A stretch of 11,681 bases of DNA from Candidatus Undinarchaeales archaeon (GTDB lineage: Archaea > SpSt-1190 > JASMDC01). The position numbers were made by a program, and so were the translations under genes. The notes under the pieces were generated by a model. That model worked only from the letters and a program-made list of their open reading frames with translations, was not told the DNA's origin and made no database searches. Location of the stretch: assembly GCA_030753015.1 (NCBI GenBank), contig JASMDC010000066.1:1-11681 (forward strand), in the 5' to 3' direction. Below, in pieces: positions 1 through 11,681 of the stretch; position 1 is the stretch's first letter; each line of letters opens with the position of its first letter.

Positions 1-14
1 TTGCATCAACTCCA

Positions 15-39
15 GTTCCGATAAGCTGGTTATCGGAAC
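15..39. repeat. Perfect 10-bp inverted repeat with 5-base loop
   Basis: GTTCCGATAA at 15-24 is exactly complementary to TTATCGGAAC at 30-39, with loop GCTGG between. The stem has no mismatch. It could be a hairpin in an RNA, the 3' end of a transcript entering from the left, or a protein-binding dyad. No T-run follows, so a simple archaeal terminator is not indicated. Confidence 0.75.
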
Positions 40-70
40 GGGTCTACTCTCCATTGTAAAATTCTATAGA

Positions 71-129
71 CAGTCACCCCGCCCCGCATACATGTTTATT
101 GGTCAGATGATAGAGAATGTATGTGACTG
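71..129. repeat. Long bulged stem-loop (7 + 6 bp)
   Basis: CAGTCAC (71-77) pairs with GTGACTG (123-129), and ATACAT (88-93) pairs with ATGTAT (117-122). The 3' arm is continuous over 13 bases. The 5' arm carries a C-rich 10-base bulge (78-87). The apical loop is 94-116. Two nested perfect stems in register are less likely by chance than isolated short ones, so this is the best evidence for a structured RNA here. Confidence 0.55.
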
Positions 130-224
130 ACGCAGCGTGCCCTGTGGGCAGCAGTTGTTCGTGGGTGAACGTCCCTCATGTACAAGAATCCGTTCGTCCC
201 AAGAACGAGGTGAGCGATGTAGGG

Positions 225-236
225 GAATGATCATTC
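225..236. promoter_or_regulatory. 12-base perfect palindrome, possible operator
   Basis: GAATGATCATTC is its own reverse complement. It lies about 225 bases before the TATA box of the kinase gene. A homodimeric regulator could bind such a dyad, but no second copy was seen in the window, so operator function is only an inference. Confidence 0.25.
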
Positions 237-365
237 TAGCAGGGCCTCGCGGCATTGGTATTCAAAGGGTGTCGATACACGTTGCAGGACGTGCGGGATT
301 GAAGACCATCGTGGTTCAGCGGATGTAATCTACCTATAGGCGTCGTCTTCGGAGGGCGCGTCAAC

Positions 366-383
366 TGGGTGATGGCGCACCCA
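366..383. repeat. 6-bp stem hairpin
   Basis: TGGGTG (366-371) is complementary to CACCCA (378-383) with a 6-base loop. It lies about 80 bases before the kinase TATA box. It may be part of the structured region at 1-390 or a chance GC-rich dyad. Confidence 0.35.
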
Positions 384-460
384 AGGAAGGATAGTGCATG
401 ATACGTTCGCACCCATGCTTCCATGAATCCCCCGAATTCATTCGCGGGGAGCGTCAATGA

Positions 461-470
461 TATAATTATA
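461..470 (+). promoter_or_regulatory. TATA box of the PfkB kinase gene
   Basis: TATAATTATA stands out in GC-rich surroundings. Its centre is about 24 bases before the GTG at 489, close to the usual archaeal TATA-to-start-of-transcription distance. This suggests a leaderless mRNA beginning at or near that GTG, and argues against translation from the upstream ATG at 423, which would put the promoter inside the coding region. Confidence 0.7.
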
Positions 471-488
471 AGATTTTGTCCCGGTGAA

Positions 489-1367
489 GTGACCGTGGCC
501 ATCGATATCGTGACCGCGGGTTTCCTTTCGGTGGACGCCATCTGCACGACCCGAGCGAGCGCCAAGGACGTGCCCGGCGGTGCTGCTCTCTACTCTGCCC
601 TCGGCGCGTCCGTGTTCCTTCGCACGGGTGTCGTTGCGAGGGTGGGGAGCGACTTCCCCCAGGGGCTGCTCGAACGGCTGGGCGCCCGGTTGGATACCAG
701 GGGCATCGTACAAGTGGACGGTGGTTGCACTCGGTTCGGCATCACCTACGACGAGACGTGGAACGAGCAGTACGACCAGATCGAGTTCGGCGTGGGCCAG
801 GAGCTCGTGCCCGCCGATATGCCTGGACCGTTCGCGGGAGCACGAGCCTATTATATCGCGCTCATGCCCCCCGAGCAGATGCTCTCATGGATCGAACATG
901 TACGCGAGAACGACGCGATAGTGGGCGGCGATACCAACGCGGTGTTCATCCACCCTCAGCGGGAGGCCTGCGTCAAGGTCGCCCGGGGCGTCGACGTGTT
1001 CTTCCCCAATCATAAGGAGGCCACACTTCTTACAGGCGAGGAGAATCCGGAAACGGCCGCGCTCAAGCTCGCGGAGCACACCAGTGTGGTGGCCGTCAAG
1101 GACGGTGCCAATGGCGCCTACATCGCCCATGACGGGCGCGTGATCCACTTGCCAGGTTTCCACGTGGACGTGATCGACACGACGGGTGCCGGTGACGCCT
1201 TCGCGGGCGCCTTCATGGCCAGCTATGCGAAGCACGGCGATGTAGAGCGTGCCGGATGGGAGGCCAACGCCACCGCGTCCTTCAACGTTCGTCGCCTAGG
1301 AACGAGAGGGCTCGAGAAGCTGGACGAGGGCGAGCTTCCGCCCTACCGGGAACGACCTCGCGCGTGA
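489..1367 (+). CDS. PfkB-family (ribokinase-like) carbohydrate/nucleoside kinase
   Basis: The product (292 residues) should be a cytoplasmic ATP-dependent kinase of the PfkB/ribokinase fold, phosphorylating a sugar or nucleoside hydroxyl. Visible signatures are the N-terminal glycine motif (VPGGAALYSALG) of the substrate-lid region, the NxxE motif (N174-HK-E177) linked to Mg2+/phosphate binding, and the C-terminal DTTGAGDAF motif with the anion hole and catalytic base Asp236. Length is normal for the family. The frame is also open from ATG 423, but a TATA box at 461-470 lies inside that extension. GTG 489 (or GTG 495) therefore fits as a leaderless start. The substrate cannot be read from sequence: ribokinase, nucleoside kinase and other sugar kinases are all possible. 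The next gene has its own promoter, so this one is probably monocistronic. Fold assignment is confident, substrate is not. Confidence 0.9.
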   Translation: MTVAIDIVTAGFLSVDAICTTRASAKDVPGGAALYSALGASVFLRTGVVARVGSDFPQGLLERLGARLDTRGIVQVDGGCTRFGITYDETWNEQYDQIEFGVGQELVPADMPGPFAGARAYYIALMPPEQMLSWIEHVRENDAIVGGDTNAVFIHPQREACVKVARGVDVFFPNHKEATLLTGEENPETAALKLAEHTSVVAVKDGANGAYIAHDGRVIHLPGFHVDVIDTTGAGDAFAGAFMASYAKHGDVERAGWEANATASFNVRRLGTRGLEKLDEGELPPYRERPRA

Positions 1368-1379
1368 GCCGCAGGCGGT

Positions 1380-1387
1380 TTTATATA
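1380..1387 (+). promoter_or_regulatory. TATA box of the 17-residue-repeat protein gene
   Basis: TTTATATA is centred 26.5 bases before the ATG at 1410 and begins 12 bases after the kinase stop codon. The spacing predicts transcription starting on the A of the ATG (leaderless), and no SD site lies between. This is also the main support for 1410-1904 being expressed. Confidence 0.7.
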
Positions 1388-1409
1388 ACTTGTCGCGTAC
1401 TCGAAACGT

Positions 1410-1904
1410 ATGCGCAAGGTGCGACGACGGTTCCAGGCCCAACAGCAGCCCCGAGGAGGGCGGCCTGCCCGGACGTCAGAGCCACAGAGGGCACGGGAAG
1501 CGCAACCGACACCCGAAGTGTCACAGGTCCCAGGGGACTCGGTTCTCGTCAACACTAACACCGGCATGGTCACGGACGCGAGTGTCAACGTTAACGTAGG
1601 TACGACCGTCGACGCCCACGTGGGGACGACCGTCGACCTTGGTACAGGAATGGGCATCGACACGGGTCTCTCCGGATATGTGAGCGATGTCAAACATATC
1701 TATAGGAAGGCTACGGTAGACAGGGGACCGGTTGCCGATAGAGAGCATATATACCGGGATACCGCGGTGGACAAAGGGCCCGTCAGCGAGGATAAACATA
1801 CATACCGGGATACTGCGGTGGACAAAGGGCCAATCAGCGAGGACAAGCATACATACCGGAAGGCCACTGTGGATAAGGGACGCGTCAGTGCGCGAAAGGA
1901 TTAA
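1410..1904 (+). CDS. Unknown protein with four tandem 17-residue repeats
   Basis: I do not recognise this 164-residue protein. Residues 1-40 are basic and look disordered (MRKVRRRF, then Gln/Pro/Arg-rich). Residues about 45-85 alternate Val/Thr/Asn/Gly/Asp and contain two GTTVD units. Residues 95-162 are four tandem repeats with consensus [KE]H-x-YR-[KD]-x-[AT]-VD-[KR]-G-[PR]-[VI]; the protein then ends in KD. There is no signal peptide or membrane segment, so it should be cytoplasmic; the basic N-terminus could bind nucleic acid. Differences between the repeats fall mostly in third codon positions, so this frame is selected as protein. The other open frames over the repeats, including one on the minus strand, are shadows. 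The promoter predicts a leaderless start. Function is unknown: scaffold, nucleic-acid binder or surface-associated repeat protein are only guesses. Confidence 0.75.
   Translation: MRKVRRRFQAQQQPRGGRPARTSEPQRAREAQPTPEVSQVPGDSVLVNTNTGMVTDASVNVNVGTTVDAHVGTTVDLGTGMGIDTGLSGYVSDVKHIYRKATVDRGPVADREHIYRDTAVDKGPVSEDKHTYRDTAVDKGPISEDKHTYRKATVDKGRVSARKD
1692..1895 (+). repeat. Four tandem 51-bp coding repeats
   Basis: Units are 1692-1742, 1743-1793, 1794-1844 and 1845-1895, each 17 codons with no indels. Units 2 and 3 are the most alike. Units 3 and 4 differ at about 10 third, 5 first and 3 second codon positions, showing constraint on the encoded protein rather than recent expansion. Confidence 0.9.
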
Positions 1905-1906
1905 AA
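1901..1906 (+). promoter_or_regulatory. TATA-like element of the deoxyhypusine synthase gene
   Basis: TTAAAA overlaps the TAA stop of the preceding gene and is centred 26.5 bases before the ATG at 1930, the same distance as for the gene at 1410. This favours ATG 1930 as a leaderless start over ATG 1921, which is only about 17 bases away. Confidence 0.5.
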
Positions 1907-1929
1907 CCTCTCGTACGTTCATGACCGCC

Positions 1930-2889
1930 ATGCCCCACGCACCCTTCCCTTCCGTGAAAGGGATGCCTCCCGTGACCGATGGTTCGGTGGACTCGCTCTT
2001 CGCTGCCTACGCCGCCAGCGGTGTGTTCGGTGCAGGGCGGATGGCCCGGGCCCTGGACGTGCTCGAAAAGATGGTCCGGGACGACGGGTGCACAGTGTTC
2101 CTCGGTCTCGCCGGACCGCTGTCCGCGGGCGGGATGCGGCCCATCGTGGCCGATATGGTGGAGCGCGGGTTAGTGGACGCGCTCTTCACCACTGGTGCCA
2201 ATGCCGTACACGACCTCCTGGAGTGCTGGGAATGCCACCACTTCCATGGGGACGAGGCGGCGGATGATGACGAGCTGGCCGAGAAGGGGTATGCGCGGGT
2301 GTTCGACCTCTTCGTCGAGGAGTCGTCCTTCGCCGGGTTCGAGGACCGTGTGCAGGAGGCGTTCGACACCATCCCCGAAGACGATTGGCGCACCATGACA
2401 CCCAGCAGGCTGCTGTCCCTCCTGGGCAGCGATCTTGAGGCAAGCGGTTCGATCCTGGGCGCTGCGGCCCGCAAGGGCGTCCCAGTGTTCGCACCGTCCC
2501 TGACGGACTCCGTGCTGGGCCTTCAGCTGTTCCTCAGGGCACAGACGAAGCCCACGACGCTTGACGTAGTGGGTGACATGGCCGCTCTGTCCGACCTAGT
2601 GTACGGTACCGAGCGCCGGGGGATGATCGCCCTGGGCGGCGGGGTTCCCAAGCATTATATGATGGGAGCAGCAACCCTTGTCGGCGGACATGACTATGCC
2701 CTCCAGGTGACCCTTGACCGTCCCGAGGGCGGAGGTCTCTCGGGAGCGCCACTGCGGGAGGGCAAGAGCTGGCACAAGGTGGCCCGGGGCGCCGATTATG
2801 TCACCGTCATAGGGGACACGTTCATCGTCTTCCCCCTACTCTACGCCGGGCTCCTCTCCAGGCTCAGGGACAAAAGAGGTAAGCGGTGA
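1930..2889 (+). CDS. dys: Deoxyhypusine synthase
   Basis: This cytoplasmic enzyme transfers the aminobutyl group of spermidine, using NAD, to one lysine of translation factor aIF5A, the first step of hypusine synthesis. Family features are visible in order: the FTTGANAVHDL segment with HHFHG after it, YARVFDLFVEE, the GGGVPKH motif, GGLSGAPL, and SWHKV, whose Lys283 aligns with the lysine of human DHS (Lys329) that forms the enzyme-substrate imine. VFPLL near the C-terminus is also typical. All key parts are present, so it should be active. Length (319 residues) fits archaeal members. ATG 1930 was chosen because a TTAAAA element lies 26.5 bases upstream; ATG 1921 is the alternative. The stop overlaps the next start (TGATG), so the two genes are co-transcribed. 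A deoxyhypusine-synthase-like enzyme of other specificity is possible but less likely. The aIF5A gene is not in the window. Confidence 0.93.
   Translation: MPHAPFPSVKGMPPVTDGSVDSLFAAYAASGVFGAGRMARALDVLEKMVRDDGCTVFLGLAGPLSAGGMRPIVADMVERGLVDALFTTGANAVHDLLECWECHHFHGDEAADDDELAEKGYARVFDLFVEESSFAGFEDRVQEAFDTIPEDDWRTMTPSRLLSLLGSDLEASGSILGAAARKGVPVFAPSLTDSVLGLQLFLRAQTKPTTLDVVGDMAALSDLVYGTERRGMIALGGGVPKHYMMGAATLVGGHDYALQVTLDRPEGGGLSGAPLREGKSWHKVARGADYVTVIGDTFIVFPLLYAGLLSRLRDKRGKR
2876..2880 (+). promoter_or_regulatory. SD site for the PH/Gln-rich protein
   Basis: GAGGT lies 8 bases before ATG 2889, inside the end of the deoxyhypusine synthase gene. It decides ATG 2889 over the GTG at 2886. It also shows that operon-internal genes here use SD initiation, unlike the apparently leaderless first genes. 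Confidence 0.7.
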
Positions 2890-3698
2890 TGGTCGATCTG
2901 GCGAAGTATCTCCAGGAAGGGGAGACGCCCCTGGGCGTCTACACCGACGAGGGTAACGTGGTCCACTGGAGCAACATCATCGTCACTGACCGGCGCGTGC
3001 TCATCTACGAGTGCACTCCCCCTTCACCTGGAGAGCTGCGAACCATCGACCTGAAGGACATCATCGACGTGCACTGCCGTAAGAAGGCCATGAGCGCCAT
3101 AATTGAGATCAGGACCGAAAAAAAGGTGTTCAAGGTCTACGACCTCACACGGGACGCAGGTGACGATGCCAAGGAGCATATCAAGCAGGCGGCCGAGGAA
3201 GCACAGTCCCAGGTCCCCGAGACGATCACCCTTCCCGACGGGCGAGTGGTCCAGGTCGTCCTCCATGAGCCAGGTGCCCCTCAGGCCGTGACGCCCGACC
3301 AGGCCAGCACTTATCAGTATCCACAACAACAGCAGCAAGTGCCCCAAGAGCAGTCCCCACAGGAACAGCAACCGCAACAAGACCAACAGCAGTGGACACA
3401 GCCTCAAGAGGTCCAACAGGCCCAGCAGCAGTGGCCGCAGCCTCAAGAGGTCCAACAGGTCCAACAAGAGTGGCCGCAGCCGCAACAGGACCAACAGGTC
3501 CAACAGCAGTGGACACAGCCTCAAGAGGTCCAACAGGCCCAACAGCAGTGGCCGCAGCAACCTCCCCCGGAGCCGGAGCTCGTCGGCCAGCGGATGCGCG
3601 AGGACGGGACCATGGAGGACATGTCCCCGGAGGAAGCGAAGGCCCTGGCAGAGGAGGCCGAGAAGGCCTTCAAGGATCTCGAGGACCTGGACGTCTAG
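2889..3698 (+). CDS. PH-like domain protein with Gln-rich Trp-spaced repeat tract
   Basis: The 269-residue protein has three parts. Residues 1-100 look like a bacterial/archaeal PH-like domain of the YokE/GRAM type: it begins LQEGETPLGVY, then has the strand motif SNIIVTDRRVLIYE, a DLKDIIDV turn and a C-terminal helix. Residues about 140-225 are extremely Gln-rich and include four 13-residue repeats (169-220) of the form W-[TP]-Q-P-Q-x-x-Q-Q-x-Q-Q-[QE], with a fifth Trp after them. The C-terminus (about 230-269) is an acidic helix rich in Glu/Ala/Lys. There is no signal peptide or membrane segment. Such PH-like domains often bind partners or membranes, and the Gln tract may mediate self-association; both are inference. 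It is translationally coupled to deoxyhypusine synthase (TGATG, SD 8 bases upstream). No known link to hypusine is recognised. Confidence 0.85.
   Translation: MVDLAKYLQEGETPLGVYTDEGNVVHWSNIIVTDRRVLIYECTPPSPGELRTIDLKDIIDVHCRKKAMSAIIEIRTEKKVFKVYDLTRDAGDDAKEHIKQAAEEAQSQVPETITLPDGRVVQVVLHEPGAPQAVTPDQASTYQYPQQQQQVPQEQSPQEQQPQQDQQQWTQPQEVQQAQQQWPQPQEVQQVQQEWPQPQQDQQVQQQWTQPQEVQQAQQQWPQQPPPEPELVGQRMREDGTMEDMSPEEAKALAEEAEKAFKDLEDLDV
3393..3557 (+). repeat. 39-bp tandem coding repeats (4 full units plus a partial)
   Basis: Units start with TGG at 3393, 3432, 3471 and 3510; a truncated fifth begins at 3549. Units 1 and 4 differ by one base, while units 2 and 3 are more diverged, which points to copying or unequal recombination. 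The length keeps the reading frame, so copy number could vary without a frameshift. Confidence 0.9.
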
Positions 3699-3721
3699 AA
3701 CCCGTCGCCGGCTAGTGCTTA

Positions 3722-3728
3722 TTTTTTT
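3722..3728 (+). terminator. Poly-T terminator after the PH/Gln-rich gene
   Basis: Seven T residues on the coding strand, 24 bases after the stop at 3698. Archaeal RNA polymerase terminates at U-rich stretches without needing a hairpin. The same bases run into the TATA element of the next gene. Confidence 0.5.
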
Positions 3729-3731
3729 AAA
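3725..3731 (+). promoter_or_regulatory. TATA-like element of the first P-type ATPase gene
   Basis: TTTTAAA is centred 35 bases before ATG 3763, so transcription would start near 3754 and leave a leader of about 8-9 bases without an SD site. A run of eight G (3738-3745) lies between the element and the predicted start of transcription. Confidence 0.5.
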
Positions 3732-3762
3732 GTAGAAGGGGGGGGAGTAACACGCATAGAGA

Positions 3763-6444
3763 ATGGACCCATACTGGCACAACGTCTCGTACAGGGATGT
3801 GTACGATCATCTTGACACGTCCGAAAAGGGCCTCACAGAAGAGGAAACGCTCCCCCGCGTCGACAAGTACGGGCTCAACGAGCTGGAGGAGGAAGAGGGA
3901 TTCTCCATCCTCGAGCTACTCCTCGAACCGTTCCAGGACTTCATCATCATCCTCCTTTTGATCGGGCTGATCATCTCTGCCCTTCTCGGAGATGAGCGCT
4001 CGGCCATCGGCATCGCCATCGCGATCACTATCAACGTCACTGTGAGCTTCGTTCAGGAGTATCGCGCAGAGAAGGCCATCAAGGCCCTCAAACAATTGGG
4101 CGCGCTCCAAGCCAAGGTCATCAGGGGGAGCGAGGAGCGCATCATCCCAGCTCGCGACCTGGTCCCCGGTGACGTCGTGGTGCTAGAGGTCGGCTCGAAG
4201 GTCCCCGCCGACATCCGTCTCACAGAAGTGTACAACCTCTCTATAGATGAGAGCACCCTCACCGGTGAGTCCCTGCCTGTAAATAAGAACACGGAAGCTA
4301 TCGGCGAGGACACGCAGCTCTCCGAACGATCGAACATGGCCTTCTCCAGCACCGTCGTCACCGCCGGCCGCGGGAAGGGTGTCGTGGTGGCCACTGGCAG
4401 GAACACCCAGATAGGTACAATCGCGGACCTCGTTCGCGAGGCCGAGGAGGAGCAGACGCCCCTCCAAGAGCGTCTGGACGACCTGGGCAAGCAGATCGGA
4501 TGGTTCGGCATCAGCGTGTGCATCCTCTTCTTCATCATCGGAACCCTGACCAAATCACCAGACGTACCCCCCGCCGTCCACGTTGTGAATATGTTCCTCA
4601 CGTCCGTAGCCCTGGGCGTCGCAGTAGTGCCCGAGGGGCTCGCCGCCGTGGTGACCATCACGCTGGCCATCGGGCTCACACGCCTGGCACGGGTCAACGG
4701 CATCATCCGCAAGCTCCCCGCCGTGGAGACGCTCGGGTGCGCAACGGTCATCTGCAGCGACAAGACGGGAACGCTCACCAAGAACGAGATCACCGTCCGT
4801 GAGCTGTACGTCAACGACCGTCTAATCCAGCTCGAGCACACGACCAAGAAGCCCGAGGTCGACGAGCACCTCAGCCTCCTGCTCCGATCGGCATCGCTCT
4901 GCAACAACGCGAACCGCACTGACAGCGGTATCGTGGGAGATCCCTTGGAAGGTGCCCTCATCATGATGTCAGACGGCCTCGGCGTGGACCACAACTCCAT
5001 CCGGACCGCCTCGCCACGGGTCCACGAGATCCCTTTCGAGTCTCAGAACAAGTACATGGCCACCATCCACACCACGCTCGACGGCCAGATCGCCTACATC
5101 AAGGGCGCACCCGAAACCATCATAGGTCTGTGTAGCAAGGAGTTCTCCCAGGGGAACGAGCACAAGCTCACCGACCACAGGCGGACCGAGTTCCTCGAGA
5201 CCTGTCACGACATGGCCCGGCGAGGTCGGCGGGTGTTCGCCTTCGCGTACCAGCGGACAGCAGGTGACGTATGCTCCTACAAGCCCTCCAAGCTCGTGTT
5301 CATCGGCCTCATGGGTATGATGGACCCTCCGCGCGAGGAGGCCATCGAAGCAGTTGAGGTCTGCAAGGAGGCCGGGGTCCGCGTTATGATGATTACCGGG
5401 GACCACAAGCTCACCGCCGAGGCGATCGCCAAGGAGATGGGGATCCTAGAAGAGGGCCAACTGGTGCTCGAAGGGCGTGAGCTCGATCAGATGGACGATG
5501 AGGAGCTCGATCGTATCGTCGAGCAGGTCAGCGTGTTCGCACGAGCCACTCCAGAGCACAAGACCCGTATCGTCAAGGCCCTCAAAGAGAACGGTCACGT
5601 CACCGCCATGACAGGCGATGGAGTGAACGATGCACCGGCTCTGAAGAACGCGTCCATCGGCATCGCCATGGGATTGAAGGGTACGGACGTCGCGAAGGAG
5701 GCGTCGGACATGATCCTGGCCGACGACAACTTCGCCACCATCGTCAAGGCGGTCAAGGAGGGCAGGACAATCTATGTCAACATCAAGAAGTTCCTGCGCT
5801 TCCAGCTCACCACGAACGTATCTGCGATCGTTACGGTGTTCTTCATCCCTCTCCTCAAGCTACCGATCGATACGTTCGAGGCCATCCACCTCCTCTGGAT
5901 CAACCTCATCATGGACGGGCCACCCGCGCTGGCCCTCGGTGCTGAACCGGCCCCCAGCGACATCATGTCGCAGAAACCCAGGGATCCCGATGAGGATGTC
6001 CTCACCAAGCGCATGCTCGCAACCGTCGTGGTCACTGGCCTTTACCGGGCTATCGCCACGCTCTTCACCCTGTGGTGGTACCTCGAAGCGGATCCCTCGC
6101 CAGCAGGGCAGGTGCGCGCCAAGACCATGGCGTTCACCACGTTCATCCTCTTCCAGTTCTTCAACTGCTTCAACTGCAAGTCTGAGAAGTCCATCATGGA
6201 GATGAACCTCCTCTCCAACGTGTACCTCTACATGGCCGTCTTCGGGTCGTTCTTCCTTCAGGTGGTCATCGTCCACCACCCGCCCGTGGCCGCGTTCTTC
6301 AACGTCTCGCCCATGCCGATGAGCGACTGGTTGCTCGCCTTCGCCATCGCGTTCTCGGGTGTACTCGTGGAGGAGATGCGCAAGGCCCATGACCGCTATG
6401 TCAAGCAGTTCGAGGAAAAGCGTATCCCCGAGATATTAGCATAG
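3763..6444 (+). CDS. P2A-type (PMR1/SPCA-like) cation-transporting ATPase 1
   Basis: This 893-residue membrane pump couples ATP hydrolysis to export of a divalent cation, most likely Ca2+. All P-type ATPase elements are present. They are an N-terminal cation-ATPase domain, M1-M2 (about 57-99), TGES in the actuator domain (167-170), M3 (about 246-264), and M4 with PEGL (Glu291). DKTGT follows with phosphorylated Asp333, then KGAPE in the nucleotide domain (Lys447), TGD (545-547), TGDGVND (617-623), and six C-terminal membrane segments. M5 has TTNVSA and M6 has N714-LIM-D718-GPPALALG. This matches SPCA/PMR1 pumps, which keep only ion site II; the SERCA M5 glutamate of site I is Ala here. A leucine stands where yeast Pmr1 has the Gln783 linked to Mn2+ transport. 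No N-terminal metal-binding domain is seen. It is transcribed alone and faces a paralogue across 15 bases. Exact ion is inferred. Confidence 0.93.
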   Translation: MDPYWHNVSYRDVYDHLDTSEKGLTEEETLPRVDKYGLNELEEEEGFSILELLLEPFQDFIIILLLIGLIISALLGDERSAIGIAIAITINVTVSFVQEYRAEKAIKALKQLGALQAKVIRGSEERIIPARDLVPGDVVVLEVGSKVPADIRLTEVYNLSIDESTLTGESLPVNKNTEAIGEDTQLSERSNMAFSSTVVTAGRGKGVVVATGRNTQIGTIADLVREAEEEQTPLQERLDDLGKQIGWFGISVCILFFIIGTLTKSPDVPPAVHVVNMFLTSVALGVAVVPEGLAAVVTITLAIGLTRLARVNGIIRKLPAVETLGCATVICSDKTGTLTKNEITVRELYVNDRLIQLEHTTKKPEVDEHLSLLLRSASLCNNANRTDSGIVGDPLEGALIMMSDGLGVDHNSIRTASPRVHEIPFESQNKYMATIHTTLDGQIAYIKGAPETIIGLCSKEFSQGNEHKLTDHRRTEFLETCHDMARRGRRVFAFAYQRTAGDVCSYKPSKLVFIGLMGMMDPPREEAIEAVEVCKEAGVRVMMITGDHKLTAEAIAKEMGILEEGQLVLEGRELDQMDDEELDRIVEQVSVFARATPEHKTRIVKALKENGHVTAMTGDGVNDAPALKNASIGIAMGLKGTDVAKEASDMILADDNFATIVKAVKEGRTIYVNIKKFLRFQLTTNVSAIVTVFFIPLLKLPIDTFEAIHLLWINLIMDGPPALALGAEPAPSDIMSQKPRDPDEDVLTKRMLATVVVTGLYRAIATLFTLWWYLEADPSPAGQVRAKTMAFTTFILFQFFNCFNCKSEKSIMEMNLLSNVYLYMAVFGSFFLQVVIVHHPPVAAFFNVSPMPMSDWLLAFAIAFSGVLVEEMRKAHDRYVKQFEEKRIPEILA

Positions 6445-6459
6445 TTACCGGTCTACAAG

Positions 6460-9201
6460 CTAGTCGTATGCCTCTTCCCACATCCGCTCTTGGGCCTTCC
6501 GCACTTCCGTGAGGACAAGTATCGCAACACCCGCTAGAGTCAGCTTTGCCGCATCGGCCAGAGGGAGCAGGGAGGTGCCGAGCATCCCTGCTACCGGGGT
6601 GAAGACCACGACCGCTAATATCACTGCTGAGGCGAGCACCGAGATGAGGAGCGAGGGATTGGATAGCGGATTGATATGGACCAGGGACACCCTGTGGGTC
6701 CGGCACCCGAATGCCAGGAAGAGCTGCATGAGCACGAAGAGCGTGAAGACCGAAACACGCGCCACACCCAGATCACCGGCATCGAGGTATCTCTGGAAGA
6801 GCCATAGACAGGAACCGGCGATGACAAGCCCGTAGAGGACGACGTCGGTAATGATGTCACGAGAGAGAAGCTTCTCAGTCGGGTTCCTCGGCGGCCGGTT
6901 CATGATCGACCGCACTGGTGGCTCCAGACCAAGAGCGAGTGCGGGGGGGCCGTCCATCACGATGTTTATGAGAAGGATCTGGATGGGAGTGAGCGGAGCC
7001 GGCATCCCGATCGCCGTTGCGACGAACATGAGCGTGAGAGCTGCGACGTTCGCGGTCAGCTGGAACCGGAGGAACTTACGTAGGTTCGTGTAGATAGTGC
7101 GCCCCTCTTTCACAGCGGTCACGATCGTCGCGAAGTTGTCGTCGGCCAGGATCATATCGGCCGTCTCCTTGGCCACGTCGGTGCCGATGATCGCCATGGA
7201 CACACCGATGTCGGCCTTGCTGAGAGCCGGCGCATCATTGACACCGTCACCTGTCATGGCGACGATGTGGCCCTTGGCCTTGAGCGCCTCGAGGATCCGC
7301 ACCTTGTGCTCCGGGGTCACCCTGGAGAACACATTGCATTGCAAGACCTTCTCTCCGAAAGCCTTGTCGTCCATCTCATCGATCTCTGAGCCGGTACACG
7401 CCTCATCGTTATCTTCGAGGATGTCCAGCTCGCGGGCAACTGCCATCGCTGTGTGCTTCTGATCGCCCGTGATCATGACCACCCGTATACCAGCGGCCCT
7501 GCACTGTGCAACCGCGTCGTGGACCTCGGCCCGAGCGGGATCGATCATTCCCACCAGACCTGCGAACACCAAGCCGGTAGGATCGTCCTTCCGGTTGTCA
7601 TCACCGTAGGCGAAAGCAAGCACTCGCATGGCCTTCTCGCAGAAAGCGTCGTTGACTTCCTCGATGCATGCCACCTGATCCGGGCCGAGTGGAAGTGACT
7701 TACCATCGAAGTATACATGGTCGCACATGTCGAGCACGACATCAAGGGCGCCCTTCACGAACGTCACGGTGGCGCCCGATTCGTGGTCCTGATGCACCGT
7801 CACCATGTGTCGGATATCGGACTCGAAGGGCACCTCATCGATCCGCTTGAGCCTCTTGGTGAGTATATCGGTCGCTCCGGCCTTGTAGCCGAGGACCTTC
7901 AGGGCAGCTTCGGTTGGATCACCGATCGCCTCACCGTCCACGAGAGCCGCGTTGTTGCATAGAAAGGCCACTTCGGCGAGCGGGAAGAGCTCCTCTGGAT
8001 CAGCCTGGGCCTGACGACCGTTGACATCGGTAGCGGCCTCGCCCGCGGCATCGGCACTGTGACAGCCTGCGCTCACATCGGGATCGAAGAAGAAGTCACC
8101 GTGATGGGAATATCCGTCACCGGTGACCAAGAAGCTCCGCCCGTTGAAGAACACCTCGCGAACGGTCATCTTGTTATGGGTCAACGTTCCCGTCTTGTCC
8201 GAGCAGATGACCGTTGTGCACCCGAGCGTCTCGACCGCTGGAAGCTGTTTGACGATCGCCTTCTCTTCAGCCATCCGTCGCATACCCAAGGCGAGCGTGA
8301 CCGTCACGACCGTCGGTAGCCCTTCCGGGATCGCTGCCACGGCAAGGCTCACGGAAACAGAGAACACCTCAACGATGTCATGTCCGGACATCATCGACAG
8401 CACGAAGAAGAGCGTGCACACCAGCACTGCGAAAGCGCCCAGCTTCTTGGCCAGGTCCGCGATCTGAACCTGGAGTGGAGTGGGCCCGGGCTCCTCGGCG
8501 ACGATGCTGGCGATCCTGCCCATCTCCGTGTCGATACCGGTGCCGATGATAACGGCCACGGCCCTCCCACGTGTCACATGCGTCCCCATGTAGACCATGT
8601 TGGTCCTCTCGGCCAGGGGCACATCGTTTGTGATCCGGTCCGCCCGCTTGGCCACAGGGAGCGACTCCCCGGTAAGGGACGACTCGTCAACCTGGAACGA
8701 GTAGGCCTCGATGAGGCGGGCATCGGCGGGGACCTTCTCACCCTCCTCCAGAAGAAGGATGTCTCCAGGGACGATATCAGCTACATCGACGATCTCTTCG
8801 GTGTCATCGCGTAGCATTCGCGCCGTGAAGCTGGACATCTGCTTCAGCGCGTCCACCGAGCGTCGGGACATGATCTCCTGGCGGAACCCGAGCGAGCAGT
8901 TCAGCACTGTCGCCAGGAATATACCCACCGCATCCTTGGTCTTCCCGACAAAGTAGGATACGATAGCGGACACCAGGAGAAGGAGGATGAGCGGCTCAAG
9001 GAACTGATCGAGGAGCAGGCGCCATGCAGGCCGTCGCTCCGCCTCAGGAAGCTTGTTTTGCCCGAAGCGGTCCAGGCGTTCGGCCGTTTGTCGGTCCGAG
9101 AGCCCAGCAAGGGTCGTCCCCATCTCCACGAGCACGTCATCTAATCGCTTCTTGTACATAGGATCGTCCGCGGCCACGAGAGGCGGGTGGTCAACGACCA
9201 T
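6460..9201 (-). CDS. P2A-type (PMR1/SPCA-like) cation-transporting ATPase 2
   Basis: This 913-residue paralogue of the pump at 3763-6444 is complete. It has TGES (177-180), M4 with IPEGL (Glu293), DKTGT with phosphorylated Asp335, KGALD in place of KGAPE (Lys483), TGD (578-580), GDGVND (651-656), M5 with TANVAAL (Asn718), and M6 with N746-IVM-D750-GPPALALG. Like its neighbour it has only the site-II residues of SPCA-type pumps. The stretch between DKTGT and the KGA motif is about 34 residues longer; the extra part (about 362-405) is rich in His, Asp and Ala with one Cys. ATG 9201 is supported both by TATATA 26.5 bases upstream and by GGAGG 8 bases upstream. An alternative leaderless GTG at 9177 has TTTTAAAA about 27 bases upstream. 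Two diverged pumps may serve different ions, affinities or conditions; the ion (Ca2+ most likely) is inferred. Confidence 0.93.
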   Translation of the reverse strand: MVVDHPPLVAADDPMYKKRLDDVLVEMGTTLAGLSDRQTAERLDRFGQNKLPEAERRPAWRLLLDQFLEPLILLLLVSAIVSYFVGKTKDAVGIFLATVLNCSLGFRQEIMSRRSVDALKQMSSFTARMLRDDTEEIVDVADIVPGDILLLEEGEKVPADARLIEAYSFQVDESSLTGESLPVAKRADRITNDVPLAERTNMVYMGTHVTRGRAVAVIIGTGIDTEMGRIASIVAEEPGPTPLQVQIADLAKKLGAFAVLVCTLFFVLSMMSGHDIVEVFSVSVSLAVAAIPEGLPTVVTVTLALGMRRMAEEKAIVKQLPAVETLGCTTVICSDKTGTLTHNKMTVREVFFNGRSFLVTGDGYSHHGDFFFDPDVSAGCHSADAAGEAATDVNGRQAQADPEELFPLAEVAFLCNNAALVDGEAIGDPTEAALKVLGYKAGATDILTKRLKRIDEVPFESDIRHMVTVHQDHESGATVTFVKGALDVVLDMCDHVYFDGKSLPLGPDQVACIEEVNDAFCEKAMRVLAFAYGDDNRKDDPTGLVFAGLVGMIDPARAEVHDAVAQCRAAGIRVVMITGDQKHTAMAVARELDILEDNDEACTGSEIDEMDDKAFGEKVLQCNVFSRVTPEHKVRILEALKAKGHIVAMTGDGVNDAPALSKADIGVSMAIIGTDVAKETADMILADDNFATIVTAVKEGRTIYTNLRKFLRFQLTANVAALTLMFVATAIGMPAPLTPIQILLINIVMDGPPALALGLEPPVRSIMNRPPRNPTEKLLSRDIITDVVLYGLVIAGSCLWLFQRYLDAGDLGVARVSVFTLFVLMQLFLAFGCRTHRVSLVHINPLSNPSLLISVLASAVILAVVVFTPVAGMLGTSLLPLADAAKLTLAGVAILVLTEVRKAQERMWEEAYD

Positions 9202-9209
9202 TTTAAAAA

Positions 9210-9214
9210 CCTCC
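9210..9214 (-). promoter_or_regulatory. SD site of ATPase 2
   Basis: Reading the minus strand, GGAGG lies 8 bases before ATG 9201. If transcription starts at the ATG from the TATATA box, this site is not in the mRNA. It would be used only on longer transcripts, for example read-through from the secreted-protein genes upstream. Confidence 0.6.
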
Positions 9215-9224
9215 CCCTCAAGAG

Positions 9225-9230
9225 TATATA
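9225..9230 (-). promoter_or_regulatory. TATA box of ATPase 2
   Basis: TATATA is centred 26.5 bases before ATG 9201, the same spacing as for the genes at 1410 and 1930. Further AT-rich candidates lie nearby: TTTTAAAA at 9201-9208 and ATAAATA around 9235-9241 on the minus strand. The start of transcription is therefore not certain. Confidence 0.55.
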
Positions 9231-9258
9231 CGAGTATTTATCTACACGTGAGGAATCC

Positions 9259-10536
9259 CTACGCTATGGGGGTCAGCACGTACATGCTGGATGTCGACTC
9301 CTCAGTGTCGGGCACGTGCTCAGGTGTGCAGATGCCGAAGGAATCGAGAACGTCGCAACCACCACATCTCTCGGGTGCGGTCTCACAAGCGGCCGTCTTG
9401 GGCCCGGGCTCGTAGTCGATGAGACAAGATAGCTTGTTGCCACAGTCCATCATCAGCTTGGATTTGAGGGCCGCGGCAGTTAGCTCTTGCTGATCTGGCA
9501 GCTTGTGGCTCGCTGCCTCCAGTCGGTCGCACAGCACGGTCTTCACGGACACGTCAGCGTCATAACCGAACTCCTGCTTGAAGGTCTTGTCCGCCTCCTT
9601 GTACTTCTCCATCAGGTTCTTAGAGCTTCCTTGGAGCCCCGCCATGTCCGACAGGTGCTGACGGCACACAACCGGCCACTTTTCGAAAGGGGCGCGGCGA
9701 CACTGCATATCGAACTTCTTCTTCACCGCGACCATCGCCTTGAGGTTGAGGGCGATGTCCTGCATGTTCTCAAGATAGTCGTCCACGGCGTCGGTGCTCC
9801 TCTTCAGTTCACGCGAAATCTCGCAGAAGCTCTCGAGGTCCGCGAAGTCCTTGGCCACATCGGATGCCTTTCCCTTGAGCCTTAGCCACCAGTCCTTGAG
9901 GGAGAAGGTACCACCTATCCCACAACTCTCCTTGATACAGTCCACCCGATTCTTGCACTCGGCCACCCGCCGTTCCATGTTCTGTAGGCACAGGGCCTCC
10001 TTCATCTGGTCGTTCATACCCTCGCCGAACGCCTCTATCCGGTAGAGTTCCACCGCATTGTCGGGATCCGCGCACACCGCGTCGATGTCGATCCCGTCCG
10101 GATCGATGTCGGTGATGGTCTCCTTGAACTCCTCGACCGTACGATCGGTACCGAGCCGGCAGAGGGCCCGGAACTCCTCGATGCGGTCCTCACAGGTCGT
10201 GCAGAGTGAGTGAGCATAGTACCGCACCTCGTGGAACTCCCTACCAAGGATGCAGAGCAGGAGTTCCTTCTTGGTCAAGTAGGCAAAGGTCTGGCCCATG
10301 AACTCAGCGGTCGTCGACGCACTGGTGAACGAGGGGCAGGCCTTCATGCCAAGGTCCGCCGAGAAGTCCTTGAGGTCGGCCTTGTACGACATCCCTATGG
10401 CCTCTTCCTCCAGTAGTACAGCCTTGCACGTCTCCTGCTCGAAGGGCGGTGGGACGCACTCGACGGCCATGCCCGGGAGGGTGAGCATAAGGACGACTAA
10501 TATTGCGATCATAGCCGGGCAGCGGTAGCTATCCAC
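9259..10536 (-). CDS. Secreted Cys-rich helical protein, unknown function
   Basis: I do not recognise this 425-residue protein. GTG 10536 is chosen because GGAGG lies 9 bases upstream; ATG 10512 is possible, and the frame is open to 10596. The N-terminus has a signal peptide: a short head with one Arg, hydrophobic core IAILVVLMLTLPG and a likely cut after GMA. There is no lipobox. The rest is mostly charged, probably alpha-helical sequence with 22 cysteines, an even number that fits 11 disulfides outside the cell. Cysteine pairs include SLCTTC, DCIKESC and RCGGC. No membrane anchor is seen at the C-terminus, so it is released or held by a partner. It overlaps the end of the preceding gene by 8 bases, so the two products are probably co-translated and may act together. 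ATPase 2 follows after 57 bases. Confidence 0.82.
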   Translation of the reverse strand: MDSYRCPAMIAILVVLMLTLPGMAVECVPPPFEQETCKAVLLEEEAIGMSYKADLKDFSADLGMKACPSFTSASTTAEFMGQTFAYLTKKELLLCILGREFHEVRYYAHSLCTTCEDRIEEFRALCRLGTDRTVEEFKETITDIDPDGIDIDAVCADPDNAVELYRIEAFGEGMNDQMKEALCLQNMERRVAECKNRVDCIKESCGIGGTFSLKDWWLRLKGKASDVAKDFADLESFCEISRELKRSTDAVDDYLENMQDIALNLKAMVAVKKKFDMQCRRAPFEKWPVVCRQHLSDMAGLQGSSKNLMEKYKEADKTFKQEFGYDADVSVKTVLCDRLEAASHKLPDQQELTAAALKSKLMMDCGNKLSCLIDYEPGPKTAACETAPERCGGCDVLDSFGICTPEHVPDTEESTSSMYVLTPIA

Positions 10537-11681
10537 GGCTGCATCCCTCCTCCCATCCACCGGGATTCTGTACGAGTGAAACAGGGCTCTGGGCAAGGAC
10601 CGTGGTCCCCTTCCTCAGCTGGAGGATCGCCGACGTCGGAACGGCAGGGAGTGCACCGTCCTGACATCCTGTCGCGAAGGACGTGCGGATGAGCACGCCG
10701 CGCGGAGTGGAGAGCATGCTCGCCACATTCCCCTTGACGGTCCGGGGACCGGCCGTTATCTCAGGTACCACGGACCGCTCGTTGAGCCCTTCGGTGCCAT
10801 CGGCCTCAACGGTCACGTACACGTCCAGGTCGAATCCGTGGACGAGCTGGAGCTGGAACACCCGGGGAGGATCCACACCCACTATCTCCATGGCGAGAGG
10901 GATCGAGGTGAGAACTAACACGGGGAGGATCGAAGTGCCACGTCGGCCGAGGCTATCGATGCTGAACGTCAACTTATGCTGCCCCAAGGGCGCATCATCG
11001 TGCTGGAGCAAGGCTCTGAGAACGCCCCTGCGTCCGTCCTCGCCCAGCTCGAGCCCGGCGATGGGAGCTATCCGGGTCTTGCCATTGACAGTGAAGTTGA
11101 GCTGCATCTCGGAGCGGCGTACTTCTGTAACCGCCTCATCGCTCCCCTGATAATCGATCGTGAAGGGGAGGGTGAGGGTGGCCCCATTCCGTATGGCTTT
11201 TTCGCTCACCTGCCTCTTGTCGTCGAGGAACGCCACATCGAGCTTGCGGTACTGCTCGGGGAAGGGAACGGATACTTGGGTCGTGAGCGCGAGCACTTCG
11301 TCAGCGTAATCTATGACCACTTTGAGCTTCTCGTATCCCGGGGTAAGGGAGTTGACATCGAACGCGGTCGTGATCTTGTGCTCGACACCGTTACGCTTAT
11401 GCTCGATGGCGCTTGCAGGTACGCCGCCAAGGGTCACGGTGAAGTCGTCCTTACGGGGGACTAGTTGTGGTGGGTTCACGACGACACCGAACGTCACGAT
11501 ACCGTCCTCCACGTCACCTATCTTGGTGAGGTGTGCGAGCATCGTCGGCCGCACGCACCCGTCGGCCTGGCAGAGCTGGGCCAGGCGGCAGGTGGCCACG
11601 AGCGCTCCTTCATGGAGACAGCCACATTCCTTGAAGAAACAGACCTGGCCCGAGTCCACGCAACCGATCTCCTTGTCCCCG
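10529..11681 (-). CDS. Cys-cluster and Ig-like-domain surface protein, 5' end outside window
   Basis: The frame is open through the right edge, so the N-terminus is missing; GTG 11659 is unlikely to be the start because the codons before it continue the same Cys-rich pattern (GDKEIGC). The first visible segment is a cysteine cluster with spacing C-x6-C-x4-C-x-C-x9-C-x5-C-x4-C. Then come about 330 residues of beta-strand-like sequence with alternating hydrophobics and VNPP/VDPP-type linkers, looking like about three tandem Ig-like or CARDB-like domains. The protein ends GGWEEGCSRG with no membrane anchor. Two more Cys occur near the C-terminus. The cysteines and beta domains suggest an extracellular protein, but its signal peptide cannot be seen. 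Its end overlaps the start of the secreted Cys-rich protein by 8 bases, so they form one operon. I recognise no family. Confidence 0.75.
   Translation of the reverse strand, partial: GDKEIGCVDSGQVCFFKECGCLHEGALVATCRLAQLCQADGCVRPTMLAHLTKIGDVEDGIVTFGVVVNPPQLVPRKDDFTVTLGGVPASAIEHKRNGVEHKITTAFDVNSLTPGYEKLKVVIDYADEVLALTTQVSVPFPEQYRKLDVAFLDDKRQVSEKAIRNGATLTLPFTIDYQGSDEAVTEVRRSEMQLNFTVNGKTRIAPIAGLELGEDGRRGVLRALLQHDDAPLGQHKLTFSIDSLGRRGTSILPVLVLTSIPLAMEIVGVDPPRVFQLQLVHGFDLDVYVTVEADGTEGLNERSVVPEITAGPRTVKGNVASMLSTPRGVLIRTSFATGCQDGALPAVPTSAILQLRKGTTVLAQSPVSLVQNPGGWEEGCSRG
10546..10550 (-). promoter_or_regulatory. SD site for the secreted Cys-rich protein
   Basis: GGAGG on the minus strand, 9 bases before GTG 10536 and inside the end of the preceding gene. 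It decides GTG 10536 over ATG 10512, which has no SD-like sequence at a suitable distance. Confidence 0.6.

Follow-up and report, generated by a model that had tools for sequence, protein, structure and literature searches.

Two Cys-rich genes at the end of a contig

The window analysed here, 11,681 nucleotides long, corresponds to the complete contig C80 in the genome G000. Its right-hand end carries two open reading frames on the minus strand, X and Y, both present where the preliminary description had placed them. Gene X (9259..10536, −) encodes a predicted exported orphan of 425 residues when read from a GTG start. An alternative start, the ATG at 10512, would give 417 residues with 22 Cys, whereas reading from the GTG at 10536 gives 23 Cys, one of which lies within the signal peptide and 22 downstream of it. 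The GTG is the better start, because a ribosome-binding site with the sequence AGGAGG (10546..10551, −) lies 9 nt before it, within the end of Y, and because the X start overlaps the Y stop by 8 nt. This arrangement makes the translational coupling of X to Y that had been proposed plausible. The probable signal peptide, VDSYRCPAMIAILVVLMLTLPGMA (10465..10536, −), would be cleaved before VEC, as judged by inspection. Hydropathy reaches its maximum at residues 6–28 and all later segments stay at or below 0.92, leaving a single strong hydrophobic stretch at the N terminus, in line with the earlier reading of X as a signal-peptide protein with 22 Cys. Third-position GC content (GC3) is 0.79 in X and 0.75 in Y, as in the other window genes tested (0.75–0.82), and both therefore look like real genes.

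Gene Y (10529..11681, −) supplies the C-terminal 383 residues of a protein of a family that we call A, and is open at the contig end. Since the window is an entire contig, the 5′ end of Y is absent from it, as had been noted; a search with a family-A profile located the missing half, a further 284 residues, on a second contig (C85:1-853, −). The window part of Y has nine Cys, seven of them within its first 42 residues (positions 7, 14, 19, 21, 31, 37 and 42), in a Cys-rich module (11552..11680, −) that is the second member of the tandem pair of Cys modules in family A. Most family members also conserve an eighth Cys of this cluster, which in Y probably lies in the stretch missing between C80 and C85. 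An AlphaFold model built from 20 sequences (mean pLDDT 85.7) comprises a Cys-rich β module (residues 1–43) and three Ig-like domains at residues 48–138 (11267..11539, −), 146–257 (10910..11245, −) and 263–370 (10571..10894, −), which bears out the dense Cys cluster and Ig-like repeats read earlier from the sequence. Foldseek matches to the model were strings of Ig and cadherin domains, and plexin PSI/IPT structures superposed on it with Z 9–10 and an rmsd of 14–15 Å. Plexin PSI–IPT stalks resemble Y in having a Cys module ahead of a series of Ig-like domains; however, we found no sequence similarity, and what is shared is a layout, not descent.

Neither protein gave a significant match in Pfam, NCBIfam or PHROGs, so the initial view that both belong to unrecognised families holds against these collections. 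At the sensitivity used, searches of G000 itself, of 393 further archaeal genomes and of collections of plasmids, viruses and GTDB contigs turned up no relative of X. The suggestion that the pair is disulfide-rich and extracellular, at the surface or secreted, is supported, with export and the disulfides themselves predicted.

Reconstruction of the locus across two contigs

Searched with a family-A profile built without Y, Y matched with E 4e-49 and the half on C85 with E 1e-26. Y spans profile positions 525–911 and the fragment at the left end of C85 spans positions 386–513, running off the contig end in the same orientation as Y. No other A copy is split, the remaining 19 in the genome being complete, and the two halves complement each other. 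Given these complementary ranges, we conclude from the sequence that C80 and C85 are very probably neighbours, separated by a gap of about 33 nt. The full-length Y would be a short A protein of about 680 residues, compared with about 950 for most others. Joined in this way, the locus reads, on one strand, ABC ATPase, CARDB protein, FtsX/MacB-like permease, B, Y and X, where the gene that we call B (C85:844-2694, same strand as Y) adjoins Y. The C85 genes before Y are spaced by overlaps or by a 46-nt gap. The locus thus contains at least B–Y–X and is possibly a six-gene operon. Upstream of it, C85 also carries four tandem paralogous genes for Cys-rich, lipoprotein-like proteins with conserved Cys spacing (L068:6205-8704, +).

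Families A and B

Profile searches found 20 copies of family A in G000, and 19 of these adjoin a B gene on the same strand, in either order, many overlapping it by 4–13 nt. A full-length A protein has a leader, Ig-like domains, two tandem Cys modules and C-terminal Ig-like domains as in Y; Y itself has the Cys module, the C-terminal Ig-like domains and the adjoining B gene. The copies are divergent, with 22–60% identity to the first. The preliminary description had treated X and Y as a pair, to be checked for co-occurrence in relatives, and had counted a lack of co-occurrence against it. A conserved X–Y pair is not supported, and the two genes do not co-occur elsewhere: X, for which no relatives were found, was dropped as a conserved partner of Y, and in place of such a pair stands the larger, repeated B–A system. 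It is B–A, not X–Y, that forms the conserved unit. We also dropped the idea that X is a diverged B protein, the upstream B gene being already present on C85.

B proteins are about 610 residues long and most have a class III (pilin-type) signal peptide. The motif [KRDE][GA][ALIFQMVED][ILMVTAS], followed by a hydrophobic helix of 20 residues, is found in 14 of 17 B proteins. It is absent from the other three, and the B protein on C85, as read, also lacks it, starting MNQSLLALFG, not RGQ. G000 encodes a prepilin peptidase (PF01478; L108:15817-16458; 31.0 bits against a cut-off of 26.5), and next to the modules that we read we recognised neither a pilus ATPase nor a TadC gene. A and X have no class III motif and look like Sec-exported proteins. 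An AlphaFold model of B (pLDDT 86) has a helix at residues 14–83, then an α/β part, then C-terminal transthyretin/CnaB-like (TTR/CnaB-like) domains. Residues 1–390 had no clear match in Foldseek or VIA, and the effective test of the model covered residues 398–595 only.

Like B, archaeal type IV pilins and other class III signal-peptide proteins combine a pilin-type N-terminal motif and helix with β-rich outer domains. Large signal-peptide proteins, interpreted as adhesins or minor pilins, and conserved, probably disulfide-bonded Cys have been described in type IV pilus loci of Thermoproteales (Makarova et al. 2016, PMC4858521). The G000 system differs from archaeal type IV pilins in the size of B and its α/β core, in its roughly 20 modules and in the absence of the motif from A and X.

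Variable Cys-rich partners

Many A–B modules have a further Cys-rich gene beside them. We scored a neighbour as Cys-rich if it had at least 15 Cys and at least 2.5% Cys, a threshold chosen after seeing the data, using open reading frames of at least 150 residues from a custom caller, which also underlies the module counts. By this measure 13 of 19 A–B modules, with X counted, have a Cys-rich direct neighbour, compared with 19 of 267 (7%) random neighbouring pairs in G000 (P about 2e-11); the other six modules have none. The partners at other modules are Cys-rich proteins of 750–2500 residues, different at each locus; their recognised domains are Kazal, M23, SLT, FG-GAP, C-type lectin and TSP3 repeats, and in several no domain was recognised. 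X, the smallest of these proteins, is unique. It fits as the variable partner of the A–B module at its locus, a role assigned to it solely by position.

Several proteins of G000 stand out individually. Giant Cys-rich exported proteins with a Peptidase_M23 domain lie directly before A–B pairs at L025:806-7129 and L023:12471-18131, the former having an SLT domain as well. Two other giants carry three C-type lectin domains (L033:4-7483) and three Kazal domains (L024:3409-7773); both kinds of domain are usual in animals. Exported reading frames at L022:956-5251 and L024:12458-18958 contain 181 and 207 Cys, respectively, and no Pfam domain. A complete SecA, with DEAD, preprotein-binding and wing/scaffold domains, is encoded 72 nt behind one A–B module (L023:5282-7750; G000:C41, −), and its GC content of 0.62 is like that of its surroundings. 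SecA is normally bacterial, and a literature search found no paper titled on an archaeal SecA.

Host genome and distribution

The G000 assembly comprises 3.85 Mb in 117 contigs (98.9% complete, 5% contamination), compared with 0.6–1.1 Mb in nine phylum-mates. We take the genome to be archaeal because of a deoxyhypusine synthase gene in the window and genes for aIF2-γ, RFC, SRP54, FEN1 and prefoldin elsewhere, the latter five recognised by eye in other contigs; an archaeal 16S rRNA was not found in the assembly. In an aIF2-γ tree G000 falls near archaeon UBA543 on the DPANN (Woesearchaeota/Nanoarchaeota) side, with the forks open, and a check at the DNA level did not place UBA543 in the phylum of G000.

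Family A is absent from the nine phylum-mates. Among 384 other archaea the A profile gave nothing beyond weak, partial matches (E from 2e-7 to 7e-4), most of them at profile positions 190–440, which we read as generic Ig-like similarity. B has distant relatives in other archaea: an alignment of seven of them matched B in hhalign at a probability of 99.7% (E 2e-25, 444 columns). The similarity holds in both directions, as a profile of these outside sequences (A5) recovered 13 B genes of G000, with a best E of 1e-18. The same profile matched 242 of 279 genomes of one phylum; among named genomes, it matched all 17 from Woesearchaeota and Nanoarchaeota and none of 14 other archaea, and UBA543 was negative. 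No Pfam or NCBIfam model covers this B-like family. Its members share with B the N-terminal helix, the 'GGY...PYW...P' block and the Cys positions, but occur as 1–10 matches per named genome with different large neighbours, whereas G000 has about 20 copies together with family A. At several loci that we read in other DPANN genomes the B-like gene adjoins large, Cys-containing exported proteins. Such neighbours of about 1000 residues and about 30 Cys were ruled out as A homologues (hhalign probability 0.3%; three tested), and four giants read beside B-like genes in these genomes had no SLT or M23 domain.

A candidate surface-display module

We propose that B–A–X is a disulfide-stabilised surface display or adhesin module with interchangeable partners, X and Y being the last two genes of one copy, a reading to which we give about an even chance. 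What sequence and models establish is the order of the genes, the copies of the families, the presence of a pilin-like motif in most B proteins, Y's Ig fold and the statistics on partners. From these we infer export, disulfide formation, physical association of A, B and X, display and a role in cell–cell contact. The pilin-type N-terminal helix of B would hold it in the membrane or at the base of a filament, with its mixed α/β and transthyretin-like β domains projecting outside. A, here Y, would be exported and, attached to B, form a rigid stalk of Ig-like domains knotted by disulfides. The product of the third gene, here X, would be the part that varies; displayed or held by the A–B scaffold, it would confer on its module a particular specificity, in binding or in enzymatic action, towards other cells or envelopes.

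The same genes could instead encode an envelope or S-layer module, in which A and B would be disulfide-cross-linked structural subunits of a cell coat. The Cys-rich third proteins, X among them, would then be further wall proteins with no displayed specificity. Cys are abundant in all parts of the module, all three Ig-like domains of Y superpose on Sap, EA1, SbsB and SbsC, which are S-layer proteins (Z about 8), and the A profile matches Sap weakly (E 0.009). As signs of an S-layer anchoring or assembly domain, these amount to a generic Ig-string match and a weak Sap hit. However, a Z of about 8 is no better than that for other Ig strings, and 20 divergent A copies with locus-specific M23, SLT, lectin or Kazal partners fit diversified interactions better than they fit a uniform lattice. 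We consider a coat rather unlikely.

We also judge it unlikely that the unit is B–A only and that X is a locus-specific secreted protein, for instance a small inhibitor, toxin or enzyme rich in Cys, that lies behind Y by chance and works alone. X is unique in G000 and among the 393 other archaea, and other loci in the order B–A have nothing comparable after A, as this explanation would have it; yet X overlaps Y and has a good ribosome-binding site, as co-translated subunits often do, and it is Cys-rich like the partners at most other modules. A third explanation, that X is a diverged i-type lysozyme (destabilase, PF05497) in a peptidoglycan-attacking device, is very improbable despite a weak Pfam match (E 0.07) and the peptidoglycan-active domains of partners at two other modules, as the match scores 13.8 bits, far below the cut-off of 26.2, and covers about 80 of the 425 residues of X, which has no match in the PDB at E ≤ 10.

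Returning to the display module, we would group it with pilin-like and adhesin surface modules, which are of a known kind; that it is a distinct apparatus is an unproven chance. More tentatively, and with the balance of probability against it, it may represent an undescribed, disulfide-armoured surface apparatus of DPANN type, in which a conserved B–A scaffold of pilin-like protein and Ig stalk, with swappable Cys-rich partners that bear lectin, protease-inhibitor or peptidoglycan-hydrolase domains, is amplified about 20-fold in a single lineage with a large genome and serves to contact or attack other cells. Large murein-degrading proteins of Woesearchaeota (Castelle et al. 2021, PMC8204110; Vigneron et al. 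2022, PMC9723730) and archaeal peptidoglycan hydrolases that kill bacteria (PMC12352652) provide a precedent for a role of some partners in attack or attachment, and bear on X by analogy only. The lytic-transglycosylase proteins of Pacearchaeota and Woesearchaeota in fam00969 (PMC8204110) are likewise giant, exported, murein-degrading DPANN proteins, and one G000 partner has both M23 and SLT; the G000 partners, however, are far richer in Cys and adjoin A–B, and the likeness drawn here is one of description.

For the largely open question of how DPANN archaea recognise their partners and hold on to them, the B-like family, the Ig-like stalks and the variable Cys-rich partners, with their binding or wall-degrading domains, provide concrete, testable genes. 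The B-like family is present in nearly all examined genomes of one DPANN phylum and unnamed in Pfam and NCBIfam, and the multiplication of the module in the large genome of G000 makes its modular logic readable.

Other genes in the window

Two different, convergent P-type cation ATPase genes (3763-9201) adjoin the X–Y operon. Nearer the start of the window, a small open reading frame (1410-1904) of uncertain coding status contains DxxHTYRxxxVDKGP repeats in tandem.
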